Origin: Fusobacterium sp. JB019
Lineage (GTDB): Bacteria; Fusobacteriota; Fusobacteriia; Fusobacteriales; Fusobacteriaceae
Reading direction: 5' to 3'
DNA: 64,000 nt
Assembly (NCBI GenBank): GCA_030673965.1
Contig: JAUTCN010000007.1
Location: 1-64,000 of the forward strand
A program made the translations under genes and the position numbers. Positions 1 to 64,000 of the stretch are shown here, one piece after another (positions within the stretch are counted from its first letter, which is position 1; each line of letters starts with the position of its first letter). A model generated the notes under the pieces. The model saw only the letters and a program-made list of their open reading frames with translations. It ran no database searches and was not told the DNA's origin.

Positions 1-480
1 TTCTTTTGTACTAACTTCACTGACAGCTTTTGAATTATCAAAACTGTTAAATTTTTCAGCTAGTTCTTTTTCTGTTAAATCTTCAGAAGTGATAATAGCT
101 TTCATAGCTCCTTCTTCTCTAATTATTTTAACAAGTTGTCTAGTATCTACTCCTTTAAAAGCAACGATATTATTTTGTCTTAAAAATCCATCTAAAGTCA
201 TTTCACATCTAAAATTGTTAGGAAGTTTTGCATCTTCTTTTATTATAAAGCCTTTTAAATATGAACCGTTAGACTCCATATCTTCTAAATTTATACCATA
301 ATTTCCTATCATTGGATACGTCATAACAACAATTTGTCCACAGTAAGATGGATCAGTTAAAAGCTCTTGATAACCAGTCATTCCAGTATTAAAAACTATT
401 TCTCCTACTGTATCGTTAAGTTCTCCAAAGATTTTCCCTTCAAAAACATTTCCATTTTCAAGAATTAATTTTCCTTTCAT
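1..480 (-). CDS. carA: Carbamoyl-phosphate synthase small subunit, N-terminal part (cut by window edge)
   Basis: The minus strand is open from an ATG at 480 to the window edge, giving the first 160 residues. The product begins MKGKLILENGNVFEGKIFGE and contains NTGMTGYQELLTDPSY and FKGVDTRQLVK, which are hallmark segments of the CarA N-terminal domain. CarA is the glutaminase subunit that passes ammonia to CarB to make carbamoyl phosphate for pyrimidine and arginine synthesis in the cytoplasm. The C-terminal glutamine amidotransferase domain lies outside the window. An AGGAGGTT ribosome site at 483-490 fixes the start. The gene sits directly behind a leader with a small ORF and terminator (504-703), which suggests transcription attenuation. 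Identification is secure; only the extent is unknown. Confidence 0.95.
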   Translation of the reverse strand, partial: MKGKLILENGNVFEGKIFGELNDTVGEIVFNTGMTGYQELLTDPSYCGQIVVMTYPMIGNYGINLEDMESNGSYLKGFIIKEDAKLPNNFRCEMTLDGFLRQNNIVAFKGVDTRQLVKIIREEGAMKAIITSEDLTEKELAEKFNSFDNSKAVSEVSTKE

Positions 481-503
481 GTAACCTCCTAATAAAATTA
501 TAT

Positions 504-534
504 AAAAAAAAAGATATAACATTTAAGTTATATC
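504..534 (-). terminator. Leader terminator/attenuator ahead of carA
   Basis: Read on the minus strand, GATATAAC and GTTATATC (534-527 and 520-513) form an 8-bp stem with a 6-nt loop, followed by nine consecutive U residues (512-504). This is an intrinsic terminator lying 24 bases before the carA start and about 130 bases after the promoter, so carA transcription must read through it. The stop codon of the leader ORF (530-528) is inside the 5' arm. Confidence 0.8.
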
Positions 535-644
535 TGAAATTCAAAATAAATATTAAAAAAATAAGAAAAAAATGAAAAAATAAATAAAAAATAGGAAATT
601 CTTAAATTATCATAGTCCTTAAAAATAGTTCTAAATTTATACAT
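528..644 (-). CDS. Putative 38-residue leader peptide of carA, U-rich, Phe/Tyr-rich
   Basis: A small ORF starts at ATG 644 (a second in-frame ATG lies at 647) with an AAGGAGG ribosome site at 656-650 and ends at a TAA inside the terminator hairpin. It encodes 38 residues, 11 Phe and 5 Tyr, with stretches such as SYFLFIFSFFSYFFNIYFEF encoded by long U runs. The layout (strong promoter, short well-started ORF, U-rich coding tract, stop in the terminator) resembles the E. coli pyrBI leader, where low UTP makes RNA polymerase pause in U tracts so the ribosome catches up and blocks the terminator. Function in UTP sensing is inference. A small membrane peptide in its own right, or a chance ORF in AT-rich DNA, are alternatives. 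Confidence 0.6.
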   Translation of the reverse strand: MYKFRTIFKDYDNLRISYFLFIFSFFSYFFNIYFEFQI

Positions 645-674
645 CATTTCCTCCTTGTTAATTTCTTAAAGAAG

Positions 675-703
675 AGTATACTATAAAAAAAAAATAATGT
701 CAA
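675..703 (-). promoter_or_regulatory. Promoter of the carA leader transcript
   Basis: On the minus strand a perfect TTGACA (703-698) is followed by a 17-base spacer and TATACT (680-675). Transcription would start near 668, giving a leader of roughly 185 bases containing the small ORF and attenuator before carA. Confidence 0.85.
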
Positions 704-764
704 ATAAAATAAAAAATATGGTATACTAGATAGAGCATTAAAATTCATAGTAGGGAGGCTTCTA

Positions 765-1166
765 ATGAAATTTAAAATAATAACAAATAACAAAAAAGTT
801 TTTCATTTCTATAAGGAGACTGATGATGTTGTTTATTTGAAAGATACTTTAAAAGAGGCTAATTTAACAAAGGTTTTAGCAGAAGTTTATAAATATGTAT
901 TGAAGGGGCATAAATTATTGAGTGATCCAATAATTTATAATTTAGAAAATATAGAGAATCCATTTAAATCAATATTAATTTCTAAAGATATTGATAGAAG
1001 TGGAATAAATTCTTTAAAAATGGTAAAGGGTGCTTTAAAAATATCAGAAAAATTACCTCAGCCTGATTTAGAAAAAAATTCCAAGGATCGTCTAGAGGAA
1101 TACAGGTACGTGGATCTTAATTTATTGAGAAATAGTATAAAAGAATTAAGTACAAAAAATAAATAG
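765..1166 (+). CDS. GrdX-like protein
   Basis: A 133-residue cytoplasmic protein with no membrane segment or signal. The central segment GHKLLSDPIIYNLENIENPF followed by KSILIS matches my memory of the GrdX family, small proteins encoded in glycine/sarcosine/betaine reductase clusters of amino-acid-fermenting anaerobes; the biochemical role of GrdX is not established. The start has a TAGGGAGG site eight bases upstream, and a TATACT at 722-727 may be its -10 box. It is followed after 10 bases by an EAL-like gene, so the two are probably cotranscribed. No glycine reductase genes are in this window, so the family call rests on sequence alone. Confidence 0.55.
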   Translation: MKFKIITNNKKVFHFYKETDDVVYLKDTLKEANLTKVLAEVYKYVLKGHKLLSDPIIYNLENIENPFKSILISKDIDRSGINSLKMVKGALKISEKLPQPDLEKNSKDRLEEYRYVDLNLLRNSIKELSTKNK

Positions 1167-1176
1167 GTGGTGTAGG

Positions 1177-1818
1177 GTGAAAAATGATATTGATTTTAGA
1201 AAAATAGTACAAAAAACTAAATTTAAATTCATTCCAGTGATAAGTTTAAAAGATAACTCAATATATGGTTATAAAATTATAAAAGATTTTAGTGAAGCAG
1301 GTTTTGAGGATAATGACTATATATATAATTGTGCCTTTGAAGATGGACTGTTTGAATTTTTTATTTTAAAATTACAAGAAAGATCTTATAAAATAGCTAA
1401 AGAAAAAGGTCTTCTAAATAGTAAATTATTTTATACATTAAGAGCAAGTCATATAACTGATCCAGATTTCTTTTTTTCTAGTGTAAATAATTTAACAAGT
1501 AATTTTGGAATATTGCCAGAAAATCTTGTTTATGAAATAAAAGAGGCGAAAGAATGGAGTAAAATCGATAGCTTTTTAAATTATTTAGATGAGGATACAA
1601 TATTTTTATTTAAAGAAACGCAAAAAAATCCTTTAAATTTAAGTATTGTAGAATATTTATCTCCAACATTTTTAGAAGTATCTTCTTTGGAGAGTGTAAA
1701 TAAGATAAAAGCAAATAAAAATATAGATAGTAAAATTATTTTTAAAGTGAGCGGTAATAAAAGGATAATAAGCAGTCAGTTACTTAAGAAAAAAATTGAT
1801 TTAGCATACAAATATTAG
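1177..1818 (+). CDS. Degenerate EAL-domain-like protein
   Basis: A 213-residue protein starting at GTG 1177 (AGGTGG upstream; the nearby ATG at 1184 is out of frame). The opening FKFIPVISLKDNSIYGYKII resembles the start of EAL domains (xxPIxxLxxxxIxGYExL), and ASHITDP followed by GILPENLVYEIKE resembles the NxSxxxL and PxxLxxEIxE segments. The E-A-L signature, the DDFG motif and the catalytic lysine are not recognisable, so c-di-GMP phosphodiesterase activity is unlikely; it may be a c-di-GMP or protein-binding remnant. It directly follows the GrdX-like gene. The family call is moderate, function unknown. Confidence 0.5.
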   Translation: MKNDIDFRKIVQKTKFKFIPVISLKDNSIYGYKIIKDFSEAGFEDNDYIYNCAFEDGLFEFFILKLQERSYKIAKEKGLLNSKLFYTLRASHITDPDFFFSSVNNLTSNFGILPENLVYEIKEAKEWSKIDSFLNYLDEDTIFLFKETQKNPLNLSIVEYLSPTFLEVSSLESVNKIKANKNIDSKIIFKVSGNKRIISSQLLKKKIDLAYKY

Positions 1819-1825
1819 AAAAAAT

Positions 1826-1854
1826 TTGACAATTTAGAAAATAAGTTTTATAAT
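1826..1854 (+). promoter_or_regulatory. Consensus promoter of the Arg-rich leader/M20 operon
   Basis: A perfect TTGACA (1826-1831), a 17-base spacer and a perfect TATAAT (1849-1854). Being a full consensus, it should be strong and constitutive, which fits control further downstream by attenuation at 2020-2059. Confidence 0.9.
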
Positions 1855-1884
1855 AGCACAAATAAAAAAAAAGGAGTTCTTAAT

Positions 1885-1962
1885 ATGTTTAAAACTATAA
1901 GGAGACAAAGGAATATTAGTAGTAAAATAGAATATTCTAGAAGTCTGTTTAGGTTATTTTAA
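1885..1962 (+). CDS. Putative arginine-rich leader peptide (25 aa)
   Basis: A 25-codon ORF with AAGGAG eight bases before its ATG lies between a consensus promoter and a 15-bp terminator. It holds five Arg codons, all AGG or AGA, including the cluster RRQR at residues 6-9. The last codons (1951-1962, AGGTTATTTTAA) can pair, with a small bulge, with TTAAAACC at 2018-2025, which includes the 5' arm of the terminator. A ribosome stalled at the Arg cluster would leave this segment free to pair and break the terminator, while one reaching the stop would cover it. This is the classic amino-acid attenuation layout. Arg sensing and the mechanism are inference; the ORF, promoter and hairpin are seen directly. 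Confidence 0.6.
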   Translation: MFKTIRRQRNISSKIEYSRSLFRLF

Positions 1963-2019
1963 AATATATAAGAATGAGATTAATTAAATAAGCATATAAA
2001 ATGCATTAATTTTTAAGTT

Positions 2020-2059
2020 AAAACCATTTTTAGATATAAATCTAAAAATGGTTTTTTTT
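2020..2059 (+). terminator. Attenuator/terminator between leader peptide and M20 gene
   Basis: Perfect 15-bp arms 2020-2034 and 2041-2055 with a 6-base loop, followed by an uninterrupted U tract (2052-2059). It lies inside the leader between the promoter at 1826 and the amidohydrolase start at 2090, so it must be bypassed for downstream expression. Confidence 0.9.
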
Positions 2060-2089
2060 GTTTATAAAAATAAAAAAAGGTGGTTAGAA

Positions 2090-3259
2090 ATGTTAGAGAA
2101 AATAGAAAAAAAATATAAAGAAATATTTTCAGATTTAAAACATTTAAATGAATATTTATATAATAATCCAGAAATTGGAAGAGAGGAAATAAAAGCGTCA
2201 AAAGCGCATATAGAATTATTAAAAAATAATGGATTTGAAATAACTGAAAAATATATAGGGATAAAAACAGCCTATAAAGCAGAATATAAATCTAAAAAAA
2301 AGGGACCTAGAATTTGTTTTATGGCAGAATATGATGCGTTACCTGAAATAGGACATGGATGTGGTCATAATATATTAGGAGTGACAAGTGTTGGAGCAGG
2401 AATAATATTAAAAGAATTTGTGGATATTTATGGAGGAAGTGTTATAGTACTGGGAACTCCAGCAGAAGAAAACTTTGGTGCAAAAGTAGATATGGCAAAA
2501 GCAGGGGTATTTGATGATATAGATGTAGCTATAATATCTCATCCAACAGGGGGATGTCATAAAAAAAGTTCATCTAGCCAAGCTATTCAAGCCTTAGAAT
2601 TTAAATATATAGGGAAAAGTGCCCATGCAGCGGGAGATCCTTATAATGGGATTAATGCTTTAGATGCAGTTATTCAATTATTCAATAGCGTTAATGCTTT
2701 AAGACAGCAAATAAAACCTACTTCAAAAATACATGGGATAATTTCTAAAGGTGGAGAAGCAGCAAATATTATTCCTGATTTAGGGGTGGCTAATTTCTAT
2801 ATTAGAGAAAAAACAACTAAAGAAATGGAAAAATTAAGTGAAAAAGTAATAAATTGTGCTAAGGGAGGAGCAATAGCTACTGGTTGTAAATTAGAAATAA
2901 GAAATTATGAATATACATTTAAACATTTAATTACAAATGAAAAATTATCAAATATTTATAGTGAAAATTTGATGAAATTAGGAATAAAGAAAATAGAAAT
3001 GTCAGAATCTGATGGTTCAACAGATGCAGGGGATGTAAGTCATGTTTGTCCCACAATTCATTCTTATTTTCCAATAGCAAACAAAGAGTTGGTAGGTCAT
3101 AGTTTAGAATTTGCAAAGGCAACTATAACAAAAGAAGCTTATAAAGGAATGAAGGAAGCTATGTTTGCGATGATTTTAACAGGAATAGATATAATTACAA
3201 AAAAAGATTTACTTGAAGATGTAAAAAAAGAATTTAAAAAAATTAAAAAATATAATTAA
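2090..3259 (+). CDS. M20 family amidohydrolase (AbgB/ACY1L2-like)
   Basis: A 389-residue cytoplasmic zinc hydrolase. Seen motifs are MAEYDALPEIGHGCGHN (metal ligands), GTPAEE (general-base glutamate region), the dimerisation-domain segment GKSAHAAGDPYNGINALDA, and a C-terminal HSLEF metal ligand. These fit the M20D/aminoacylase-1-like branch, enzymes that hydrolyse N-acyl or dipeptide amide bonds such as p-aminobenzoyl-glutamate. The ATG at 2090 with AAGGTGG upstream is chosen; an in-frame ATG at 2048 lies inside the terminator hairpin and has no ribosome site. Next comes an amino-acid-binding protein 19 bases downstream, suggesting hydrolysis of an imported peptide or acyl-amino acid. The true substrate is not visible. 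Confidence 0.85.
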   Translation: MLEKIEKKYKEIFSDLKHLNEYLYNNPEIGREEIKASKAHIELLKNNGFEITEKYIGIKTAYKAEYKSKKKGPRICFMAEYDALPEIGHGCGHNILGVTSVGAGIILKEFVDIYGGSVIVLGTPAEENFGAKVDMAKAGVFDDIDVAIISHPTGGCHKKSSSSQAIQALEFKYIGKSAHAAGDPYNGINALDAVIQLFNSVNALRQQIKPTSKIHGIISKGGEAANIIPDLGVANFYIREKTTKEMEKLSEKVINCAKGGAIATGCKLEIRNYEYTFKHLITNEKLSNIYSENLMKLGIKKIEMSESDGSTDAGDVSHVCPTIHSYFPIANKELVGHSLEFAKATITKEAYKGMKEAMFAMILTGIDIITKKDLLEDVKKEFKKIKKYN

Positions 3260-3278
3260 AATATTAGGAGGAAAAATT

Positions 3279-4022
3279 ATGAAAAAAATATTAGTTTTAA
3301 TGTTAACAGTGGTTGTTTTTAGTTTTAGTTTTGGAATGAAAAAAATATATGTTGGTACAAATGCAGAATTTAAGCCTTATGAGTATTTAGAAGGAGATAA
3401 AATAGTAGGTTTTGATATAGAGCTTATGGAGGCTATGGCTGGAAAATTAAATTATGAAGTTAAATGGGTAAATATGAGTTTTTCAGGTTTATTACCAGCT
3501 TTACAAAGTAATAAAATAGATATTGTAATAGCTGGTATGGCAGCAACTCCAGAAAGAGCAAAAGCGGTAGATTTTTCTAAACCTTATCTTGCTTTTGGAA
3601 CAGGGCACGCAGTTATTGTTAATAAGGACAGTAATATTCTTATAAAGGAAGATTTAAAAGATAAAGAAGTGGGAGTTCAGTTAGGTTCCAAACAAGAACA
3701 ATTAGCTGAAAAAGAGGGGGCTAAAATAGTTTTATTTGATTCTTTTGCAGGAGCGATTCTAGCATTAAAACAAAATAAGATAGATGCAGTAGTTATGGAT
3801 GAGAATAGTGGAGAAGAATATATGAAAAAAACAAAGGAATTAAAAATAGTTGATAAAATTATGGATAATTCTCCGGGGGAATCTTTAGCATTTAAAAAAG
3901 GAAATAAAAAATTATTAAAAGAATTTGAAATAGCCTTTGAGAAAGTATTAAAAAATGGTGAATATTTAGAATTAGTTAAAAAATATTTTCCTAATAAAGT
4001 AGAGAAAAATATTATTAAATAA
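3279..4022 (+). CDS. Amino-acid ABC transporter substrate-binding protein (family 3)
   Basis: A 247-residue exported protein with an N-terminal signal (MKKILVLMLTVVVFSFSFG) and no lipobox cysteine. The mature part has the SBP_bac_3 signature: VGTNAEFKPYEY, GFDIELMEAMA, DIVIAGMAATPERAKAVDFS and PYLAFG. These proteins bind polar amino acids (Arg, Gln, His, cystine) in the periplasm and deliver them to an ABC importer. No permease or ATPase follows, so the partner is encoded elsewhere. It is cotranscribed with the M20 hydrolase behind a leader with an Arg-rich peptide; that makes arginine a plausible ligand, but this is inference from context. Confidence 0.85.
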   Translation: MKKILVLMLTVVVFSFSFGMKKIYVGTNAEFKPYEYLEGDKIVGFDIELMEAMAGKLNYEVKWVNMSFSGLLPALQSNKIDIVIAGMAATPERAKAVDFSKPYLAFGTGHAVIVNKDSNILIKEDLKDKEVGVQLGSKQEQLAEKEGAKIVLFDSFAGAILALKQNKIDAVVMDENSGEEYMKKTKELKIVDKIMDNSPGESLAFKKGNKKLLKEFEIAFEKVLKNGEYLELVKKYFPNKVEKNIIK

Positions 4023-4026
4023 ATAT

Positions 4027-4054
4027 TTGAAAAACATATGAAATATAGTATACT
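4027..4054 (+). promoter_or_regulatory. Promoter for the receiver-EAL gene
   Basis: TTGAAA (4027-4032), 16-base spacer, TATACT (4049-4054), 34 bases before the start codon of the next gene. Good match to the housekeeping consensus. Confidence 0.6.
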
Positions 4055-4087
4055 AGTATCGGAAGTTGCTTTTTATGGAGGGAAATT

Positions 4088-6205
4088 ATGGTTAATAAAA
4101 AATACACGATATTAGTAGTTGATGATAGTGAAATAAATATAAGTATATTAGATAAAATATTAAAAGAGGATTATAATGTCTTATCTGCAAAAAATGGAAA
4201 AGAAGCTTTAGAGATTATTCGTTCTGAAAAGCATAAAATAGCAACTATTTTACTGGATTTGGTAATGCCTATAATGGATGGATTTGAATTTTTAAGGATA
4301 CATCAAAAAGATAGATTAATTTCAGGTATACCTATTATTGTTATGACTCAGCAAAATGATACACAAACTGAAATAAAGGCTTTATCATTAGGTGCTTCTG
4401 ATTTTTTACCTAAACCCTATAATCCAGTTATAATAAAACATAGAATTAACAATATCATTGAATTAATCCAAAATTCTTTACTTGTAAATACTTTAGAAAA
4501 AGATAGTTTAACTAACTTATATACTAAAGAAGCTTTTTATGGATATGTTGAAAGATATTTAAAAAATTCCAAATTAGAATTTGATATAATCGGTTTAAAT
4601 ATTGAAAGATTTAAATTGATTAATAATATTTTTGGAATGAAAGAGGGAGATAAATTACTTAAATTTATAGCAAATTTAATAGAAAGAAAATTTGCTGATT
4701 ATAAGATTATATGTTCCAGAGCTGTTGCAGATCAATTTTATATTTTTATAAATAGGGATGCAAAATATGAAAAGATATTATACGAAATAGAGAAAGAAAT
4801 AAAAAGTTATAATTTAAATATAGAAATTTTAATGCATTTTGGAATATATGAAATAAAAAATTTAAAAGATCCAGTGAGTATAATGTGTGATCGAGTAAAA
4901 TTAGCTATAGATTCAATAAAAGGAAAATATAATATACTTTATTCCTATTATGACGATGAAATAATAGAAAAAATAATGGCAGAACAGCAGCTTTTAAATT
5001 GTATGGAAGAGTCTCTAGAAAATAAAGATTTTAAAGTTTATTTACAACCGAAAACTAACTTAATAACAGGAGAAGTTGTAGGAGCAGAGGCATTAATTAG
5101 GTGGATACATAAAGATTTAGGTTTTATAACTCCAAATAGATTTATTCCTTTATTTGAAAAAAATGGATTTATAACAAATATTGATATGTTTGTATTAGAG
5201 AGAGTATGTTTTGTAATAAAAAACTGGTTAGAACGAGATATAAAACCAATAAAAATTTCAATAAATTTATCTAGAGTAGATATATATAACCCAAATTTAA
5301 TAAATATGATGATGGTAATTATTGATAAATATCAAGTTCCTATTAAATATATTAGTTTAGAAATAACAGAAACTTCTTATACAGAAAATTCTAAGCAATT
5401 AATAACAGTAGTAAAACAATTGAAAAAAATAGGATTTAACATAGAAATGGATGATTTTGGAAGTGGTTATTCTTCTTTAAATATGCTTGAGGAATTACCA
5501 ATTGATGTTTTAAAATTAGATATGAAATTTTTGGAAACTTCTTCAAAAACAAAAAATAATATAGGAATTTTAAATTTTGTAGTAAGTTTAGCAAAATGGT
5601 TAGATTTATCTTTGATTGTAGAAGGGGTAGAAACTTTAGAACAAGTTAATTATTTAAAAAGTATAGGTTATGTTTATGGTCAAGGGTATTATTTTTCTAA
5701 ACCTATGCCAGAAAATGATTTTGAAGAATATTTATTGAAAAAAAGAGATGGATTAATAAATTTAAGTAAAAAGGAAAAAGTAAAAAATTTGTTTGTTCCT
5801 TTGATTGAGATAGAAGAAATATGGAATCCCAATTCTCAATTTAGTAAAATTTTTGGAAGTAATCTTGGAATTTTTTCAATATTGGAATATACAGATAGAA
5901 AATTATCAGTAATAAGAGCCAATGAAAGATTTTTTGAAAAAGTTAACATTTCTAGAGATATAATCTATAATAAAGAATTAAATATTTTAGATTTAATTCA
6001 CAATCAAGATAAGGAAGAGTTTATTCAAAAACTTGATGGGGTATTTATAGGGAATAAAGAATTTTCAATGAAATTAAAAGTAAAAGATTTAAATGATTTC
6101 TCTACTTATTTTAAATCGGATATAAAAGTAGTTCCTTTGATAACCACAACAACAAAATTAATTTTGTTAGTTTCTTATGAAAATATAGAAAAAATAAATA
6201 ATTAA
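4088..6205 (+). CDS. Response regulator with degenerate GGDEF and intact EAL domain (c-di-GMP phosphodiesterase)
   Basis: A 705-residue cytoplasmic protein. Residues 5-125 form a receiver with the acidic pair near 12-13, phospho-acceptor Asp57 (LLDLVMP) and Lys109. Residues about 140-295 are a GGDEF fold whose active site reads RAVADQF instead of RxGGDEF, so cyclase activity is not expected. Residues about 305-550 are an EAL domain with GAEALIRW, INLS, EITE, DDFGSGYSS, the KLD lysine and VEGVET all present, so c-di-GMP hydrolysis is expected. The C-terminal 150 residues look PAS-like (residues about 575-700). No histidine kinase is adjacent; the input is unknown. It has its own promoter and ends at a bidirectional terminator shared with brnQ. 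Confidence 0.88.
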   Translation: MVNKKYTILVVDDSEINISILDKILKEDYNVLSAKNGKEALEIIRSEKHKIATILLDLVMPIMDGFEFLRIHQKDRLISGIPIIVMTQQNDTQTEIKALSLGASDFLPKPYNPVIIKHRINNIIELIQNSLLVNTLEKDSLTNLYTKEAFYGYVERYLKNSKLEFDIIGLNIERFKLINNIFGMKEGDKLLKFIANLIERKFADYKIICSRAVADQFYIFINRDAKYEKILYEIEKEIKSYNLNIEILMHFGIYEIKNLKDPVSIMCDRVKLAIDSIKGKYNILYSYYDDEIIEKIMAEQQLLNCMEESLENKDFKVYLQPKTNLITGEVVGAEALIRWIHKDLGFITPNRFIPLFEKNGFITNIDMFVLERVCFVIKNWLERDIKPIKISINLSRVDIYNPNLINMMMVIIDKYQVPIKYISLEITETSYTENSKQLITVVKQLKKIGFNIEMDDFGSGYSSLNMLEELPIDVLKLDMKFLETSSKTKNNIGILNFVVSLAKWLDLSLIVEGVETLEQVNYLKSIGYVYGQGYYFSKPMPENDFEEYLLKKRDGLINLSKKEKVKNLFVPLIEIEEIWNPNSQFSKIFGSNLGIFSILEYTDRKLSVIRANERFFEKVNISRDIIYNKELNILDLIHNQDKEEFIQKLDGVFIGNKEFSMKLKVKDLNDFSTYFKSDIKVVPLITTTTKLILLVSYENIEKINN

Positions 6206-6212
6206 AATGAAA

Positions 6213-6248
6213 AAGAACCAAAGTTTATAAAACTTTGGTTCTTTTTTT
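6213..6248. terminator. Bidirectional terminator between EAL gene and brnQ
   Basis: Arms 6213-6226 and 6230-6243 (14 bp, three-base loop) followed by T residues to 6249 on the plus strand; the minus-strand side ends in TTTTCATTTT. It lies between convergent genes and overlaps the brnQ stop codon (6227-6225). Confidence 0.85.
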
Positions 6249-7499
6249 TGAGATAATAATTGAAATAATAATTCCGATTAGGCAAGGGAAAAGCCATGCA
6301 AAACCAGATTTAGAAAAAGGAATTGAATTAAAAAAATTATAAAGATATGAAATTTTTAAAGTACTAGTAATCATTTGCAAAATAACAATTGTTAGAGTTG
6401 TATAAGTAGCTGTTCTATAAACTAGCTTATTTGATACTTCAAAAATATTAAGAAGTATTAAAATTATTGTAACAGGATAAAGAATACATAAAACAGGAAC
6501 AGATAATTTTATAATGAAATCAACACCATTAATAGCCATAATAGCTGAAAAAATACAAGTGAAGGTTGCAATATTTTTATAAGAAAAAGTGGTTATTTTT
6601 TCAAACCAGTCTCCAACTAGAGCAACTAGTCCAACAGAAGTAGTTAAACAAGCTGCAGAAACACAAATTCCAAAAATTAATTTTCCTAAATGTCCCATTG
6701 TTATCTGTGCAAGATATAGAGAAGCCATTGTTGTTGAAGAAAAATTAGAAATGCCACTTATTCGAGCTCCTAAATAAATTAAACAAAAATAAATAAGTCC
6801 AAGTCCAAGAGCAGCAATGATTCCTGCAATAGATAAATATTTTTTCTTTTCATTAAAATTAGTTATTCCTTTTTCTTCTAAACCTTTTACAATAATACTT
6901 CCAAATAAAACAGAAGCAATAGCATCCATAGTTTGATATCCATTAATAAATCCATAAGTAAATACATTATCTACATCTTTAGAAATTGGAGATCCTATAT
7001 CCTTTGTTATTCCTAAAAAAGATAATAATATAAGAATTATTAAAATAATAGGTGTTAAAAATTTTCCAATAATATCGGTAATAGTAGATTTTTTTAAAAC
7101 TAAAGCTAAGGTTAAGCTAAAAAAAAGAATAGATCCTATAATAGATACAAAGAAATGATAGTTGCTATTAACAAAAGGAAGGATACCCATTTCTAAAGTT
7201 GTGGATCCTGTTCTAGGAATAGCAAATAAAGGTCCAATTACTAAAACTAAACAAGTGCAATAAGTAGTATTGAAACGAGAAGAAATTTTAATTGCAAAAT
7301 TATCTAATTTTCCAATTTTAGTGAAAGAAAGAATACCTAGTAAAGGTAACCCTACTCCAGTAAGAAGAAAACCTATTCCAGAAAAAAACCAATCTTTTCC
7401 TACATTAACTCCTATAGAAGGAGGAAATATTAAATTTCCTGCTCCAAAAAACATCGCAAATAAAGCAAAACCCATAATAATAATTTCTTTTTTTTTCAT
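6225..7499 (-). CDS. brnQ: Branched-chain amino acid:cation symporter, BrnQ/LIVCS family
   Basis: A 424-residue inner-membrane protein with about 12 hydrophobic segments. The N-terminus GFALFAMFFGAGNLIFPP is diagnostic of the LIVCS (BrnQ) family, which imports Leu, Ile and Val with Na+ or H+. The start at 7499 follows AAAGGAT; a promoter (TTGATA at 7571-7566, 17 bases, TATAAT at 7548-7543) lies just upstream. It is transcribed divergently from the CoA-transferase operon, which might link branched-chain amino acid uptake to acyl-CoA metabolism, but the two share no obvious operator. Confidence 0.93.
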   Translation of the reverse strand: MKKKEIIIMGFALFAMFFGAGNLIFPPSIGVNVGKDWFFSGIGFLLTGVGLPLLGILSFTKIGKLDNFAIKISSRFNTTYCTCLVLVIGPLFAIPRTGSTTLEMGILPFVNSNYHFFVSIIGSILFFSLTLALVLKKSTITDIIGKFLTPIILIILILLSFLGITKDIGSPISKDVDNVFTYGFINGYQTMDAIASVLFGSIIVKGLEEKGITNFNEKKKYLSIAGIIAALGLGLIYFCLIYLGARISGISNFSSTTMASLYLAQITMGHLGKLIFGICVSAACLTTSVGLVALVGDWFEKITTFSYKNIATFTCIFSAIMAINGVDFIIKLSVPVLCILYPVTIILILLNIFEVSNKLVYRTATYTTLTIVILQMITSTLKISYLYNFFNSIPFSKSGFAWLFPCLIGIIISIIISKKRTKVL

Positions 7500-7542
7500 A
7501 ATTTAATCCTTTACATATATATTTTTTAACGCTTGAATATAA

Positions 7543-7571
7543 ATTATATCAAAAATATAAAATTGTATCAA
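7543..7571 (-). promoter_or_regulatory. brnQ promoter
   Basis: On the minus strand TTGATA (7571-7566), 17-base spacer, TATAAT (7548-7543), about 45 bases before the brnQ start codon. Confidence 0.7.
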
Positions 7572-7596
7572 CTTTTTGTAAGGGGGATTAGCTATT

Positions 7597-7625
7597 TGGA
7601 GACAAATTCTTCACATGGAGACAAA
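7597..7625 (+). promoter_or_regulatory. Candidate activator binding sites (two direct repeats TGGAGACAAA)
   Basis: The 10-mer TGGAGACAAA occurs at 7597-7606 and again at 7616-7625, 19 bases apart. The pair lies about 75-105 bases upstream of the predicted start of the sigma-54 promoter at 7676-7690, the usual position of enhancer sites for a bacterial enhancer-binding protein. The likely ligand is the PAS-AAA+-Fis activator encoded at 11440-12837; this is inference. Confidence 0.5.
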
Positions 7626-7675
7626 AAAATACAAGCGAAATAACTTATGTTAAGAATAAATGGGGATTGAAATTT

Positions 7676-7690
7676 TGGCATAATTTTTGC
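7676..7690 (+). promoter_or_regulatory. Sigma-54 (-24/-12) promoter of the CoA-transferase operon
   Basis: TGGCATAATTTTTGC has the invariant GG (7677-7678) and GC (7689-7690) doublets with the required 10-base gap, matching the consensus TGGCAC-N5-TTGC. It lies 42 bases before the CoA-transferase start, and no good -35/-10 pair was found there. A gene for a sigma-54 activator with an intact GAFTGA motif is three genes downstream. Confidence 0.8.
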
Positions 7691-7731
7691 TTACTCTTAT
7701 ACCAGAGATTAAGGAAAGTAAGGGGTGAAAA

Positions 7732-9285
7732 ATGAGACCAATTTCAATAATAACAGCAGAAGCAGCAGCAAACTTAATAAAAGATGAATCAACAGTATTT
7801 ATTGGAGGGTTTGTTGGAGTTAATGCTCCAGAAGCTTTGAATAAAGCAGCAGAAAAAAGATTTTTAGAAACAGGATCACCTAAAAATTTATTCGTTTATT
7901 TTGCAGCAGGGCAAGGTAATAGAGATGGAAGTCAAACAGATCACTATGCACATGAAGGAATGGTAAGGAAAGTAGTTGGCGGGCATTGGAATATGATTCC
8001 TAAAATGGGAAAGATGGCTTTAGAAAATAAGATAGAAGCTTATAACTTTCCACAAGGGACTCTATGTCAATTATTGAGAGATACAGCAGCTAAAAAACCT
8101 GGGATAATCACACACGTAGGGCTAAATACTTATGTGGATCCTAGAATTTCAGGAGGAAAATTAAACAATATAACTAAAGAAGATTTAGTTGAGTTAATTG
8201 AAATTCATGGAGAAGAAAAATTATTTTATAATGCTATTCCTATAGATATTTGTTTTATCAGAGGAACATATGCTGATGAATCTGGAAATATTAGCTTAGA
8301 AAGAGAAGTAGCAACTTTAGAAGCAACTTCTGCAGCACAGGCAACTAAAAATAATGGTGGGGTTGTAGTAGTTCAAGTAGAAAAAATATTAAAAAATGGG
8401 ATGTTAGATCCTAAATTAGTTAAGATACCAAGAATATATGTGGATGCCGTTGTAATAGCAGAGCCAGAAGATCATGAACAGTGTTTTGGATGTTCTTATG
8501 ATCCAGCAATGACTGGAGAAGTTGTTATTCCTTTAAATAGCATAGAAACTCCTAAAATGAGTACTAAAAAAATAATAGGAAGAAGAGCTGCAATGGAGTT
8601 AACTGAGGATACAGTAGTTAATTTAGGAATAGGAGTTCCTGAATACATTTCATCAGTTGCAAATGAAGAAGGAATAGGAGAATATTTTACTCTTACAGTT
8701 GAGGCAGGAGCAGTTGGAGGAATACCTCAAGGTGGAACTCGTTTTGGAGGGTCTATAAATCCAGAATGTATATTAGATCAACCTTATCAATTTGATTTTT
8801 ATGATGGTGGGGGAATCGATTTAGCATTTTTAGGCTTAGCAGAAGCAGATGCGAAAGGTAACATAAATGTATCAAAATTTGGTCCTAGAATAGCAGGATG
8901 TGGAGGATTTATTAATATAACTCAAAACGCTAAAAAAACATATTTTTGTGGAACATTTACTACAGGAGGATTGAAAACAAAAATAGAAAATGGGAAATTA
9001 GTAATTTTAGAAGAGGGCAAGAAAATAAAGTTTGTAGAAGAAGTAGAACATATAACTTTTAGTGGAGATTATGCAAATAAAATTAATCAGCCTGTTAAAT
9101 ATATTACTGAAAGAGCTGTTTTTGAATTAAGAAAAGATGGAGTTTATTTAGTAGAAGTAGCTCCAGGGATTGATATACAAAATCAGATAATTGATTTAAT
9201 GGGATTTGTTCCTAAAATAGATGGAAAAGTTGAGCTGATGGATGAAAGAATTTTTAAAGATCAAGTAATGGGATTAAAAAGATAA
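7732..9285 (+). CDS. Acyl-CoA:acetate/3-ketoacid CoA-transferase (YdiF/Pct-like, fused alpha-beta)
   Basis: A 517-residue cytoplasmic enzyme carrying both CoA-transferase halves in one chain. The N-terminal half has IGGFVGVNAPEAL (oxyanion and CoA-site region) and the C-terminal half NLGIGVPEYI followed by TVEAGAVGGIPQGG, where the Glu in VEAG aligns with the catalytic glutamate that forms the glutamyl-CoA thioester. Family members exchange CoA between acetate, propionate, butyrate, acetoacetate or lactate. With crotonase and acyl-CoA dehydrogenase immediately downstream, a butyrate- or amino-acid-derived short acyl-CoA role is likely; the exact substrate is not visible. It is the first gene after the sigma-54 promoter. 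Confidence 0.88.
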   Translation: MRPISIITAEAAANLIKDESTVFIGGFVGVNAPEALNKAAEKRFLETGSPKNLFVYFAAGQGNRDGSQTDHYAHEGMVRKVVGGHWNMIPKMGKMALENKIEAYNFPQGTLCQLLRDTAAKKPGIITHVGLNTYVDPRISGGKLNNITKEDLVELIEIHGEEKLFYNAIPIDICFIRGTYADESGNISLEREVATLEATSAAQATKNNGGVVVVQVEKILKNGMLDPKLVKIPRIYVDAVVIAEPEDHEQCFGCSYDPAMTGEVVIPLNSIETPKMSTKKIIGRRAAMELTEDTVVNLGIGVPEYISSVANEEGIGEYFTLTVEAGAVGGIPQGGTRFGGSINPECILDQPYQFDFYDGGGIDLAFLGLAEADAKGNINVSKFGPRIAGCGGFINITQNAKKTYFCGTFTTGGLKTKIENGKLVILEEGKKIKFVEEVEHITFSGDYANKINQPVKYITERAVFELRKDGVYLVEVAPGIDIQNQIIDLMGFVPKIDGKVELMDERIFKDQVMGLKR

Positions 9286-9304
9286 TTATAAGGAGGAGTT
9301 AAAG

Positions 9305-10081
9305 ATGGAAAATATATTATTTGAAGAAAAAGATGGGGTAATGTTTATAACTATTAATAGACCAAAGGCATTAAATGCTTTAAATTCTTCAACTATAGAA
9401 GAACTAGGAGAAGTTATAGCTAATGTTGAAAAGAGAAAAGATATAAAAACAGTTATAATTACAGGATCAGGAGAGAAGGCATTTGTTGCAGGAGCTGATA
9501 TTTCTGAAATGCATACGCTTAATGCTATGGAAGGAAGAGAATTAGCTAGAAAAGCTCAAAAAGTATTTTCTAAAATAGAACATATGCCACAAGTTGTAAT
9601 TGCTGCTGTTAATGGATATGCTTTAGGTGGTGGATGTGAATTATCAATGGCTTGTGATCTAAGAGTTGCATCAGAAAAAGCAAAGTTTGGGCAACCAGAA
9701 GTTAATTTAGGAATTTTACCTGGATTTGCAGGAACACAAAGATTGCCAAGATTAGTAGGAAAAGGAATTGCAAAAGAATTAATTTTTACTACTGATATGA
9801 TTGATGCAAAAAGAGCTTATGAAATTGGACTTGCAAATAAAGTAGTAGCTCATGAATCATTGATGGAAGAAACTGAAAAAATGGCTAGGAAAATAATGAC
9901 TAAGGGAATGTTTGGTGTATCATTAGCAAAAGCAGCTATAAATGATGGAATGAATATGGATACTGAGTCAGCTTATAAATATGAAGCGGATATGTTTGGA
10001 TTATGTTTTGCAACAGAAGATCAAAAAGAAGGTATGGAGGCTTTTTTAAATAAAAGAAAAGCTGATTTTAAAAACTTTTAA
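9305..10081 (+). CDS. crt: Enoyl-CoA hydratase/crotonase
   Basis: A 258-residue crotonase-fold enzyme of normal length. Visible are AFVAGADISEM (oxyanion hole), ALGGGCELSMACDLR with the first catalytic Glu, and FGQPEVNLGILPGFAGTQRL with the second catalytic Glu. It hydrates crotonyl-CoA or dehydrates 3-hydroxybutyryl-CoA in butyrate formation. It starts 19 bases after the CoA-transferase behind AAGGAGG. Thiolase, 3-hydroxybutyryl-CoA dehydrogenase and Etf genes are not in the window. Confidence 0.92.
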   Translation: MENILFEEKDGVMFITINRPKALNALNSSTIEELGEVIANVEKRKDIKTVIITGSGEKAFVAGADISEMHTLNAMEGRELARKAQKVFSKIEHMPQVVIAAVNGYALGGGCELSMACDLRVASEKAKFGQPEVNLGILPGFAGTQRLPRLVGKGIAKELIFTTDMIDAKRAYEIGLANKVVAHESLMEETEKMARKIMTKGMFGVSLAKAAINDGMNMDTESAYKYEADMFGLCFATEDQKEGMEAFLNKRKADFKNF

Positions 10082-10154
10082 AAATTTTAATATTTAAGAA
10101 TATATGACTAAAAATCTTTAGGTATTAAAATAATTAATAAAACAGGAGGAAAAA

Positions 10155-11297
10155 ATGGATTTTAAATTAACAGAAAAACAACAATTTATTCAAAATATGG
10201 TTAGAGAATTTTCAGAAAAAAAATTAGCACCAGGAGCAATAGAAAGAGATAAAACTAGTGAATTTGATGTGGAATTATACAAAGAACTTGGGAAAATGGG
10301 AGTAATAGGGTTACCTTATCCTAAAGAATATGGTGGATCTGGAGAAGATTATATGGCTTATGCTCTTGCTGTGGAAGAAATTTCAAAAGTAGATGCGGCA
10401 GTTGGAATTTCATATTCAGTAAGTACTTCACTTTATGGTGGATCAATAATGGCTTCAGGGGCAACAGAAGAACAAAAGAAGAAATTTTTAACACCAGTAA
10501 TGAAGGGAGAATCTTTTGGAGCTTTTGGTTTAACAGAACCAAATGCAGGATCTGATGCAGGTGGATGTATAACAACAGCCGTAAGAGATGGAGATTATTA
10601 TATTATAAATGGTTTGAAATGTTTTAGTACTAATGGACCTTTAGCAGATTACTATGTGGTTTATGCTCTAACAGAACCAGAAAAAGGAGCAAAAGGATTA
10701 TCAGCATTTGTTCTTGAGACAAAAACTCCAGGATGTTCAGTAGGTCATATTGAAGATAAATCAGGAATAAAATCAGCTCAAGTTTCAGAGATGATTTTTG
10801 AAAACTGCAGAATTCCAGCAGAAAATTTACTTGGAAAAGAGGGAGATGGATTTAAAATAGCAATGAAAACTCTAGATGGAGGAAGAATAGGAGTTGCAGC
10901 TCAAGGTTTAGGAATTGCAAAAGGTGCATTTGAAATAGCAAGAAAATATTTAATGCAAAGAAAACAATTTGGAAAGCCACTATTTAAAAATCAATATATA
11001 GCTTTTAAAATGGCGGAATTAAAAGTGCAAATAGCTCAAGCAGAAATGATGCTTTATAAAGCAGCAACAGATAAATCATTAGGAGAACCTTATTCTCAAT
11101 CAGCAGCAATGGCTAAATTAGTTTGTACAGATGCAGCAATGAAAGTAACTACAGAAGCAGTACAAATGTTAGGTGGAAATGGATATATGAGAGAGTATGA
11201 AGTAGAAAGAATGATGAGAGATGCTAAAATTACTCAAATTTATGAAGGAACAAATGAAATTCAAAAATTAATAATAAGTGGATCTATTTTTAGATAA
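10155..11297 (+). CDS. Short-chain acyl-CoA dehydrogenase (butyryl-CoA dehydrogenase type)
   Basis: A 380-residue flavoprotein of standard length. It contains GAFGLTEPNAGSDAGG (FAD/substrate binding), RKQFGKPL, and the C-terminal QIYEGTNEIQ, with Glu364 in the position of the catalytic base of bacterial short-chain enzymes. It reduces crotonyl-CoA or oxidises acyl-CoA, normally with EtfAB. It is 73 bases after crt with its own strong AGGAGG, and the operon ends at a hairpin at 11327-11358. Branched short-chain substrates cannot be excluded. Confidence 0.92.
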   Translation: MDFKLTEKQQFIQNMVREFSEKKLAPGAIERDKTSEFDVELYKELGKMGVIGLPYPKEYGGSGEDYMAYALAVEEISKVDAAVGISYSVSTSLYGGSIMASGATEEQKKKFLTPVMKGESFGAFGLTEPNAGSDAGGCITTAVRDGDYYIINGLKCFSTNGPLADYYVVYALTEPEKGAKGLSAFVLETKTPGCSVGHIEDKSGIKSAQVSEMIFENCRIPAENLLGKEGDGFKIAMKTLDGGRIGVAAQGLGIAKGAFEIARKYLMQRKQFGKPLFKNQYIAFKMAELKVQIAQAEMMLYKAATDKSLGEPYSQSAAMAKLVCTDAAMKVTTEAVQMLGGNGYMREYEVERMMRDAKITQIYEGTNEIQKLIISGSIFR

Positions 11298-11326
11298 AGT
11301 TTAATTAAAAATTTGGATTAATTATA

Positions 11327-11358
11327 AAAGGTAGCTATTTTTATAGCTATCTTTTTTT
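11327..11358 (+). terminator. Terminator of the acyl-CoA operon
   Basis: Arms AAAGGTAGCTAT (11327-11338) and ATAGCTATCTTT (11343-11354), one G-U pair, followed by T residues to 11358. It separates the dehydrogenase from the regulator gene. Confidence 0.8.
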
Positions 11359-11439
11359 ATTGCTTTTTTTTGATAAAACCTTTAAAATGAGATTAAGAAA
11401 TATTTTGAAAATAAAGAATATTTTTCAAAAGGGGTGAGT

Positions 11440-12837
11440 ATGAAAGATAAAGATTATTATTTGAGTAGAGAAATATTTGAACAACTATCTTCTATGACAG
11501 ATGATGGTTTTATAGTTGTTAACAGAGAAGGGGAAGTAATTCATATAAATCAAAAATATTGTGATTTTTTAGGAACAAGTGAAAAAGAAGCGTTAGGGAA
11601 ATCTATATTAAAAATAATACCTAATAGTATGATGCTTGATGTTATGGAAAAAAAATATTGTGAAGAATGTGTAATTCAAACATATATTTCAGGAACAGAA
11701 GCAGAAAAAGGAGCGATTGTTAGTCGTTCTTATGTTGAGGATAAATCAGGAGAAGTTATAGCTGGAGTGGCTCAAGTAAAGTTTAGAATACAAACTTTAG
11801 ATATAGCTCAAAAATTAATGAAAAATTATATAGAACTAAAGTATTATAGAGAAGAATATGTTAAGAATAATAAGCTTAATTTATCTTTCGAAACTATGGT
11901 AGGAGATTCAAATAGTTTTTTAAGAGTTAAAAAATTGGGAATAAAAGCTTCTAAAACAAGTTTTCCTGTTTTTTTAACAGGAAATACAGGAACAGGAAAA
12001 GAAGTATTGGCTAAAGCAATTCATTTAAATAGTAATAGAAAAAATCGTCCTATGGTAAGTATCAATTGTGCTGCAATTCCTGAAAATTTATTAGAAAGTG
12101 AATTATTCGGATATGAAGAAGGAGCTTTTACTGGAGCTAGAAAAGGTGGTAAAAAAGGTAAATTTTTGATAGCAAGTGAAGGAACTTTATTTTTAGATGA
12201 AATAGGGGATATGTCTCTTGGAATGCAAGCTAAATTATTGAGAGTTTTACAAGAAAATGAAATAGATCCAATAGGAAGCACGTGTTCTGTTCCTATAAAC
12301 GTAAGAATTATAGCAGCAACAAAGAAAAATATTGAAAAAATGGTTGAAGTAGGAGAATTTAGAGAGGATTTATATTATAGGTTAAATGTACTTAGAATAG
12401 AACTTCCAAATTTAAATGAAAGAAGAACAGATATTTTGAAATTGGCAGATTATTTTTTAAACAAATTAAATGTAGAATATAATACAGTGAAAGGATTTTC
12501 TAAAGAAGTAAAACAATGTTTAGAGAAATTTAATTGGCCAGGAAATATTAGAGAACTGGATAATGTTATAAAAAGTGCTTATGCTATAAGTGATGATTTA
12601 ATAATAAAATTGATTGATTTACCTTCTAAAATTTCATTTTATACTAAAGAAAAAAATCTAAAAAATAAAGAAAATTTTGGTAATTTAAACATGTCGGTAG
12701 GAGAATATGAAAAAAATGTTATTTTAAATATATTAAAAGTTTCTAAAAATTGTCAAGAAGCTTCAGATAGATTAGGAATTCATAGAAGTGCTTTATATAA
12801 AAAGATAAAAAAATATAAAATAGAAAAAGACTTTTAA
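11440..12837 (+). CDS. Sigma-54-dependent transcriptional activator (PAS-AAA+-Fis)
   Basis: A 465-residue cytoplasmic regulator. Residues about 10-120 are a PAS sensor; 150-390 are the AAA+ domain with Walker A GNTGTGKE (181-188), the sigma-54-contact motif GAFTGA (228-233) and Walker B LFLDEIGD (250-257); the C-terminus has a Fis-type helix-turn-helix (NCQEASDRLGIHRSALYKK). There is no receiver domain, so the signal is probably a small molecule or redox state sensed by PAS. ATG 11440 is chosen because AGGGG lies just upstream; an in-frame GTG at 11434 has no room for a ribosome site. It lies downstream of the three-gene acyl-CoA operon that has a sigma-54 promoter and repeat sites, making that operon its likely target. 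Confidence 0.93.
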   Translation: MKDKDYYLSREIFEQLSSMTDDGFIVVNREGEVIHINQKYCDFLGTSEKEALGKSILKIIPNSMMLDVMEKKYCEECVIQTYISGTEAEKGAIVSRSYVEDKSGEVIAGVAQVKFRIQTLDIAQKLMKNYIELKYYREEYVKNNKLNLSFETMVGDSNSFLRVKKLGIKASKTSFPVFLTGNTGTGKEVLAKAIHLNSNRKNRPMVSINCAAIPENLLESELFGYEEGAFTGARKGGKKGKFLIASEGTLFLDEIGDMSLGMQAKLLRVLQENEIDPIGSTCSVPINVRIIAATKKNIEKMVEVGEFREDLYYRLNVLRIELPNLNERRTDILKLADYFLNKLNVEYNTVKGFSKEVKQCLEKFNWPGNIRELDNVIKSAYAISDDLIIKLIDLPSKISFYTKEKNLKNKENFGNLNMSVGEYEKNVILNILKVSKNCQEASDRLGIHRSALYKKIKKYKIEKDF

Positions 12838-12860
12838 TTGTAATTAAAAGTCTTCTTTGT
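12827..12860. terminator. Bidirectional terminator between activator gene and DUF134 gene
   Basis: AAGACTTTTAATT (12827-12839) and AATTAAAAGTCTT (12842-12854) are perfect 13-bp arms with a two-base gap; the plus strand continues with CTTTGTTTTTTT. It covers the stop codons of both convergent genes. Confidence 0.75.
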
Positions 12861-13200
12861 TTTTTTGTTGATAACATCCTTTTCTTTTACAGTTTCTTTT
12901 AGGTTTAGTACAAATTTTATAATTTCCACCTTCAATTTTTAATAAGCCTCCGTTAACTATAAAATTGGCAATTTTTTTTCTAGCGCGAGTATATAAAAGT
13001 TGTACACTAGGACGTGACACTCCTATTTGTAAAGAACATTCTTCTTGGGTCATATTTTCATGATCAATAAGCCTAATAGTTTCATATTCTTCTAATGAAA
13101 GGATATTTTCTAAAAAGTTGCCCATAAGAGGATCATCTTGTTTAAAACTATTATATTTAGGCAATTCACATATATTTTTAAATTTTTTAGGTCGAGCCAT
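12844..13200 (-). CDS. DUF134 family predicted DNA-binding protein
   Basis: A 118-residue protein starting MARPKK. Residues 35-85 hold a sigma-70-region-4-like helix-turn-helix (SLEEYETIRLIDHENMTQEECSLQIGVS split over two helices, then RPSVQLLYTRARKKIAN). The C-terminus is Cys/Lys-rich (CTKPKRNCKRKGC), a possible metal site. These features match DUF134, small regulators often found beside DUF5320 and NifX/NifB-like iron-molybdenum-cofactor proteins; function is not established. The start has AAAGGAGG upstream. It lies 77 bases after the DUF5320 gene, with a 51-bp palindrome between them that could be its own operator. Confidence 0.8.
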   Translation of the reverse strand: MARPKKFKNICELPKYNSFKQDDPLMGNFLENILSLEEYETIRLIDHENMTQEECSLQIGVSRPSVQLLYTRARKKIANFIVNGGLLKIEGGNYKICTKPKRNCKRKGCYQQKNKEDF

Positions 13201-13219
13201 AAAAAACCTCCTTTTTCAT

Positions 13220-13270
13220 AATTATAGCATAAATAAGGTGGATTTTATCCACCTTATTTATGCTATAATT
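13220..13270. repeat. Perfect 51-bp palindrome (24-bp arms, 3-base centre)
   Basis: Arms 13220-13243 and 13247-13270 are exact reverse complements around TTT. The palindrome contains ATAAGGTGGAT/ATCCACCTTAT and ends in TATAAT on both strands, so the minus-strand copy may act as a -10 box for the DUF134 gene. No U tract follows on the minus strand, which argues against a simple terminator. It could be an operator or an mRNA hairpin. Confidence 0.85.
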
Positions 13271-13277
13271 GATAATT

Positions 13278-13490
13278 TTATTTAAGAATTTCTTCAATTT
13301 CTTTAAGTCTATTTTCTAAAAAGTTTTTCTCTTCAAGTAAAGCTTCTTTTGTAATAGAAGAATAATCTTGTTTAAATCCAAAATTAAATCCTCTTCTCTT
13401 AATTCTTAAATTAGAATTATTGCTATTATTAACGCAAACTCCATTTATAGGGCCAGTTCCCATTGGACCAGTACCATCTCTTCTAGGCAT
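13278..13490 (-). CDS. DUF5320 family small protein
   Basis: A 70-residue protein beginning MPRRDGTGPMGTGPINGVC, the signature N-terminus of DUF5320, followed by a charged helix (SITKEALLEEKNFLENRLKE split near residue 50) that probably forms a coiled coil. The family is commonly linked to iron-sulfur or molybdenum-cofactor carrier genes in anaerobes, function unknown. The ATG at 13490 has AAGGAGG six bases upstream; an upstream in-frame TTG at 13496 touches the ribosome site and is rejected. A promoter lies at 13541-13569. It forms a pair with the DUF134 gene. Confidence 0.85.
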   Translation of the reverse strand: MPRRDGTGPMGTGPINGVCVNNSNNSNLRIKRRGFNFGFKQDYSSITKEALLEEKNFLENRLKEIEEILK

Positions 13491-13540
13491 AAACAACCTC
13501 CTTTAAATTATAGTTTTTAACATATGTTATTTATATAATT

Positions 13541-13569
13541 ATTCTACTCTTTTTATTAGCATATGTCAA
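13541..13569 (-). promoter_or_regulatory. Promoter of DUF5320-DUF134 pair
   Basis: On the minus strand TTGACA (13569-13564), 17-base spacer, TAGAAT (13546-13541), about 50 bases upstream of the DUF5320 start. Confidence 0.8.
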
Positions 13570-13579
13570 TAACTATTTT

Positions 13580-14539
13580 TTATTTAAAGTTATTTTTTAA
13601 AAAGCTTATAAAATTTTTATAAGCAACTTTTTCAATCATTTCTTTAGAATAACCTTGTTTGTACAAAAAATTTATAAAATTTTGACATTTAGAAGCATTT
13701 TCTAGTCCTGTGGGAGTTTTATCAAAATGATTATTATCTAAATATTCACAAAAATCAAAGCCAAAGGCAATATAATCAATTCCTATAAGATCAACTAAGT
13801 ATTTGAGGTGATTGAATAAATCTGATAAATAGACGTTTTCACAATTTTCTTTAATAAAATATTTATAGGCGTTAATACCAATCAATCCTCCATTTTTAGC
13901 GATTGCTATAATTTGATTATCGCTTAAATTTCTTGGAGAGTTACAAAGAGCTTTAACATTTGAATGGGAAGCTATTATTGGAGAAGAAGAAAGATTATAA
14001 ATATCCCAAAAAGTTTTTTCATTAGCATGGGATACATCAATAATCATACCCAGTTCATTCATTTTAAGAATAATTTTTTCTCCATCAGAAGTTAAACCTC
14101 TATTTTTATTTCCTTTAGCTCCAGTTGCGAGTGAATTTTCTTCATTCCAAGTTAGAGAAGCATGTCTAAAACCAAGATTATAGAATACCTCTAACATGTT
14201 TAAATTATTTTTTATAGCTCTAAGCCCTTCAATGCCAAGTATTATATTTATTTTATCAGAAGAGATTTTATCTATATCAGAACGATTTTTAAGGACATTA
14301 AAAATATCTAAATTATTATTTAATTCTTCTATTGAAGAATTAATCATAAAAATCATTTCTTCTTCTTCTTTTTCTTTTGGAATTTTATTATTAAGCCATG
14401 CTACAAATATTCCCCCGATAATATTTCCTTTTTTAAATTTCTGTAAGTGATATTTTTTAAAAATATTTGTTTTTATTCCAAGTTTGCTTTTATTAGAAAA
14501 ATCAAATAATATATCTGCATGTAAATCGAATATATTCAT
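13580..14539 (-). CDS. M19 family membrane dipeptidase
   Basis: A 319-residue zinc dipeptidase of the renal-dipeptidase family. DLHADIL near the N-terminus gives the HxD metal ligands, GIEGL carries the bridging Glu, VSHANEKTFWDI and ASHSNVKALC give the two later metal-site histidines, followed by PRNLSDNQI. It cleaves dipeptides, possibly including D-amino acid or Cys-Gly substrates. No signal peptide is seen, so it should act in the cytoplasm. The ATG at 14539 is chosen: the longer frame to 14638 would overlap the kinase gene and adds non-family sequence, although AGGAGG is 15 bases away, longer than usual. It is the last gene of the kinase/regulator unit. Confidence 0.85.
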   Translation of the reverse strand: MNIFDLHADILFDFSNKSKLGIKTNIFKKYHLQKFKKGNIIGGIFVAWLNNKIPKEKEEEEMIFMINSSIEELNNNLDIFNVLKNRSDIDKISSDKINIILGIEGLRAIKNNLNMLEVFYNLGFRHASLTWNEENSLATGAKGNKNRGLTSDGEKIILKMNELGMIIDVSHANEKTFWDIYNLSSSPIIASHSNVKALCNSPRNLSDNQIIAIAKNGGLIGINAYKYFIKENCENVYLSDLFNHLKYLVDLIGIDYIAFGFDFCEYLDNNHFDKTPTGLENASKCQNFINFLYKQGYSKEMIEKVAYKNFISFLKNNFK

Positions 14540-14573
14540 AAATTTTATTAAATTCCTCCTCATTATATTAAAT

Positions 14574-15911
14574 TTAACAATTATTATCTTTAAACCAAAA
14601 AATAATATGTTTTTCTTTTTTATAAACTCCAAAGTCAAAATTTTGTTTGTGGAGAAGTTCTTTTACTATAGCAAGGCCAAGTCCAGTTCCATTTTTTCTG
14701 TTTCTGTTCTTATCCATTCTGTAAAAAGGGATCCATAAATTTTCTAAATTATTTTCAGAAATTTCGCTTGGATTTTTAATTTCAAAATAATTATTTTCTA
14801 TAAAAATTTTAACGAAATCATTTTTATTAGAATATTTGCAAGCATTTTCTAAAAGATTTTTAATAACAATAGTCATTTTTTCTTTATCTGCATAAAAAAG
14901 ATTGTCTTTCAATTTTAAGGAGATATTAATTTCAGGATATATTTTTTTTATTTTAGGTAATAATATATTTAAAATTTCTTCTGCTTTAAATTTTTCTTTT
15001 TTAAATGTTAAATAATTTCTTTCAGAACGTGATAGAAATAAAAGAGAAGAAATAAAATTATTCATTGTTTTTGTTTCTTCAATAATTGAATTTAGATAAT
15101 ATTCTTTATCTTTTTCTGTTTTAGCAATATTTTCAATTAAACCTTCTGAATAATTTTGGATAATAGATAAAGGGGTTTTTAATTCATGGCTAATATTAGA
15201 TATGAATTCTTTTCTTAGTTGTTCAGTTTCTTTTTGTCTTTGAATATCTTTTTTTAGCAAATTTATATTTTCTTGAAGTTTATTTTCCATAATGTTTAAA
15301 TTTTGTCCTAAAGTTCCAATTTCATCATGAGATTTAGAGTTGAAATTTTCAGAAAAATCCATAAGAGCTACTTTTTTAGCAGTTTCACTCATTTTTTCAA
15401 TAGGTTTACTTATAAAATAAGAAACTATTAGAGAAAGAAAGTATCCACTTAGAAGTAGTAAAAAAAGATATTTTAAATATAAATCAGTTATTATATTTAC
15501 AGGCTCTTTTACAGAACTAAAAGGTGAAGTGACAATTAATATTGAATTATTATTATAGTTAGTAGCCATTAAAATTTGTTTTTTTGTTTCAGAATTTTTA
15601 TTGATTAATTTTGAAATGATATTGTTATTATGAATAAGATTATCAAATTCTGATTCATTTATTTTTAGATCAAAATCTTTCAAAAAAGATTTTCTTATAA
15701 GAAAAATTTGAATGTTATAATCTTCTTGTAGAGATTGAAGATCTCCAATATAGTTAGGATCTTTAATAATTTTAACAATTGATAAAAGTTTTTCTTGTTT
15801 AATTTTAAGATAATAATTTTCAAAGAAAAATTTATTGAAGATAAAAATACATGAAATAATTAATGTAATTATTGAAGAAGTCAATAGAAAAATTTTATTT
15901 TTAATTTTCAT
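14574..15911 (-). CDS. Sensor histidine kinase
   Basis: A 445-residue inner-membrane kinase. Transmembrane segments lie at about 7-27 and 145-168, enclosing a roughly 115-residue periplasmic sensor domain. A HAMP linker follows, then HisKA with phospho-acceptor His242 (SHELKTPLS) and an ATPase domain with NLLENACKYS and GTGLGLAIV. It overlaps the upstream response-regulator gene by 11 bases, so they form a cognate pair. The neighbouring Spy-like gene suggests an envelope-stress or metal signal, as in CpxAR/CpxP, but the ligand is unknown. Confidence 0.93.
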   Translation of the reverse strand: MKIKNKIFLLTSSIITLIISCIFIFNKFFFENYYLKIKQEKLLSIVKIIKDPNYIGDLQSLQEDYNIQIFLIRKSFLKDFDLKINESEFDNLIHNNNIISKLINKNSETKKQILMATNYNNNSILIVTSPFSSVKEPVNIITDLYLKYLFLLLLSGYFLSLIVSYFISKPIEKMSETAKKVALMDFSENFNSKSHDEIGTLGQNLNIMENKLQENINLLKKDIQRQKETEQLRKEFISNISHELKTPLSIIQNYSEGLIENIAKTEKDKEYYLNSIIEETKTMNNFISSLLFLSRSERNYLTFKKEKFKAEEILNILLPKIKKIYPEINISLKLKDNLFYADKEKMTIVIKNLLENACKYSNKNDFVKIFIENNYFEIKNPSEISENNLENLWIPFYRMDKNRNRKNGTGLGLAIVKELLHKQNFDFGVYKKEKHIIFWFKDNNC

Positions 15912-16572
15912 TTTTGTCCTCCTCTAATTTATATCCAAGACCTCTAACAGTTAATATATAATTTCGATTTATTTTTTTTCTTAAACGTTTTATTTGAGAA
16001 TCAACAGCTCTAATATCTCCAGAATATTCATAACCCCAAAGTGAAGTTATGATTTCTTCTCTAGTTAAAACTTTATTTTTATTCTTTAAAAATAGATTTA
16101 ATATTTCAAATTCTTTTTGAGAAATTTCTATAAATTCATCTTTAATTTTAACAGTTCGTTTATCTATATTTAAAATTAAATCTTTAAATATAATTTCTTG
16201 ATTATTTAAATCTTTTCTTAAAAAGGCTTTAACTTTAGCAACTAAAATTTTCATACTTACAGGTTTAATAATATATTCATTGATTTTAAGATTGTAACCT
16301 TTAAGTATATCATCTTCGTCGCCTCTAGCAGTAAGCATAATAATAGGAATATCCTTATTATGAGTTCTTATTTCTTTTAATACTTCAAATCCATTTAATT
16401 TGGGAATCATTAAATCTAGGATTATAAGGTTAGGTTTTTTTGAAAAATATAAGTCTAAAGCATCTTCACCGTTGTCAGTTTCAAGGATATTAAATTTTTC
16501 ATTTAAAAGAAAATCTTTTATAATTCTTCTTAATTTTAAGTCATCTTCTACTATTAATATTTTTAAATTCAT
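15901..16572 (-). CDS. OmpR/PhoB-family response regulator
   Basis: A 223-residue regulator. The receiver (1-118) has Asp9/Asp10, phospho-acceptor Asp53 (LDLMIP), and Lys103; the C-terminal winged helix (130-220) has ISQKEFEIL and RAVDSQIKRLRKKI, the recognition helix, ending VRGLGYKLEED. The start follows AAGGAGG. The intergenic region to the Spy-like gene contains that gene's terminator and a TATAAT that probably serves this operon. It is translationally coupled to the kinase. Confidence 0.94.
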   Translation of the reverse strand: MNLKILIVEDDLKLRRIIKDFLLNEKFNILETDNGEDALDLYFSKKPNLIILDLMIPKLNGFEVLKEIRTHNKDIPIIMLTARGDEDDILKGYNLKINEYIIKPVSMKILVAKVKAFLRKDLNNQEIIFKDLILNIDKRTVKIKDEFIEISQKEFEILNLFLKNKNKVLTREEIITSLWGYEYSGDIRAVDSQIKRLRKKINRNYILTVRGLGYKLEEDKNEN

Positions 16573-16616
16573 ATAATCCTCCTTAAAGTATTTATGTTCA
16601 TTTTAATTATATCAAA

Positions 16617-16653
16617 AAAAATAAAAAAATAGTGAGAATTATCTCACTATTTT
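16617..16653 (-). terminator. Terminator of the Spy-like gene
   Basis: AAAATAGTGAGA (16653-16642 on the minus strand) and TCTCACTATTTT (16637-16626) form a 12-bp stem with a four-base loop, followed by a T-rich tract. It separates the Spy-like gene from the regulator pair. Confidence 0.8.
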
Positions 16654-16664
16654 AAAAAGATAAG

Positions 16665-17057
16665 TTATTTATTTTTATGAGTATGTCTAAATTTTTGGAT
16701 AGAAGTTTTAATTTCAGCTTTTGTTAAACCAATATTTTTGTTTGTTTCTTCAACTTTATTCCAATCTACTTTTTCTTCTAGTAACATTTTTTTAACTGAA
16801 AGATTAAGTTCTTGAACATGAATTCTTTTTTTATCTAATTCTAATTTTAGTTCTTTAGGTAAATTAGATTTTTTTCTTTTTTGAGAACCCATCATTTTTT
16901 CATGATGCTGTTCATTAGAATGTTTAAGATTAACATTTTTAGTTTGCGTATTACAATATTCTTTTTTCATTGTTTCTTTTTGATCGTTGTTTCCTCCTTG
17001 AGCAAAAGATAGTGCAGATATTAAAGTTAATCCTATTAAAATATTTTTCTTTTTCAT
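16665..17057 (-). CDS. Spy/CpxP-like periplasmic protein
   Basis: A 130-residue protein with a signal peptide (MKKKNILIGLTLISALSFAQ). The mature chain is highly charged and helical, with LPKELKLELDKKRIHVQELN and LSVKKMLLEEKVDWNKVEE, which matches the layout of periplasmic Spy/CpxP-type proteins (chaperones or metal-stress sensors with LTxxQ-like repeats). The ATG at 17057 is preferred to an in-frame GTG at 17066 because AGAGGTGA is well placed. It is upstream of, and in the same orientation as, a two-component pair; its promoter holds a direct repeat spaced like an OmpR-type site. The family call is moderate since the LTxxQ motif is not exact. Confidence 0.65.
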   Translation of the reverse strand: MKKKNILIGLTLISALSFAQGGNNDQKETMKKEYCNTQTKNVNLKHSNEQHHEKMMGSQKRKKSNLPKELKLELDKKRIHVQELNLSVKKMLLEEKVDWNKVEETNKNIGLTKAEIKTSIQKFRHTHKNK

Positions 17058-17118
17058 AAATATCACCTCTTTAATTAATATGTTTTGTTTTATTATGGTT
17101 TAAATATATCATTAAAAT

Positions 17119-17146
17119 ATGTCATAAAGATGTCAAAAGAAAATAA
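17119..17146 (-). promoter_or_regulatory. Spy-like gene promoter region with 11-bp-spaced direct repeat
   Basis: On the minus strand TGACAT occurs at 17135-17130 and 17124-17119, an 11-base period typical of tandem half-sites for OmpR-family regulators. The first copy is part of TTGACAT, which may itself be a -35 box. The -10 is poor (AATGAT), as expected for an activator-dependent promoter. Confidence 0.45.
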
Positions 17147-17232
17147 TCTTTATAAAAACTTGTAAAAATGATAATATATCTAATAAACAATTAAATTATT
17201 ATTTAAATAATAAATTATAGAAGGAGAAAACG

Positions 17233-18090
17233 ATGCAAAAAAAATTAATTATTTTAGGAACATCTTCAGGTGTTGGTAAATCAATTTTAACAACAGGAAT
17301 ATGTAGAGTTCTGTATAAAGATGGATATAAAGTAGCCCCTTTTAAAGCTCAGAATATGTCTAGAAATTCATTTACTCTTGAAAATGGATTAGAGATATCA
17401 ATAGCTCAAGTTTTACAGGCGCAAGCCTGTAATTTAAATCCAAAAGAATATATGAATCCTCTTTTATTAAAACCTTTAGGAAATAATATGATAGATATAT
17501 ATTTAAACGGAAAACATTATTGTAACATGAATGGAAAGGAATATACTAAAAATAAAGGAAAATTTAAAAATGATGTTTTAGAGGCTTTTAATAAGCTAAA
17601 TAATTTTCAAATATGCATATTAGAAGGGGCAGGGAGTCCAGTAGAAATAAATATAAAAGAAAATGATTTAGTAAATATGGGAATGGCAGAAATGATAGAT
17701 TCGAAAGCTGTTTTAGTGGCAGACATAGATAGAGGAGGAGTATTTGCTTCTATTGTAGGGACAATTACTTTATTAGAGCCTGAAGAGAAAAAAAGATTAA
17801 AAGGAATTATTATAAATAAATTTAGAGGAGACAAGGATATTTTACTTCCAGGAATAGAAAAATTAGAAAAAATAACAGGAGTTAAGGTTATAGGGGTTAT
17901 TCCTTATAATGAAATTGATTTAGAGGAAGAGGATAGTCTTAATGATAAAAAGGATAGAAAATATATAGAGAAAAAATTAAATGGGAAAACATATGAAGAA
18001 TATAAAGAACATCAATTTAATAGATTGGAAGAATTAGTAAGAAATAACTTAGATATGAATGAAATTTATAAAATTTTAGGGGATGAATAA
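17233..18090 (+). CDS. cbiP: Cobyric acid synthase lacking the glutamine amidotransferase domain
   Basis: A 285-residue member of the CobQ/CbiP family, whose usual length is about 490-510. Residues 1-236 are a complete ATP-dependent synthetase domain: P-loop GTSSGVGKS (9-17), PFKAQNMSRNS, LEGAGSPVEIN, VADIDRGGVFAS, INKFRGD, and IPYNEIDLEEEDS, where full-length enzymes run into the GATase domain. Here the chain jumps straight to YEEYKEHQFNRLEELVR (254-270) and LDMNEIYKIL, which is the extreme C-terminus of CobQ. About 205 residues, including the catalytic Cys/His, are absent in frame. The enzyme amidates four side chains of adenosylcobyrinic a,c-diamide; without the domain it would need free ammonia or a partner. 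It is the first gene of the corrin operon; AGAAGGAG precedes the start. Confidence 0.88.
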   Translation: MQKKLIILGTSSGVGKSILTTGICRVLYKDGYKVAPFKAQNMSRNSFTLENGLEISIAQVLQAQACNLNPKEYMNPLLLKPLGNNMIDIYLNGKHYCNMNGKEYTKNKGKFKNDVLEAFNKLNNFQICILEGAGSPVEINIKENDLVNMGMAEMIDSKAVLVADIDRGGVFASIVGTITLLEPEEKKRLKGIIINKFRGDKDILLPGIEKLEKITGVKVIGVIPYNEIDLEEEDSLNDKKDRKYIEKKLNGKTYEEYKEHQFNRLEELVRNNLDMNEIYKILGDE

Positions 18091-18093
18091 ATT

Positions 18094-19035
18094 ATGTTTA
18101 GTTTAAAGTTTCTTATAGCCTATGTTCTTGATTTAATTTTTGGAGATCCTGAAAAATTTCCTCATCCAGTTAGAATAATAGGAAATCTAATTAGTTTATT
18201 AGAAAAAAAATTATATTCTTATGATAAAAAAGTTTTTTTTGGTGGTATAACGGCAATTCTAACTATAATAATTACATTTTTAGTGAGTTATTTAGTTGTT
18301 TCTTTATCAGAGATTTTAGAAATAATACTTTTATATACAACCTTAGCTACAAAATGTTTAGCTGATGAAGGGATGAGAGTATATAAAATCTTAAAAAAAG
18401 GAGATTTAAAAGAAGCTAAAGAAAAATTAGCTTATTTAGTGAGTAGAGATACAGAAACAATGGAAAAAGGAGATATAGTTAGAAGTGTTTTAGAAACAAT
18501 TTCAGAAAATTCTATAGATGGAGTTATTGCTCCAATGTTTTATGCATTTATAGGGAGTTATTTTTCTATTAAGGGAATTTCTTTAGCTGTTCCTTTCGCT
18601 ATGACATATAAAAGTGTTAATACACTTGATTCTATGTTAGGCTATAAAAATGAAAAATATTTAAAATTTGGAAAAATATCAGCTAAAATTGATGATTTAG
18701 TTAATTTGATACCTGCGAGACTAGGAGGGATGATATTTATTCCTTTAGCTTCAGCATTAATAGGGTATAATTATAAAGAGAGTTTAAGGATTTTTTTTAG
18801 AGACAGAAAAAATCATGCTAGTCCAAACTCAGGGCATGGAGAAGCTGCTTTTGCAGGAGCTTTAGGAGTTCAGTTTGGTGGAAAAACAAAATATTTTGGT
18901 ACTTGGTATAATAAACCAACTATAGGGGAAAAAATAAAAGAATTTACAATTTCAGATATATTAGAAGGTAAAAAATTATTATATAGTTCATCTTTTATAA
19001 GTTTTTTAATTTTTTTCATTATATCTTTAATTTAG
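18094..19035 (+). CDS. cbiB: Adenosylcobinamide-phosphate synthase, CobD/CbiB
   Basis: A 313-residue polytopic membrane protein. The N-terminus FLIAYVLDLIFGDPEKFPHP, then VRIIGNLI, plus SRDTETMEKGDIVRSVLETI, SENSIDGVIAP and NHASPNSGHGEAAFAGALG are diagnostic of CbiB. It attaches aminopropanol (phosphate) to adenosylcobyric acid at the inner membrane. It starts three bases after cbiP. Confidence 0.95.
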   Translation: MFSLKFLIAYVLDLIFGDPEKFPHPVRIIGNLISLLEKKLYSYDKKVFFGGITAILTIIITFLVSYLVVSLSEILEIILLYTTLATKCLADEGMRVYKILKKGDLKEAKEKLAYLVSRDTETMEKGDIVRSVLETISENSIDGVIAPMFYAFIGSYFSIKGISLAVPFAMTYKSVNTLDSMLGYKNEKYLKFGKISAKIDDLVNLIPARLGGMIFIPLASALIGYNYKESLRIFFRDRKNHASPNSGHGEAAFAGALGVQFGGKTKYFGTWYNKPTIGEKIKEFTISDILEGKKLLYSSSFISFLIFFIISLI

Positions 19036-19047
19036 AAAGGGGAAAAA

Positions 19048-20106
19048 TTGGATTTACACGGAGGAAATATTTATAAATTATTAAGAAGAGGAGAAAAAAA
19101 TATTTTAGATTATAGTTCTAATATAAATCCTCTAGGAGTTCCAGAGAGTTTAAAAAAAAGTATTATTGAAAATTTTGAAATCTTAGAAAAATATCCAGAT
19201 ATAAATTATATAGAGTTAAGGGAAAGCATAGGGAAATATAATAAAATTTCAAAGGAGAATATTTTAGTAGGAAATGGAGCTACAGAAATTTTATTTTTAT
19301 ATATGAAAGCTTTAAAACCTAAAAAAGTAATAATAGTTTCTCCTACTTTTGCAGAATATGAAAGATCTTTAAAAACTTTTGATATAGAGATTGATTTTTT
19401 TCCCCTTAAGGAAGAAGAAAATTTTATACTGGATATTGAAAAATTAAAAAATAAAGGTAAAGATTATGATTTAGTAGTTTTATGTAATCCTAATAATCCA
19501 ACAGGAACTTTTATAGAAAAAAACAAATTATTATATTTAAATAATTATTTAAAAAAATTTAATACAAATCTATTTATAGATGAATGCTTTATAGAATTTG
19601 TAAAAGACTGGGAAGATAATACATTAATAGATTTAAAAAGTGAAAATATATTTATTCTTAGAGCATTAACAAAATTTTTTGCACTTCCTGGGATAAGATT
19701 AGGCTATGGATTAACTTATGATTCTCATATAATAAAAAAAATAGAAGAGATTAGAGAACCCTGGAGCGTTAATGCTTTTGCTGATTTAGCGGGGAAAGTA
19801 ATATTAAAGGATGAAAAATATATATCAGCAACTAAAAAATGGATATTAGAAGAAAAAATTTGGTTTTATAAAGAATTGGGAAAAATAGAAAAATTAAAAG
19901 TTTATAAGACTCATTCAAATTTTATATTAGTAAAATTAAAAACAATGAGTTCAGAAAATTTTTGTAAGTTAATGGAAAAGAAAGCTGTATTAGTGAGAAA
20001 CGCTTCAAACTTTAGATTTTTAGATAATAAATATGTAAGATTAGCGATAAAAGATAGGGAGAAAAATGAAAAAGTTTTAAAAATAATAAAAGAGGTATTA
20101 AAATGA
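19048..20106 (+). CDS. cobD: L-threonine-O-3-phosphate decarboxylase (aminotransferase fold)
   Basis: A 352-residue PLP enzyme. It starts at TTG 19048 after AAAGGGG, and the product begins with the family signature DLHGGNIYKLLRRG. Further motifs are DYSSNINPLGVP, VGNGATEILF, CNPNNPTGTF and the PLP lysine region RALTKFFALPGIRLGY. It makes the (R)-1-amino-2-propanol phosphate used by CbiB, encoded just upstream. The position between cbiB and cbiA supports CobD over histidinol-phosphate aminotransferase. Confidence 0.93.
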   Translation: MDLHGGNIYKLLRRGEKNILDYSSNINPLGVPESLKKSIIENFEILEKYPDINYIELRESIGKYNKISKENILVGNGATEILFLYMKALKPKKVIIVSPTFAEYERSLKTFDIEIDFFPLKEEENFILDIEKLKNKGKDYDLVVLCNPNNPTGTFIEKNKLLYLNNYLKKFNTNLFIDECFIEFVKDWEDNTLIDLKSENIFILRALTKFFALPGIRLGYGLTYDSHIIKKIEEIREPWSVNAFADLAGKVILKDEKYISATKKWILEEKIWFYKELGKIEKLKVYKTHSNFILVKLKTMSSENFCKLMEKKAVLVRNASNFRFLDNKYVRLAIKDREKNEKVLKIIKEVLK

Positions 20107-21446
20107 GAGGATTTTTAATAGCAGGAGCTAGAAGTGGGGTAGGGAAAACAACCATAGCTATGGGGTTGATGAAATGTTTTGAAGATGTTTCTCCTTTTAA
20201 AGTAGGACCAGATTATATTGATGGTAAATTTCATGAATATGTTACTTTAAATAAGAGTTATAATTTAGACTATATACTTATGGGAGAAGAGGGAATAAAA
20301 AAAACATTTATAAAAAATTCTAAGAAAATTTCTATTGTTGAAGGAGTTATGGGGCTTTATGATGGGAGAGGAATAGAATTAAATAATGGAAGTTCAGCCC
20401 ACATAGGAAGGATTTTAGATTTACCAGTTATATTAGTTGTTGATGGAAGAAAAATAAGCACTAGTATAGCAGCTGAAGTTTTGGGCTATAAAAATTTAGA
20501 TAGAAGAGTTAATATTGCAGGGATTATTGTTAATAAGGTTTCAAGTGAAAAAACTTATAAAATTCTAAAAGATTCAATAGAGAAATATTGCGGTATTAAA
20601 TGTATAGGGTATATGAAAGATATAAAGAATATAGGAATAGAAGAAAGACATTTAGGATTAATGCAAGCAGAAGAAATAAAAGATTTAGATGTAAAAGTAG
20701 AAAAAATAAGTTGTGAAATGAGAAAAACTATTGATTTAGATTATATATATAAAATTTCCAAATTAAAAGAAATAGAAGAGGGAAATTTTCTTAAAAAATT
20801 AATATCTGATAATAAGAAAAAATATAGAGGTATAAAAATAGGAATAGCTAAAGATGAGGCCTTTTCTTTTTATTATAATGATAATATAGAATTTTTAAAT
20901 GAAATAGGCATTGAAGTTATTTATTTTTCACCTATTCATGATGATGAAATTCCAAAAGATTTAGATATGCTATATTTTGGGGGAGGTTATCCTGAAAATT
21001 ATACAAAGGAATTATCTGAAAATAAAAATATGATTAGTTCTATAAGAAATTTTTTTAATAAAAATGGAGTTATATATGGAGAGTGTGGTGGGTTTATTTA
21101 TTTATCAGATACTTTAGAAACTTTGGATGGGGAAAAATATAATTTTGTAGGGATATCAGGAAATAGTATAAAAATGAAAAATCGACTAAATATAAAGAGG
21201 TTTGGATATGTTGATATAGAATATAAAGATAAACTTCAAGGTAAAGGACATGAATTTCATTATTCAGAAATTATATCTTCAAATGAAAATATAAAAAAAG
21301 AATTTAAAGTAAAAAAAACAGATGGTAGAAATTGGACATGTGGATATCATGTGAAAAATCTTTTATGTGGTTATCCTCATATTCATTTTTTTAAAAGTCA
21401 AGATATAATTTTTGATTTATTAGATAAAGCAAAGGAGTTAAAATGA
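20103..21446 (+). CDS. cbiA: Cobyrinic acid a,c-diamide synthase
   Basis: A 447-residue two-domain enzyme of normal length. The N-terminal synthetase has AGARSGVGKTT, PFKVGPDYIDG and GVMGLYDG; the C-terminal GATase retains FGGGYPENY and the nucleophile Cys328 in YGECGGFIYL, with GYPHIHFF near the end. It amidates the a and c side chains using glutamine. It overlaps cobD by four bases. Its intact glutaminase contrasts with the truncated CbiP of the same operon. Confidence 0.95.
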   Translation: MRGFLIAGARSGVGKTTIAMGLMKCFEDVSPFKVGPDYIDGKFHEYVTLNKSYNLDYILMGEEGIKKTFIKNSKKISIVEGVMGLYDGRGIELNNGSSAHIGRILDLPVILVVDGRKISTSIAAEVLGYKNLDRRVNIAGIIVNKVSSEKTYKILKDSIEKYCGIKCIGYMKDIKNIGIEERHLGLMQAEEIKDLDVKVEKISCEMRKTIDLDYIYKISKLKEIEEGNFLKKLISDNKKKYRGIKIGIAKDEAFSFYYNDNIEFLNEIGIEVIYFSPIHDDEIPKDLDMLYFGGGYPENYTKELSENKNMISSIRNFFNKNGVIYGECGGFIYLSDTLETLDGEKYNFVGISGNSIKMKNRLNIKRFGYVDIEYKDKLQGKGHEFHYSEIISSNENIKKEFKVKKTDGRNWTCGYHVKNLLCGYPHIHFFKSQDIIFDLLDKAKELK

Positions 21447-22090
21447 AAAAATATATAAAAGTTCCTGAAAATATAGAGAAAAAAAGTTTTGAAATTATTG
21501 CTGAAGAATTAGGAAGTAAGGAAAAAGAATTTTCTCAAGAGGAACTTAAGATTGTTAAAAGAGTAATACATACAACAGCAGATTTTGAGTATGCAAATTT
21601 AATAAAGTTTATAAATGATCCGATAACTAAAGGAAAAGAAGCTTTGAAATTGGGATGTAAAATATATTGTGATACTAATATGATTGTAAATGGTTTAAAC
21701 AGTAAGATTTTAAAAAATTTTAATTGTGAAGCTTATTGTTTAGTAAGGGATGAAGAAGTTGTTAAAGAAGCAAAGGAAAGAGGAATAACTCGTTCTATAG
21801 TAGGAATTGAAAAAGCTGCAAAATCAAATGATACAAAAATATTTTTAATAGGAAATGCTCCAACAGCTTTATATAAATTAAAAGAAATGATTATTGAAGG
21901 TGAAATAGAAAAGCCATTATTAGTAGTAGGAGTTCCTGTAGGTTTTGTAGGAGCTGCAGAATCAAAGGAATATTTTAAGGATACAGGAGTTCCTTATATA
22001 ACTATTGATGGAAGAAAAGGAGGTAGTACTGTAACAGTTTCCATTCTTCATGGAATTTTATATCAACTTTATAAAAGAGAGGGATTCTAA
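21443..22090 (+). CDS. cbiC: Cobalt-precorrin-8 methylmutase
   Basis: A 215-residue enzyme that moves the C11 methyl to C12 to form cobyrinic acid. RVIHTTADFEYANLIKF, YCDTNMIVNGLN, IGNAPTALYKL and GVPVGFVGAAESKEYF are family signatures; the His in VIHTTADF is the catalytic residue region. It overlaps cbiA by four bases. Confidence 0.95.
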   Translation: MKKYIKVPENIEKKSFEIIAEELGSKEKEFSQEELKIVKRVIHTTADFEYANLIKFINDPITKGKEALKLGCKIYCDTNMIVNGLNSKILKNFNCEAYCLVRDEEVVKEAKERGITRSIVGIEKAAKSNDTKIFLIGNAPTALYKLKEMIIEGEIEKPLLVVGVPVGFVGAAESKEYFKDTGVPYITIDGRKGGSTVTVSILHGILYQLYKREGF

Positions 22091-23214
22091 TGGGAAAAAA
22101 ATTAAAATCTGGTTACACCACAGGGAGTTGTTGCGCAGCTGCTATAGCAGCAGGATTAAATTTTTTGATATATAATAGAAAATTAAAAAATATTCAATTA
22201 GAAACTTTAAATAGTAAAAAAATAAAAATACCAATTTTAAAATTAAGAAAAAAAAATAATTTTGTAACCGTAGGAGTTAAAAAATATTCTGGGGATGATC
22301 CTGATGTAACTAATGGAATTGAAATTTATGCAAAAATAAAAATAGTTAAAAAGTTAAAAAAAGATAGTGCAGGTTATATTCTAGGTAATAACTTAATTAT
22401 AGGTGGAAGAGGAATAGGCAAAGTTACTAAAAAAGGACTTAGATGTGAGGTTGGGAAATATGCAATTAATCCAGGACCTTTAAAAATGATGGAATTAGTT
22501 TTAAATGATTTTGTAGATGAATTGGAAAATATTTTTTTAGAAATAACATTATATATACCTAAAGGAAGAGAAATAAGTAAAAAAACATTTAATCCTAAGT
22601 TAGGCATAATAGGTGGAATTTCTATATTAGGTTCAACAGGAATTTTAAATCCTATGAGTGAAGAAGCTTTAAAAGATTCTTTATATGTTGAGATGAAGGT
22701 TTTAAAAGAAAATAGTGATAAAGATTATATAGTTTTTGTTTTTGGAAATTATGGTAAAAAATATTGTGAAAATATAGGATTAGATTCTTCTAATTTAATG
22801 GTTATTAGTAATTATGTGGGGTATATGTTGGAAGTAGCTAAAGAATTGAAATATAATAAGATAATTCTTATAGGGCATATTGGTAAAGCAATTAAGATAG
22901 CAGGAGGTATTTTTAATACTCATAGTAAGGTAGCAGACGCTAGAATGGAGATTATGGGAGCCAATGCTTTTTTAAATGGAGAATCAAATGAAAATGTTAA
23001 AAGAGTTTTAAGTTCTAATACAGTTGAAGAAGCTTGTGATTATATAGAAAATGATGAATTTTTTTTCAAAATAGCAAATAAAGTTTCTGAAAAGATAAAA
23101 AATTACTTAAAGACAGAAGAAGTTCAATGTGAGGTTTTATTATTTTCTTTTAAAGAAAAAATATTAGGGTATAGTGATAAGTTTTATAAATTAATTGAAG
23201 AGGTAAAAGAATGA
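22090..23214 (+). CDS. cbiD: Cobalt-precorrin-5B C1-methyltransferase
   Basis: A 374-residue protein beginning with the CbiD signature KSGYTTGSCCAAAIAAGL, followed by KYSGDDPDVTNGIEIYA, GRGIGKVTKKGL, NPGPLKMM and GGISILGSTGILNPMSEEAL. CbiD is a marker of the anaerobic, cobalt-early pathway. It shares one base with the cbiC stop. Confidence 0.95.
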   Translation: MGKKLKSGYTTGSCCAAAIAAGLNFLIYNRKLKNIQLETLNSKKIKIPILKLRKKNNFVTVGVKKYSGDDPDVTNGIEIYAKIKIVKKLKKDSAGYILGNNLIIGGRGIGKVTKKGLRCEVGKYAINPGPLKMMELVLNDFVDELENIFLEITLYIPKGREISKKTFNPKLGIIGGISILGSTGILNPMSEEALKDSLYVEMKVLKENSDKDYIVFVFGNYGKKYCENIGLDSSNLMVISNYVGYMLEVAKELKYNKIILIGHIGKAIKIAGGIFNTHSKVADARMEIMGANAFLNGESNENVKRVLSSNTVEEACDYIENDEFFFKIANKVSEKIKNYLKTEEVQCEVLLFSFKEKILGYSDKFYKLIEEVKE

Positions 23215-23834
23215 GTATAAATATTGTTGGTTTAGGAGTAGGAAACTTAGATTATATAACTGAAATAGCTAAAAAAAAATTAATTGATTCGAATATAATT
23301 ATAGGAGGAGAAAGACAGTTAAAAGATATTTCTTCTATAGTAACTTCTCAAAAGCTATATAGATTAAAAAAATTAGATGATATGAAAATATATGTGGATA
23401 ATAATATAAATAAGAAAATATGTTTTATAGTTTCTGGAGATACAGGCTTTTATAGTTTAGTTTCATATTTAAAAAAATTTTATAAAGAAGAAATAGATAG
23501 TATAGTACCTGGAATATCTTCTTTTCAATATTTATTTTCTAGAATAGGAGAAACTTGGGAATATTATAATTTATATAGTATTCATGGAAGAAACTTAGAT
23601 TTTATTAAAGAATTAGAAAAAAGTAAAAAAGGAATAATATTATTAACTGATAAAAAAAATTCTCCTAGATATGTTGGAGAACAATTATATAAAGAAAAGT
23701 ATTATGACGTTGAAATGATTATAGGAGAAAATTTATCTTACGAAAATGAAAAAATAGAAAGATTTAAAATTGCAGATTTAAAAGAAAATATACGAGATTA
23801 TGAAATTAATGTTTTGATTTTAAAAAAGGAGTAA
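23211..23834 (+). CDS. cbiE: Cobalt-precorrin-7 C5-methyltransferase
   Basis: A 207-residue SAM-dependent tetrapyrrole methylase with GLGVGNLDYIT at the start (GVG where GPG is usual), IIGGERQLKDI, VSGDTGFYSL and PGISSFQYLFSRIG. It overlaps cbiD by four bases and is followed by cbiT; the two activities are often fused (CobL) but are separate here. Confidence 0.9.
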   Translation: MSINIVGLGVGNLDYITEIAKKKLIDSNIIIGGERQLKDISSIVTSQKLYRLKKLDDMKIYVDNNINKKICFIVSGDTGFYSLVSYLKKFYKEEIDSIVPGISSFQYLFSRIGETWEYYNLYSIHGRNLDFIKELEKSKKGIILLTDKKNSPRYVGEQLYKEKYYDVEMIIGENLSYENEKIERFKIADLKENIRDYEINVLILKKE

Positions 23835-23835
23835 T

Positions 23836-24405
23836 ATGCATATTAGAGATGAAGAATTTATAAGAGATAAAGTTCCTATGACAAAAGCAGAAGTAAGAAT
23901 GATTTCTATAGGTAAATTGGATTTAAAAGAAGATTCTATTTTAATAGATGTAGGCGCAGGAACAGGAAGTATTGGGATAGAAGCATCAACTTATTTAAAA
24001 AAAGGAAAAGTTTATGCTATTGAGAAAAAGGATAGTAGAGTAGATTTAATTAATAAAAATTTAAAGAAGTTTAAAGTTAATAATTTAGAAGTTATTTATG
24101 GGAATGCTCCAATAGATTTAAATATAAAAAAATTTAATAGAATGTTTATAGGCGGTTCTTCTAATAATATGAGTGGAATAGTAGATTATTTTTTAGAATA
24201 TTGTGATTCTTTAGGGGTTTTAGTTATAAATGTTATTGCTCTTGAAACTTTAAGTGAAGTTTTAGAGATTTTAAAAAATAATAAAGATAGATTAGAAGAT
24301 ATTGAAGTGGTAAATATAAGTATTTCTAAAAATAAAAACATAGGGGATTATACTATGATGATAGGTGAAAATCCAATATATATAATTAGTGCTAAAAAAA
24401 AATAA
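23836..24405 (+). CDS. cbiT: Cobalt-precorrin-6B C15-methyltransferase (decarboxylating)
   Basis: A 189-residue Rossmann-type SAM methyltransferase. The N-terminal IRDEEFIRDKVPMTKAEVR and the SAM motif LIDVGAGTGSIGIEAS are CbiT signatures, and MFIGGSSNNMSGI follows. It methylates C15 and decarboxylates the C12 acetate chain. It starts one base after cbiE. Confidence 0.93.
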   Translation: MHIRDEEFIRDKVPMTKAEVRMISIGKLDLKEDSILIDVGAGTGSIGIEASTYLKKGKVYAIEKKDSRVDLINKNLKKFKVNNLEVIYGNAPIDLNIKKFNRMFIGGSSNNMSGIVDYFLEYCDSLGVLVINVIALETLSEVLEILKNNKDRLEDIEVVNISISKNKNIGDYTMMIGENPIYIISAKKK

Positions 24406-24422
24406 AAAGAAAGAGGTAAAGA

Positions 24423-25142
24423 ATGAACAAGTTTTATGGTATAGGGGTTGGAGTTGGAGATCCAGAAATGATAACAGTGAAAGCTGTAAATATCTTAAAA
24501 AAGATAGATATAGTTTTAATACCTAATGCAGGGAGAGATTATACAAGTACAGCTTATAATATAGCAAAAGAGTATTTGAAAAAAGATGTTAAATTAATAA
24601 ATATAGAATTTTCAATGAATCCAAAATTAGAAGAAAGAAAAAAAGAAAGAAAGAAAAATGCTGGTATAGTAGAAAAATATTTAAAAGAAAATAAAAATGT
24701 AGCTTTTTTAACTATAGGAGATCCAATGGTTTATAGCACATATATATATTTATTAGAAAATATATCTTCTGAATATCAAGTTCAAACAATTTCAGGAATA
24801 TCATCTTTTGCAGATATTAGTTCAAGATTTAATATACCACTTGTCATAGGGAATGAAACTTTGAAAATTTTACCTTTACATAAAAATTGTGATATAGGAA
24901 AAGAAATAGAGACTGCAGATAATGTGGTTATAATGAAAGTTGCTTTAAAATTTAAAGAATTAAAGAAAGTTTTAAAAGAAACAAATAATGAAAATAATAT
25001 TATTTTAGTTTGCGAATCAGGAAAGGAAAAGGAAAGGGTATATTTTGATTTAAATGAAATAGATGAAGATAATGTACCTTATTTTTCTACTCTTTTATTA
25101 AAAAAAGGAGGAATAAATAAATGGAAAAAGTTTATTTCATAG
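24423..25142 (+). CDS. cbiL: Cobalt-precorrin-2 C20-methyltransferase
   Basis: A 239-residue tetrapyrrole methylase with GIGVGVGDPEMITVKAVNIL, VLIPNAGRDYTSTAYNI, FLTIGDPMVYSTYIYL and ISGISSFADISSRFNIPL, matching CbiL/CobI. It performs the first corrin-specific methylation. It starts 17 bases after cbiT and its end overlaps cbiF by 22 bases. Confidence 0.92.
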   Translation: MNKFYGIGVGVGDPEMITVKAVNILKKIDIVLIPNAGRDYTSTAYNIAKEYLKKDVKLINIEFSMNPKLEERKKERKKNAGIVEKYLKENKNVAFLTIGDPMVYSTYIYLLENISSEYQVQTISGISSFADISSRFNIPLVIGNETLKILPLHKNCDIGKEIETADNVVIMKVALKFKELKKVLKETNNENNIILVCESGKEKERVYFDLNEIDEDNVPYFSTLLLKKGGINKWKKFIS

Positions 25143-25891
25143 GAGCAGGACCAGGAGATCCTGAGTTAATAACTGTAAAAGGGCAAAATATTATTAAATT
25201 AGCTGATATAATAATTTATGCAGGTTCATTAGTTCCCAAAGAGGTTTTGGAAGTTCATAAGGAAGGGGCAGAAATTTATAATAGTGCTAAAATGACATTG
25301 GAAGAAGTTGTGGATATAATGATAAAAAATGCCAAGGAAGGGAAAAAAGTAGCAAGAGTACATACTGGAGATCCTTCTATTTTTGGGGCTCATAGGGAAC
25401 AAATGGATATATTAGAAGAAAATAATATAGATTATGAAGTAGTTCCAGGAGTAAGTTCATTTTTAGCTTCAGCAGCAGTATTAAAAAAAGAATTTACTTT
25501 ACCAAATGTTAGTCAAACAGTTATTTGTACAAGATTAGAAGGAAGGACTCCAGTTCCAGAAGAAGAATCATTAGATAAATTAGCTTCTCATAAATGTTCG
25601 ATGGCTATATTTTTATCAGTTCATATGATAGATGATGTAGTTGAAAAATTATTGAAATATTATGATGAAGATACTCCTATTGCCATTGTACAGAGAGCTA
25701 CATGGAAAGATCAAAAAATTGTACAAGGAAAATTGAATAATATCGTTGAATTGGTAAAAGAGTCAAATATAACTAAAACTGCTCAAATTTTAGTAGGTAA
25801 TTTTTTGGGAAATAAATATTCTAAATCTAAGTTATATGATAAATATTTTACTCATGAATTTAGAGAAGGAATAAAAGAGGAAGAATTATGA
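25121..25891 (+). CDS. cbiF: Cobalt-precorrin-4 C11-methyltransferase
   Basis: A 256-residue tetrapyrrole methylase with FIGAGPGDPELITVKGQNII, IYAGSLVPKEVL, RVHTGDPSIFGAHREQMD, VPGVSSFLASAAVLKKEFT and the CbiF-specific RLEGRTPVPEEESL. The ATG at 25121 has AAAGGAGG upstream, so the 22-base overlap with cbiL is real. Confidence 0.95.
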   Translation: MEKVYFIGAGPGDPELITVKGQNIIKLADIIIYAGSLVPKEVLEVHKEGAEIYNSAKMTLEEVVDIMIKNAKEGKKVARVHTGDPSIFGAHREQMDILEENNIDYEVVPGVSSFLASAAVLKKEFTLPNVSQTVICTRLEGRTPVPEEESLDKLASHKCSMAIFLSVHMIDDVVEKLLKYYDEDTPIAIVQRATWKDQKIVQGKLNNIVELVKESNITKTAQILVGNFLGNKYSKSKLYDKYFTHEFREGIKEEEL

Positions 25892-26868
25892 AAATAGCAA
25901 TAATAGCAGTTACAAAAAAAGGACTAGAAAAAAGTCATGAAATAAAAAGTAAAATAGAATGTGATATTTATACTCTTGAAAAATTAAAAAAAGAAGGAGA
26001 TAAATTAATAAAAATTTCTTTATCAAAAACTTATATGGAAATTTATAGGAAATATGATGCTTTTATTTTTGTAACTTCTACAGGAATTGCAGTTAGAATA
26101 ATAAGTCCATATATAGAGAGTAAAGAAAAAGATCCAGCAGTATTGGTTGTTGATCAAGAAGGAAATTTTGTAATATCTCTTTTATCAGGACATTTAGGAG
26201 GAGCAAATAATTTAACAAACAGGATTTCTAAAATTTTAAATTCTATTCCTGTAATAACAACAGCATCTGATATTTCAGGAAAAATAGCAGTGGATACGAT
26301 TGCGATGAATATTAATTCTAAAATAGAAGATTTGGAAGCAGCAAAAAAAGTGACTAGTTTAATAGTAGCTGGAGAAAGAGTTCAACTAAGGATTCCAGAA
26401 AATATATCTAACAATAATCCTAGCGGGATTATTGTTATTACTAATAGAGAAAATATAGAAATTTCTAAAATAATTCCTCAAAATTTAATAGTTGGAATTG
26501 GCTGTAAAAAAAATATTGAAAAAATTAAAATTATAGAAGCAATAAATGATATATTTTTTAAAAATAATTTATCTTTAGAGGCTATTAAATGTTTTGCTAC
26601 GATAGATATAAAAAAAAATGAAAAAGGAATATTAGAAACAGCTGAAAAATTTAAAAGAAATTTAAAAATAATAAATAGAGAAGATGTGAAAAAAGTGCAT
26701 GATAAATTTAAGGGTTCTGATTTTGTATATAAAACAATTGGAGTTTATAGTGTTTCTGCACCAGTAGCCTATCTAGCTTCCAGTAGAAAAGGAAAATTAT
26801 TGGTAGAAAAATTAAAATATGATGGAATTACAATTTCAATCTTTGAGGAGGAAACAAGAGATGGGTAA
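25888..26868 (+). CDS. cbiG: Cobalt-precorrin-5A hydrolase
   Basis: A 326-residue CbiG with all three parts: N-terminal VTSTGIAVRIISPYIESKEK and DPAVLVVDQEGNFVISLLSG, central HLGGANNLTNRI, and C-terminal VGIGCKKNIEK with GVYSVSAPVAYLASSRKG. It opens the lactone and releases the C20 unit as acetaldehyde. It overlaps cbiF by four bases. Confidence 0.94.
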   Translation: MKIAIIAVTKKGLEKSHEIKSKIECDIYTLEKLKKEGDKLIKISLSKTYMEIYRKYDAFIFVTSTGIAVRIISPYIESKEKDPAVLVVDQEGNFVISLLSGHLGGANNLTNRISKILNSIPVITTASDISGKIAVDTIAMNINSKIEDLEAAKKVTSLIVAGERVQLRIPENISNNNPSGIIVITNRENIEISKIIPQNLIVGIGCKKNIEKIKIIEAINDIFFKNNLSLEAIKCFATIDIKKNEKGILETAEKFKRNLKIINREDVKKVHDKFKGSDFVYKTIGVYSVSAPVAYLASSRKGKLLVEKLKYDGITISIFEEETRDG

Positions 26869-27589
26869 AATTTATGTTGTTGGGATAGGACCTGGCAATA
26901 AAGAAAATATGACATTTAGAGCATATGAAGCAATGAAAAAATCGGATATTATAGTAGGTCATAAAACTTATATTTCTTTAGTTGAAAATATGTTTAAAAA
27001 TAAAATTTTTATAAAGTCTTTTATGAAAAAAGAAATAGAAAGATGTGAGGAGACATTAAACTTAGCAAAGGAAGGGAATATAGTTTCTTTAATAAGCTCA
27101 GGAGATGCAGGAGTTTATGGTATGGCGGGGATTATGTTGGAAATAGCTAGTGATTCTGGGATAGAGGTTGAAATAATACCTGGTGTAACAGCATCTAATG
27201 CTAGTGCTTCTTTAGGTGGAGCTCCGATTATGCATGACAGTGTAACAATTTCTTTAAGTGATTTATTAACTGATTGGGAGTTAATAAAAAAGAGAATAAA
27301 GTTAGCTTCCATAGGAGATTTTGTAATATCTCTTTATAATCCTAAAAGTAAAACAAGAATAACACAAATAAAAGAGGCAAGAGAGATTATGCTTAATTAT
27401 AAAAATCCTAAAATTCCTGTTTTAATTGCTAGAAAAGTAGGAAGATTAGGAGAAAATTATGAAATAACTAATTTAGAAAATATGCTAAGTTGTGAGATAG
27501 ATATGTTTTCAACTGTTATCATAGGAAATTCAAAAACATTTGTAAAAAATGGGAAAATAATAACTCCAAGGGGATATAAGGTGAAATAA
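26861..27589 (+). CDS. cbiH: Cobalt-precorrin-3 C17-methyltransferase
   Basis: A 242-residue tetrapyrrole methylase with VVGIGPGNKENMTFRAYEA, IVGHKTYISLV, SSGDAGVYGMAGIMLE, IPGVTASNASASLGGAP and the CbiH-specific ISLSDLLTDWELIKKR. The ATG at 26861 is chosen since GAGGAGG lies just upstream and the family starts MGKIYVVGIGPG; a longer frame from 26819 only translates cbiG sequence in another frame. It overlaps cbiG by eight bases. It catalyses C17 methylation and ring contraction. Confidence 0.94.
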   Translation: MGKIYVVGIGPGNKENMTFRAYEAMKKSDIIVGHKTYISLVENMFKNKIFIKSFMKKEIERCEETLNLAKEGNIVSLISSGDAGVYGMAGIMLEIASDSGIEVEIIPGVTASNASASLGGAPIMHDSVTISLSDLLTDWELIKKRIKLASIGDFVISLYNPKSKTRITQIKEAREIMLNYKNPKIPVLIARKVGRLGENYEITNLENMLSCEIDMFSTVIIGNSKTFVKNGKIITPRGYKVK

Positions 27590-28360
27590 ATGGATTGGAT
27601 AATTGGTGGAACTAAAGATTCAAGAGATTTTATAGAAAATATATTAAAATTAAAAAAAAATATAATAGTAACAACAATTAGCGAGTATGGAAAAAAATTA
27701 TTAGAAAAATATGAAATAAATGTAATTGTTAAGTCCATGAAAAAAGAAGAAATGCAAGAGTTTATAGAGAAAAATAAGATAAAGAGAATATTTGATTTTA
27801 GTCATCCCTATGCAGTAAATGTTTCTAAAAATGCAATTGAAATTGCAAAAATAAATTATATTGAATATTTTAGATTTAATAGAAAAACTTATAACTATAA
27901 AGAATGTATAGAATTTAATGAAATTGAAAAATTGGTAAGATTTACTTCTACATTAGAGGGGAATATTTTAAATACTTTAGGGAGCAATAGTGTTGAGAAA
28001 TTTGAAAATTTAAAAAACTTAGAAAATATTTATTTTAGAATTTTACCTACTAAACTTTCCATTGAGAAAGTTGAAAATATAGGAGTTTTACCTAAAAAAA
28101 TAATAGGAATTCAAGGACCATTTACAAAAGAATTTAATTCTTTTATTTATAAAAATTATAGTATTAAATATTTAATTACAAAAGAAAGTGGCGATATCGG
28201 AGGAGAAAAAGAAAAGATAGAAACGGCTTTAGAAAATAAAATTAAAGTTCTTGTCTTAACAAAGCCTATTATAAATTATCCTTGGGGAACTGATGATATG
28301 GAAATTATTTTAGAAAAATTTAAAGAAAATATAGGAGATGAAAATGAAAAAACTTTTTAA
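27590..28360 (+). CDS. cbiJ: Cobalt-precorrin-6A reductase
   Basis: A 256-residue NAD(P)H-dependent reductase. IIGGTKDSRDFI, DFSHPYAVNVSKNAIEI, NTLGSNSVEKF, FRILPTKLSIEK, GIQGPFTKEFN and LITKESGDIGGEKEKIETA are CbiJ/CobK signatures. The start codon directly follows the cbiH stop codon. Confidence 0.92.
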   Translation: MDWIIGGTKDSRDFIENILKLKKNIIVTTISEYGKKLLEKYEINVIVKSMKKEEMQEFIEKNKIKRIFDFSHPYAVNVSKNAIEIAKINYIEYFRFNRKTYNYKECIEFNEIEKLVRFTSTLEGNILNTLGSNSVEKFENLKNLENIYFRILPTKLSIEKVENIGVLPKKIIGIQGPFTKEFNSFIYKNYSIKYLITKESGDIGGEKEKIETALENKIKVLVLTKPIINYPWGTDDMEIILEKFKENIGDENEKTF

Positions 28361-29246
28361 GATAGGAACGAGAGGAAGCATTTTAGCTTTAGCTCAAACA
28401 AAAATAGTTAAAGAATTAATTAAAGAAAAGTTTCCAGAATTAGAGCTTGAAATAAAAGAAATCATAACAACAGGAGATAAAGATTTAAGAACAAATTGGG
28501 GAGATAAAAATATTTCTTTGAAAAATTTTTTTACAAAGGAAATAGAAAAGGAATTATTAGAAGGGGAGATAGATTTTGCAGTTCATTCTATGAAAGATAT
28601 GCCAATTATAAATCCTAAGGGCTTAATTTTAGGAGGAGTACCTAAAAGAGCTGATAATAGAGATGTTTTTATATCAAAAACAGGTAAAACTTTAAAAGAA
28701 TTACCAGAAAATCCAATAATAGGAACTAGTTCTATAAGAAGAGCAACATGTGTTAAAGAATTAAGAGAAGATGCAGTTATAAAACCAATTAGAGGGAATA
28801 TTCATACTAGATTAAGAAAATTAAAAGAAGAAGATTATGATGGGATTATTTTAGCTGGAGCAGGATTAATTAGAACAGGTTTAGAAGAGAAAATAACAGA
28901 GTATTTTAATATAGATGAAATAGTACCAGCACCAGCTCAAGGAGCCATATATATTCAATGTAGAGAAGATGACACTGATCTTTTAAATATACTTAAAAAA
29001 ATAACAGATGAAAAGACTTTAGAAATTATAAAAATAGAAAGAGAGTTCTCTAAAATTTTTGATGGGGGCTGTCATACACCAATGGGATGTGCAGGCTATT
29101 TTATAGGAGATGAAATTGAACTTCAAGGCATGTATTATTCTAATGGAATTATGTCTAAAAAAACTTACAGAGGTAAAAAAGAAGAAAAAGAAAGGATAGC
29201 TCGTATTTTAGCTGAAAAAATACAGGAGGAAATCAATGGAAAATAA
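28344..29246 (+). CDS. hemC: Hydroxymethylbilane synthase (porphobilinogen deaminase)
   Basis: A 300-residue enzyme of normal length. FKIGTRGSILALAQTKIV, GDKDLRTNWGD, DFAVHSMKDMP, GTSSIRRATCVKE, IRGNIHTRLRKL and DGGCHTPMGC are visible, with Cys243 carrying the dipyrromethane cofactor. It polymerises four porphobilinogens. ATG 28344 is preferred to 28338 because AGGAG lies six bases upstream. It overlaps cbiJ by 17 bases. Confidence 0.95.
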   Translation: MKKLFKIGTRGSILALAQTKIVKELIKEKFPELELEIKEIITTGDKDLRTNWGDKNISLKNFFTKEIEKELLEGEIDFAVHSMKDMPIINPKGLILGGVPKRADNRDVFISKTGKTLKELPENPIIGTSSIRRATCVKELREDAVIKPIRGNIHTRLRKLKEEDYDGIILAGAGLIRTGLEEKITEYFNIDEIVPAPAQGAIYIQCREDDTDLLNILKKITDEKTLEIIKIEREFSKIFDGGCHTPMGCAGYFIGDEIELQGMYYSNGIMSKKTYRGKKEEKERIARILAEKIQEEINGK

Positions 29247-30714
29247 AGGAAAAGTCTATATTCTAGGGGGAGGTTCTGGAGATTTTGAGTTATTAACTTT
29301 AAAAGGAAAAAGATCCTTAGAGGAAGCTGATTGTATTATTTATGATAGATTAGTGAATGATATTATACTTAGATTTGCTAATTCTAAAGCTGAAAAAATA
29401 TATTTTGGGAAAAGAAATACTGAAGGTGGATTAATACAAGAAGAGATAAATAAAATGCTAGTAGAAAAAGCTTTACAGGGTAAAAAAGTTGTTCGTTTAA
29501 AAGGAGGAGATCCCTTTGTTTTTGGAAGAGGGGGAGAAGAAATAGAGGAATTAATAAAAAATAATATAAAATTTGAAATAATTCCTGGAATAACTTCTGC
29601 AATATCAGTTCCAGAATATGCAGGAATACCAGTAACGCATAGAGGAATAGCTAAATCATTTCATGTTTTTACAGGAATGACGGCTAAAAATAATTCATAT
29701 CATAATTTTGAAAATATATCTAAATTAGAAGGAACATTGGTCTTTTTAATGGGAGTTAAGAATTTAAATTTAATTTCAAAAGAACTGATGAAAAATGGAA
29801 AATCTTCAATGACTCCAGTTGCAATTATAGAAAAAGGAACAACTGGAGATCAAAGGGTTGTACAAGGTGTTTTAGGAGATATAGAGTTTTTAGCTAACGA
29901 ACAAAATATTAAACCACCAGCAGTTATAGTGGTTGGAGAAGTTGTAAATAAAAGAGAAAAATATAAATGGTTTGAGGATAAACCGTTGTATGGTAAAACT
30001 ATTTTAGTTACAAGAGAGGAAAGGTTAGGGAAAGAATTTTGTAGAAAAATAGAAAAAAAAGGTGGAAAGTCAATATTATTTCCTATGATAAGTTTAAAAA
30101 ATAATATGCATAAGTTTTGTTATGGAAACTTAAAGAATTATAAAGCTTTAATGTTTAATTCTCCAAATGGAGTGAAATTTTTTTTTGATAGTTTAGATGA
30201 TATAAGAATACTTGGAAATATTAAAATAGGAGTAGTGGGAGATAAAACAAGAGAAGAACTAGAAAAATATAAAATAAAAGCAGATATTATGCCTAAAAAT
30301 TATTTAGGAATGGAATTAGCTGAAGAAATGACAAAAATTACTAAAAAAGGAGAAAAGATTTTAGTAATAACTTCAGACATTTCTCCTTTAAAAGAGGAAG
30401 AATTAAAAAGTAGATTTAAAAGAAATTTTAAAATTTTGCATGCCTATAAAAATAGTCCTTTAAAAGTAGAAAAAAACAAATTATTGGAAAAAATATCTGA
30501 GGCTGATTACATAACGTTTTTTAGTGGCTCAGCGGTGGAAAATACAATTAATTGTTTGAAAAATGACGTATTTTCTTTAAAAAATACAAAAATAGTTTCA
30601 ATAGGTCCTTCTACAACGAAAAAAATAAAAAAATATTTAGATAAAGAAGTCTTACAACCTCTTATATACCAAGGAGATGAAATGATAAAGACCATTTGTG
30701 ATACAGAAAAATAA
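29236..30714 (+). CDS. cobA-hemD: Fused uroporphyrinogen-III C-methyltransferase and uroporphyrinogen-III synthase
   Basis: A 492-residue fusion. Residues 1-245 are a SUMT: GGGSGDFELLTLKG (S replaces the usual P of GPGD), RLKGGDPFVFGRGGEE, PGITSAISVPEYAGIPVTHR, FLMGVKNL, EKGTTGDQRVVQG. Residues about 255-490 are a HemD domain: KTILVTREE, FNSPNGVKFFFDSL, GVVGDKTREELEKY, ITFFSGSAVENT and IVSIGPSTTKKIKKY. It closes hydroxymethylbilane to uroporphyrinogen III and methylates it to precorrin-2, the branch point to corrins and sirohaem. It overlaps hemC by 11 bases and is the last gene of the operon. Confidence 0.95.
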   Translation: MENKGKVYILGGGSGDFELLTLKGKRSLEEADCIIYDRLVNDIILRFANSKAEKIYFGKRNTEGGLIQEEINKMLVEKALQGKKVVRLKGGDPFVFGRGGEEIEELIKNNIKFEIIPGITSAISVPEYAGIPVTHRGIAKSFHVFTGMTAKNNSYHNFENISKLEGTLVFLMGVKNLNLISKELMKNGKSSMTPVAIIEKGTTGDQRVVQGVLGDIEFLANEQNIKPPAVIVVGEVVNKREKYKWFEDKPLYGKTILVTREERLGKEFCRKIEKKGGKSILFPMISLKNNMHKFCYGNLKNYKALMFNSPNGVKFFFDSLDDIRILGNIKIGVVGDKTREELEKYKIKADIMPKNYLGMELAEEMTKITKKGEKILVITSDISPLKEEELKSRFKRNFKILHAYKNSPLKVEKNKLLEKISEADYITFFSGSAVENTINCLKNDVFSLKNTKIVSIGPSTTKKIKKYLDKEVLQPLIYQGDEMIKTICDTEK

Positions 30715-30723
30715 AAAAAAAGC

Positions 30724-30752
30724 TTGAAAAAAGTTACCAAAAAAACTATACT
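30724..30752 (+). promoter_or_regulatory. Promoter of the threonine ammonia-lyase gene
   Basis: TTGAAA (30724-30729), 17-base spacer, TATACT (30747-30752). An 8-bp inverted repeat, TACCAAAA at 30735-30742 and TTTTGGTA at 30774-30781, brackets the -10 box and start site and could be an operator. Confidence 0.65.
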
Positions 30753-30830
30753 TTTACTGGAAAGTAATTGATATTTTGGTATGAAATACTCTTATCTTTT
30801 AAAAGCAAGTTAAATTAGGGAGGATAAAAA

Positions 30831-32042
30831 ATGGAAAAAGCAGTTACAATTGAAATGATTAAAGAGGCGGCAGAAACAATAAAAAGTTCAATAAAAAGAA
30901 CTCAAGTAATTGAATGCCCTACTTTATTTGAAGAAACAGGAAATAGAGTTTTTTTTAAGTTAGAAAATTTGCAAAAAACAGGTTCTTTTAAAGTTAGAGG
31001 AGCTATGAATAAAATAATGAATCTTACAGATGAAGAGAAATCTCATGGAGTAATTGCTTCTTCAGCTGGAAACCATGCTCAAGGTGTAGCTTTAGGAGCA
31101 ACAGCTTTAGGAATAAAATCAACAATAGTTATGCCAGGAACAGCCCCATTATCAAAAGTTATTGCAACAAAAGGGTATGGAGCAGAAGTTGTTCAAGTGG
31201 GTACAGTTTATGATGATGCATATAAAAAAGCATGTGAATTACAAAAAGAAACAGGGGCTACTTTTTTACATCCATTTGATGATCCTTATGTGATAGCAGG
31301 TCAAGGAACAATAGGTCTTGAAATATTAGAAGATATAAAAGATGTAGATATAGTTTTAGTTCCAATTGGTGGAGGAGGGATTTGTTCTGGGATAGCAAAA
31401 GCTATAAAAAGCTTAAAACCTTCAACAAAATTAATTGGTGTAGAACCAGCTAATGCAGCTTCAATGATGGAAGCAGTAAGAGAAGGACATCCATGTACAA
31501 TAAAAACAACCCCTACAATAGCAGATGGAATAGCAGTTGCAAGAGCAGGGGAATTAACTTGTAAGATGATATCAGAATATGTAGATGAAATAGTTACAGT
31601 AACAGAAGATGAGATAGCAAAAGGAATATTATTTTTGCTTGAAAAATCTAAAATATTAGCAGAAGGAGCAGGAGCTTCTACAGTAGCGGCAGTTTTATCA
31701 GGTAAAATAAAAGATCAAAATAAAAAAGTTTGTTGCGTAATATCTGGAGGGAATGCAGATATTAATGCAGTTGAAAGAATAATAAATAAGGCACTTATAT
31801 TAGAGGGAAGAAAAGCTGAAATAAATGTAGAGTTACAAGATAAATCAGGAGAATTAGAAAAATTACTTAAAATATTAGCAGAAAATAAAGCAAACATTTT
31901 AAGAATAAACCAGTCTATGTATAGAGCAGATGCAAAAATGAATTCTCAAGTAGCAACAATAGCAATAGAGTGTAAAGATGCGACTCATAGAGACAAAATA
32001 ATAAATAATATAGAAGAAGCTGGTTATCATTTAATGAAATAG
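30831..32042 (+). CDS. Threonine ammonia-lyase with C-terminal ACT domain
   Basis: A 403-residue PLP enzyme. FFKLENLQKTGSFKVRGAMN holds the PLP Lys54; SSAGNHAQGVALGA, the glycine loop VPIGGGGICSG and ISGGNADIN complete the fold. Residues about 328-403 are an ACT domain (INVELQDKSGELEKLLKIL), so allosteric control by an amino acid is likely. It converts threonine to 2-oxobutyrate and ammonia, either for isoleucine synthesis or threonine fermentation; the length fits the TdcB-like form with ACT seen in anaerobes. It has its own promoter and strong AGGGAGG. Confidence 0.93.
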   Translation: MEKAVTIEMIKEAAETIKSSIKRTQVIECPTLFEETGNRVFFKLENLQKTGSFKVRGAMNKIMNLTDEEKSHGVIASSAGNHAQGVALGATALGIKSTIVMPGTAPLSKVIATKGYGAEVVQVGTVYDDAYKKACELQKETGATFLHPFDDPYVIAGQGTIGLEILEDIKDVDIVLVPIGGGGICSGIAKAIKSLKPSTKLIGVEPANAASMMEAVREGHPCTIKTTPTIADGIAVARAGELTCKMISEYVDEIVTVTEDEIAKGILFLLEKSKILAEGAGASTVAAVLSGKIKDQNKKVCCVISGGNADINAVERIINKALILEGRKAEINVELQDKSGELEKLLKILAENKANILRINQSMYRADAKMNSQVATIAIECKDATHRDKIINNIEEAGYHLMK

Positions 32043-32114
32043 ATTTAAAAAATTTGTTTTTTCATTCGAATTTTAGTATTATATAATTATAAAACTAAAA
32101 AAGGATGGATTTTT

Positions 32115-33356
32115 ATGAAGAAGATTATATTGATATTTTATGTTGTTTTACAGAGTTTAGTTTTTGGATACAAATTTCCATTAAAAGATCCTTATGTAGC
32201 AACAGTTGTAGGGACTTCTAAAATGATGACTAATGGAATAAAAGAAAAAATTCCACTAGAGGTTCATCGAATGAAAATGATAAAAACTAGAGATATTCCA
32301 GAAAGTTTAAAATATCAAGAAGAATACAAATTTTCTTTGGCACTGCAAAAGAAAAAAGCTCCTGTGATATTTATTTTATCAGGAACAGGTTCTTCTGCTA
32401 CTTCAATAAAAACAAGATATTTTGAAAGAATATTTTATACAGCAGGGTACCACGTAGTTGGAATTTCATCAATTATGAATTCTAATTCCGTGGTTTCTTT
32501 GTCGTATAATAAAATGCCAGGAAATTTATTGGCGGACGGGTTTGATTTATATAGAGCTATAAAAAATATAAGCAGTTATATCGAGACACGTACTAAAGTT
32601 GAAAGTTATAGTCTTATGGGTTATAGTTTAGGAGGAACACATTCAGCGGTATTAGGTTTTATAGATAATAAAGAGAATTATTTTGATTTTAAGAAAATAT
32701 TTGTTGTTAATCCTTCAGTAAATTTATATGATTCTGCAGAATTACTAGATGTTATGTTTGACAAATTAACTAATGGAAATATAGAAGTTTTACTAAGAAG
32801 AGTGGATGAATTGGTAGATGAATTATCGAAAAATAAAGAAAGGTTAGATATAAAAAATCCAGAGAGAGCCTTTACTCATCTTAATATTCATAGGGATGAT
32901 TTGAAATTAGGTATAGGATTTATTTTTAGATTAACTTCTGTAGATATTAATTTTTTATCAGATTTGTTAAATAAGAGGAAAATTTATAGTAATGGGGAAG
33001 TATCTAAATATGAGGATATGACAAAGTATTTTAAAAAAATTAATTTTGCTAATTTTGAAGATTATGCACAAAATATAGCGTATCCTTATTATAAAGGATT
33101 ATATGGAGAAAAATTTACATTAAAAAAAGTTAAAGAAATGTCAGATTTAAAAAGTATAGACAACTATTTAAAGAATGCTAAAAATATTTATGTTGTTACA
33201 AATAAAGATGAGTTAATATTAACAAATAAAAATTTAAAATATTTAAAAAGAACATTTAAAAATAGACTAAAGGTTTATCCATGGGGAGGACATTGTGGGA
33301 ATATGTTCTATCAAGAAAATGTGGATTATATGTTAAAAATAATGAAGGAGAAATAA
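32115..33356 (+). CDS. Exported alpha/beta-hydrolase (serine hydrolase) paired with MlaA
   Basis: A 413-residue protein with a signal peptide (MKKIILIFYVVLQSLVFG), so it is periplasmic or outer-membrane associated. Residues 84-92 (VIFILSGTG) are the first strand and oxyanion loop, GYSLGG (169-174) is the nucleophile elbow with Ser171, NKDELIL supplies a likely catalytic Asp and PWGGHCGN the His. No lipase subfamily is recognised. The stop is one base before the mlaA start, so the two are cotranscribed; a lipid or lysophospholipid substrate is plausible but inferred from context. It heads a multi-gene run that includes walJ and yebC. Confidence 0.75.
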   Translation: MKKIILIFYVVLQSLVFGYKFPLKDPYVATVVGTSKMMTNGIKEKIPLEVHRMKMIKTRDIPESLKYQEEYKFSLALQKKKAPVIFILSGTGSSATSIKTRYFERIFYTAGYHVVGISSIMNSNSVVSLSYNKMPGNLLADGFDLYRAIKNISSYIETRTKVESYSLMGYSLGGTHSAVLGFIDNKENYFDFKKIFVVNPSVNLYDSAELLDVMFDKLTNGNIEVLLRRVDELVDELSKNKERLDIKNPERAFTHLNIHRDDLKLGIGFIFRLTSVDINFLSDLLNKRKIYSNGEVSKYEDMTKYFKKINFANFEDYAQNIAYPYYKGLYGEKFTLKKVKEMSDLKSIDNYLKNAKNIYVVTNKDELILTNKNLKYLKRTFKNRLKVYPWGGHCGNMFYQENVDYMLKIMKEK

Positions 33357-33357
33357 T

Positions 33358-34140
33358 ATGAAAGAAAATAGAAATAAGATACTTCTAATATGTTTAACCT
33401 TAATATTTATTTCTTGTTCATCTATAAAAAGAGGATATAGATATGGAAAAATAGAAAAAGTTAATTATTTAGAAGAAATGGAATATGATAAGACTATATT
33501 TTTTGGAGGGAGTGATAAATTAGGACCAATAAATAGAAGAATATATTATTTTAATGGGATGTTTGATAGATATGTATCTTATCCAGTTTTAAGTAGATAT
33601 GATTATTATACTCCTAATTTTTTAAAAAAAAGAATTAGTAATTTTTTCTCTAACTTTGCAGAAATACCTACAGGAATAAATGAGTTTTTACAATTAAGGT
33701 TTTATGATGGGATGGAAACAACTTTTAGATTTGCAATAAATACAACGGTTGGAATTGGTGGATTATTTGATCCAGCTTCTAAGATAGGGTTATCGAAGCA
33801 TAGAGAAACGTTAGGAAGAACTTTGGCCTATTATGGAGTAGGGGCAGGATCGTATGTAGTAGCTCCATTTTTAGGACCAACTAATGTAAGAGATTTGAGT
33901 TGTTATGGTATAAGTTCTTATGGATTGAATCAAGTAGGAGTTTATGATTATTTAGGGATGGATTTGGCCAGTCCGTATGGAATTTTAGCTTTTGCTATAG
34001 ATACTAAAAATAATATGGGAATATATTTTATGGATACAGATTATGTGTTTGAATATGAATATTTTAGATATTTGAATAAAAAATATTTAGATATTTTAGA
34101 TAAGCAGAATAAATATTATTCAGAAGGAAAGGGAATATAA
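33358..34140 (+). CDS. mlaA: MlaA/VacJ family outer-membrane lipoprotein
   Basis: A 260-residue lipoprotein. The signal ends in the lipobox LIFISC with Cys20 as the lipidated residue. NRRIYYFNGMFDRYVSYPVL, RISNFFSNFAEIPTGINEFL, FRFAINTTVGIGGLFDPASK, ETLGRTLAYYGVGAGSYVV and PFLGPTNVRD follow the MlaA pattern. MlaA extracts phospholipids from the outer leaflet of the outer membrane; it shows that this organism has an outer membrane. No mlaBCDEF genes are nearby. Its stop overlaps the next start (TAATG). Confidence 0.92.
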   Translation: MKENRNKILLICLTLIFISCSSIKRGYRYGKIEKVNYLEEMEYDKTIFFGGSDKLGPINRRIYYFNGMFDRYVSYPVLSRYDYYTPNFLKKRISNFFSNFAEIPTGINEFLQLRFYDGMETTFRFAINTTVGIGGLFDPASKIGLSKHRETLGRTLAYYGVGAGSYVVAPFLGPTNVRDLSCYGISSYGLNQVGVYDYLGMDLASPYGILAFAIDTKNNMGIYFMDTDYVFEYEYFRYLNKKYLDILDKQNKYYSEGKGI

Positions 34141-34922
34141 TGAGGATATCAATACTAGGAAGTGGAAGTGGAGGGAATGCTACTTTTGTAGAAATTGATG
34201 GAGTTAAAATACTTATTGATGCTGGATTTAGTGGGAAAAAAATTAATGAAAGATTAAATGAAATAGGTGAAGAGATTAAGAATATAGAAGGGATTTTAAT
34301 TACTCATGAACATATTGATCATATTCAAGGGGCAGGAATTATTTCTAGAAAATATAATTTAAAAGTATATATAACTAAAGAAAGTTATAATATTTGTGGA
34401 AAAAAATTAGGAAAAATAAAAAAGGAAAATTTAAACTTTATTGATATAGATCAAGTTTTCTTTAGAGATAAAGTTAAAGTTAAACCTTTTGATGTGATGC
34501 ATGATGCAGCAAGAACAGTTGGATTTAGAATAGAAGGGATAAAATCTAAAAAAGTTTTAACTATTTCTACAGATATAGGTTATATAGATAATAGAGTAAG
34601 AGAATATTTTAAAAACTCTGATATAATAGTAATTGAATCAAATTATGATTATCAGATGCTTATGGAATGTAATTATCCTTGGGATTTAAAAGATAGGGTT
34701 AAAAGTAGGAATGGGCATTTGTCAAATAACGATGCAGCAAAATTTATTTGTGAAACCTACAATAAAAAATTAAAAAAAGTTTATTTAGCTCATGTGAGCA
34801 AAGATAGTAACAGCAGAAAAATTGTTTCAAAAACAATATTAGATGAGTTAAATAGATTAAAAATAAATATACCAGTGGAAATTGCTAGTCAAGATGTGGT
34901 AACTAAATTGTATAAAATTTAG
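34140..34922 (+). CDS. walJ: Metallo-beta-lactamase-fold hydrolase, WalJ/YycJ type
   Basis: A 260-residue cytoplasmic MBL-fold protein. ISILGSGSGGNATFVE, KILIDAGFSGKKINERL and the metal motif THEHIDHIQGAG are typical of YycJ (WalJ), with later ligands in DVMHDAARTVGFRI, STDIGYI and LAHVSKDSN. The family probably acts as a nuclease in DNA metabolism; the reaction is not settled. It is translationally linked to mlaA and followed by the UDG-like gene. Confidence 0.88.
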   Translation: MRISILGSGSGGNATFVEIDGVKILIDAGFSGKKINERLNEIGEEIKNIEGILITHEHIDHIQGAGIISRKYNLKVYITKESYNICGKKLGKIKKENLNFIDIDQVFFRDKVKVKPFDVMHDAARTVGFRIEGIKSKKVLTISTDIGYIDNRVREYFKNSDIIVIESNYDYQMLMECNYPWDLKDRVKSRNGHLSNNDAAKFICETYNKKLKKVYLAHVSKDSNSRKIVSKTILDELNRLKINIPVEIASQDVVTKLYKI

Positions 34923-34930
34923 GGGGACTT

Positions 34931-35515
34931 ATGAACAAAGAAGAATTATGGGAAGAATTAAAATTTGAAATAGGAAATTTAGAACGTTTAAAAAATATAA
35001 CAGAGGAAGAAATTATTTTAGGAAGTGGAAATAAAAATGGCAGTCTTTTATTCATAGGGGATGATAATAAATTATATGAAGATGAAGATTTAAGATTTGA
35101 AATAGGTTCTAGTGGAGAGTTTTTTATAAAATTATGCGATTTAGCAGAAATTTCACCAAAAGACTATTTTATAACAACTTTAACTAAACAAGAATTAAGG
35201 TTTAGAGATTTGTTTGAAGAAGAACAAATTAAAATTTTAGAATTGTTAGATATGCAAATTTCATTGCTTTCTCCAAAAGTGATTATATTTTTTGGCCAAA
35301 GTGTAGCAGAAGCTGTATTAAAAAAAGAAGTAAATATGGGGAAAGAAAGAGGCAAATTTTATAAATGGAAAGGTGGAATAGAGTTTCTTATAACTTATGA
35401 TGTAGAATATATAAAAAAAGTTAGAGAAAATACAGGAAGAAAATCTAAAGCTGCTTTGGAATTTTGGAAAGATTTACAAAATATAAAAAATAAATTGGAA
35501 CAAATAAATGGATAA
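34931..35515 (+). CDS. Uracil-DNA-glycosylase-superfamily-like protein, degenerate
   Basis: A 194-residue protein matching the layout of family-4 UDGs: LFIGDDNKLYEDEDLRFE stands in for GExPGxxEDxxG, EIGSSGEFFIKLCDLAEI for VGxAGxLLxxLL, DYFITTLTK for the xNxxKCRPP segment, and LLSPKVIIFFGQSVAEAVL for the PKxIxxLGxxA helix. The N-terminal and later Fe-S cysteines of family 4 are absent, and the HPxA catalytic-histidine segment reads ITYDVEYI. Glycosylase activity is doubtful. It lies 8 bases after walJ and overlaps the cyclo-ligase gene by 8 bases. Confidence 0.6.
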   Translation: MNKEELWEELKFEIGNLERLKNITEEEIILGSGNKNGSLLFIGDDNKLYEDEDLRFEIGSSGEFFIKLCDLAEISPKDYFITTLTKQELRFRDLFEEEQIKILELLDMQISLLSPKVIIFFGQSVAEAVLKKEVNMGKERGKFYKWKGGIEFLITYDVEYIKKVRENTGRKSKAALEFWKDLQNIKNKLEQING

Positions 35516-36068
35516 AAAAGAATTGAGAGCAAAAATAAAAAAAATTAGAGAAGGATTATTGTTTGAAGAAAAGAATAGATTAAGCGAAAATATAACTAAT
35601 AAATTTTTAGAATTAGAAGAAGTTAAAAAAGCAAAAGTTATAATGAGTTATATGGATATAAAAAATGAGGTACAAACTAAAAAGCTTAATGAAAATTTAA
35701 AACAAATGGGAAAAAAAGTATTATTACCTTCTGTAGAGGATCTTGGGATAAAGGTTTATGAGGATAATGAACTTTACAAAAAAAGTAAGTTTGGAGTTTT
35801 AGAACCTTTTGGGGAAGAATATAGAGGAAATATAGATATAATTATAGTTCCTGGAATTGTTTTTAATTCTAGTGGAGATAGAATAGGATTTGGAAAAGGA
35901 TACTATGATAAATTTTTATCAAAAAATATTTATAAAAAAAGTTTAAAAATATCGATAATTTATAATTTTCAATTGGTAAATGACTTTTTAGGAGAAGAAT
36001 TTGATCAAAAAATAGACATGCTAGTGAAAGAAAATGATATTTTGAATTTTCTAAACATTGAAAAATAA
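35508..36068 (+). CDS. 5-formyltetrahydrofolate cyclo-ligase
   Basis: A 186-residue enzyme of standard length. KKELRAKIKKIREGL, VIMSYMDIKNEVQTK, KVLLPSVED, VPGIVFNSSGDRIGFGKGYY and DKFL are family signatures, with GFGKGYYD as the ATP-site loop. It converts 5-formyl-THF to 5,10-methenyl-THF. It overlaps the preceding gene by eight bases. Confidence 0.93.
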   Translation: MDKKELRAKIKKIREGLLFEEKNRLSENITNKFLELEEVKKAKVIMSYMDIKNEVQTKKLNENLKQMGKKVLLPSVEDLGIKVYEDNELYKKSKFGVLEPFGEEYRGNIDIIIVPGIVFNSSGDRIGFGKGYYDKFLSKNIYKKSLKISIIYNFQLVNDFLGEEFDQKIDMLVKENDILNFLNIEK

Positions 36069-36086
36069 AAGATGTTATGCTAAAAT
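36058..36086 (+). promoter_or_regulatory. yebC promoter
   Basis: TTGAAA (36058-36063), 17-base spacer, TAAAAT (36081-36086), starting within the end of the cyclo-ligase gene and 39 bases before the yebC start. Confidence 0.6.
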
Positions 36087-36124
36087 GTAGAATAGATAGA
36101 TTTTAACAAGTAGGAGGGATTTTT

Positions 36125-36877
36125 GTGTCAGGACATAGTAAGTGGAATAATATTCAACATAGAAAAGGAGCTCAAGATAAAAAAAGGGCTAGCTTATTTA
36201 CAAAATTAGGAAAAGAATTAACAATAGCGGCTAAAGAAGGTGGAGGAGATCCTGGATTTAACCCTAGGTTAAGACTAGCTGTAGAAAAGGCAAAGGCAGG
36301 AAATATGCCTAAAGATATATTAGAAAGAGCAATAAAAAAAGGAACTGGAGAATTAGAAGGTGTAGATTATCAAGAAATTAGATATGAAGGTTATGGTCCA
36401 TCAGGAACAGCTTTTATAGTTGATGTTGTAACAGATAATAAAAATAGATCAGCTTCAGAAGTAAGAAGCACTTTTTCAAGAAAAGATGGTAATTTAGGAT
36501 CAGATGGAGCTGTTTCTTGGATGTTTAATAAAAAAGGAGAGATTATAATTTCTTCAGAAGAAGTTAAAGATGCAGAAGAATTTATGATGGAAGCTTTAGA
36601 AGCAGGTGCGGAAGATATAGTGGAAGAAGAGGGAGAATATCAAGTAATTACTGATCCAACAGATTTTCAAGTAGTTTTAGATGCTTTAACAGAAGCAGGA
36701 TATAAACATGAAGAAGCTGAAGTAACTATGTTACCAGAAAATAAAGTTAATATAACTGATTTATCAGTAGCTAAAAAAGTTTTAGCTTTATATGATACTT
36801 TAGATACTTTAGATGATGTACAAGAGGTGTATTCAAACTTTGATATACCAGAAGAAATTTTAAATCAACTTGATTAA
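36125..36877 (+). CDS. yebC: YebC/PmpR-family protein
   Basis: A 250-residue protein starting at GTG 36125 after AGGAGG, with the family N-terminus SGHSKWNNIQHRKGAQDKKR, then NPRLRLAVEKAKAGNMPKDI, YEGYGPSGTA and SWMFNKKGEI. Family members are DNA-binding regulators and, in the TACO1/YebC group, help ribosomes through proline-rich stretches. It is followed by a strong terminator. Confidence 0.95.
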   Translation: MSGHSKWNNIQHRKGAQDKKRASLFTKLGKELTIAAKEGGGDPGFNPRLRLAVEKAKAGNMPKDILERAIKKGTGELEGVDYQEIRYEGYGPSGTAFIVDVVTDNKNRSASEVRSTFSRKDGNLGSDGAVSWMFNKKGEIIISSEEVKDAEEFMMEALEAGAEDIVEEEGEYQVITDPTDFQVVLDALTEAGYKHEEAEVTMLPENKVNITDLSVAKKVLALYDTLDTLDDVQEVYSNFDIPEEILNQLD

Positions 36878-36888
36878 TAAAAAATATG

Positions 36889-36924
36889 ACTTTCTAGATA
36901 TTTTAGTATCTAGAAAGTTTTTTT
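36889..36924 (+). terminator. yebC terminator
   Basis: Twelve-base arms ACTTTCTAGATA (36889-36900) and TATCTAGAAAGT (36907-36918) with a six-base loop and T tract to 36924. Confidence 0.9.
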
Positions 36925-36984
36925 ATAGACAAAAATAAAAAATGTGTTAAAATAGGTAATAAATTGCAATTTTAAGGGGGAGAT

Positions 36985-37239
36985 ATGGAAACTTTAGGAT
37001 TGATAGCGGCAGTTTTAACCACATTATCTTTTTTACCACAAGTTATGCAAGTAATAAAGACCAAGGATACAAAGAGTATTTCTTTAGGAATGTATTCGAT
37101 GTTTGTTTTAGGAGTTGTATTATGGGCGGTATATGGTTTTCTAATGAATGATAGACCGGTTTTTATTGCGAATTTAATAACTTTCTTTTTATCTTTTATA
37201 ATATTAATTTATAAAATAATAGAGATAAGAAGAAACTAA
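36985..37239 (+). CDS. SemiSWEET family transporter
   Basis: An 84-residue membrane protein with three hydrophobic segments (about 4-22, 37-56, 60-79), the triple-helix unit of SemiSWEETs. LTTLSFLPQVMQVIKTKDTK carries the conserved PQ motif, and SISLGMYSMFVLGVVLW follows. Homodimers move sugars across the inner membrane by facilitated diffusion. It is monocistronic, between two terminators, beside the inositol/MgsA genes; a sugar ligand cannot be deduced. Confidence 0.92.
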   Translation: METLGLIAAVLTTLSFLPQVMQVIKTKDTKSISLGMYSMFVLGVVLWAVYGFLMNDRPVFIANLITFFLSFIILIYKIIEIRRN

Positions 37240-37240
37240 A

Positions 37241-37270
37241 AAACTACTGTATTAACAGTAGTTTTTTTGT
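37241..37270. terminator. Bidirectional terminator between SemiSWEET and mgsA
   Basis: AAACTACTGT (37241-37250) and ACAGTAGTTT (37255-37264) with a four-base loop; T runs follow on both strands. Confidence 0.85.
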
Positions 37271-37641
37271 TAACTATTTAAACCTTTTATTAATAATTCG
37301 GCTGTTTCACGGTTAGTAGCAATCGGAATTTTATGAACATCAGATAGACGAATTAAAGCTTGTACATCAGGTTCATGTGGCATTGCAGACAATGGATCTC
37401 TGAAGAAAAATACAGCAAGTATGACTTCGTTTGCTATATCAGCACCTATTTGTTGATCTCCACCAAGGGGACCAGATAAATATCTAGTAATATTTAAATC
37501 GGTAGCTTGTATAATTCTAGTTCCAGTAGTTCCAGTTCCAACAAGCTCATATTTAGAAAAAAAATCTTTGTGTTTTTTTACAAAATCAACAAGTTCATCC
37601 TTTTTTTTATCATGAGCGATAAGAGCAATTCTTTTTTTCAT
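37270..37641 (-). CDS. mgsA: Methylglyoxal synthase
   Basis: A 123-residue enzyme of normal length. [37 protein letters not shown] with catalytic Asp62 and [20 protein letters not shown] are MgsA signatures. It converts DHAP to methylglyoxal and phosphate when phosphate is scarce or triose phosphate piles up. It is 15 bases after iolR on the same strand; since inositol breakdown yields DHAP, cotranscription with the inositol regulator is meaningful. Confidence 0.95.
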
Positions 37642-37656
37642 ATTTCCTCCTAAAAA

Positions 37657-38406
37657 TTAACAAAGTTCTAATTTTATTTTATTTTCTTTTAAGAAATTTT
37701 CATATTCTTTTGGTATAGAATCAGTTAATAAGAAATCAATATCTTCAAATTGAGCATAGGTAACAAGTCCAAGAGAAGAGAATTTTGAGCTGTCTATAAG
37801 TAGAAAAATTTCTGAGCTTTGTTTAATAGCTGTTTTTTTTATTCCAGATTCTTTAATAGAAGCATTAGTGATTCCATTCTTTATAGATATTCCAGTAGAA
37901 GCCATAAAGGCTTTTTGGATATTTAAATTTTTTAAAAATTCAATAGATTCTTTCCCGACAAAAGAATTAACAGTTCTATCAAGAGATCCAGATAAAGCGA
38001 TTATTTTAATATTTGGATAAGGCAAAGCTTTAATTATAAAATTTAAATTATTTGTAAAAACAGTAATAGATTTATTTTTAAGTCCTTCTATCATATGGAC
38101 AGTAGTTGTTCCTGAGTCTATGTAAATAATATCGTTTTCATTTACAAATTCGCTTGCTTTTAGAGCTATTTTTAATTTTAGATTTTGATGAATAATTCTT
38201 CTGTCTTTGAATGAGACTAATGTAGAGTTATCTGCAACAGTTACTCCTCCGTAAACTTTTTCAATTGTTCCTTTTTTTAGAATTTCTTTAATATCTCTTC
38301 TGATAGTATTCGGAGAAACTTTAAAAACTTCACAAAGTTTTTCCATTTTTACTGTTTTATGTTCTAAAATATATTCTTCTATTTTTTGTGTTCTTTCGTA
38401 TTTCAT
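37657..38406 (-). CDS. iolR: DeoR-family transcriptional regulator of the inositol genes
   Basis: A 249-residue repressor. The N-terminal helix-turn-helix (KMEKLCEVFKVSPNTIRRDI) and the GTIEKVYGG wing are DeoR-type; the C-terminal sugar-phosphate-sensing domain has IDSGTTTVHMI, TNNLNFI and ALSGSLDRTVNSFVG. The ATG at 38406 is chosen since AGAGGTT lies six bases upstream, while the in-frame GTG at 38412 abuts it. It is divergent from the Fe-ADH/iolJ genes, and three copies of a 12-base repeat lie in that region. The name IolR rests on position. Confidence 0.85.
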   Translation of the reverse strand: MKYERTQKIEEYILEHKTVKMEKLCEVFKVSPNTIRRDIKEILKKGTIEKVYGGVTVADNSTLVSFKDRRIIHQNLKLKIALKASEFVNENDIIYIDSGTTTVHMIEGLKNKSITVFTNNLNFIIKALPYPNIKIIALSGSLDRTVNSFVGKESIEFLKNLNIQKAFMASTGISIKNGITNASIKESGIKKTAIKQSSEIFLLIDSSKFSSLGLVTYAQFEDIDFLLTDSIPKEYENFLKENKIKLELC

Positions 38407-38438
38407 AAGCACAACCTCTCATTTAAAATTATATTATC

Positions 38439-38467
38439 ATTATACAACATTTTTTTTTCTTTGACAA
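38439..38467 (-). promoter_or_regulatory. iolR-mgsA promoter
   Basis: Minus-strand TTGTCA (38467-38462), 17-base spacer, TATAAT (38444-38439). Its -35 box overlaps the -35 box of the divergent promoter at 38461-38489, so only one polymerase can bind at a time. Confidence 0.75.
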
Positions 38468-38489
38468 ATAAGAAAAAAAATAATATAAT
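38461..38489 (+). promoter_or_regulatory. Fe-ADH/iolJ promoter
   Basis: Perfect TTGACA (38461-38466), 17-base spacer and perfect TATAAT (38484-38489). The -10 box is part of the first 12-base direct repeat, so a protein bound there would block it. Confidence 0.85.
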
Positions 38490-38524
38490 CAAATTAACAA
38501 AAATATAATCAAAATATAATCAAA
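38482..38524 (+). repeat. Three direct repeats AATATAATCAAA, candidate IolR operators
   Basis: AATATAATCAAA occurs exactly at 38482-38493, 38502-38513 and 38513-38524 (periods of 20 and 11 bases). The first covers the -10 box of the Fe-ADH promoter. A near copy, AATATACTCAAA, covers the -10 box of the iolG promoter at 40713-40724. Shared position over two -10 boxes supports a common repressor, probably the adjacent DeoR protein. Confidence 0.6.
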
Positions 38525-38547
38525 AGTTATTTTTAAAAGGGGGAGCA

Positions 38548-39702
38548 ATGGCGAATATATTTCAAATTCCTAAAAAAATTATAGCAGGAAAGGATGCATT
38601 ACAATTATCTAAAGAGAGTTTATCAACTTTTGGTAAAAAGGTGTTAATTGTTACAGATGATGTTATGATTAAATTAGGGAATGTAAAAAAATTACAAGAT
38701 GTGTTAGAAGAAATTAGTGTGGATTATGTTGTTTATTCAGGTGTTAACGGGGAACCTACTGATAAAATGGTAGAAGAAGGGATAAATGTTTATAAAGATA
38801 ATAAATGTGAATTTCTAATAGCTATAGGTGGAGGAAGTCCTATAGACACAATGAAAGCAATAGGGGCAATGATAACTAATTCAGGAGATATAAAAGATTA
38901 TAATGGTAAAATTATTGAGAAAGAACCTCCAATATTAGTAGCTATACCAACAACTGCTGGAACTGGATCAGAGGCTACAAAGGTTACTATTATAACAGAT
39001 ACAAAGAATAATATAAAGATGTTATTACAAGGAGGAAAATTAATTCCTACATTAGCTGTAGTGGATCCAGTATTCACATTAACAGCGCCTAAAGGAATAA
39101 CTGCAGCAACAGGAGTAGATGCATTAACTCATGCTATCGAAGCTTACACTTCAAGAAAATCTTTTCCTTTAGCGGATACTTTTGCTATATCAGCTGTAAA
39201 AAAATTATATGATAATTTGTTAAGGGTTTATGAAGATGGATTAGACATAAGAAGCAGAGAAATAGTTGCAACAGCAGCAACAGAGGCAGGTATTGCTTTT
39301 AACAATTCTTCAGTAACAATAGTTCATGGAATGAGTAGACCTATAGGAGCTTTATTTCATGTTCCTCACGGTTTGTCTAATGCTGTTTTACTTGAAAAAT
39401 GTTTAAAATTTTTAAAATCTGGTGCAGTAGATAGATTGGTAGATTTAGCTAAGGCTATAGGGGTTTATGATTCTAAAATGACAGATGAAGAAGCAGCAGA
39501 TAAATTTATAGAAGCGATAAGTGAATTGCTTGAAAGATTAGAAATACCTAATTTACAAGCTCTAAATATAGATAAAGATTTATTTTTTGAAAATATAGAT
39601 AAAATGGCTAAAGATGCTCTAGATAGTGGAAGTCCAGCAAACACTAGAAAAGTTGTGGCCCATGAAGATATAGTCTCTATTTATAAAGAGTTGTGGAGTT
39701 AA
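38548..39702 (+). CDS. Iron-containing alcohol dehydrogenase
   Basis: A 384-residue group III (Fe-dependent) alcohol dehydrogenase. AIGGGSPIDTMKAIG (NAD site), IPTTAGTGSEAT, TGVDALTHAIEAYTS, HGMSRPIGALFHVPHG supply the fold and iron ligands. It resembles lactaldehyde/1,3-propanediol-type enzymes. It is the first gene of the unit facing iolR, four bases before iolJ. The inositol pathway ends in malonate semialdehyde and DHAP; this enzyme may reduce malonate semialdehyde to 3-hydroxypropionate, or a methylglyoxal-derived aldehyde, since iolA is missing here. Substrate is inference. Confidence 0.9.
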   Translation: MANIFQIPKKIIAGKDALQLSKESLSTFGKKVLIVTDDVMIKLGNVKKLQDVLEEISVDYVVYSGVNGEPTDKMVEEGINVYKDNKCEFLIAIGGGSPIDTMKAIGAMITNSGDIKDYNGKIIEKEPPILVAIPTTAGTGSEATKVTIITDTKNNIKMLLQGGKLIPTLAVVDPVFTLTAPKGITAATGVDALTHAIEAYTSRKSFPLADTFAISAVKKLYDNLLRVYEDGLDIRSREIVATAATEAGIAFNNSSVTIVHGMSRPIGALFHVPHGLSNAVLLEKCLKFLKSGAVDRLVDLAKAIGVYDSKMTDEEAADKFIEAISELLERLEIPNLQALNIDKDLFFENIDKMAKDALDSGSPANTRKVVAHEDIVSIYKELWS

Positions 39703-39705
39703 AAA

Positions 39706-40554
39706 ATGGCTTTAGTAAAAACTAAAACATTATTAGATGATGCTCATGCTGGAAAATATGGAGTTGGAGCTTTTAATGTTGCTAATATGGAAATGATAAT
39801 AGGTGCAATTAGGGCAGCGGAGGAACTTGATACACCAATAATATTACAAATAGCAGAAGTACGTTTAAATTATTCTCCTTTGGAGTTAATAGGACCGATG
39901 ATGGTTGCAGCAGCTAAAAATGCTAAGGTTCCAGTTGCTGTTCATTTGGATCATGGTTTAACATTAGAAACTATAAAAAAAGCTTTAGATCTTGGTTTTT
40001 CATCAGTTATGATAGATGGATCAAAGTTACCATTGGAAGAAAATATAGAATTAACTAAGAAAGTTGTAAAAATGGCTAAAGAATATGATGCTGATGTAGA
40101 AGCTGAGATAGGTGTAGTTGGCGGAAGTGAAGATGGCACAGAAAAAAATGAAATTAAATATACAGATTTAGATGAAGCGTTAAGATTAGCGGAGGAAACA
40201 GGTATAGAAGCTATGGCAGTTGCAATTGGAAATGCTCATGGAGTTTATAAAAAAGAGCCAAAACTAAATTTTGAAATTTTAAAAAAAATACATGAATCAT
40301 TAAAAGAAACAAGATTAGTTTTACATGGAGGAAGCGGAATATCACAAGAAGATTTTAGAAAAACAATAAAAAATGGAATAACTAAATTAAACGTTGCTAC
40401 AGCTACATTTTTATCAGTTTATGATCAAGTTGAAAATCAAATTGATAAAATTAACAATTACTTTGAATTGAGTGAAACAGAGGTTCAAGGAGCTTATAAA
40501 AACGTAAAAAAACATATAAAAATATTTAAAACAGCAAAAATTAATAGAAACTAA
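39706..40554 (+). CDS. iolJ: Class II aldolase, probable 6-phospho-5-dehydro-2-deoxy-D-gluconate aldolase
   Basis: A 282-residue class II (Zn) aldolase of the FbaA/IolJ/KbaY group. GVGAFNVANMEMIIGAI, PVAVHLDHG (Zn ligand), EAEIGVVGGSEDG, AIGNAHGVYK and LHGGSGIS (phosphate site) are visible. It would split 2-deoxy-5-keto-D-gluconate-6-phosphate into DHAP and malonate semialdehyde. The IolJ call over fructose-bisphosphate aldolase depends on its place in the inositol cluster. A terminator follows at 40566. Confidence 0.82.
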   Translation: MALVKTKTLLDDAHAGKYGVGAFNVANMEMIIGAIRAAEELDTPIILQIAEVRLNYSPLELIGPMMVAAAKNAKVPVAVHLDHGLTLETIKKALDLGFSSVMIDGSKLPLEENIELTKKVVKMAKEYDADVEAEIGVVGGSEDGTEKNEIKYTDLDEALRLAEETGIEAMAVAIGNAHGVYKKEPKLNFEILKKIHESLKETRLVLHGGSGISQEDFRKTIKNGITKLNVATATFLSVYDQVENQIDKINNYFELSETEVQGAYKNVKKHIKIFKTAKINRN

Positions 40555-40565
40555 CGAAAAAAATC

Positions 40566-40610
40566 AGAGAGGTTTTCACCATTTTATGGGCATAAACTTC
40601 TCTTTTTTTA
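40566..40610 (+). terminator. Terminator after iolJ
   Basis: AGAGAGGTTT (40566-40575) pairs with AAACTTCTCT (40594-40603) with one G-U pair; an inner CCAT/ATGG helix extends it, and T residues run to 40607. Confidence 0.75.
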
Positions 40611-40691
40611 TATTATTCATTTTATAAATGTGTACTTTCAAAACATATATAGTTAAAGCTGGCTATTTTAATCTAAAATAATAAAAAAAAT

Positions 40692-40724
40692 TTGACAAAT
40701 TTTGTAAAATGTAATATACTCAAA
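40692..40724 (+). promoter_or_regulatory. iolG-iolC operon promoter with operator-like repeat
   Basis: TTGACA (40692-40697), 17-base spacer, TATACT (40715-40720). The -10 box sits in AATATACTCAAA (40713-40724), one base different from the three repeats at the Fe-ADH promoter. The 75 bases between it and iolG are A-rich and hold no other gene. Confidence 0.8.
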
Positions 40725-40794
40725 ACATGATAATGAATTAACCAAAAATAAACAAAAAGTATTTTAAAACTTTATAAGGAGGACTTAAAAGGAA

Positions 40795-41814
40795 ATGAAG
40801 AAAGTTAAGTTTGGAATAGTGGGATTAGGAAGATTAGGAATTAAACATGCAGAAAACATAGCTTTTTCTATTCCAGAAGCTGAATTAGTTGCAGTTTGTG
40901 GGTTAGATGATATTGTTCTTGAAAAAGTTAAAAAAGAATGGGGAGTAAAATATACATATAAGAATTATGATGAGATGATTTCTAATGATGAGTTAGATGC
41001 TGTATTTGTATCATCACCATCAGGATTACATTGTGAGCAAATTGAAAAAGCTCTAAAAGCAGGAAAACATGTTTTTTCAGAAAAACCATTAGGTACTACT
41101 GTTGAAGAATGTAAAGTAGCTGAAAAAGCAGTTGAAAAATATGGAAAAGATTTAATATTTATGCTTGGATTTATGAGAAGATTTGATCCATCTTATAAAT
41201 ATGCCAAAGAAATGGTAAAAGCAGGTAAAATAGGAAAACCTTTTATGTTTAGATCTTATAGCCAAGACCCAGAATCATGTATTGAAGGGGCAATAGCTTA
41301 TGCAGGACATTCAGGAGGAGAATTTTTAGATATGTCTGTTCATGATATTGATTTAGCAAGATGGTTTATGGAAGATGAACCTATGCAAGTTTGGGCAATA
41401 GGTGGATGTTATAAACATCAAGAATTTGGACAATATAACGATGGAGATAATGTATCAGCACTTATGAAATTTAAAAATGGAGGTATGGGATTTTTATTTG
41501 CAGGAAGAACAGCACCTCATGGATATAATGTGGAAAGTGAAATTATAGGGACAGAAGGGATTTTAAGAATAGGAAGTGTTCCTCAAAAAAATCTAGTTGA
41601 AATATTAGATAATAGTGGAGTTAGAAAAGAATGTTCTCAGGATTTCTTAGAAAGATTCAAAGAATCTTATGTTAATGAATTAAAGGAATTTGTAGATTGC
41701 GTAATAAATAATAGAAAACCAGAAGTAACTGTTTATGATGGTACTAATTGTACAAAGATAGCTTATGCTTGTAAAGAATCATTTGAAACAGGAAAATTAA
41801 TAGATATAGAATAG
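40795..41814 (+). CDS. iolG: Inositol 2-dehydrogenase, Gfo/Idh/MocA family (first copy)
   Basis: A 339-residue NAD(P)-dependent dehydrogenase. GIVGLGRLGIKHAEN is the dinucleotide loop, AGKHVFSEKPLG carries the catalytic-lysine EKP motif and MSVHDIDLARW the catalytic His/Asp region. It oxidises myo-, scyllo- or another inositol isomer to the 2-keto form. A second paralogue is encoded at 47412-48422, so the two probably differ in inositol isomer. AAGGAGG is 11 bases upstream of the chosen ATG. Confidence 0.85.
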   Translation: MKKVKFGIVGLGRLGIKHAENIAFSIPEAELVAVCGLDDIVLEKVKKEWGVKYTYKNYDEMISNDELDAVFVSSPSGLHCEQIEKALKAGKHVFSEKPLGTTVEECKVAEKAVEKYGKDLIFMLGFMRRFDPSYKYAKEMVKAGKIGKPFMFRSYSQDPESCIEGAIAYAGHSGGEFLDMSVHDIDLARWFMEDEPMQVWAIGGCYKHQEFGQYNDGDNVSALMKFKNGGMGFLFAGRTAPHGYNVESEIIGTEGILRIGSVPQKNLVEILDNSGVRKECSQDFLERFKESYVNELKEFVDCVINNRKPEVTVYDGTNCTKIAYACKESFETGKLIDIE

Positions 41815-41850
41815 AAAATTAGAGTCTTAAACATTTTAGGAGGAGCAAAA

Positions 41851-42645
41851 ATGATTAAATATCAACCAAATAATACATTGGTAAGTGGATTTAATACAGT
41901 AACAAAAGAAGAAGACCATACACAAAATATGTTAATGGATTTCGATATATATAAAGGGGAAAAAGGAGAAAAATTAGAGATATATAGTTCAACTAAGGAA
42001 ATAGCAGTAATTTTATTTCAAGGAAAAATAAAATTTTATTGGAATGAAGAAGAGTGTGAAGCTCAAAGAGAGAATGTTTTTGATTTTGGACCTTATGTAT
42101 TACATGTTTGTAAGAATAAAAAAATTGTAGTTGAATTCTTTGAAGAAACAGAAATAGGAATCCAAAAAACAACTAATGAAAAAGAGTTTGAATCAAAATT
42201 ATATACTCCTAAAGATTGTGTTGATAATATTTTTGGAAAAGAAGGTATGGATGGAACAGCTAGAAGATTAGTAAGAGATGTATTTAAATATGAAAATGCA
42301 CCTTATTCTAATATGGTTATGGGAGAAGTCATAACTTATCCTGGAAAATGGTCAAGTTATCCACCTCATTCACATCCACAACCAGAAGTATATTTTTATA
42401 AATTTACAAAGCCACAAGGATTTGGAGCAGGATTTGTAGGAGAAGATGTTTTTAAAATAAAAAATAATTCTTCCTTATTAATAGAAGGTGGATTAACACA
42501 TCCTCAAACTTCTGCACCAGGCTACGGGATGTATTATTGTTGGATGATAAGACATCTAGAAAATAATCCTTGGACGAAAAGGGTTGATGATGAGGCTCAT
42601 ACTTGGTTATTAGATCCTAATGCTAAGATATGGCCAAATAAATAA
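41851..42645 (+). CDS. iolB: 5-deoxy-glucuronate isomerase
   Basis: A 264-residue bicupin enzyme. The second cupin has KWSSYPPHSHPQPEVYFYKF with the metal-binding His and Glu, and YGMYYCWMIRHLENNPW, GLTHPQTSAPG near the end, all IolB signatures. It converts 5-deoxy-D-glucuronate to 2-deoxy-5-keto-D-gluconate. It follows iolG by 36 bases with AGGAGG. Confidence 0.95.
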   Translation: MIKYQPNNTLVSGFNTVTKEEDHTQNMLMDFDIYKGEKGEKLEIYSSTKEIAVILFQGKIKFYWNEEECEAQRENVFDFGPYVLHVCKNKKIVVEFFEETEIGIQKTTNEKEFESKLYTPKDCVDNIFGKEGMDGTARRLVRDVFKYENAPYSNMVMGEVITYPGKWSSYPPHSHPQPEVYFYKFTKPQGFGAGFVGEDVFKIKNNSSLLIEGGLTHPQTSAPGYGMYYCWMIRHLENNPWTKRVDDEAHTWLLDPNAKIWPNK

Positions 42646-42697
42646 ATATATATGTTACTTCTTGGGCGAGTGTAACATAAAATAAGGAGGGGTTGTT

Positions 42698-44293
42698 TTG
42701 TTTACAGTAATTTCGTTTTTATTTTTCACATTGTTAGTAGCTTTTTTATCGTATCGTATTTGTAAGGGTGAGGATACACAAACAAATGATGGATATTTTT
42801 TAGGAGGACGTGATTTAACAGGTATTTTCATAGCAGGATCTTTGATGTTAACAAATTTATCATCAGAACAAATAATAGGACAAAATGGAGTATCTTATTC
42901 AAGTTCTATGGTTATAATTGCTTATGAAATAGGGGCAGCTGTTACATTGGTTCTATTTGCACTTATATTTTTACCAAAATATTTAAGAGCAGGTATTACA
43001 ACAGTTCCGGATTTTTTAGAAGAACGTTTTGATCATAGTTTTAGACAAATAATATCAGTAGTGTTTGTTGTAAGTTATGTTTTAACTTATTTACCAACAG
43101 TTCTTTATAGTGGTGCAATAGTATTTAATCAATTATTCAACATTCAAGAAATAACAGGATTAAATTATTTTGCAACAATAGCTTTAATAGTAGCGGTAAT
43201 AGCAATAGTTGGGGCAATATATGCTGTAAAAGGTGGATTGAAGGCAGTAGCTGTATCGGATACTTTAAACGGAGTAGGTTTATTAATAGGTGGATTATTG
43301 ATACCAGTTTTAGCTTTATTGAAATTAGGACATGGAAATATTGCAGCAGGTGTTTCTCAATTATTTATAAATCATCCAGAAAAATTAAATACAATAGGAG
43401 ATAGACATTCAGCTGTACCATTTGCAGTAATTTTTACAGGAATGTTATTTAATAACTTATATTACTGGTGTACAAATCAAATGATTATTCAAAGAACTTT
43501 TGCAGCTAAAAACTTAAAAGAAGGACAAAAAGGGGTTTTATATGCAGGATGCTTGAAATTATTAGGACCATTTATATTAGTATTTCCAGGAGTAATAGCA
43601 TTTCATTTAATTCCAGGATTATCAAATGGAGATTTAGCTTATCCAGCTTTAGTAGGATTAGTTTTACCAAAACCATTAATAGGATTCTTTGCAGCGGTTT
43701 TATTTGGAGCAATATTAAGTTCATTTAACTCTGCTCTTAATAGTACTTCAACAATATTTGCTTTAAATCTTTATAAACCAAGATTAGAAGCTAAAGGTGA
43801 AGATGCTAGTGATGAGAAAGTAATTACTATGGGTAAAAGAGTTGGTATAACTTTAACAATATTATCTATTTGTGTAGCTCCTTTCATAATGTACTTCAAA
43901 GGTGGATTATATGGATTCTTACAAGAAATGAACGGATTCTATTCAGCACCATTATTTGCAGTAGTTTTAGTAGGATTCTTTACAAAGAGAGCAACAGCTA
44001 AATCAGCAAAGGCAGCAATGCTAGTTCATATGGTTTTCTATGGATTATATGAAATTATAAAACCAGATATAAATTTCTTACATATACTTGGAATAATGCT
44101 TCCAATAGAAATTTTAGTAATGGTATGGATGACTAAGAAAAATCCTAGACCAGAACCATACACATTTAAAAGAAAAGAAGCTCCAGTTGAAATGACTCCT
44201 TGGAAATATAGATATCACTTATCAGCTTTAATTTGTATAGTGTTTGTTCTATATTATGTAATGTTCTCGAGAATAGGATTATTACATTATTAA
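42698..44293 (+). CDS. Sodium:solute symporter (SSS family), probable inositol transporter
   Basis: A 531-residue inner-membrane protein with about 13-14 hydrophobic segments. It starts at TTG 42698, seven bases after AAGGAGG. GYFLGGRDLTGIFIAGSLML, NLSSEQIIGQNGVSY, VPDFLEERFDHSF, KGGLKAVAVSDTLNGVGLL and YWCTNQMIIQRTFAAKNLKE match SSS/SLC5 transporters. Its place between iolB and iolD argues for Na+-coupled inositol uptake. A 35-residue membrane microprotein follows 50 bases later. A hairpin (TATGTTAC/GTAACATA, 42650-42676) precedes the gene. Confidence 0.9.
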   Translation: MFTVISFLFFTLLVAFLSYRICKGEDTQTNDGYFLGGRDLTGIFIAGSLMLTNLSSEQIIGQNGVSYSSSMVIIAYEIGAAVTLVLFALIFLPKYLRAGITTVPDFLEERFDHSFRQIISVVFVVSYVLTYLPTVLYSGAIVFNQLFNIQEITGLNYFATIALIVAVIAIVGAIYAVKGGLKAVAVSDTLNGVGLLIGGLLIPVLALLKLGHGNIAAGVSQLFINHPEKLNTIGDRHSAVPFAVIFTGMLFNNLYYWCTNQMIIQRTFAAKNLKEGQKGVLYAGCLKLLGPFILVFPGVIAFHLIPGLSNGDLAYPALVGLVLPKPLIGFFAAVLFGAILSSFNSALNSTSTIFALNLYKPRLEAKGEDASDEKVITMGKRVGITLTILSICVAPFIMYFKGGLYGFLQEMNGFYSAPLFAVVLVGFFTKRATAKSAKAAMLVHMVFYGLYEIIKPDINFLHILGIMLPIEILVMVWMTKKNPRPEPYTFKRKEAPVEMTPWKYRYHLSALICIVFVLYYVMFSRIGLLHY

Positions 44294-44343
44294 TAAAATT
44301 TAAGTTAGATTATTAATTATGAATATTAAGGAGATGATTTGAA

Positions 44344-44451
44344 ATGTCGGATAAATTAACAAAAGATGATTTTAAAGGAATTAATATGATGGGAAAAATA
44401 GCTATGTTTTGGTTAGTTTTAGAATTAGTGTTATTAGGATTAGGTGGATAG
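44344..44451 (+). CDS. 35-residue membrane microprotein next to the inositol symporter
   Basis: A 36-codon ORF with AAGGAG nine bases before ATG 44344, too short for usual gene calling. It has a charged N-terminus (MSDKLTKDDFKGINMMGKIA) and one hydrophobic helix (residues 18-35, MAMFWLVLELVLLGLGG-like), typical of small accessory subunits with the C-terminus buried in the membrane. It lies in the operon between the SSS symporter and iolD. Several SSS transporters have small companion subunits, so a transporter-stabilising role is plausible. I do not recognise the family. Confidence 0.65.
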   Translation: MSDKLTKDDFKGINMMGKIAMFWLVLELVLLGLGG

Positions 44452-44470
44452 AAATACTGTAATTATATAT

Positions 44471-44495
44471 TAAGGGCATATTATATATGCCCTTA
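44471..44495 (+). repeat. Hairpin between microprotein and iolD
   Basis: TAAGGGCATAT (44471-44481) and ATATGCCCTTA (44485-44495) form an 11-bp stem with a three-base loop. It is followed by A residues on the plus strand, so it is probably an RNA-processing or stabilising hairpin within the operon rather than a terminator. Confidence 0.6.
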
Positions 44496-44522
44496 TAAAA
44501 AAATTGTATAGCGAGGAAGAAT

Positions 44523-46454
44523 ATGGAAAGAGTAAAATTAACAATGGCACAGGCCTTAGTAAAATTTTTAGATAACCAATATATTGAGGTTGATGGAGTT
44601 GAAAATAAATTTGTAGAGGGGATATTTACAATATTTGGTCACGGAAATGTTTTAGGATTAGGAGAAGCGTTAAAATATACAGAACATTCTTTGAGAGTTC
44701 ATCAAGGTAGAAATGAACAAGGAATGGGACTTGCAGCAATGGGATTTGCAAAACAAAGCAATAGACAAAAAATATATGCTTGTACTTCTTCAGTAGGACC
44801 AGGGGCAATGAATATGGTTACTGCAGCAGCAACTGCAACAGCAAATAGAATACCAGTTCTATTTTTACCAGGAGATACGTATGCTTGTAGACAACCAGAT
44901 CCAGTTTTACAACAATTAGAGCAATTTCATGATTTGTCTATAACAGTAAATGATGCATTTAAACCAGTTTCAAAATATTGGGATAAAATTTATAGACCAG
45001 AACAACTTATGACAGCAATGATAAATGCAATGAGGGTATTAACAAGTCCTCGTGATACAGGAGCAGTTACAATTGCTTTACCTCAAGATGTTCAAGGGGA
45101 AGTTTATGAATATCCAGTTGAATTTTTTAAAAAAAGAGTTCATACAATAGCGAGAACATTACCAGCAGACACATTAATAGAGAAAGCTGTTAAGTTAATA
45201 AAAAGCAAAAAAAATCCAATGTTAGTTTGTGGTGGTGGAGTTAGATATTCAGGAGCGGGAGAAATATTTAAGAAATTTTGTGAAAAATTTAATATTCCTT
45301 TTGGGGAAACACAAGCAGGAAAAAGTACAATAACTCATGATAATGATTATAATTTAGGTGGAATGGGAACTACAGGAAATTTAGCAGCAAATTTAATAGC
45401 TCAAAAAGCTGATTTAATTATAGGAGTAGGAACGAGATATACAGATTTTACAACTGCTTCAAAATGGTTATTTAAAAATAAAGAAGTAGAATTTTTAAAT
45501 ATAAATATAGGGGAATTTGATGCAGAAAAAATGGATGGATTAGCGTTGATAGGAGATGCAAAACAAACATTAGAAAAATTAATAGAAAAATTAGATTCTT
45601 ATAAAAGTAACTATAAAGATGAAATAAAAGATGCTAAAAATGCTTGGGAAAAAGAATTAGAAAGATTATATAAAACTAATTATTTTGAAGAAGGATATGA
45701 AGAAGAAATCAAAGGTCATTTACCACATGTTTTAAAAGAATTTGGAGAATTAACAGGTTCTTATTTAACACAAACAAGAGTATTAGGACTTTTAAATAAA
45801 AAAATAGCTAAAGATTCAGTAATAGTTGGAGCATCAGGAAGTTTGCCAGGAGACTTACAAAGAGTGTGGAAAGCTTCTGTTCCAGAAACATATCATGTAG
45901 AATATGGATTTTCTTGTATGGGATATGAAGTTAATGCTGCTTTAGGTGCAAAACTTGCTGTAGGTGATAAGAGAGAAGTTTATACAATGGTTGGGGATGG
46001 AGCATATATGATGTTACATTCAGAATTACCAACTTCAATACAGGAGAAAAAGAAAATTAATATTATCTTGTTTGATAATATGGCTTTTGGATGTATTAAT
46101 AATCTTCAAATGGGTCATGGAATGGAAAGTTTTGGAACAGAAATGAGATATAGAGATTATACAACAGATACAATGACTGGAGAATTAGTGAAAATGGATT
46201 TTGCTAAGAATGCAGCAGGGTACGGATGTAAAACTTATACTGTAAAAACAGAAGAAGAATTATTGGCAGCCTTAGAAGATTCTAAAAAACAAGAAGTTTC
46301 TACATTAATAGATATAAAAGTTTTACCAAAAACAATGACAGATGGATATGAAGCTTTCTGGAGAGTTGGTAATGCTCAAGTATCTAATAGAAAAGAAGTT
46401 GAAAATGCAACAAGAAATTTAGAAAAAGAATTAAAGAAAACAAGAGATTATTAA
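44523..46454 (+). CDS. iolD: 3D-(3,5/4)-trihydroxycyclohexane-1,2-dione hydrolase
   Basis: A 643-residue ThDP enzyme of family length. Glu65 in [18 protein letters not shown] is the ThDP-activating glutamate; [40 protein letters not shown] and the ThDP/Mg motif [15 protein letters not shown]...FDN are visible. It opens the ring of the inositol-derived diketone to 5-deoxy-glucuronate. It is next to iolE. Confidence 0.96.
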
Positions 46455-46481
46455 AATAACATAAAAGTAGGGGGAATTAAG

Positions 46482-47384
46482 ATGAATTTAAATAAAGCTA
46501 ATATAAAATTAGGGATAGCTCCAATAGCTTGGACAAATGATGATTTACCAGAATTAGGAAAAGAAAATACTTTTGAACAATGTGTTTCAGAAATGGCTTT
46601 AGCTGGATTTACAGGAAGTGAGGTAGGAAATAAATATCCTAAAGATACTAATATTTTAAAAGAAAAATTACAAATCAGAGGAGTTGAAATTTGTAATGCT
46701 TGGTTTAGTACTTTCTTTGCAGCAGGAAAAGAAGAAGAAACAATTGAAGAATTTAAAAAACATAGAGATTTTTTACATGAAATGGGAGCAAAAGTAATAG
46801 GATGTTCAGAGCAAACATATAGTATTCAAGGGTTAGATAAAGCTATATTTGAAGAAAAACCTTGTTTTACTAAAGAAGAATGGAATAGAGTTTTTGAAGG
46901 ATATAATAAACTAGCTAAATTAGCAGCTGAAAAAGGAATGAAAGTATCTCTTCATCATCATATGGGAACAGGAGTTCAAACTCCAGAAGAAGTTAAAATA
47001 TTTATGGAAGGAACAAATGAAGATGTATACTTATTATTTGATTCAGGACATATTTATTATTCAGAAGGATCTCAAGAAGCTACTGAAAAATTATTAAAAG
47101 ATTATATTGAGAGAATAGCTCATATACATTTAAAAGATGTTAGAGATGAAGTGGTAGAAGAAATAAAATCTAAAAAAGGTTCTTTTTTAGAAGGAGTAAA
47201 GAAAGGAACATTTACAGTTCCAGGAGATGGAAATATAAACTTTGAACCATTATTTAAAATTATTGGAGATGCAGATTATAAAGGATGGATGGTAGTTGAA
47301 GCGGAGCAAGATCCAGCTTTAGCTAATCCATTTGAATATGCACTAAAGGCTAGAAAATTTATATCAGAAAAAACAGGATTATAA
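46482..47384 (+). CDS. iolE: Inosose dehydratase
   Basis: A 300-residue TIM-barrel enzyme. [17 protein letters not shown] is the IolE N-terminus; [59 protein letters not shown] and [13 protein letters not shown] supply the metal site and fold. It dehydrates 2-keto-myo-inositol. It is 27 bases after iolD with a GGGGG ribosome site. Confidence 0.96.
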
Positions 47385-47411
47385 TATAAAGTTATATAAG
47401 GAGATGGAGAT

Positions 47412-48422
47412 ATGTTAAATTTAGGAGTTATCGGATTAGGAAGAATAGGAAAAGTTCATATAGAAAGTATTACTACTCGTGTTAGAGGAGCTAAAGTTAA
47501 AGCTGTTGCTGAACCTTTTCTTAATGATGAAGGAAGAGAATTTGCAAAAAAACATGGAATAGAAAATGTATATACAGATTATAAAGAAATATTAAAGGAT
47601 AAAGAAATAGATGCTGTTGTAATATGTTCTTCGACAAATACTCATGCAAATATTTCGAAAGAAGCAGCTCTTGCAGGGAAACATGTTTTCTGTGAAAAGC
47701 CTATAGATCATGATTTAGAAAAAATAAAAGAAGTTATTAAGACAGTAGAAGAAACTAAAGTTAAGTATCAAGTTGGTTTTAATAGAAGATTTGATCATAA
47801 TTTTAGAGCTATAAAAGATGCAGTATTAGCAGGTAAAGTAGGAGAACCTCAAATTATAAAAGTTACTTCAAGAGATCCTGAAGCTCCACCAGTAGAATAT
47901 GTAAAAGTTTCAGGAGGAATATTTTTAGATATGACAATTCATGATTTTGATATGATGAGATTTTTATCAGGAAGTGAAGTAGAAGAAGTTTACGCAGTAG
48001 GGGGAGCTCTTATAAATAAAGAAATAGGAGAAGCTGGAGATATAGATACAGCTATAATAACTTTAAATTTTGCTAGTGGAGCAATGGGAGTTATTGATAA
48101 CTCAAGAGAAGCAGCCTATGGTTATGATCAAAGAGCTGAAGTTTTTGGTTCAAAAGGAGCAATTGAAACTAAGAATGATTCTAATTCTACAGCAGTTATT
48201 TCTACTAAGGATGGGGTAACAGGAGAAAAACCATTATATTTCTTTTTAGAAAGATATATGGCTTCATTCTCTCAAGAAATGCAAGAATTTGTTGATGCTA
48301 TAATTAATGATACTGAAACACCTGTAACAGTAATGGATGGATTGAAACCAGTATTAATAGGAATTGCAGCTAAAAAATCTTTAGTTGAAAAAAGACCTGT
48401 TAAAATTAGTGAAATAATGTAA
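47412..48422 (+). CDS. iolG: Inositol 2-dehydrogenase (second copy)
   Basis: A 336-residue Gfo/Idh/MocA dehydrogenase. GVIGLGRIGKVHIESI, SSTNTHANISKEAALAGKHV, FCEKPIDHD, QVGFNRRFDHNF, MTIHDFDMMRFL and DNSREAAYGYDQRAEVFGS closely match myo-inositol 2-dehydrogenase, so this copy is the better IolG candidate than the one at 40795. It oxidises myo-inositol to 2-keto-myo-inositol with NAD+. Confidence 0.94.
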   Translation: MLNLGVIGLGRIGKVHIESITTRVRGAKVKAVAEPFLNDEGREFAKKHGIENVYTDYKEILKDKEIDAVVICSSTNTHANISKEAALAGKHVFCEKPIDHDLEKIKEVIKTVEETKVKYQVGFNRRFDHNFRAIKDAVLAGKVGEPQIIKVTSRDPEAPPVEYVKVSGGIFLDMTIHDFDMMRFLSGSEVEEVYAVGGALINKEIGEAGDIDTAIITLNFASGAMGVIDNSREAAYGYDQRAEVFGSKGAIETKNDSNSTAVISTKDGVTGEKPLYFFLERYMASFSQEMQEFVDAIINDTETPVTVMDGLKPVLIGIAAKKSLVEKRPVKISEIM

Positions 48423-48451
48423 ATAAATTTTAAATAAAAGAGGTAAAGAAA

Positions 48452-49468
48452 ATGATAAAATTTGACCAAACAAAACCACTTGATATTATACCTATTGGTA
48501 GAGCAACAATAGATTTAAATCCCACAGATGTTCATAAACCATTGAACGAAAGTTCAAATTTTAATAAATATGTTGGAGGATCACCAGCAAATATAGCTGT
48601 AGGTCTTGCAAGATTAGGTAAAAAAGTAGGATTTATAGGAAAAGTTTCTGATGATCAATTTGGAACTTATGTTATTGATTATTTTAAAAATGATGGAATA
48701 GATACTAATCATATATATAGAGCTAAAAATGGAGAAAATTTAGGATTAACTTTTACAGAAATAAAAAGTCCAACTGAAAGTTCTATTCTTATGTATAGAA
48801 ATAACGTTGCTGATTTAGAATTAGATCCATCAGAAATAGATGAAGAATATATAAAAAGTGCGAAGGGAATTGTTATTTCAGGAACTGCACTAGCAAAAAG
48901 TCCTTCAAGAGAAGCTTGTTTTAAAGCTATAACTTTTGCAAAGAAACATGGAACAAAAGTTATATTTGATATTGACTATAGAGAATATACTTGGAAATCA
49001 AAAGATGAAATTTCAATTTATTATTCATTAGTAGGAAAACAAAGTGATATAGTTATTGGTTCAGAAGAAGAATTTGAATTAATGGAATATGTTATGAATC
49101 CTGATGATAAGACAGATAAGGCAGTAGCTAAGAGATGGTTTGATTATGGAAATGAAATAGTAGTAATTAAACATGGGAAAGAAGGGTCTGAAGCTTTTGT
49201 GAAAGAAGATAATACTAGTTATAAAATTAAACCATTCCCAGTTAAGCTATTAAAATCATTTGGTGGTGGAGATGCTTATGGATCAGCTTTAATTTATGGA
49301 TTATTAGAAGGATGGGAAGTTATAGATGCTTTAGAATTTGGAAGTGCTTCTGCTGCTATGCTTGTAGCAAGTCATAGTTGTTCAGCTGATATGCCTTCAG
49401 TTGATGCTATCAAAGAATTTATAAGAAAAGAAAAAGAAGAATATGGAGAAATGATAGCAAGATATTAA
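48452..49468 (+). CDS. iolC: 5-dehydro-2-deoxygluconokinase
   Basis: A 338-residue PfkB-family kinase. PLDIIPIGRATIDLNP, YVGGSPANIAVGLARLGKKV, the central KVIFDIDYREYTW and the anion-hole/catalytic motif SFGGGDAYGSALIYGLLEG are IolC signatures. It phosphorylates 2-deoxy-5-keto-D-gluconate at O6, feeding IolJ. It is the last gene of the operon before the palindromic terminator at 49514. Confidence 0.95.
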   Translation: MIKFDQTKPLDIIPIGRATIDLNPTDVHKPLNESSNFNKYVGGSPANIAVGLARLGKKVGFIGKVSDDQFGTYVIDYFKNDGIDTNHIYRAKNGENLGLTFTEIKSPTESSILMYRNNVADLELDPSEIDEEYIKSAKGIVISGTALAKSPSREACFKAITFAKKHGTKVIFDIDYREYTWKSKDEISIYYSLVGKQSDIVIGSEEEFELMEYVMNPDDKTDKAVAKRWFDYGNEIVVIKHGKEGSEAFVKEDNTSYKIKPFPVKLLKSFGGGDAYGSALIYGLLEGWEVIDALEFGSASAAMLVASHSCSADMPSVDAIKEFIRKEKEEYGEMIARY

Positions 49469-49513
49469 GTTAGCGTGTAATTGTGTTTTACTCGATATAT
49501 TACCTTGAATAGA

Positions 49514-49545
49514 AAAATACCCTATAATATTATAGGGTATTTTCT
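49514..49545. terminator. Bidirectional terminator after iolC
   Basis: A perfect 30-base palindrome, arms 49514-49528 and 49529-49543, containing AATACCC/GGGTATT. It ends the iol operon on the plus strand and the 30-residue ORF on the minus strand. Confidence 0.85.
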
Positions 49546-49552
49546 ATTTGTT

Positions 49553-49645
49553 TTATTTTTGTTTTTTCATTTCAACAACTGTTGTAATTATAGCAAAAGA
49601 TACTGCTAACATTCCAGTTATTCTTAAAACTTCACTAAAATACAT
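49553..49645 (-). CDS. 30-residue membrane microprotein, unknown
   Basis: A 31-codon ORF on the minus strand, ATG at 49645 with AAGGAG five bases upstream, stop just before the terminator at 49514-49543. The product has a single hydrophobic helix (ITGMLAVSFAIITTVV, residues 10-24) with a Glu/Lys tail (EMKKQK), an N-out or N-in single-pass peptide. It is the only gene-like content in the roughly 400-base gap between iolC and recG. I do not recognise it; the AT-rich upstream DNA shows no clear promoter. Confidence 0.5.
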   Translation of the reverse strand: MYFSEVLRITGMLAVSFAIITTVVEMKKQK

Positions 49646-49865
49646 AAAAACTCCTTTATATAAAAAATTTATTTTTAAAATTATCAGTCAGTATTTTATT
49701 ATATAATTAAAAAAAAATAAAGAAAAAAATATTTTTTTTAGTATTTTATAATAAAAATAAAGAAAAGTGAAAAAAGTGTTTTTAAAATATACATATAATG
49801 AAAAAGAATATAGAATGTATGATATAATATTTTATATAAAAATAACTAAATATTTTGGAGAAAAT

Positions 49866-51911
49866 ATGGATAAATATAATGAAATCTTTAATAAATTAAA
49901 AGAAAAAGAATTTAATATAACTTCTAGAGAGTTAAAGAATTTAAATTCTTTAGGAATAAGTACAATACAAGAACTATTATATTATTTTCCTAGGGCCTAT
50001 GATGATAGAACTAATATTAAAAAAATTGGAGAATTAAAAGGGGATGAATATGTAGTTTTAAAAGTTAAATTTTTAACAGTAACAACTCCTTTTTTACCAT
50101 CTAGAATGAAAATGACAAAAGCAAGGGCAACAGATGGTACAGGAATAATGGATGTTGTTTGGTTTAGAATGCCATATTTAGCTAAAACTTTAAAAATAGG
50201 AGAAGATTATATAATTATAGGAAATGTAAAAAGAGGGTATAATTTTCAAATGATAAATCCAGAATATAAAAAAATATCAAATCAAAAAACATTGGTCTCA
50301 GGTGAAATATTACCTATATATAGTTCCAAAAAGAATTTTTCTCAAAATAATCTTAGAAAAATTTTAAAAAAAGCATTGAAAAATTATAAAGATTATTTTC
50401 AAGAAAATATTCCTTCTGATATTTTACAAAAATATAAAATATTAGATAGGAAAAAAGCTTTGGATACTATTCACTTTCCTAAAAATAAAAAATTATTAGA
50501 AGAAGCAAAGAGAAGATTTGCAATAGAAGAATTATTAGTTTTAGAACTAGGAATTTTAGAAAATAAATATAAAGAAGGCAATTTAAAAAAGAGAAAATAT
50601 AGTATTAGCGAAAAAAAAGAACTAGTTAAAGAATATTTAAAAAATCTGAATTTTAAACTAACCAATGCCCAAAAAAAAGTGATAACAGAGATATATAAAG
50701 AACTAAATAGTGGATATTCAATAAATAGGTTAATTCAAGGAGATGTTGGAAGTGGAAAAACCATAGTATCTATAATTTTATTGTTATATATAATTGAAAA
50801 TGGATATCAAGGGGTTATAATGGCTCCAACAGAAATTTTAGCAGTTCAACATTTTTTATCAGTTAAAGATGATTTTAGAGATATTGGAATAGAAGTAGAG
50901 TTACTTACAGGAAGTGTTAAAGGAAAAAAAAGAGAGAAAATATTATCTAAGATAAAAGCTGAGGAAGTTTCTTTAGTTATAGGAACACATGCATTAATTG
51001 AAGACAATGTAGAATTTAAAAAGTTAGGATTAATAGTCATAGATGAACAGCATAGATTTGGAGTTGTTCAAAGAAAAAGATTAAGAGATAAAGGAATATT
51101 ATCTAATTTATTAGTAATGAGTGCAACACCAATTCCAAGATCTTTAGCCCTAAGTATATATGGAGATTTGGATGTATCTGTAATAGACGAACTACCTCCA
51201 GGAAGGCAACCTATAAAAACTAAATGGATAAATAATGATGGAGATTTAGAGAAGGCCTATAGCTTTATTAGGAAAAAATTAGTTCAAGGAAGGCAAGCTT
51301 ATTTTGTAGTGCCTTTAATAGAGGATAGCGATAAAATATCAGCTAAATCAGTGGAAGAATATAAAGTGGAAATTGAAAATAGATTTTCGAATTTTTCAAT
51401 AGGAATTTTACATGGAAAAATGAAAAATGATGATAAGTATAATGTGATGAAGAAATTTAAGAATAGAGAAATAGATATATTATTATCAACAACAGTTGTA
51501 GAGGTAGGAATAAATGTTCCTAATGCAACAATAATTTCTATTATAAATTCAGAAAGATTTGGATTATCTTCTTTACATCAATTAAGAGGAAGAGTTGGAA
51601 GAGGGGAATATCAATCTTATTGTTTTTTGATTTCTAGAACAGAAAATGATAATTCTAAAGCGAGAATGAAAATAATGGAAAAAACAAATGATGGCTTTGA
51701 AATTGCAGAAGAAGATTTGAGAATTAGAAAATCTGGAGAAATATTTGGGATAAAACAATCAGGTTTAAGTGATTTAAAATTTATAGATATTACTCAAGAT
51801 GTAAAAACTATAAAACAAGTTAAAGAAATTTGTGAAAACTATTTAGAGTTAACCCAAGGAAAGATTGAAAATCCTTATTTAAAAAAGGATATAGAAGAAA
51901 AATTTGTATAA
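49866..51911 (+). CDS. recG: ATP-dependent DNA helicase RecG
   Basis: A 681-residue helicase of family length. The N-terminal wedge domain has LGISTIQELLYYFPRAYDDR; helicase motifs are LIQGDVGSGKT (Walker A), MAPTEILAVQH, IDEQHRFGVVQR (DEQH), MSATPIPRSLAL and STTVVEVGINVPNA, QLRGRVGRG. It remodels stalled replication forks. The ATG at 49866 follows TTGGAG; the longer frame from 49767 adds a non-family lysine/tyrosine-rich stretch without a ribosome site. Confidence 0.95.
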   Translation: MDKYNEIFNKLKEKEFNITSRELKNLNSLGISTIQELLYYFPRAYDDRTNIKKIGELKGDEYVVLKVKFLTVTTPFLPSRMKMTKARATDGTGIMDVVWFRMPYLAKTLKIGEDYIIIGNVKRGYNFQMINPEYKKISNQKTLVSGEILPIYSSKKNFSQNNLRKILKKALKNYKDYFQENIPSDILQKYKILDRKKALDTIHFPKNKKLLEEAKRRFAIEELLVLELGILENKYKEGNLKKRKYSISEKKELVKEYLKNLNFKLTNAQKKVITEIYKELNSGYSINRLIQGDVGSGKTIVSIILLLYIIENGYQGVIMAPTEILAVQHFLSVKDDFRDIGIEVELLTGSVKGKKREKILSKIKAEEVSLVIGTHALIEDNVEFKKLGLIVIDEQHRFGVVQRKRLRDKGILSNLLVMSATPIPRSLALSIYGDLDVSVIDELPPGRQPIKTKWINNDGDLEKAYSFIRKKLVQGRQAYFVVPLIEDSDKISAKSVEEYKVEIENRFSNFSIGILHGKMKNDDKYNVMKKFKNREIDILLSTTVVEVGINVPNATIISIINSERFGLSSLHQLRGRVGRGEYQSYCFLISRTENDNSKARMKIMEKTNDGFEIAEEDLRIRKSGEIFGIKQSGLSDLKFIDITQDVKTIKQVKEICENYLELTQGKIENPYLKKDIEEKFV

Positions 51912-51996
51912 TCTTTTAATCTTTTGAGCTTTAAAAAAATATATGATTATGATAGAATATAACGTATGATAAAAAAAATAAAGAGGAGAAAAATAA

Positions 51997-53712
51997 ATGA
52001 GATTTAGTAAATATTATGTGAAAACTCTTAAAGAAAATCCAAAAGAGGCAGAAATAGAAAGTCATAAACTTTTGCTTAGAGCTGGAATGATAAAAAAATT
52101 AGCAAGTGGAGTATATTCTTATTTACCTTTAGGATATAAAACTCTTAGAAAAGTAGAAAATATAGTAAGAGAAGAGATGGAGAAAGCTGGAGCATTAGAA
52201 TTACATATGCCCGTATTACAACCTGCAGAATTATGGAAAGAATCAGGAAGATGGGATGTAATGGGTGAAGAAATGATGAGACTTAAGGATAGACATATGA
52301 GAGATTTTGTTTTAGGTCCAACCCATGAAGAAGTAATAACAGATATTATTAGAAATGATATTTTTTCTTATAAAGCTTTACCAGTAAATTTGTATCAAAT
52401 CCAAACTAAATTTAGAGATGAAAGAAGACCTAGATTTGGACTTATGAGAGGAAGAGAATTTCTTATGAAAGATGGATATTCTTTTTCAACAAATAAAGAA
52501 GGTTTAGATATTGAATTTGAAAATATGAAAAAAGCTTATTCTAATATTTTTAAAAGATGTGGTTTAGACTTTAGAATTGTTGATGCTGATTCAGGAGCAA
52601 TAGGTGGAAGTGGATCTAATGAATTTCATGTAATTGCTAACTCAGGAGAAGATGAATTAATATTCTGTGATAATTGCCACTATGGAGCAAATGTTGAAAA
52701 AGCAACAAATACAATAATTGATCAAATAAAAGAAGAACCTAAAGAAATAAAATTAGTGGATACTCCTAATGTTGGAACAATAGAGGAAGTGTGTGGATTT
52801 TTAAATGCTGATGTTAAACAAAGTGTGAAATCATTAGTATATAAAGATTTAGGAACAGATAAACTTTATGTAGTTCTTATTAGAGGAGATTTTGAAGCAA
52901 ATGAAGTTAAAGTGAAAAACGCAATAGGAGCTATTGAAATAGCTATGGCAACAGATGAAGATATAAAAGAGGCTGGATTATTTAAAGGGTATATCGGGCC
53001 TTATAAATTAAAAGAAATTAATGAACATATAACAATCATAGCTGATGATTCTATAGTAGGTATCCCTAATCAAATTATGGGAGGGAATAAAGAAAATACT
53101 CATTATATAAATATAAATTATGATAGAGATTATAAAGCAGATATGGTTTTAGACTTAAGAACAGTTAGAGAAGGAGATGTTTGTTCTATATGCGGCGAGC
53201 CATTAAGAGTTGCTAGAGGAATAGAATGTGGACATATATTTAAATTAGGTACAAAATATTCTGAAGCAATGAATGCTAAAGTTTTAGATGAAAATGGTAA
53301 AGAAGTTGTATTAGAAATGGGTTGTTATGGTATAGGGATAGGTAGAACTATGGCAGCAGCAATAGAACAAAATAATGATGAAAATGGGATTATTTGGTCT
53401 TCTAATATAGCTCCATTTGTTGTAGATGTTATAGTTGCTAATATAAAAAATGAAGCTCAATCTAAATTAGGTGACGAATTATATAATGCTTTACAAGAGA
53501 GTGGAATTGAGACTATTTATGACGATAGAAAAGAGAGAGCAGGATTTAAATTTAAAGATGCAGATTTGATAGGTTTCCCTTTTAAAGTAGTTTGTGGTAA
53601 AAAATCAGAAGAAGGAATTATAGAATTAAAAATTAGAAGGACTGGTGAAACAATAGAACTTCATAAAGATGAAGTGGTAAATGAAATAAAAGAATTAATG
53701 AAAAAATATTAG
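51997..53712 (+). CDS. proS: Prolyl-tRNA synthetase (bacterial type)
   Basis: A 571-residue class II synthetase with the editing (INS) insertion. Motif 1 is SGVYSYLPLGYKTLRKVENI, motif 2 FRDERRPRFGLMRGREFLMK, motif 3 GCYGIGIGRTMAAAIEQ; FVLGPTHEEVITD and the anticodon domain IYDDRKERAGFKFKDADLIG are present. It charges tRNA-Pro. Transcribed alone, ending at a hairpin at 53728. Confidence 0.97.
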   Translation: MRFSKYYVKTLKENPKEAEIESHKLLLRAGMIKKLASGVYSYLPLGYKTLRKVENIVREEMEKAGALELHMPVLQPAELWKESGRWDVMGEEMMRLKDRHMRDFVLGPTHEEVITDIIRNDIFSYKALPVNLYQIQTKFRDERRPRFGLMRGREFLMKDGYSFSTNKEGLDIEFENMKKAYSNIFKRCGLDFRIVDADSGAIGGSGSNEFHVIANSGEDELIFCDNCHYGANVEKATNTIIDQIKEEPKEIKLVDTPNVGTIEEVCGFLNADVKQSVKSLVYKDLGTDKLYVVLIRGDFEANEVKVKNAIGAIEIAMATDEDIKEAGLFKGYIGPYKLKEINEHITIIADDSIVGIPNQIMGGNKENTHYININYDRDYKADMVLDLRTVREGDVCSICGEPLRVARGIECGHIFKLGTKYSEAMNAKVLDENGKEVVLEMGCYGIGIGRTMAAAIEQNNDENGIIWSSNIAPFVVDVIVANIKNEAQSKLGDELYNALQESGIETIYDDRKERAGFKFKDADLIGFPFKVVCGKKSEEGIIELKIRRTGETIELHKDEVVNEIKELMKKY

Positions 53713-53727
53713 ATTAAGATTAAAAAG

Positions 53728-53760
53728 AATTTCTTCAGTTTTAAACTGAAGAAATTTTTA
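53728..53760 (+). terminator. proS terminator
   Basis: AATTTCTTCAGTTT (53728-53741) pairs with AAACTGAAGAAATT (53743-53756), followed by T residues. Confidence 0.85.
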
Positions 53761-53780
53761 TTTGTTTAAAAATATAAAAA

Positions 53781-53810
53781 AGTGAAGGTATTTATTTAAA
53801 TACCTTCACT
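53781..53810 (-). terminator. Rubrerythrin terminator
   Basis: AGTGAAGGTATTTA (53781-53794) and TAAATACCTTCACT (53797-53810) are perfect 14-bp arms; on the minus strand a T-rich run follows. It lies just after the rubrerythrin stop. Confidence 0.8.
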
Positions 53811-53829
53811 AAATAATCTGTTTAATTAA

Positions 53830-54378
53830 TTATTTATTGAAATATCTTTTAAGTAATCCAGCCATTCCTTTTCCATGTCTAGCTTCATCTTTAGCCATTT
53901 CATGAACAGTATCATGTATAGCATCAAGTCCTAATTTTTTAGCCCTTTTAGCTAATTCAAATTTACCAGAACAAGCACCAAATTCAGCTTCTACTCTTTT
54001 TGATAAATTAACTTCAGTAGATTCACTTACACATTCTCCTAAAAGTTCAGCAAACTTAGCAGCATGTTCAGCTTCTTCTAAAGCATATCTTTTATAAGCT
54101 TCAGCAATTTCAGGATAACCTTCTCTATCAGCTACTCTAGACATAGCAAGATACATACCAACTTCAGTACATTCTCCTTCGAAGTTAGCTCTTAATCCTT
54201 TAATAATTTCCTCATCTTTTGATTCCATACCTTCACCAATTTTATGTTCAGAAGCCCAAATTTTAGCTTCATTTTCATTAATTTCTTCCCATTTATCAGG
54301 TCCTACTTTACAAACTGGACATAATTCCATTCCTTCTTCAATAATTTCTCCGCATACTGTACATCTAAATCTTTTCAT
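53830..54378 (-). CDS. Reverse rubrerythrin (N-terminal rubredoxin domain)
   Basis: A 182-residue cytoplasmic peroxide-scavenging protein. The rubredoxin domain is at the N-terminus ([11 protein letters not shown]...CPVC, residues 6-23), the reverse of classical rubrerythrin, and the diiron four-helix domain follows with [33 protein letters not shown] and [12 protein letters not shown] providing Glu/His ligands. It protects anaerobes from H2O2 and oxygen. ATG 54378 with GGGAGG upstream is chosen; the longer frame to 54462 runs into the promoter. Confidence 0.94.
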
Positions 54379-54433
54379 TTTGTTCCTCCCTAAATTATAT
54401 AAAGTAATTTGTAATCGTTTCAAATCTGAAATA

Positions 54434-54462
54434 ATTATAACAGAGGAAATATAGTTTGTCAA
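54434..54462 (-). promoter_or_regulatory. Rubrerythrin promoter
   Basis: Minus-strand perfect TTGACA (54462-54457), 17-base spacer, perfect TATAAT (54439-54434), between pckA and rubrerythrin. A full-consensus promoter suits a strongly expressed defence gene; no PerR box was recognised. Confidence 0.88.
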
Positions 54463-54468
54463 GAAAAA

Positions 54469-56145
54469 TTATAAAGAATTAAGTTTTGAAACTACCTTAA
54501 TTAATGCATCCAATGCATCTTTTGGTAATTTGTCTTTTCCTTCTTTGAAAGTTTCTCTAGATTTAATAAAGTCAACTCTATCATTCATTCTATTTTTAAG
54601 AGCAGTAACATAGTTTTCATCATTCATATTTGGAATAAATCCATCTATTTCAAAAATTTCAATATCTGAGAAAGGAGTCCAAGGTTTAAAATTAGCTTTA
54701 TTTTCAACAATAGATTCCAAAATTCCTAAAGTATGTTTTGGTTCAACTTTTTTACCCATAAATTCACCTGTATTTAAAATATAACAATCAACATTTTTTT
54801 CTTCAACTAGTTTTTTAAATTTATTATAGTCATCAGCAAGAGCGTGAGTTCTAAAAGGGTTAGCATAAGGTTCTACAACAAGAGCGTTTGGATCAACTCC
54901 TTTAGCAAGTCTTTCAGCATTACTTCTTTTAGTTGCTAAGGTAGCTCCCATAACAGATGCTAGAGAAGCTCCATTTAATTTAATTACCGGTGGTAAAGTT
55001 GGATCTTTCATTAACCAAAAAATAGCATTAACAGGGTCTTCTATTTTATTAACTCTATTAGGAGACCATAATTTTGATTTTATAGCACGACCATTACCAT
55101 TTCTAATATCTTCAGTAACTATGACTACTTTTCCATCTTCATTAAGTGTAGCAGAACAATTTTGAACAGTTAGTAGAAATTTGTTATCAGGACTTCCTGC
55201 AGGATAATCATTTGTTTTATCAAAATAAGATGGTTCTAATGCAATTGAAGAACAAGTATCTGTATTAATAATAAAAGCATCATCATGAAGTATAGTAACA
55301 TCATATTTTCCATTATGTCTTGCATGTGTAATTGTAGATTTTCCAGTTCCAGATAATCCGAAAACAGAAGCTACAAATGTTTTTCCACTATTTAATGTAT
55401 ATTTTTTTTGTCCTCCGTGACAACAAACATATTTATGACGATTTGCAATAGCCCAAGCTAGAGTTAATGTTCCTTTTTTAAATTCTCCAAAATATTTCAT
55501 TCCAAGAATAGCTCCGCAGTTGTTAGCAGGATCAAAATATGTTAAATATTCAGGATCAGCAGCTTCTACATATCTAGTTCCCTTCCATAAGGGATCAGAA
55601 AATATATAAATGTCTGGTTCGTTTGGAATAACTTTAGAATCTTTATATTTTTTTACATAATCTATAGAAAGATATTGGAAATTTAACATCCAAGAATACA
55701 TTAAATTTTCTTGTCCTTCTGGAATTAAAAGATGTGCTTTAACCATAAATTCAGAATCAAGGCCTATATATGCTTCAGCATGATATAATTTTTGGAAACG
55801 AGTATAGTAAATGGCATTCATCAAAGATTTATCAAGTCTAGTATTATTAACATCAGGATCTCCAACAATTCTTCTAGCAGCAGCAAAACGACCAGTGATA
55901 GGTCCATCATTGAATAATAAAACTTTAGATTCTGGTTCTAATCCTAATTCTTCAGCTCTGTGAACAGGCATATCAGTTACAATAGTTCCAGGAGAATTTT
56001 TAGCTAATTTATAAGCTTCTTTTAAGGATGTTACTTTGGTAACATTATTCCCATAAAAAGCAGCTTCAACAATAGAACGAGTTCTAGCAAATCCAGGTTT
56101 TCCTTTTCCGATTTCTTCATTTTTGTAATATGTTTTTGTAGACAT
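54469..56145 (-). CDS. pckA: Phosphoenolpyruvate carboxykinase (ATP)
   Basis: A 558-residue enzyme of the ATP-dependent family. DMPVHRAEELGLEP, the kinase-1a loop VFGLSGTGKSTITHARHNG, the metal-binding LHDDAFIINTD and EDIRNGNGRAIKSKLWSPNR are visible. In fermenting anaerobes it often runs from PEP to oxaloacetate, conserving ATP on the way to succinate/propionate. It starts after AAAGAGGTGA. A palindrome (56165-56185) covers the spacer of its promoter. Confidence 0.96.
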   Translation of the reverse strand: MSTKTYYKNEEIGKGKPGFARTRSIVEAAFYGNNVTKVTSLKEAYKLAKNSPGTIVTDMPVHRAEELGLEPESKVLLFNDGPITGRFAAARRIVGDPDVNNTRLDKSLMNAIYYTRFQKLYHAEAYIGLDSEFMVKAHLLIPEGQENLMYSWMLNFQYLSIDYVKKYKDSKVIPNEPDIYIFSDPLWKGTRYVEAADPEYLTYFDPANNCGAILGMKYFGEFKKGTLTLAWAIANRHKYVCCHGGQKKYTLNSGKTFVASVFGLSGTGKSTITHARHNGKYDVTILHDDAFIINTDTCSSIALEPSYFDKTNDYPAGSPDNKFLLTVQNCSATLNEDGKVVIVTEDIRNGNGRAIKSKLWSPNRVNKIEDPVNAIFWLMKDPTLPPVIKLNGASLASVMGATLATKRSNAERLAKGVDPNALVVEPYANPFRTHALADDYNKFKKLVEEKNVDCYILNTGEFMGKKVEPKHTLGILESIVENKANFKPWTPFSDIEIFEIDGFIPNMNDENYVTALKNRMNDRVDFIKSRETFKEGKDKLPKDALDALIKVVSKLNSL

Positions 56146-56164
56146 AAAATCACCTCTTTAAAAT

Positions 56165-56185
56165 TATAGTAAATACTTTACTATA
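56165..56185. promoter_or_regulatory. Operator-like palindrome in the pckA promoter
   Basis: TATAGTAAA (56165-56173), TAC, TTTACTATA (56177-56185) is a perfect 9-bp inverted repeat. It overlaps the minus-strand -10 TATAAT (56168-56163) and fills the spacer to a weak -35, a typical repressor or activator position. The protein is unknown. Confidence 0.5.
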
Positions 56186-56325
56186 TATTATTAGGGATAA
56201 ATTATTAAAATCCTTTTTTTAAAATAAAAGTTTAAAATTATGGAATTAAAAAAAAATAAGAGGTATAATCATATTACAGTGAATAGGAGATAAAATATTT
56301 TTATATATGGATTAGGAGAGAGGAT

Positions 56326-59300
56326 ATGGAAAAATTATTTTTAGGAATTGATGTAGGTTCTACAACGATTAAGATTGTTTGTATTAATTCTCAAAAAGAA
56401 GTATTATATTCTATTTATGAAAGACATTTTTCAGATGTTAGAAATAAATTAAAAAATCTTTTGGAAAATATGATTGAAATATTAGAACTTAATTTTGAGA
56501 ATAAAATGTTGTTTAAAATTAATATAACAGGTTCAGCAGGAATAGGTATAGCTAAGGGGTTGGATTTATCCTTTGTTCAAGAAGTTATTTCTTGTATAAA
56601 ATCAATAGAAACATTGATTCCTGAAACAGATGTAGCAATTGAATTAGGAGGAGAAGATGCAAAAATTACTTTTTTGAAAAATGAAACTGATCAAAGAATG
56701 AATGGAAGTTGTGCAGGAGGAACTGGAGCTTTTATAGATCAAATGGCGACTTTATTAAATACAGATGCTAAGGGATTAAATGAATTAGCTAAAGAGGGGG
56801 AAACTATTTATCCAATAGCTTCAAGATGTGGAGTTTTTGCAAAAACAGACATACAACCTCTTATAAATGAAGGAGTAAGACGAGAAGATATAGCTATATC
56901 TATTTTTCAAGCTGTAGTTAATCAAACTATAACGGGGTTAGCTTGTGGTAAAAAAATAGAAAAAAAAATAGCTCTTTTGGGAGGTCCTTTATATTTTTTA
57001 AGTGAGTTAAGAAAAAGATTTAAAGAGACTCTAAAGTTAAATGAAGAGGATTTAATTTTTCCTGAAGATTCTCAATTATTTGTTGCAAAGGGAGCATGTT
57101 TTCTTTCTCTAGAAGAAAATAAAAACTTTATTTCATTTGATGATTTTATAGAAAAAATCAAATTATTATCAAAAAATAATTTAAGTGAGTCTTCATCATT
57201 AAGACCTTTGTTTTTAGATAAGAAAGAACAAGAAATATTTTATAAAAAACATAATTTTGAAAAAGTTGAAAAAATTGATATAGATAATTATAGTGGAAAT
57301 GCTTATTTAGGTATAGATGCAGGTTCAACCACAATAAAATTAATTCTTCTTTCAGAAAATTTAGAAATTTTATATTCATATTATTCTAATAATATGGGGA
57401 GTCCTATGGAAGCTCTCATTAAAGAAATGATTAAATTATACAAAAAAATAGGAAGCAAAATAATAATTAAGAGTTCGTGTGTAACTGGTTATGGAGAAAA
57501 TTTGATTAAATCAGCTTTTAATATTGATTACGGAATAGTAGAAACGATGGCTCATTATAGAGGTGCTAAACATTTTTTACCTACAGTAGATTTTATATTA
57601 GATATAGGTGGACAAGATATGAAATGCTTGAAAATAAAAGATGGGGTAATAACTTCCATACTTTTAAATGAAGCTTGTTCATCGGGATGTGGATCTTTTT
57701 TAGAAACTTTTGCAAATTCTTTAAATATGAACATATTAGATTTTGCCAAGGTAGGTTTAAAATCAAAAAGTCCTTGTGATTTAGGAACAAGATGCACAGT
57801 ATTTATGAACTCTAAAGTAAAGCAAGCTCAAAAAGAGGGAGCTAAAATTGAAGATATATCAGCAGGGTTATCTTACTCAGTTATAAAGAATACTCTATAT
57901 AAAGTTATAAAAATGAAAGATAGTAGTGAACTTGGAGAAAATATAGTAGTTCAGGGGGGAACTTTTTTAAATAATTGTGTACTTAGAGCTTTTGAAATTA
58001 TTTCTAACAAAAATGTCATAAGACCTAATATAGCAGGTTTAATGGGAGCTTTTGGATGTGCCGTGATAGCTAAAGAGAAATCTTTAGAAGAAAATAAAGT
58101 TATTTCAAATATATTAAATTTAAATGATTTAAATAAATTTTCATATAAAACTAATTTAACAAGATGTGGTGGGTGCGGTAATAATTGCTTATTAACTATT
58201 CACAACTTTAAAACAGGAGGAAAATTTATATCAGGAAATAGGTGTGATAATTTTTTAGGGAAAATGAAAAAAGAATCTAAGTATAATATGGTAGATTATA
58301 AATACAATAGATTATTTGATTATAAACCTTTAAACAGTTCACAAGCTTTTAGAGGAGAAATAGGAATTCCTAGAGTTTTAAATATGTATGAGTCTTATCC
58401 TTTTTGGTTTACATTTTTTAATGAATTAGGATTTAGGGTTATTATTTCAGATGATTCATCTAAAAAATTATATAATAAAGGCATTGGAACGATATCTTCT
58501 GATTCAATATGTTACCCAGCTAAATTAGTACATGGGCATATTTTAAATTTAATAGATAAAGGAATAAAGAAAATATTCTATCCTTGTGTTGTTTATGAGG
58601 AAAAAGAATATTCAAAATCAGATAATAAATATAATTGTCCAATTGTAATATCTTATTCAGAAGTTATAAAAAATAATATGGATATATTGAAAGAAAAAAA
58701 TATACAAGTAATTAATCCTTTTGTATCTATGGAAAATAAAAAAGTTATTTGTAAAATTTTAGAAAAAGAATTTTTTAATTATAGTATAACAAAGTATGAA
58801 ATAAAAAAAGCAGTTGATCTTGCTTGGGAAGAAAGAAAAAATTATAAAAAAGATTTAATAAAGAAAACAAAGGAAGTTTTAGATTATTGTAAAGAAAAAG
58901 ATAAAACAGGAATAGTGTTATGCGGAAGGCCCTATCATATAGATAAGGAAATTAACCATGGTATTCCTAATATAATAAGTTCTTTTGGTATTCCTATTTT
59001 AACAGGGGATATAATCTCTACCTTTTCTTCGCTAGACTCTGAACTAAGAGTTGTAGATCAATGGACATATCATTCAAGATTATATAGAGCAGCGAATTTT
59101 GTGGGAAAATATAAAAATTTACAATTAGTTGAATTTAATAGTTTTAGTTGTGGTATTGATTCAATAACAATAGATCAGGTATCAGAAATACTTAATAGGT
59201 ATGGGAAAATTCATACTGTTTTAAAAATAGATGAGATAAGTAATATGGGTTCTATAAAGATAAGATTAAGAAGTTTATTAGCTGTTATTGAAGATAAAAA

Positions 59301-60576
59301 AAGAAATACTTTAAAAAAAATAAAACATATTAAAGAAAATAAAAAAAATGAATTTACAAAAGAATCAAAGAAAGAGTATACTATTTTAGCTCCTCAAATG
59401 TCACCTATACATTTTGATTTAATAAAAACAGCTTTTAATTCTAGTGGTTATAATCTAGAAATATTAAATGAAAGTAAAGAGGCTATTGAAGAAGGGTTGA
59501 AATATGTAAATAATGACGCTTGTTATCCAGCTATTTTAGTTATAGGAGAGTTAATATTAGCTCTTAAATCAAAAAAATATGATATTAAAAAAACTGCAGT
59601 TTTAATATCTCAAACAGGTGGGAGTTGTAGAGCAACAAATTATATAAGTTTATTAAAAAAAGCATTGAAAGATGCAGGTTTTGAATTTATTCCGGTTCTT
59701 TCTTTAAATAGTATTGGTTATGAAAAACATGAAGGTTTTAATATAAATATGATTTTGTTTCATAAATTAATTATGGCAGTTTCTTATGGAGATTTTTTAA
59801 TGAATTTATTATATCAAATAAGACCGTATGAAAAAATTAAAGGAACTACTGATAAATTATATGAAGAATGTAGAAAAATAGTAAAAGAAAATATAGAAAG
59901 TGGAAGTATCATTAAATTTAAAAAAAATATTTATGAAATAATAGAAAAGTTTTTAGAGATAAAAATTATAGTAAAGAAAAAGATAAAAGTTGGGATAGTA
60001 GGTGAAATATTAGTTAAATTCAGTCCTTGTGCAAATAATTATTTAGTAGATACTTTAGAAAAAGAAGGATGCGAAGTTAAGGTTTATGGATTGATGAATT
60101 TTATTAATTATTGTTTATATAGTGATGGATTTTTAGAAGAAAAATTTAAAGGGAAATATTTTTCAATAAAATATAAGATACTTATTTATATTTTAAGACT
60201 ATATACAAATATTATAGATAAGGCATTAGAAAAAAGCAAAGTTTTTAAAAGTGAAAATTTAATAGAAAAAATTGCAAAGAAAACTTCCAAATATATATCT
60301 ATAGGAAATCAATCAGGGGAAGGGTGGTTTTTAACAGGAGAAATAATAGATTTTATAGAAGAAGGAGTAGATAATGTTATTTGTATTCAACCTTTTGGTT
60401 GTTTACCTAATCAAATAACAGGAAGAGGGATGATGAAAAAAATAAAAGAAGAATATCCTGAAGCTAATGTAGCTGCAATAGATTATGATCCATCTTATTC
60501 AGAGGTTAATCAAATAAACAGAATTAAATTGATGGTTTCGGTAGGACAAAAAAAATTAAATAAAGATAATTTATAA
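56326..60576 (+). CDS. Large acyl-CoA dehydratase activase-related protein (tandem BcrAD/BadFG ATPases)
   Basis: A 1416-residue cytoplasmic protein. Residues 1-260 form an ASKHA ATPase (GIDVGSTTIKIV, GGEDAKI, NGSCAGGTGAF, ASRCGVFAKTD) and 320-585 a second one (GIDAGSTTIKLI, GGQDMKCLKI, NEACSSGCGSFLE, GTRCTVFMNSK). Each has the two Cys that in HgdC bridge a [4Fe-4S] cluster. A Cys-rich CGGCGNNC follows near 615, then a DUF2229-type region and a C-terminal stretch like the CoA-dehydratase subunit (CGRPYHIDKEINHGIP, NDACYPAILVIGEL, QTGGSCRATNY, IQPFGCLPNQ). The family is widespread in anaerobes; HgdC-like parts drive ATP-dependent electron transfer, but the substrate of these giants is not known. 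It stands alone. Confidence 0.9.
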   Translation: MEKLFLGIDVGSTTIKIVCINSQKEVLYSIYERHFSDVRNKLKNLLENMIEILELNFENKMLFKINITGSAGIGIAKGLDLSFVQEVISCIKSIETLIPETDVAIELGGEDAKITFLKNETDQRMNGSCAGGTGAFIDQMATLLNTDAKGLNELAKEGETIYPIASRCGVFAKTDIQPLINEGVRREDIAISIFQAVVNQTITGLACGKKIEKKIALLGGPLYFLSELRKRFKETLKLNEEDLIFPEDSQLFVAKGACFLSLEENKNFISFDDFIEKIKLLSKNNLSESSSLRPLFLDKKEQEIFYKKHNFEKVEKIDIDNYSGNAYLGIDAGSTTIKLILLSENLEILYSYYSNNMGSPMEALIKEMIKLYKKIGSKIIIKSSCVTGYGENLIKSAFNIDYGIVETMAHYRGAKHFLPTVDFILDIGGQDMKCLKIKDGVITSILLNEACSSGCGSFLETFANSLNMNILDFAKVGLKSKSPCDLGTRCTVFMNSKVKQAQKEGAKIEDISAGLSYSVIKNTLYKVIKMKDSSELGENIVVQGGTFLNNCVLRAFEIISNKNVIRPNIAGLMGAFGCAVIAKEKSLEENKVISNILNLNDLNKFSYKTNLTRCGGCGNNCLLTIHNFKTGGKFISGNRCDNFLGKMKKESKYNMVDYKYNRLFDYKPLNSSQAFRGEIGIPRVLNMYESYPFWFTFFNELGFRVIISDDSSKKLYNKGIGTISSDSICYPAKLVHGHILNLIDKGIKKIFYPCVVYEEKEYSKSDNKYNCPIVISYSEVIKNNMDILKEKNIQVINPFVSMENKKVICKILEKEFFNYSITKYEIKKAVDLAWEERKNYKKDLIKKTKEVLDYCKEKDKTGIVLCGRPYHIDKEINHGIPNIISSFGIPILTGDIISTFSSLDSELRVVDQWTYHSRLYRAANFVGKYKNLQLVEFNSFSCGIDSITIDQVSEILNRYGKIHTVLKIDEISNMGSIKIRLRSLLAVIEDKKRNTLKKIKHIKENKKNEFTKESKKEYTILAPQMSPIHFDLIKTAFNSSGYNLEILNESKEAIEEGLKYVNNDACYPAILVIGELILALKSKKYDIKKTAVLISQTGGSCRATNYISLLKKALKDAGFEFIPVLSLNSIGYEKHEGFNINMILFHKLIMAVSYGDFLMNLLYQIRPYEKIKGTTDKLYEECRKIVKENIESGSIIKFKKNIYEIIEKFLEIKIIVKKKIKVGIVGEILVKFSPCANNYLVDTLEKEGCEVKVYGLMNFINYCLYSDGFLEEKFKGKYFSIKYKILIYILRLYTNIIDKALEKSKVFKSENLIEKIAKKTSKYISIGNQSGEGWFLTGEIIDFIEEGVDNVICIQPFGCLPNQITGRGMMKKIKEEYPEANVAAIDYDPSYSEVNQINRIKLMVSVGQKKLNKDNL

Positions 60577-60641
60577 AAATATAATTTTGAAATTTTAAAA
60601 AAAGGTAGTAAAATATACCTATCTAAATTTTAGGAGGAAAA

Positions 60642-61673
60642 ATGAGAGAGATAAGTTTTGATAAGGTATTGAAATTAAGAAATTATATATTAATAGATGC
60701 AAGGAGTCCAAAAGAATTTGAAGAGCAAGGAATTCCTGGGGCTATAAATATTCCAACTTTGTTAGATGATGAAAGGGCAGAAGTAGGAACAGCCTATGTA
60801 CAAGAGTCTAAAGAAAAAGCAAAGGAAATAGGAGTAGAAAGAATATCTAAAAGGTTACCAGAGATTTTTAAACAAATTAATGAATTATCAAAAAAATATG
60901 ATAAGCTTATTTTTTATTGTGCTAGAGGAGGGATGAGAAGTGGAACTTTAGAAGTTTTATTTAATACCTTAGGATTTAAAACAATGAAACTTCAAGGTGG
61001 TTATAAAGCTTATAGACAGTATATTTTAAAAAATATGGAGGAAGCAAATAAAAATAAAGAATATATAGTTATTCATGGAAGAACAGGAGAAGGAAAAACT
61101 AAAATATTAGAAAAATTAGAGGAAAAAGGTTATTCTGTTTTAAATTTAGAAAAATTAGCTGATCACAAAGGTTCTTTTTTTGGTGGCGTTTGTGAGAATA
61201 GGAAACAAAGTCAAAAAAGATTTGATGGAGAAATTTTTGATAAACTAGTAAATGATAAGAAAGAATATTTCTTAGTAGAAAGTGAAAGTAAAAGAATAGG
61301 AAATATTTATATTCCAGAATGTGTATACAGTTCAATTGTAAATGGGAAACATTTATTTGTAAGTACTTCAATGGAAAATAGAGTTAAGATAATTATGGAA
61401 GATTATGCAAATGCTACAATTCCTGAATTAGAAGAATGTTTATTAAGAGTTGCAAGATATATAAGTAAAGAAAGATATGAAAAATATCATAATTTATTAA
61501 TAAAAGGAGAATTACCAAAATTAAGTGAGATTCTTATGAAAGAATATTATGATCCTTTATATGATGTAGGAATAAATAAATATACTTATGATATAAATTT
61601 AAAATATGACAAAATAGAAGAAGCGGTTGAAGAGGTAATAACTTATTTAAAAAATAATAAACATGAAGACTAA
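60642..61673 (+). CDS. mnmH: tRNA 2-selenouridine synthase
   Basis: A 343-residue enzyme. The N-terminal rhodanese domain (1-125) has LIDARSPKEFEEQGIPGAIN and the active-site Cys93 in FYCARGGMRSG; the C-terminal P-loop domain has IHGRTGEGKT (145-153) and FFGGVCENRKQSQKRFDGEI. It replaces sulfur by selenium at the wobble uridine of some tRNAs, using selenophosphate made by SelD. It shows the organism uses selenium. AGGAGG precedes the start. Confidence 0.95.
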   Translation: MREISFDKVLKLRNYILIDARSPKEFEEQGIPGAINIPTLLDDERAEVGTAYVQESKEKAKEIGVERISKRLPEIFKQINELSKKYDKLIFYCARGGMRSGTLEVLFNTLGFKTMKLQGGYKAYRQYILKNMEEANKNKEYIVIHGRTGEGKTKILEKLEEKGYSVLNLEKLADHKGSFFGGVCENRKQSQKRFDGEIFDKLVNDKKEYFLVESESKRIGNIYIPECVYSSIVNGKHLFVSTSMENRVKIIMEDYANATIPELEECLLRVARYISKERYEKYHNLLIKGELPKLSEILMKEYYDPLYDVGINKYTYDINLKYDKIEEAVEEVITYLKNNKHED

Positions 61674-61710
61674 AATGAAAGCTCCCTTAAAAAGGGAGCT
61701 TTCATTTTTC
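61674..61710. terminator. Terminator between mnmH and recQ
   Basis: Fifteen-base arms AATGAAAGCTCCCTT (61674-61688) and AAGGGAGCTTTCATT (61692-61706) with a three-base loop; a T run follows on the plus strand, a shorter one on the minus strand. Confidence 0.85.
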
Positions 61711-61788
61711 ATTTCTTTTGGGGAGAGAAATTTATTATAACAATTCATTATCGTTATACCATTATGACTAAGAATTTATAAAAAAAGT

Positions 61789-63711
61789 TTAATTTGAAAA
61801 TAAATTTTTAATAAGAATATCCTTTAGTGAGTTAATATCTATGTTAAGATTTAAATTTTTTTTTAAATTAATAAGTTTATTTTCAGATAAATATTTTTCA
61901 TCTATAAAATTTTCTATTTTTAAAATTTCTAATTCTTCATTTGAAAAAGAATTAATAGTTTTTAAAAAGATATCACCATAATTTTTAAATTTTTGATTAC
62001 CAACTCCTTTTATTTTTAACATTTCCCATCTGTTTTTAGGTTTTTTTTCAGCCATTTCCATAAGAGTAAAATCAGAAAAAATTATATAGGGGGCTACATT
62101 TTCGTGAATACTTATTTCTTTTCTTATATTATTTAAACTTTTAAATAGAGGATCATTATAAAAATTTAAATAAACTGTCTCATTTATTTTTCTATAAATT
62201 TTCTTTTTGTCTTTTATTATATCAAAAGATATTTTATTAAGTTTAAGTACAGGAAAACTTCCAGCAGTTAATTCAATAAAACTTTCTGAAATTAAGAAAT
62301 TTAAAAATTCTTCCAACCAATTTTGGTCTTTATTTTTCATTAAACCAAAAGTGCTTATTTTATTTAAACCTTTTCTTTCTATTTTTGAATCAGCTTTTCC
62401 TAAAAGGATATTAACTAAAGTAGAGGTTCCTATTTTTTCTTTAGCTCTTCCAATACAAGAAATAACAATTTTACCATCAATAGTTAAATTTTCAATATCT
62501 TTAGCATTTTTACAGTTTCCACAATTACCGCAGTAATTTTTTATTCGTTTATCACCAAAATATTTTAAAATATATTCTCGATAACATGTTTCTAAATAGG
62601 CATAATTTACCATATCATCTAATTTACTTCTTTTTATCTTTATAAATGTATCACTTGCTACATCGTTGGAATTTATAAAAAATTCTTGAGTAGCTACATC
62701 TTCTTCGAAGAAAAGTAAGATAGCTTCACTTGGAAGACCATCTCTTCCTGCTCTACCAGCCTCTTGATAATAACTTTCTAAATCCTTAGGAATATTTCTG
62801 TGAATAACATAACGAACATTAGATTTATCAATACCCATTCCAAATGCATTTGTTGCAATCATAACTTTTATATTGTCTTTTAAAAAGTTTTCCTGGGATA
62901 TTGTTCTTTCTTTTTTTGACATTCCAGCATGGTATTTACCAACATTTAATTGTTTTATATCTTTAAAATACTGATAAAGATTATCTACCTCTTTTCTAGT
63001 TGAGGCATAAATTATTCCAGACATCTCTTTATGACTTTTGATATATCTAATAATATAAGCTTCAGGGTTAATATTTTTTTCAACCTTAAAAAAAATATTT
63101 TTTCTATCAAAGCCATCAATATATTTTATAGGATTTTTTAATTTCAAAAGAGCTTCTATATCTTTAACAACTCTTGGAGTAGCAGTAGCAGTAAGAGCAA
63201 GAATTGGTATATTTTTTTCTAAAATTTCAATAAAGTTAGGGATTTTTAAATAACTTGTCCTAAAATCATGACCCCATTGAGAAATACAATGGGCTTCATC
63301 AATTGCAATCATTGAGATATCTAAAGATTTTAAAAAATTTATAAATTTTTTATTTTCTAATTTTTCAGGAGAAAGATAAAGTAATTTTATTTTTTTAGTT
63401 TTTAATTTTGAACAAGATTCAAAAAATTCTTCTTTAGACAAAGTGGAATTAATAGAAATTGCAGGTATTCCAAGAATTTTTAAACTATCTACTTGATCTT
63501 TCATAAGAGATATAAGTGGTGAAATAACAATGGTTAATCCTGGGAAAATTAAAGATGGTATTTGGAAACAAATAGATTTTCCTCCTCCTGTAGCCATAAT
63601 TCCAATAATATTTTTTTTATTAAGTATATTTTTAATTATGTTAGCTTGTCCTTTTCTAAAAGCGGTGTAACCATATTTTTGTTTTAAAATTTGCAGAGCT
63701 TTTTTTTCCAT
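61789..63711 (-). CDS. recQ: ATP-dependent DNA helicase RecQ
   Basis: A 640-residue helicase. Motifs: ATGGGKS (40-46), SPLISLMKDQV, IDEAHCISQWGHDFR, LTATATPRV, GIIYASTRKEVD, ATNAFGMGIDKSNVRYVIH and QEAGRAGRDG. The zinc site CYREYILKYFGDKRI...CGNCGNC, an RQC-like winged region and a C-terminal HRDC domain (FSDFTLMEMAEKKPKNR, KGVGNQKFKNYG) follow. It unwinds recombination intermediates. The start lacks a strong ribosome site (GGAATAATT). Confidence 0.94.
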   Translation of the reverse strand: MEKKALQILKQKYGYTAFRKGQANIIKNILNKKNIIGIMATGGGKSICFQIPSLIFPGLTIVISPLISLMKDQVDSLKILGIPAISINSTLSKEEFFESCSKLKTKKIKLLYLSPEKLENKKFINFLKSLDISMIAIDEAHCISQWGHDFRTSYLKIPNFIEILEKNIPILALTATATPRVVKDIEALLKLKNPIKYIDGFDRKNIFFKVEKNINPEAYIIRYIKSHKEMSGIIYASTRKEVDNLYQYFKDIKQLNVGKYHAGMSKKERTISQENFLKDNIKVMIATNAFGMGIDKSNVRYVIHRNIPKDLESYYQEAGRAGRDGLPSEAILLFFEEDVATQEFFINSNDVASDTFIKIKRSKLDDMVNYAYLETCYREYILKYFGDKRIKNYCGNCGNCKNAKDIENLTIDGKIVISCIGRAKEKIGTSTLVNILLGKADSKIERKGLNKISTFGLMKNKDQNWLEEFLNFLISESFIELTAGSFPVLKLNKISFDIIKDKKKIYRKINETVYLNFYNDPLFKSLNNIRKEISIHENVAPYIIFSDFTLMEMAEKKPKNRWEMLKIKGVGNQKFKNYGDIFLKTINSFSNEELEILKIENFIDEKYLSENKLINLKKNLNLNIDINSLKDILIKNLFSN

Positions 63712-63851
63712 AAAATAATTATTCCTTTCGTTAAAATTGTTTATTAACTTTATAATATATTATACTACAATATATAAAAAAATATATTTAAAAATCAGGT
63801 GTAACATGTTAATATATATTGTACTAAAATTAACTGTAGTTAAAAAATATC

Positions 63852-63880
63852 TTGACTTTTATATGGATATAATGTATATT
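63852..63880 (+). promoter_or_regulatory. Promoter of the ferredoxin-like gene
   Basis: TTGACT (63852-63857), 17-base spacer, TATATT (63875-63880), about 47 bases before the start codon at 63928. The rest of the 216-base gap behind recQ is AT-rich with no other feature seen. Confidence 0.65.
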
Positions 63881-63927
63881 AAAATTATCACCAAAACAAA
63901 GATTTAAAGTTTAATAGGAGGTAGAAG

Positions 63928-64000
63928 ATGCACGTAATAGATCAAGATACTTGTATAGGATGTGGAGCTTGTGAAGGAACTTGTCCAGTAGGAGCTATAG
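63928..64000 (+). CDS. 4Fe-4S ferredoxin-type protein, N-terminal part (cut by window edge)
   Basis: The frame opens at ATG 63928 after AGGAGG and runs off the window; 24 residues are visible. They include CIGCGACEGTCPVGAI, a complete CxxCxxCxxxCP half-site for one [4Fe-4S] cluster. It is probably a 2[4Fe-4S] clostridial-type ferredoxin, but a larger protein with an N-terminal ferredoxin domain cannot be excluded. Confidence 0.85.
   Translation, partial: MHVIDQDTCIGCGACEGTCPVGAI

Follow-up and report, generated by a model that had tools for sequence, protein, structure and literature searches.

The B12 operon within the 64,000 nucleotides of Fusobacterium sp. JB019 DNA analysed here (the window) begins with a short cbiP gene (copy A) whose product lacks the glutaminase (GATase) domain of cobyric acid synthase, and the second CbiP of this bacterium (copy B) has kept that domain and lost its catalytic Cys. 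We consider it probable that copy A is a working single-domain cobyric acid synthase fed by free ammonia, and that cobyric acid synthesis in the genus is ammonia-fed via copy A, copy B or both.

Copy A (17233..18090, + strand) was an uninterrupted ORF encoding 285 aa, with an ATG start and a GGAG ribosome-binding-like motif directly 5'. Its P-loop (GTSSGVGKS, residues 9-17; 17257..17283) and EGAGS motif (residues 131-135; 17623..17637) were intact, and the synthetase motifs extended to IPYNEIDLEEEDS, followed by a linker of about 20 residues in place of the GATase domain (17938..17991 by alignment) and then YEEYKEHQFNRLEELVRNNLDMNEIYKIL. The C-terminal helices, which come after the GATase in full-length CbiP, were kept (17992..18078; alignment and model). 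Alignment with the full-length orthologue of another species of the genus (G002, 493 aa) placed the roughly 208 missing residues exactly across the GATase domain. Pfam matched CbiA/AAA_26 in copy A and did not find GATase_3 (PF07685), and the GATase Cys/His pair is absent. These data bear out the first-pass annotation, which had described a 285-residue CbiP with its GATase removed in frame and its synthetase motifs and C-terminal helices retained. Among NCBIfam profiles, copy A scored barely above the cut-off for cobyric acid synthase TIGR00313 (310.9 against 309.9 bits) and well above that for NF001989 (347 against 273). The AlphaFold model was confident (mean pLDDT 89.8, pTM 0.89), with pLDDT below 50 solely at residues 235-240, the loop at the former GATase site. 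The closest solved fold was dethiobiotin synthetase (BioD; Z 19.6, 3.2 Å over 215 residues), and there was no full-length CobQ among the PDB sequence matches or among the Foldseek matches listed for copy A. Motifs, score cut-offs, B12 gene context and phylogeny identify copy A as a member of the CobQ/CbiP family.

Downstream on the same strand, copy A was followed by cbiB, encoding adenosylcobinamide-phosphate synthase (18094..19035; ORF list, NCBIfam and Pfam), a cobD-like threonine-phosphate decarboxylase gene (19048..20106; 285.6 bits, below the TIGR01140 cut-off of 290.6), and cbiA, encoding a,c-diamide synthase (20103..21446; NCBIfam and Pfam). The corrin-ring genes cbiC, D, E, T, L, F, G, H and J came next (21443..28360; cbiC assigned by profile, the rest by resemblance and order), and the operon closed with a hemC-like gene and a fused uroporphyrinogen-III methyltransferase/synthase gene (28338..30714). 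The GATase nucleophile motif of CbiA read GECGG, as the first-pass annotation had held in stating that this enzyme keeps its own GATase, and the same intact motif was present in each of the seven genomes sampled from the genus (G000-G006). The operon had also been described as otherwise complete, and corrin genes were found across the genus (cbiC and cbiB in 7/7 genomes). The operon was split in four species, where the short copy A lay beside only cbiB and cobD, apart from the corrin genes. Loss of the corrin pathway from these four species was considered and rejected, as cbiC and cbiA were found elsewhere in their genomes. CbiA in the split-operon species was about 40 residues longer (483-488 aa; L193, L194, L195, L196) than the 447 aa protein of the window. 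No cobalamin riboswitch was found upstream of the window operon; one was observed 5' of the full-length cbiP of G002 (L039:9608-9789).

Comparison across the genus revealed that copy A was short in six of the seven species, the short forms being 54-84% identical to that of the window; only G002 carried a full-length copy A, with its GICGG motif intact. Among the short forms, dN/dS was 0.095 at dS 0.32 for the closest pair (G003/G006; NG86) and approximately 0.1 at dS near 1 for the others. Values ranged from 0.03 to 0.1 across both copies, those for copy B being 0.05-0.09, and both copies are therefore under purifying selection. The two copies formed separate clades in the tree. Full-length copy A of G002 was sister to the six short forms (SH-aLRT 98), which sat on long branches, whilst the short copy A of G033, a member of another Fusobacteriaceae genus, grouped with its own relatives (support 97). 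These placements indicate at least two losses of the GATase domain in Fusobacteriaceae. Copy B of G033 retains its Cys. In the same genome (L038, C3), an in-frame TGA interrupts cbiB beside the independently shortened cbiP, representing either a pseudogene or a sequencing error.

A second, full-length cbiP was one of the findings that the first-pass annotation had set against ammonia dependence, as were an assembly deletion and restriction of the short form to one strain with B12 auxotrophy. The second gene does exist, on the same contig as the window but outside it, 79 kb downstream (C7:97292-98800, - strand; L032:7292-8800), adjoining ptsI and not B12 genes. Its product, however, had lost the catalytic nucleophile, with GIHSG in place of GICGG (Cys330 to His), and His replaced Cys in all seven species, with GIHGG in G005 and AIHSG in G004. 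Positions 331 and 396, the latter within the conserved GYEIH motif, were also altered in several species. Far from weakening the ammonia idea, a second cbiP that is without its catalytic Cys throughout the genus strengthens it, since six of the seven species are left without any CbiP glutaminase nucleophile. The other two objections fail, as the short form is present under purifying selection in six species. Elsewhere the nucleophile was nearly invariant: 151 of 152 other full-length CbiPs carried the Cys, the sole exception being L100 (L100:5580-7130), from a Thermoanaerobacterales MAG, with GIGSS for GICGG. Despite its dead nucleophile, the pseudo-GATase of copy B is not decaying. The divergence ratio of this domain to the synthetase domain was 1.26, compared with 1.39-2.06 in Cys-bearing relatives, so it is at least as constrained as theirs, and copy B retained nearly all invariant synthetase residues.

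CbiPs without a GATase are not unique to the bacterium of the window and recur in Bacillota, the phylum of Romboutsia. CbiP matches came from 216 of the 398 genomes sampled in this phylum, and at least 11 of the 216 encoded short proteins of 277-312 residues that retain the C-terminal helices. Ten genomes, of unstated completeness, yielded no CbiP other than the short protein, and CbiA is also encoded in five of them (G407, G447, G358, G191 and G378); cbi operons were read in several of the genomes with a short CbiP. A tree of long and short CbiPs, built with the diagnostic columns left out, required at least seven changes between the two forms. The best reading of this pattern is that ammonia-dependent cobyric acid synthesis may have evolved repeatedly. 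Two GATase-less proteins (L201 and L203) grouped with the full-length, Cys-less L100 (support 92), which hints that loss of the Cys may have preceded loss of the domain. One further genome, G404 (L266, L207), encoded two CbiPs, a short one within a cbi operon and a full-length, Cys-bearing one elsewhere. TIGR00379 detected no CbiA in G404, where either the short form might take its place or the genome might be incomplete. The open-licence literature that we searched contained no description of a CbiP lacking the GATase.

A residue signature screen was utilized to characterize the short forms, comparing 18 of them with 152 full-length CbiPs at the 70 positions of the synthetase domain where at least 95% of the latter agree. 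Positions changed in most short forms clustered at residues 39-58 and 88. R57 and Q88 were each kept in 152/152 full-length proteins and lost from 17 and 15 of the 18 short forms, respectively; L44 (151/152) and A43 (148/152) were each lost from 17. In copy A, the first of these regions (17347..17406) read QNMSRNS for QNMALNS and carried I57 for R57, and residue 88 (17494..17496) was Asp. The P-loop and EGAGS motifs were unchanged in short forms, and proteins that keep the domain with a dead Cys (copy B and L100) retained all four residues, save one R57K. Four independent pairs could be drawn on well-supported branches, and R57 behaved as expected in 3.7 of the four on average, too few for significance. 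The simplest inference is that, in full-length enzymes, the co-lost residues lie against the GATase or along the route of the ammonia. Alternatively, the losses may reflect a change of substrate.

We also searched for a glutaminase that might substitute for the missing domain, covering homologues of PF07685 across the genus and of PF00117 in the genome of the window. GATase_3 searches revealed no stand-alone CobQ-type GATase in that genome or the genus, returning just CbiP, CbiA and weak matches, those in the bacterium's own genome being HisH, PurL and a DJ-1/PfpI-like protein. The stand-alone candidates in that genome were rejected, being HisH, DJ-1/PfpI-like, the PurL C-terminus, TrpG/PabA types, GuaA, PyrG and CarA as named from sequence. 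CbiA, HisH, GuaA, CarA, PyrG, PurL and the TrpG type all keep their Cys in this genome, indicating that the loss of glutaminase is specific to CbiP and that glutamine is not avoided in general. Two TrpG/PabA-type genes with identical protein sequences (L249 and L254) were present in opposite orientation at G000:C5 23693-24241 (+) and 180658-181206 (-).

The class-I nucleophiles were also read in Bacillota genomes with a GATase-less CbiP (loci L214-L217, L219, L221, L222, L224, L225, L227, L228, L256, L259 and L260). Replacement of Cys by Gly or Ala, or a relic GATase, was observed in G425, G285, G358, G447, G407, G191 and G378. In G425, G285, G447 and G358, PurQ read GIGNG and GatD read GIGLG, AIGLG or AVGLG; CbiA read AEGGG or AEGLG in G407, G191 and G378; CarA read GIALG in G447; and GuaA read GIGGG in G425 and was left with just a relic GATase in G407. 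The Cys was kept in PyrG and TrpG where these were found, in PurQ of G407, G404 and G360, and in CbiA of G447 and G358. We lean slightly towards a broader interpretation, whereby ammonia-dependent, GATase-less CbiPs would form a recurrent class marked by loss of R57, Q88 and L44, and much of the amide biosynthesis in some Bacillota, where the Cys of PurQ, GatD, CbiA, GuaA or CarA has also been lost, would run on free ammonia.

In the scheme that we favour, copy A would activate corrin side-chain carboxylates with ATP and amidate them with free ammonia instead of channelled ammonia derived from glutamine. Copy B would have turned into a pseudo-glutaminase, by exchange of Cys for His, in the common ancestor of the genus, and copy A would afterwards have lost the whole GATase in all sampled species but one, such that either copy, or both, would now make cobyric acid, in each case fed by ammonia. 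We infer the ammonia donor, the catalytic activity of copy A, which of the two losses came first and the role of the co-lost residues at the GATase or along the ammonia path. In vitro, CbiP and CobQ can use ammonia when its concentration is high. Two-domain glutamine amidotransferases in general are said to work in vitro with glutamine or with ammonia (PMC3376133), so an enzyme stripped of its glutaminase could stay active in cells rich in ammonia, such as amino-acid fermenters.

The main rival to this scheme is that copy B is the sole cobyric acid synthase of the genus, itself using ammonia, and that the short copy A has taken another role, for example in amidating some of the side chains or in partnering CbiB. 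Copy B could indeed make cobyric acid alone in the genome of the window; it has a nearly complete set of invariant synthetase residues, and the relative divergence of its pseudo-GATase is low. The fast divergence of copy A on its long branches and its loss of residues invariant in full-length proteins, including R57, Q88 and L44, mean that its substrate may have changed, and its position with only cbiB and cobD in four species fits the same view. Against this, five CbiA-bearing Bacillota genomes had no detected CbiP other than a short one with comparable residue losses, so that such a form is probably able to act as cobyric acid synthase, and the short copy A combines purifying selection with an intact ATP core. 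We therefore regard a sole role for copy B as a distinctly less probable explanation.

Another possibility is that the short copy A or copy B takes ammonia in trans from a different glutaminase, for example the GATase of CbiA or a class-I amidotransferase of another pathway. CbiA lies in the same operon with its Cys intact, and two-subunit amidotransferases are common, two-subunit NAD synthetases included (PMC3376133). The idea of a borrowed GATase, already raised in the first-pass annotation, is nevertheless weakened and now appears unlikely: the genus has no spare GATase_3 protein, CbiA itself is without the Cys in G407, G191 and G378, and the residues that by sequence track the fused GATase are lost in short forms. 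Decay of both copies in a bacterium dependent on imported corrinoids would explain why neither retains a working glutaminase, and the in-frame stop in cbiB of G033 points the same way, but this is very improbable in view of dN/dS of 0.03-0.1 in both copies, the corrin operon in seven of seven species, and a linker and C-terminus that are conserved across divergent species despite loss of the domain. An assembly or frameshift artefact, conceivable for a draft genome of 22 contigs, was rejected as having almost no likelihood, as six species share the identical architecture at 54-84% identity with no stops or frameshift.

Glutaminase-channelled ammonia has been treated as a defining trait of this enzyme class, from which naturally glutaminase-free CbiPs depart. 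They suggest that amidation with free ammonia may be genuinely open to bacteria whose internal ammonia is high. The co-occurrence in one cell of a domain-less CbiP and a dead but constrained one offers ready-made pairs for probing the roles of the glutaminase and the ammonia tunnel and the synthetase residues involved in the coupling. There is also a consequence for annotation, with a bearing on B12 production, in that the profiles naming such genes describe a glutamine-using enzyme.

Known CobQ/CbiP enzymes (EC 6.3.5.10; TIGR00313, NF001989) use glutamine and ATP to amidate four side chains (PMC7242693), which converts adenosylcobyrinic acid a,c-diamide to adenosylcobyric acid. Copy A shares their synthetase motifs, C-terminal helices, operon context and cut-off scores, but is without the GATase and its Cys/His pair and has R57, Q88, L44 and A43 replaced, whereas copy B has the GATase domain with His for Cys. 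BioD resembles copy A as a P-loop ligase fold without a GATase, yet the two differ in sequence (15% identity; 19.5 bits against a cut-off of 83.3 for TIGR00347) and in the B12 operon context of copy A. A 2012 survey of eight amidotransferase families, in which CobQ was not included, recorded glutaminase-free members solely in NAD synthetase, where single-domain NadE is ammonia-dependent and held to be ancestral (PMC3376133). Like NadE, copy A is a lone synthetase domain in a family otherwise bearing a fused glutaminase, is separable from the fused form by motifs, and has no fused or dedicated separate glutaminase among the PF07685 and PF00117 homologues searched; unlike NadE, which adenylates and whose single-domain form is held to be ancestral, short CbiP differs in chemistry and is a form derived by repeated loss. 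Vertebrate CPS I, which has a GATase domain without the catalytic Cys and uses ammonia as donor (PMC7657897), provides a model for copy B, although it belongs to another enzyme family, and the Cys to His exchange and a sister copy without the domain altogether are particular to the case described here. NadE and CPS I thus provide precedents for the two states found in this genus, the domain-less copy A and the Cys-less copy B, respectively.
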